In this document: positions 1-7,220 of the stretch, one piece after another
Layout of the letters: each line of letters opens with the position of its first letter
How positions within the stretch are numbered: the stretch's first letter is position 1
Assembly: GCA_905204385.1 (NCBI GenBank)
Contig: CAJKZL010000146.1
Span: forward strand, 1 to 7,220
Direction: 5' to 3'
From: an uncultured Odoribacter sp.
Lineage (GTDB): Bacteria > Bacteroidota > Bacteroidia > Bacteroidales > Marinifilaceae
DNA length: 7,220 nt
The notes under the pieces: model-generated
Told to the model about the DNA's origin: nothing
Databases searched by the model: none
Seen by the model: the letters and a program-made list of their open reading frames with translations, nothing else
Position numbers and translations under genes: made by a program

Positions 1-1
1 G

Positions 2-778
2 ATTTGGATTTTCGGTTTTGCTGAAAATTCCAATTTCATTGTTTCAGGCCATGTCGTGGCCGGAGTCGGTTTGATCACAGCTTGCGTTTCTACAGCAGCA
101 ACTTCTTCTACAAAATTTTATTTAATACCGGCCAATTCGGCTAATGCGGCGAATGAAGTCAATAAAGAAGGTTTTTCTGCAATGACACAGAATGTACTGA
201 TCGGTTTGACTTTATTGTTTTCCTTGACCGCCTGGGTTTGGGCGATCGTGTTGTTATCCCGGATCGGTGAAGGGGCTTATTTTTTGGTAGCCGGTACTGT
301 GATGGGAGGATTGGCTTGTATTTGTACCAGCCTGATTGCTTTGGTGGCCAGTATCGCCAAACAGATCCGGAATACTTATGGAGAAAGTGACCGTAAAAAT
401 TGGCCGAAATTGGTTTTGGTGATGGGAACGGTGGCTTTTATCTGGGGATTGGTCGTTATTCTTGCTATGGCCGGGAATGTGGCCAATACCACCGGTTTCA
501 TCATGATGGGCTTGGGATTGGTTTGTTTCAGCATTTCCAGCAAAGTGATATTGCTGGCTAAAGTGTGGAAACAATCCTTTGCTTTGGCCAATCGTATTCC
601 TCTGATTCCGGTGCTTACCGCTTTATTATGTTTGTTTTTGGGCGCCTTTTTGTTCGAAGAAGGTTTGTACGACAATGCTTTTTTCGTTCCGGCCCGCGTA
701 TTGGTCGGCCTGGGAGCTATTTGTTTCTGCCTTTTTTCCATTGTAAGTATTTTGGAGAGCGGCACTTCGAAGAAATGA
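2..778 (+). CDS. yhiM: YhiM-family (DUF2776) inner-membrane protein, 3' part of the gene
   Basis: The frame is open from base 2, so the gene starts before the window and the GTG at 56 is only an internal codon. About 258 codons are visible, ending in TGA. The product matches what I know of E. coli YhiM (about 350 residues): a GHV..GVG.I.ACVST.A.SS stretch near the left edge, and a C-terminal block with NRIP.IPV, R.LVGLGA.CF and FSIVSILE.G..KK. About 90 N-terminal residues are therefore probably missing. Roughly seven hydrophobic membrane-spanning segments can be counted in the visible part, joined by short loops, so it is a polytopic cytoplasmic-membrane protein. In E. coli the protein is linked to acid resistance; its biochemical activity is not established, and a role here is inference. 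The strong terminator at 871-914 probably closes its transcript. Confidence 0.85.
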   Translation: MWIFGFAENSNFIVSGHVVAGVGLITACVSTAATSSTKFYLIPANSANAANEVNKEGFSAMTQNVLIGLTLLFSLTAWVWAIVLLSRIGEGAYFLVAGTVMGGLACICTSLIALVASIAKQIRNTYGESDRKNWPKLVLVMGTVAFIWGLVVILAMAGNVANTTGFIMMGLGLVCFSISSKVILLAKVWKQSFALANRIPLIPVLTALLCLFLGAFLFEEGLYDNAFFVPARVLVGLGAICFCLFSIVSILESGTSKK

Positions 779-809
779 GGAATCCGTCACCGAATGTTTA
801 AAAGGAATC

Positions 810-836
810 TGTATCTTTGCAACAGATAGGCTGCAT
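810..836 (+). repeat. 27-bp direct repeat, left copy
   Basis: This stretch, beginning TGTATCTTTGCAACAG and ending GGCTGCAT, is identical base for base to 3153-3179 in the same orientation. Identity stops abruptly at both ends. The two copies bracket the AT-rich AlbA_2 gene block. Inside the repeat is a small dyad, TATCT (812-816), a 7-bp spacer (817-823) and AGATA (824-828), a layout reminiscent of a tyrosine-recombinase core site. The same bases also form a TAnnTTTG -7 box. Possible origins are an att-like site, a target duplication, or a dispersed promoter-bearing repeat. Confidence 0.85.
812..819 (+). promoter_or_regulatory. Candidate Bacteroidota -7 box (TATCTTTG)
   Basis: TATCTTTG matches the Bacteroidota sigma-ABfr -7 consensus TAnnTTTG, and the following GCAAC resembles typical start regions. 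No good TTTG -33 element is seen at the usual spacing upstream, which weakens the call. If active, the transcript would start near 824-828 and meet the terminator at 871-914 after roughly 90 nt, without a coding sequence. Confidence 0.35.
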
Positions 837-870
837 AGGATAATCAATTCAAGGAACAACTCTGATAAGA

Positions 871-914
871 AATAGTCAGATTCTTTGATCGAGCAAAGAG
901 TCTGGCTATTTTTT
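871..914 (+). terminator. Strong rho-independent terminator
   Basis: A 17-bp stem pairs 871-887 with 894-910. Two of the pairs are G-U; the rest are Watson-Crick. The loop is the six bases ATCGAG, and the right arm runs directly into a T-rich tail (about 908-914). It is oriented to stop plus-strand transcription, most likely from the yhiM-type gene or from the TATCTTTG box at 812. On the minus strand the hairpin is followed by a weaker T-rich stretch (TATTTCTTAT), so it may also help end the AlbA_2 gene transcript. Confidence 0.85.
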
Positions 915-972
915 AGTTATAATCCGATTTTATAGTTATAAATAGTCATAATTAGTCATATTTCAGTCGTAA
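914..972. repeat. Short phased repeats, TAGTYATAA type
   Basis: Five related 9-mers lie between the terminator and the stop codon of the AlbA_2 gene: TAGTTATAA at 914 and at 933, TAGTCATAA at 943, TAGTCATAT at 953 and CAGTCGTAA at 964. The last four start 10, 10 and 11 bp apart, about one helical turn. The units are too short and degenerate for a CRISPR array. They could be protein-binding iterons or simple AT-rich microsatellite decay. Confidence 0.5.
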
Positions 973-979
973 TTCTGAT

Positions 980-2656
980 TTATGACTTGAGATGCCATGT
1001 TCTGCCTTCGGGAACAATCATATCATTTGCTTTCATTTCTGAAAGTATATTACCCACCATACGTTCTTGCTGTTCTTGAGTCTTATTCTGAGGTAGAACT
1101 TCTTTTAAGTAATCAAATATAGCATCACGGTTGGCCCCAATAGAACCTGCATACTGTAGAAATTGCAAAATCATATGCTGAATTTTAGCCTTATCCAATC
1201 CTTTATTGCGGGTATATTCCGACAATTGGCTAGTCTTCTTAGCCACATCGAGCGAAATGCGATATTCTGAAGTATCTCCTTCTAAAAGTCCTCTACCTAA
1301 TAGAGTTAAGACATTCTCTTCCGATATACGATGTCCTTTCTGTACAGCATCCAATAAGATACAATCCTCTAATGTCAAAGAATTATTCTCTTTGAGCAGT
1401 TTTGTGTATTTCTCATTAATGGAATTGCCATATATCTTTACCCCAACCTCTTTATTCAATATATCAATTTCATAATCGGGCATAGGGAAATGGCGACGCC
1501 ATTGCTCATCGAACATCTTCTTGATACCACGACCGACGGTGTCGATCATATTGAAATTTACCATAGCTCTACAAAGACATTCATTTCTAAAATGTCGTTG
1601 CGGTCCTTTGGTTGCTAACGCTTTCTGTAATGTACCGGGTATAAAACTACCACCGTTCTCGTAATAGAGATAGCCGGGATTTTCCACGAAATTTATACGT
1701 TGTTGTAATGTGTAATCTTGATGTGCGATAGCATTATGAAGAGCCTCACGAATAGTATAGTCATCATATTGCTTCATCGTATCTGGGAACAATGTACCAC
1801 CGGGCAATTCTCTCATGGTCAGATTGCGGATTTTTCCTAGAATCTGGTCAACGGTAAGAATGAACGGAACTGTAAAATGTTCGTAATCTACAATTTCTTG
1901 ATGTTCGTTCCGCAACGTCCATGTCACTTCTACCACAGCAGGATGAAGTTTGAATATAGAAACAGGCTTGCCCAAGAGAATGATGGCAGCTCGTGTCAGT
2001 TTACCATCCCTCATAATACCGCTATTGCATAGCAACTCTTCCACAGTCCAGGCATCAATTTCTTCCGATAGAATTTTTGAAGCATGAACTTTCTTGAACA
2101 TCACGCGAGCTTTGGCTATGGCTAATTCGTCCAAATCTGTCAATGTAGCATCAGGTACAAGCTCAGCAGACCAGTCTTTTGCTTCAAACAGGGGTTCCTC
2201 AAGAATAGTAGACAAGCGTTCTTGTGTCATTTCAACCAATGAATCCTCCACTCGTTGCCATGCTTTCTTGTGAGCGTATACAGGACGGCGTGGCAAGTGC
2301 TTTGGAATATGAATTATCCATACAGTCTGTCGAGTATCTTCTGTAGTATACTCGCTTATACTAAGTTGTTCTGAAGATAAATTGGTACAATGTTCTAGTA
2401 ATTTCCATACAGCAGAGAGAGCATTCAGGTTAAACTTAGTAAGATCGGTCCCCACTATTTCGAGTGTCTTATCCTGTACACCTATAACAAGATGACCACC
2501 CTCCATATTGGCTATGGCAGAAACATAGGAAATGACATCATTTTTTTCATTTCCGGAAAAGGAGTTCTTCAGATTTTTCATTTCTTTCCATTCACAATAA
2601 GCATTCTCTTGAGGAAATTCACGAAGCAGATATTGTTGAAGTTCTTTGGATGTCAT
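980..2656 (-). CDS. AlbA_2 (Schlafen-like) / HATPase_c_4 protein
   Basis: This is a complete 558-residue gene with ATG at 2654-2656 and TAA at 980-982. The N-terminal part (about 18-145) is an AlbA_2 putative nucleic-acid-binding domain of the Schlafen-like fold, with CEWKE near residue 21 and a SAIANMEGGHLVIGV core at about 46-60. The middle (about 300-385) is a HATPase_c_4-type ATP-binding region: the N-box is REALHNAIAHQDY (Glu304, Asn308), and VGRGIKKM follows at about 374-381. This stretch is shorter than in many relatives, as NPGYLYYENGG replaces the usual long strand pair, so ATPase activity is uncertain. The last 70 residues look like a winged-helix domain. Such proteins are common accessory genes annotated as ATP-binding or transcriptional regulators; some Schlafen-type proteins act in phage defence, but nothing here proves that. 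The gene is visibly AT-richer than rarA and kdsA, opposite in strand, has no partner gene, and sits between direct repeats, which suggests acquisition by transfer. No Shine-Dalgarno sequence precedes the start. Confidence 0.85.
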   Translation of the reverse strand: MTSKELQQYLLREFPQENAYCEWKEMKNLKNSFSGNEKNDVISYVSAIANMEGGHLVIGVQDKTLEIVGTDLTKFNLNALSAVWKLLEHCTNLSSEQLSISEYTTEDTRQTVWIIHIPKHLPRRPVYAHKKAWQRVEDSLVEMTQERLSTILEEPLFEAKDWSAELVPDATLTDLDELAIAKARVMFKKVHASKILSEEIDAWTVEELLCNSGIMRDGKLTRAAIILLGKPVSIFKLHPAVVEVTWTLRNEHQEIVDYEHFTVPFILTVDQILGKIRNLTMRELPGGTLFPDTMKQYDDYTIREALHNAIAHQDYTLQQRINFVENPGYLYYENGGSFIPGTLQKALATKGPQRHFRNECLCRAMVNFNMIDTVGRGIKKMFDEQWRRHFPMPDYEIDILNKEVGVKIYGNSINEKYTKLLKENNSLTLEDCILLDAVQKGHRISEENVLTLLGRGLLEGDTSEYRISLDVAKKTSQLSEYTRNKGLDKAKIQHMILQFLQYAGSIGANRDAIFDYLKEVLPQNKTQEQQERMVGNILSEMKANDMIVPEGRTWHLKS

Positions 2657-2723
2657 AGCTCTTACTTTAAGTAATTTTTATACTTGTTTCTTAAACGTTG
2701 TCCTATCTTAGCTATATATAAAC

Positions 2724-2840
2724 CTAATTATCGATAGCGTTGGGCAACATGTGAGAAACTTTTCCCCTTCGTTTATGCAAAACAGTGCAGAGTTGTTCGC
2801 AAAGAGTTTCGCGACACCATGGCATTGCTTTTTCAGTCAC
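2724..2840 (-). CDS. Possible small ORF or gene remnant, unrecognised
   Basis: On the minus strand the frame is open from just after a TAG at 2910-2912 down to a TAG at 2724-2726. The marked start is a GTG at 2838-2840, giving 38 residues; an ATG at 2823-2825 would give 33. The peptide contains EKAMPWCRETLCEQL followed by a basic stretch HKRRGK and ends PNAIDN. The open stretch continues 23 codons upstream of the GTG without an ATG, so this may be a remnant of a longer gene. I do not recognise a family. Its balanced composition stands out from the AT-rich surroundings, and it lies 67 bp before the AlbA_2 start on the same strand. Chance is quite possible. Confidence 0.2.
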   Translation of the reverse strand: MTEKAMPWCRETLCEQLCTVLHKRRGKVSHMLPNAIDN

Positions 2841-3030
2841 CTCTAATTCATGTTGAAAAACCAATGAACACGGATTATTTTTATAATATTTGATATAGGT
2901 CTTTACTGTCTATATTTATGGTAAATATTAGCATTTCCGACAGCAGTATATTTTCAAACAATATGATTTGCTATTTATATAAAATATTTTTTTATTTGCT
3001 TAAAGGTTTGTTTCAATTAGTATTTGATTG

Positions 3031-3038
3031 CAAAATTA
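3031..3038 (-). promoter_or_regulatory. Candidate minus-strand -7 box (TAATTTTG)
   Basis: Read on the minus strand, TAATTTTG followed by CAATC fits TAnnTTTG and resembles the TATCTTTGCAAC of the direct repeats. Transcription would start near 3024 and run leftward through the small open stretch at 2724-2840 into the AlbA_2 gene, giving a leader of about 370 nt. No -33 TTTG is seen at the usual spacing, so confidence is low. Confidence 0.25.
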
Positions 3039-3152
3039 CTCGTTTTTGCCATCTTAAAGAATGATTCTTCAAAATTCTTTTGCTTTGCTATAATATCTGC
3101 TGACTTCGGAGGGTGATTTTTCTTTATTCTGCCTTTCCTTTCATTTCTGTGT

Positions 3153-3179
3153 TGTATCTTTGCAACAGATAGGCTGCAT
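3153..3179 (+). repeat. 27-bp direct repeat, right copy
   Basis: Identical to 810-836 and in the same orientation, including the TATCTTTG box (3155-3162) and the TATCT/AGATA dyad (3155-3159 and 3167-3171) around a 7-bp spacer. It lies 147 bp before the rarA start. Recombination between the two copies would remove 2343 bp containing the whole AlbA_2 gene and join the yhiM-type gene directly to the rarA promoter region with one repeat left behind. Confidence 0.85.
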
Positions 3180-3228
3180 CTCTGCAAAACTTTCAAGCCA
3201 ATTTGAAGATTTTGCTTTCGATTTGCAC

Positions 3229-3236
3229 TATCTTTG
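3229..3236 (+). promoter_or_regulatory. Candidate rarA promoter, -7 box TATCTTTG
   Basis: A second TATCTTTGC on the plus strand lies 90 bp upstream of the rarA ATG and outside the direct repeat. It is the best candidate for the native rarA promoter. TTTG sequences occur upstream at 3202-3205 and 3211-3214, but their spacers (23 and 14 bp) flank rather than match the usual distance. The copy in the direct repeat at 3155-3162 could act as an additional upstream promoter. Confidence 0.45.
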
Positions 3237-3260
3237 CCTAAGATAGACGACGCTGAAGAA

Positions 3261-3308
3261 ATGGCAAATTATTTGGACATTGAAATCGGCTTACATGATC
3301 TTTATTAA
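3261..3308 (+). CDS. Possible 15-codon leader ORF before rarA
   Basis: ATG at 3261 opens a 15-residue frame, [15 protein letters not shown], ending in TAA 17 bp before the rarA ATG and just downstream of the candidate promoter. The frame is open further upstream (KIDDAEE precedes the Met), so it could also be the end of an older gene fragment. No attenuator hairpin or biased residue run is evident, and a frame this short could be chance. Confidence 0.2.
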
Positions 3309-3325
3309 AAGATACGGATTTATTT

Positions 3326-4597
3326 ATGGAGAATCAACCGTTAGCAGAGAGATTGAGACCTAAGACGCTGGACGATTACATCGGCCAGCAACATTTGGTG
3401 GGGAAAGGAAAAGTGCTTCGTAAAATGATCGAATCGGGAGTCGTTTCGTCTTTTATCTTATGGGGACCTCCCGGAGTGGGCTAGTCTACCCTGGCGATGA
3501 TCATTGCCGAGCAGGTGAAACGCCCTTTTTATGTACTGAGTGCAGTCAGCTCAGGGGTGAAAGATGTCCGGGAAGTGATTCAGAAAGCGGAAAGCCAGCG
3601 TTTTTTCAATACCCCGAATCCCATTCTTTTTATCGATGAGATTCACCGTTTTTCCAAGGCTCAGCAGGATTCCTTGCTGGCTGCCGTGGAAAAGGGTACG
3701 GTGACTCTGATCGGGGCAACTACGGAAAATCCCTCTTTCGAGGTGATCTCTCCCTTGCTTTCCCGTTGCCAGGTGTATGTCCTGAAATCGCAGGAAAAAG
3801 CCGATCTCGAAAGCCTTATCGACAGGGCGGTGGCGAAGGATTTCTACCTTAAGGAAAAGAATATTGTCGTCCGCGAAAAGGAAGCTTTGATATCTTTCAG
3901 TGGTGGGGATGCCCGGAAGCTGTTGAATATTATTGAATTGGTGGTCAATGCCCAGCCCGGCCCGGAGATCGTCATCGACAATGAAACCGTCCGCAAGGAG
4001 TTGCATGAAAATCCGCTGATGTATGACAAGGACGGTGAACAGCACTACGACATCATTTCGGCCATGATCAAGTCCATCCGAGGGAGTGATCCCAATGCCG
4101 CTTTGTATTATATGGCCAGGATGCTGGAAGGGGGGGAGGACCCTAAATTTATTGCCCGCCGCTTACTGATTTCCGCCTCCGAGGATGTCGGGCTGGCCAA
4201 TCCGAATGCGATGCTATTGGCCAATGCCTGCTTCGATATTATCCATAAAATCGGAATGCCCGAAGCGAGGATTCCCCTTTCGGAATGTGTGATTTACCTG
4301 GCCACCTCGCCGAAGAGTAATTCGGCTTATCTGGCCATCGACGGGGCTATGGCTACGGTCCGGCAAACGGGGAATCTGCCGGTGCCCTTGTATCTCCGGA
4401 ATGCTCCGACCAAGCTGATGAAGGAACTCAATTATGGAAAGGATTATAAATATGCACACGATTTTCCGGGAAATTTTGTGGAAATGGAATTTATGCCCGA
4501 AGAGTTGAAAAATAAAGTGTTCTATAAGCCCCAACAGAATGCTTCGGAGCTGAAAATCCTGGAAAGGCTGAAGGCTTGGTGGAAGAGGAGGTATTAG
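3326..4597 (+). pseudogene. rarA: RarA/MgsA replication-associated recombination ATPase, interrupted by TAG at the Walker A lysine
   Basis: ATG at 3326-3328 opens a 424-codon frame, the expected length for Bacteroidota RarA (E. coli has 447 residues). RarA is a clamp-loader-like AAA+ DNA-dependent ATPase acting at stalled forks, related to Mgs1/WRNIP1. The start region ([20 protein letters not shown]) and Walker A GPPGVG are typical, but codon 53 (3482-3484), the invariant P-loop lysine, is TAG. It is followed in frame by STLAMI, so one base change from AAG explains it. Downstream is complete: Walker B FIDEIHRF (Asp104, Glu105), the GATTENPSFE sensor region, LLSRCQVY, and the tetramerisation/C-terminal domain with SEDVGLANP. 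The gene ends in TAG at 4595-4597. Reinitiation at the ATG of 3497 could yield 366 residues, but without the P-loop and hence no ATPase. It is a recent pseudogene, a sequencing error, or less likely a recoded stop. Confidence 0.9.
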
Positions 4598-4661
4598 ATG
4601 ATAGATGATAGTTTAAAGTTTAGAGTTTATAGTTTAAAGATTAAAGATTAAAGATTAAAGA
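4595..4661 (+). repeat. Low-complexity tandem repeats after rarA
   Basis: TAGATGA occurs twice in tandem (4595-4608) starting at the rarA stop codon. AGTTTA-type units follow at about 4610-4635, and then AAAGATT three times exactly (4636-4656) with a partial fourth. Such short tandem units may change copy number by slippage. No terminator hairpin is visible between rarA and kdsA, so read-through into kdsA is plausible. Confidence 0.7.
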
Positions 4662-4664
4662 GTA

Positions 4665-4707
4665 GGGGGGAAGATGGTGGGGGGAGGAGGAGGGAAGGGA
4701 GAGGGGG
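4665..4707 (+). promoter_or_regulatory. G-rich tract with G-quadruplex pattern in the kdsA leader
   Basis: The coding strand carries G-runs at 4665-4670, 4679-4684, 4692-4694, 4697-4699 and 4703-4707. The last four have loops of 7, 2 and 3 bases, satisfying the usual G3+N1-7 quadruplex pattern. The tract ends 18 bp before the kdsA ATG, so an mRNA quadruplex could affect ribosome access. Function is inference; the pattern itself is directly visible. Confidence 0.5.
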
Positions 4708-4725
4708 TGAATTAAAAAAAGAAAA

Positions 4726-5538
4726 ATGATGAAGATATTGGATGTAAATTCGGACCGGGGAATGTTTTTTTTGCTGGCAGGTCCCTGTGTGATCGAGGGA
4801 GAAGAGATGGCTTTAAGGATTGCGGAGCATATTTCCGGGATCGCCGACAAGTTGGGTATTCCCTATGTATTTAAGGGATCGTTCAAAAAGGCCAACCGTT
4901 CGCGCCTGGATTCTTTTACCGGCATCGGGGATGAGAAAGCCTTGAAGGTATTGGCCAAAGTAAGGAAGGATTTTCAGATTCCCGTCGTGACCGATATTCA
5001 TAGTCCGGAAGATGCCGTTATGGCGGCCGAGTATGTGGATGTGTTGCAGATTCCTGCATTTTTGTGCCGGCAGACGGACTTGCTGATAGCGGCTGCCCGC
5101 ACCGGACGTATGGTGAATATCAAGAAGGGACAGTTTTTATCTCCCGAAGCCATGCGGTTTGCGGTGGATAAAATCCGGGAGTCGGGGAATAAGAATGTGA
5201 TGGTGACCGAGCGTGGAACGACTTTCGGCTATCAGGATTTGATTGTCGATTACCGGGGGATTCCGATCATGCAGGAAGCCTGTCGCTGTCCGGTGGTCGT
5301 AGACGCTACTCATTCGCTGCAACAACCCAATCAGAGTTGTGGCGTCACCGGCGGTCAGCCCCGTTTGATCGAGACTATCGCCAAAGCTGCCATTGCCGTG
5401 GGGGCAGACGGTTTGTTTATCGAAACCCACCCTGAACCGGCGGTCGCTAAGTCCGACGGCGCCAATATGCTGAGACTCGATTTGCTGGAGGGATTATTGG
5501 AGAAATTGGTGCGCCTGCGGAAAGCGGTCGGCGAATAA
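4726..5538 (+). CDS. kdsA: 3-deoxy-8-phosphooctulonate synthase (KDO-8-P synthase), metal-dependent type
   Basis: Complete 270-residue gene with ATG at 4726 (a second ATG follows immediately at 4729) and TAA at 5536-5538. The enzyme condenses phosphoenolpyruvate with D-arabinose-5-phosphate in the cytoplasm to give KDO-8-phosphate, the precursor of the KDO sugar in the lipopolysaccharide inner core. Family marks are LAGPCVIE at 17-24, FKGSFKKANRSR at 49-60, TDIHSPE at 89-95, QIPAFLCRQTDLL at 108-120, NIKKGQFLSP at 131-140 and DATHSLQQPN at 193-202. Cys21, His196, Glu233 and Asp244 correspond in spacing to the metal ligands of Aquifex KdsA, and the Cys in AGPC (Asn in the E. coli enzyme) marks the metal-dependent class. 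The length is slightly below the 284 residues of E. coli. It lies 128 bp after rarA and 37 bp before the PD40 gene, so co-transcription is likely. There is no Shine-Dalgarno sequence, only an A-rich leader. Confidence 0.97.
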   Translation: MMKILDVNSDRGMFFLLAGPCVIEGEEMALRIAEHISGIADKLGIPYVFKGSFKKANRSRLDSFTGIGDEKALKVLAKVRKDFQIPVVTDIHSPEDAVMAAEYVDVLQIPAFLCRQTDLLIAAARTGRMVNIKKGQFLSPEAMRFAVDKIRESGNKNVMVTERGTTFGYQDLIVDYRGIPIMQEACRCPVVVDATHSLQQPNQSCGVTGGQPRLIETIAKAAIAVGADGLFIETHPEPAVAKSDGANMLRLDLLEGLLEKLVRLRKAVGE

Positions 5539-5575
5539 ACGATTGGTACATTGAATAATTGAAAAAATCTGATTT

Positions 5576-7021
5576 ATGAGAAAGTTCCTTTGGTGTCTTT
5601 CTCTTTTATGGTGTGTGTATGGATGCGGCAAGGATTGGCAAGAGGCGGTGGAATGTGATGAATATCCCCGGATTTATCCGGATTATCAGGATGTGACGAT
5701 ACCGGTGAATATGGCACCCCTGAATTTCGGGGTCCGGGAGGCGGGGAAAATGGTGGTTGAATTTCGTCATCGGGGAGAAGTGTTGCTGACCTGCCGGGGA
5801 AAAGGCAAAATCGATATTCCTTTGAAGAAATGGCATGCGCTGTTAAAAGAGAACGGTGGACAAAAGTTAGAAGTGAAAGTTTATCTCGCTGCGGATGGGC
5901 AGTGGAAAGCCTATCGGCCGTTTGCCATCCGGGTGGCGGCGGATTCCATCGATCCTTTTCTGGCCTATCGGTTGATAGAGCCCGGCTATGAATTGGGAAA
6001 AAGATTGGGTTTGTATCAGCGGGACTTGTCTTCTTTTCAGGAGAAAGCATTCGTTTCCCCTTTGCTGAGCCCGGAGAGTTGTGTCAATTGTCATGCTTTT
6101 TGCAACTATTCCCCCGACCGGATGATGTATCATGTCCGTTGGGAGCATTCCGGCACGGTCATCGCCGAACCGGGGAATATCCGCAAAGTGAATACCAAGA
6201 CGAAAGAGGTCATCAGCCCCGGAGCTTACCGCATGTGGCATCCTTCGGGTAAATACATCGCTTTTTCGAATAACCGCACGCATCAGGCTTTCCATGCCTT
6301 TGCCGAGAAAAAAATCGAGGTGTACGATTTAGCTTCCGGCCTGATGATTTATGATGTAGCGAAAAATAAGGTGCTTACAGATAAACGCTTTACGGCGGAC
6401 AGTACGTGGCAAACCTTCCCCGCCTGGTCGGCTGATGGGAAGTATCTTTATTTCTGTGAGGCTCGGCCGGTGAACTTGCCTGAGGACTATAAGGAATTGA
6501 AATACCAGCTCTACCGCGTGGCTTTCGATGAGAACAGCGGGTTGTTGGGCGATTCTGTCGAAAGGATCGGCTTGGGATGCGATAGCTTGAAAAGCATAGC
6601 CTTTCCGGTGGTGTCGCCCGATGGTCGGTATCTATTGTATACCGTGGCGGAAAGCGGTACTTTACCGATTTGGCACAAAGATGCCGATCTGGGGTTGATC
6701 GATTAGCTATCGGGTTTGCCGGTGGATTTATCCGGGGTAAACAGCGACGATGCCGATAGCTATCATGCCTGGGCCTCTTCGGGGCGCTGGTTGGCGTTCA
6801 GCAGCCGGCGCGACGACCACTTGTATACCCGCATCTACCTGGTGTATTTCGATAAAGACGGTAAGGCGCATAAGCCGTTTGTACTGCCTCAAAAAGACCC
6901 GGATTTTTATACGCTGTTCCTGAAATCCTATAATATTCCGGAATTTATCAAGGGACCGGTACCGTTTTCTCCCCGACAGTTGGAAGCCGTTATGGCGGGA
7001 GAAACTAAAAATGCCGTATAG
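5576..7021 (+). pseudogene. PD40/TolB-like beta-propeller lipoprotein with CxxCH motif, interrupted by an in-frame TAG
   Basis: The ATG at 5576 starts a 482-codon frame ending in TAG at 7019-7021, with one internal TAG at 6704-6706 (codon 377). The N-terminus has a lipoprotein signal, a hydrophobic stretch then VYGC with Cys17 as the likely lipidated residue, placing the protein on a cell-envelope membrane. A CVNCH motif at 169-173 (another Cys at 176) fits covalent c-type haem attachment. PD40-like blades follow: YRMWHPSGKYIAFS (about 218), FPAWSADGKYLYF (about 281), FPVVSPDGRYLLYT (about 343) and, after the TAG, YHAWASSGRWLAFSSRRDD. Before the TAG the protein reads DADLGLID and afterwards LSGLPVDL, with no shift or missing residue, so one base change (for example TTG to TAG) explains it. 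Without read-through the last blade and C-terminus are lost. I believe relatives occur in gut Bacteroidales beside DUF6057 genes; substrate and function are unknown to me. Confidence 0.8.
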
Positions 7022-7056
7022 GACAGGAAAATCTCACGAAGTTTAAAATCTTTAGT

Positions 7057-7220
7057 ATGAAAAAAGGACATATCATAGGATTAGGATTTCTCGTTGTACT
7101 GGGATGTTGGTGGTGGGGCCTATGGGGACATATCGGTTATTGGGGGGAGACGGATTTTTTTCAGCGCGGTTCTGTTTATTGGAGCGCGTTCGCCACTCAG
7201 CCGGGAGGATGGACCGATTA
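7057..7220 (+). CDS. DUF6057-like membrane protein, 5' part
   Basis: ATG at 7057-7059, 35 bp after the PD40 gene's final stop, opens a frame that runs off the window after 54 codons. It begins MKKGHIIGLGF, then a strongly hydrophobic, tryptophan-rich segment (residues about 5-24) that should be a first membrane helix or uncleaved signal anchor. A periplasmic-looking stretch with FFQRGS and a PGGWTDY motif follows. The pattern of an early helix, an aromatic/Phe-rich segment and PGG(F/L/W)..Y resembles the start of large polytopic DUF6057 proteins, which I recall next to PD40/CxxCH lipoprotein genes in Bacteroidales. Family assignment rests on a short N-terminus and on context, so it is tentative. 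It is probably co-transcribed with the PD40 gene. Confidence 0.6.
   Translation, partial: MKKGHIIGLGFLVVLGCWWWGLWGHIGYWGETDFFQRGSVYWSAFATQPGGWTD

Follow-up and report, generated by a model that had tools for sequence, protein, structure and literature searches.

The question raised by this locus is whether the TAG codon that stands in rarA in place of the Walker A lysine codon belongs to the genome of a living cell or arose when the sequence was determined and assembled. The window (the whole stretch of DNA that was analyzed, 7220 nucleotides) contains five genes: the 3′ part of a DUF2776 gene (2-778, forward strand); an AlbA_2/HATPase_c_4 gene identified by Pfam (980-2656, reverse strand); rarA, encoding replication-associated recombination protein A of the MgsA family (3326-4597, forward strand; NCBIfam, Pfam and PDB 3pvs matches); an intact kdsA, encoding 3-deoxy-8-phosphooctulonate synthase (4726-5538, forward strand; TIGR01362); and a PD40/TolB-like beta-propeller gene (5576-7021, forward strand; PF07676 and homologs). 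The rarA frame runs from an ATG at 3326 to its own terminator TAG at 4595-4597, and AT-rich tandem repeats of 7 and 21 bases are found at and after its end (4595-4661).

When the rarA product was searched with X at the position of the stop, Pfam matches to PF12002 (245 bits), PF16193 (82 bits) and AAA (PF00004, 62 bits) were obtained, and the domains follow one another in the order AAA+ core, AAA_assoc_2, MgsA_C. The DE box of Walker B is present (FIDEIH, residues 102-107). The product also aligns with 3pvs ("Replication-associated recombination protein A", residues 4-418), which we take to be the structure of E. coli RarA. The P-loop reads GPPGVG-stop-STL, the stop being an in-frame TAG at 3482-3484 (forward strand), codon 53 of 423. 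By alignment, codon 53 corresponds to residue 63 of 3pvs, and K63 is named in a published study (PMC8735627) as the Walker A lysine of the E. coli protein. This column is Lys in 120 of 120 homologs, the best of 8000 scored, which are 87-94% identical to the window's RarA and whose named members are Culturomica, Odoribacter and one labelled Oscillibacter. The initial annotation had proposed a comparison with rarA of close relatives; Lys was found at the site in all 26 genomic copies. The window's rarA therefore does not encode the Walker A lysine, as that annotation had noticed, and its description of both sides of the stop as full-length, conserved and in frame is borne out by a RarA/MgsA family match along the whole length.

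The codon touching the stop is also unusual. Codon 54 (TCT, 3485-3487, forward strand) encodes Ser, whereas Thr is found in 119 of the 120 homologs; the exception, P0058, also has Ser, and its own P-loop region is aberrant. Other rare residues of the window's RarA are V64, H227 and V288. Past the stop, an open frame of 366 amino acids starts from an internal ATG (3497-4597, forward strand) and keeps Walker B and the C-terminal domains, without Walker A. The fragment itself is not among the best 120 matches to a query made from it, and the predicted RarA of one relative (P0243, 87%) begins at the same internal Met.

A stop falling on the lysine had been regarded as a striking coincidence. We do not share this view: any early nonsense codon would be equally null, and 136 other rarA codons sit one base from a stop, so that a stop at exactly codon 53 has a probability of roughly 1 in 137 if the codon is named beforehand, while it was named only afterwards. 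Since 330 of 424 RarA positions are in columns at least 95% conserved among the 120 homologs, a stop would be expected to hit a conserved residue.

The stop in rarA is not the only one. The PD40/TolB-like gene, two genes downstream, carries an in-frame TAG at 6704-6706 (forward strand; codon 377), which the initial annotation did not include, at a position occupied by Leu in 107 of 120 relatives. The rarA and PD40 frames thus have one internal TAG each, no internal TAA or TGA and no frameshifts. Taken together, the second TAG, the change at codon 54 and the signs of a composite contig described below, all of which had been missed, weaken the interpretation of the locus as the site of a single striking mutation.

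The contig looks composite when its sequence is compared with that of the nearest genome, G440 (one contig of 4.39 Mb). Positions 1-534 (forward strand), inside the DUF2776 gene, differ from G440 by one mismatch (99.8% identity), while the next 245 bases, up to position 779, contain 49 mismatches (ca. 80% identity). Since closeness to G440 changes sharply at 534/535, within a gene, either misassembly or recent recombination must be considered. Further along, DNA identity to G440 is 82% in rarA and 78% in kdsA, and 82% is also the best rarA identity among 393 genomes drawn from the order plus 56 family genomes. A scan of genome contigs retrieved at least 80 rarA loci at 63-72% identity. No phage or plasmid match to the window was found; the rarA loci seen in viral contigs, five in number, are distant (58% identity or less).

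The gap between DUF2776 and rarA is a few dozen bases in G440 and G209 and ca. 2.5 kb longer in the window. Most of the added interval, a 2.3-kb piece beside rarA, lies between two perfect direct copies of a 27-bp repeat (810-836 and 3153-3179, both forward strand). This extra segment (837-3152), which carries the AlbA_2/HATPase_c_4 gene, is missing from the matching interval of G440 and G209. The second copy of the repeat starts an 84-base element, with the motif TATCTTTG near each end, that is present at three further places in two of the 56 family genomes (G440 and G447). The first copy overlaps a palindromic promoter-like site in its left half. In the window the extra segment separates the two halves of this site (ca. 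806-819 and 3307-3320), which remain together upstream of rarA in 4 of 20 family loci (G440, G209, G410 and G409), and imperfectly in two more. Either the extra segment was inserted and parted the rarA promoter, or the repeat is the site of a second misjoin. The promoter-like palindrome, TATCTTTG...AAAGATA, was seen upstream of rarA in L122, L121, L096 and L100, and between relatives its two arms show paired changes (CCGTATC/GATACGG vs. CCTTATC/GATAAGG). In G440, a DNA match to the AlbA_2/HATPase gene (L125 1146-2003) has an open frame over the C-terminal half only, with 83.8% identity over residues 268-557, and is possibly a broken copy.

Apparent joins close to the P-loop are also found in public RarA records of related bacteria, the database sources of which are ena and lgn. 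From the P-loop on, P0246, P0247 and P0248 share 98.9% of the body with P0245, and their N-termini diverge. Two of these N-terminal parts are RarA-like and come from other lineages, and one consists of just a few residues and is unlike RarA; the N-terminus of P0247 reads, as we take it, like a MoxR-type P-loop. The joins are located at or just before the P-loop. The N-terminal part of P0244 is likewise divergent, and P0003 is a RarA record fused to a KdsA-like part. We infer that P0246-P0248 and P0244 are metagenome chimeras, and the position of the joins in P0246-P0248 makes a local fault at the P-loop of the window credible.

The dN between the rarA of the window and that of G440 is 0.036, compared with 0.034 between G440 and G437; the corresponding values for kdsA are 0.091 and 0.088, with synonymous sites near saturation. 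Because dN is not raised, RarA was under normal, strong selection until recently, which supports the earlier view that a loss, if there was one, is very recent. P0043 (source ena), the nearest protein, is identical to the window's RarA at 371 of the first 380 residues. It has Lys53 and Thr54, and intact RarA copies therefore exist in near kin, although the last part of this record looks foreign and the record itself is chimera-like.

Over the first 379 residues the window and P0043 differ at eight positions, six of which are in columns at least 95% conserved. The share of differences in such columns averages 28% in a control set of 392 pairs that differ at 5-12 positions; it reaches 70% in 24 of these pairs, and 32 pairs have at least six differences there. 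The pattern is unusual, not unique. At 238 columns near-invariant among 26 relatives, the rarA of the window has four private changes, the stop included, compared with 0-3 (mean 0.65) in 20 family members and 4-15 in six more distant ones. In kdsA, the window has one private change in 158 conserved columns (18 relatives, 0-6). In these counts, shorter copies were swapped for longer ones at three loci, and 8 of 26 taxa gave no kdsA of enough length. In comparison with the 120 protein homologs, five rare residues are seen in the window's RarA (mean of the others 2.5; 18 of 120 have as many) and one in the PD40 protein (91 columns; mean of 120 others 1.6), which is no excess. Relaxed selection on rarA is thus not visible in dN to G440, while private changes at near-invariant columns are raised. 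The private changes look like unselected change in rarA, be it sequence errors or decay after loss, and their excess is small. Old decay of rarA was rejected on account of the low dN and of the frames, which are otherwise open.

Judging from these comparisons, we consider the chances even that the TAG is a sequence or assembly fault and does not represent the true rarA content of the living cell, and we favor this explanation over a genuine recent null allele. The window would be a metagenome contig, probably thinly covered, in which the sharp switch from near-identity with one genome (1-534) to ca. 80%, and the segment bounded by the exact 27-bp repeat between DUF2776 and rarA, may be products of assembly. 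The P-loop, being conserved between species, would be a spot where assemblies go wrong; the several changes at near-invariant positions of rarA, two of them adjacent at the P-loop, may have the same origin. The near-conspecific P0043 keeps the lysine, and reads would be expected to carry a Lys codon at the TAG of rarA and a Leu codon at that of the PD40 gene. The occurrence of two in-frame TAGs in two of five genes, without frameshifts, the clustering of six of eight differences from P0043 at conserved columns and the chimera-like records joined at the P-loop all argue for a fault.

Several observations do not fit this explanation easily. The kdsA and PD40 genes, located on the same contig, show no excess of private changes. 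Two stops created by random substitution would require ca. 45 changes in 5970 coding bases (0.75%). At this rate, ca. four mismatches are predicted in positions 1-534, a stretch that may have another origin, and one is seen (P = 0.09), and so either a lower rate and some luck, or local faults, are needed. No source for a misassembled P-loop was identified: the 20-mer around the TAG is present in none of 56 family genomes (with up to three mismatches), and the 23-mer has no exact match in viral contigs. Finally, the switch at 535 could be real recombination, and P0043, the intact copy used for comparison, is itself a chimera-like record.

The main alternative, to which we assign somewhat less than even chances, is that the strain carries a genuine and very recent rarA null allele, with a nonsense mutation that ends RarA after 52 residues. 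The change in codon 54 would perhaps be part of the same event, and rarA would be dispensable, starting to collect missense changes and possibly already mis-expressed through the segment inserted in its promoter region. The contrast between the four private changes in rarA and the normal kdsA, as well as the parting of the promoter-like site that four family loci keep together, are in agreement with such a history. PMC8735627 reports that in E. coli a rarA deletion alone causes no significant defect under the DNA-damaging agents tested there, and that ATP hydrolysis is lost with the Walker A substitution K63R, which has the same effect as the deletion in a ruvB background. On these grounds a null allele of rarA would be plausible and nothing out of the ordinary. 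The PD40 gene would then have been lost in a second, independent event through its own TAG, and our guess is that this gene is dispensable too. However, this history calls for two independent null alleles among five genes, in a contig of 7.2 kb with other signs of composite origin. The lysine is retained by the near-conspecific P0043, dN reveals no long-standing relaxation, and the segment that splits the promoter may itself be a misjoin.

It is very improbable that the stops were made by copying of a nearby inverted repeat (a quasi-palindrome template switch), whether in the cell or during library making. At both sites the TAG pairs with a CTA just downstream, within one-bulge inverted repeats (GGG(C)TAG-T-CTACCC at 3478-3491 and CGA(T)TAG-CTATCG at 6700-6712), and a single copying event could alter codons 53 and 54. 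The sole rare residue of the PD40 protein (codon 363) is in a stronger inverted repeat, with a score that 6.5% of window positions reach. Yet the scores at the two stops do not exceed chance, being matched by 21 of the 78 TAGs simulated in rarA and by 32 of the 97 simulated in the PD40 gene, and rarA codons 64, 227 and 288 have no stronger repeats than usual (scores 2-4). A quasi-palindrome origin of both TAGs was rejected on the basis of the simulated stops.

The initial annotation listed a recent null mutation, a sequencing or assembly error and read-through as its options; the list was the right one, but read-through is disfavored by the second TAG at a Leu column. We give almost no credence to translation of the TAGs, by an amber-suppressor tRNA, stop-codon reassignment or programmed read-through, into full-length RarA and PD40 protein. 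Both frames are full length and conserved past the stop, with TAG as the only internal stop, and TAG-to-Gln reassignment is reported (PMC9523058, PMC10136315) in crAss-like phages, which infect Bacteroidetes. Gln would not restore the Walker A lysine, however, and one suppressor cannot serve both sites, as one column is Lys and the other Leu; there are only two sites. TAG is also the terminator of rarA and of the PD40 gene (two of five genes) and is thus not avoided in this role, and Lys is encoded at the site in the genomic copies of relatives. No tRNA genes were found in the window, and there is no anticodon CTA among 59 tRNAs found in the nearest genome, G440 (150 of 261 first-look candidates scored), which is a relative and not the strain itself. 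Amber recoding was rejected on account of the Lys and Leu columns, the TAG terminators and the lack of CTA among the G440 tRNAs found. Pyrrolysine in place of lysine was dropped because the second site is Leu. It is very unlikely that an uncultured Odoribacter/Culturomica-like bacterium tolerates amber codons in conserved chromosomal genes through a suppressor tRNA, its own or that of a resident phage, with RarA activity dependent on suppression.

If the TAG is real, the strain is a RarA null that would make a 52-residue stump and, at best, an ATPase-dead fragment of 366 residues, predicted to restart at 3497. It would add to the strains that lack RarA and be modestly useful for understanding how gut Bacteroidales manage in the absence of this protein. 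The locus serves mainly as a warning: when a stop is found at a catalytic residue in a short contig, composite assembly should be checked first. In several public RarA records of the group there seem to be wrong joins at the conserved P-loop or near it.

Compared with known members of the RarA/MgsA/WRNIP1 family of AAA+ ATPases, as represented by 3pvs, the window's RarA is similar over its whole length and has the Walker B, AAA_assoc_2 and MgsA_C domains; it differs in having TAG as the Walker A lysine codon, so that the standard code allows only the stump or the 366-amino-acid fragment. The gene order rarA-kdsA is also that of G440, G209 and other family genomes. Like TAG-reassigned crAss-like phages (genetic code 15), the window has in-frame TAGs in full-length genes, but it is a bacterial housekeeping locus, in which the residues replaced by the two TAGs are not the same and TAG serves as a terminator as well. 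With amber null alleles and pseudogenes of dispensable bacterial genes it shares a stop made by in-frame substitution, a frame that is otherwise intact and intact copies in relatives; the difference is that, given a second nearby stop and the composite contig, a real allele and an artefact are about equally likely. The likeness to chimeric metagenome contigs lies in the sharp identity switch within a gene, the joins at exact repeats and the chimera-like RarA records of related bacteria, although such a switch would look alike had recombination occurred in the cell.
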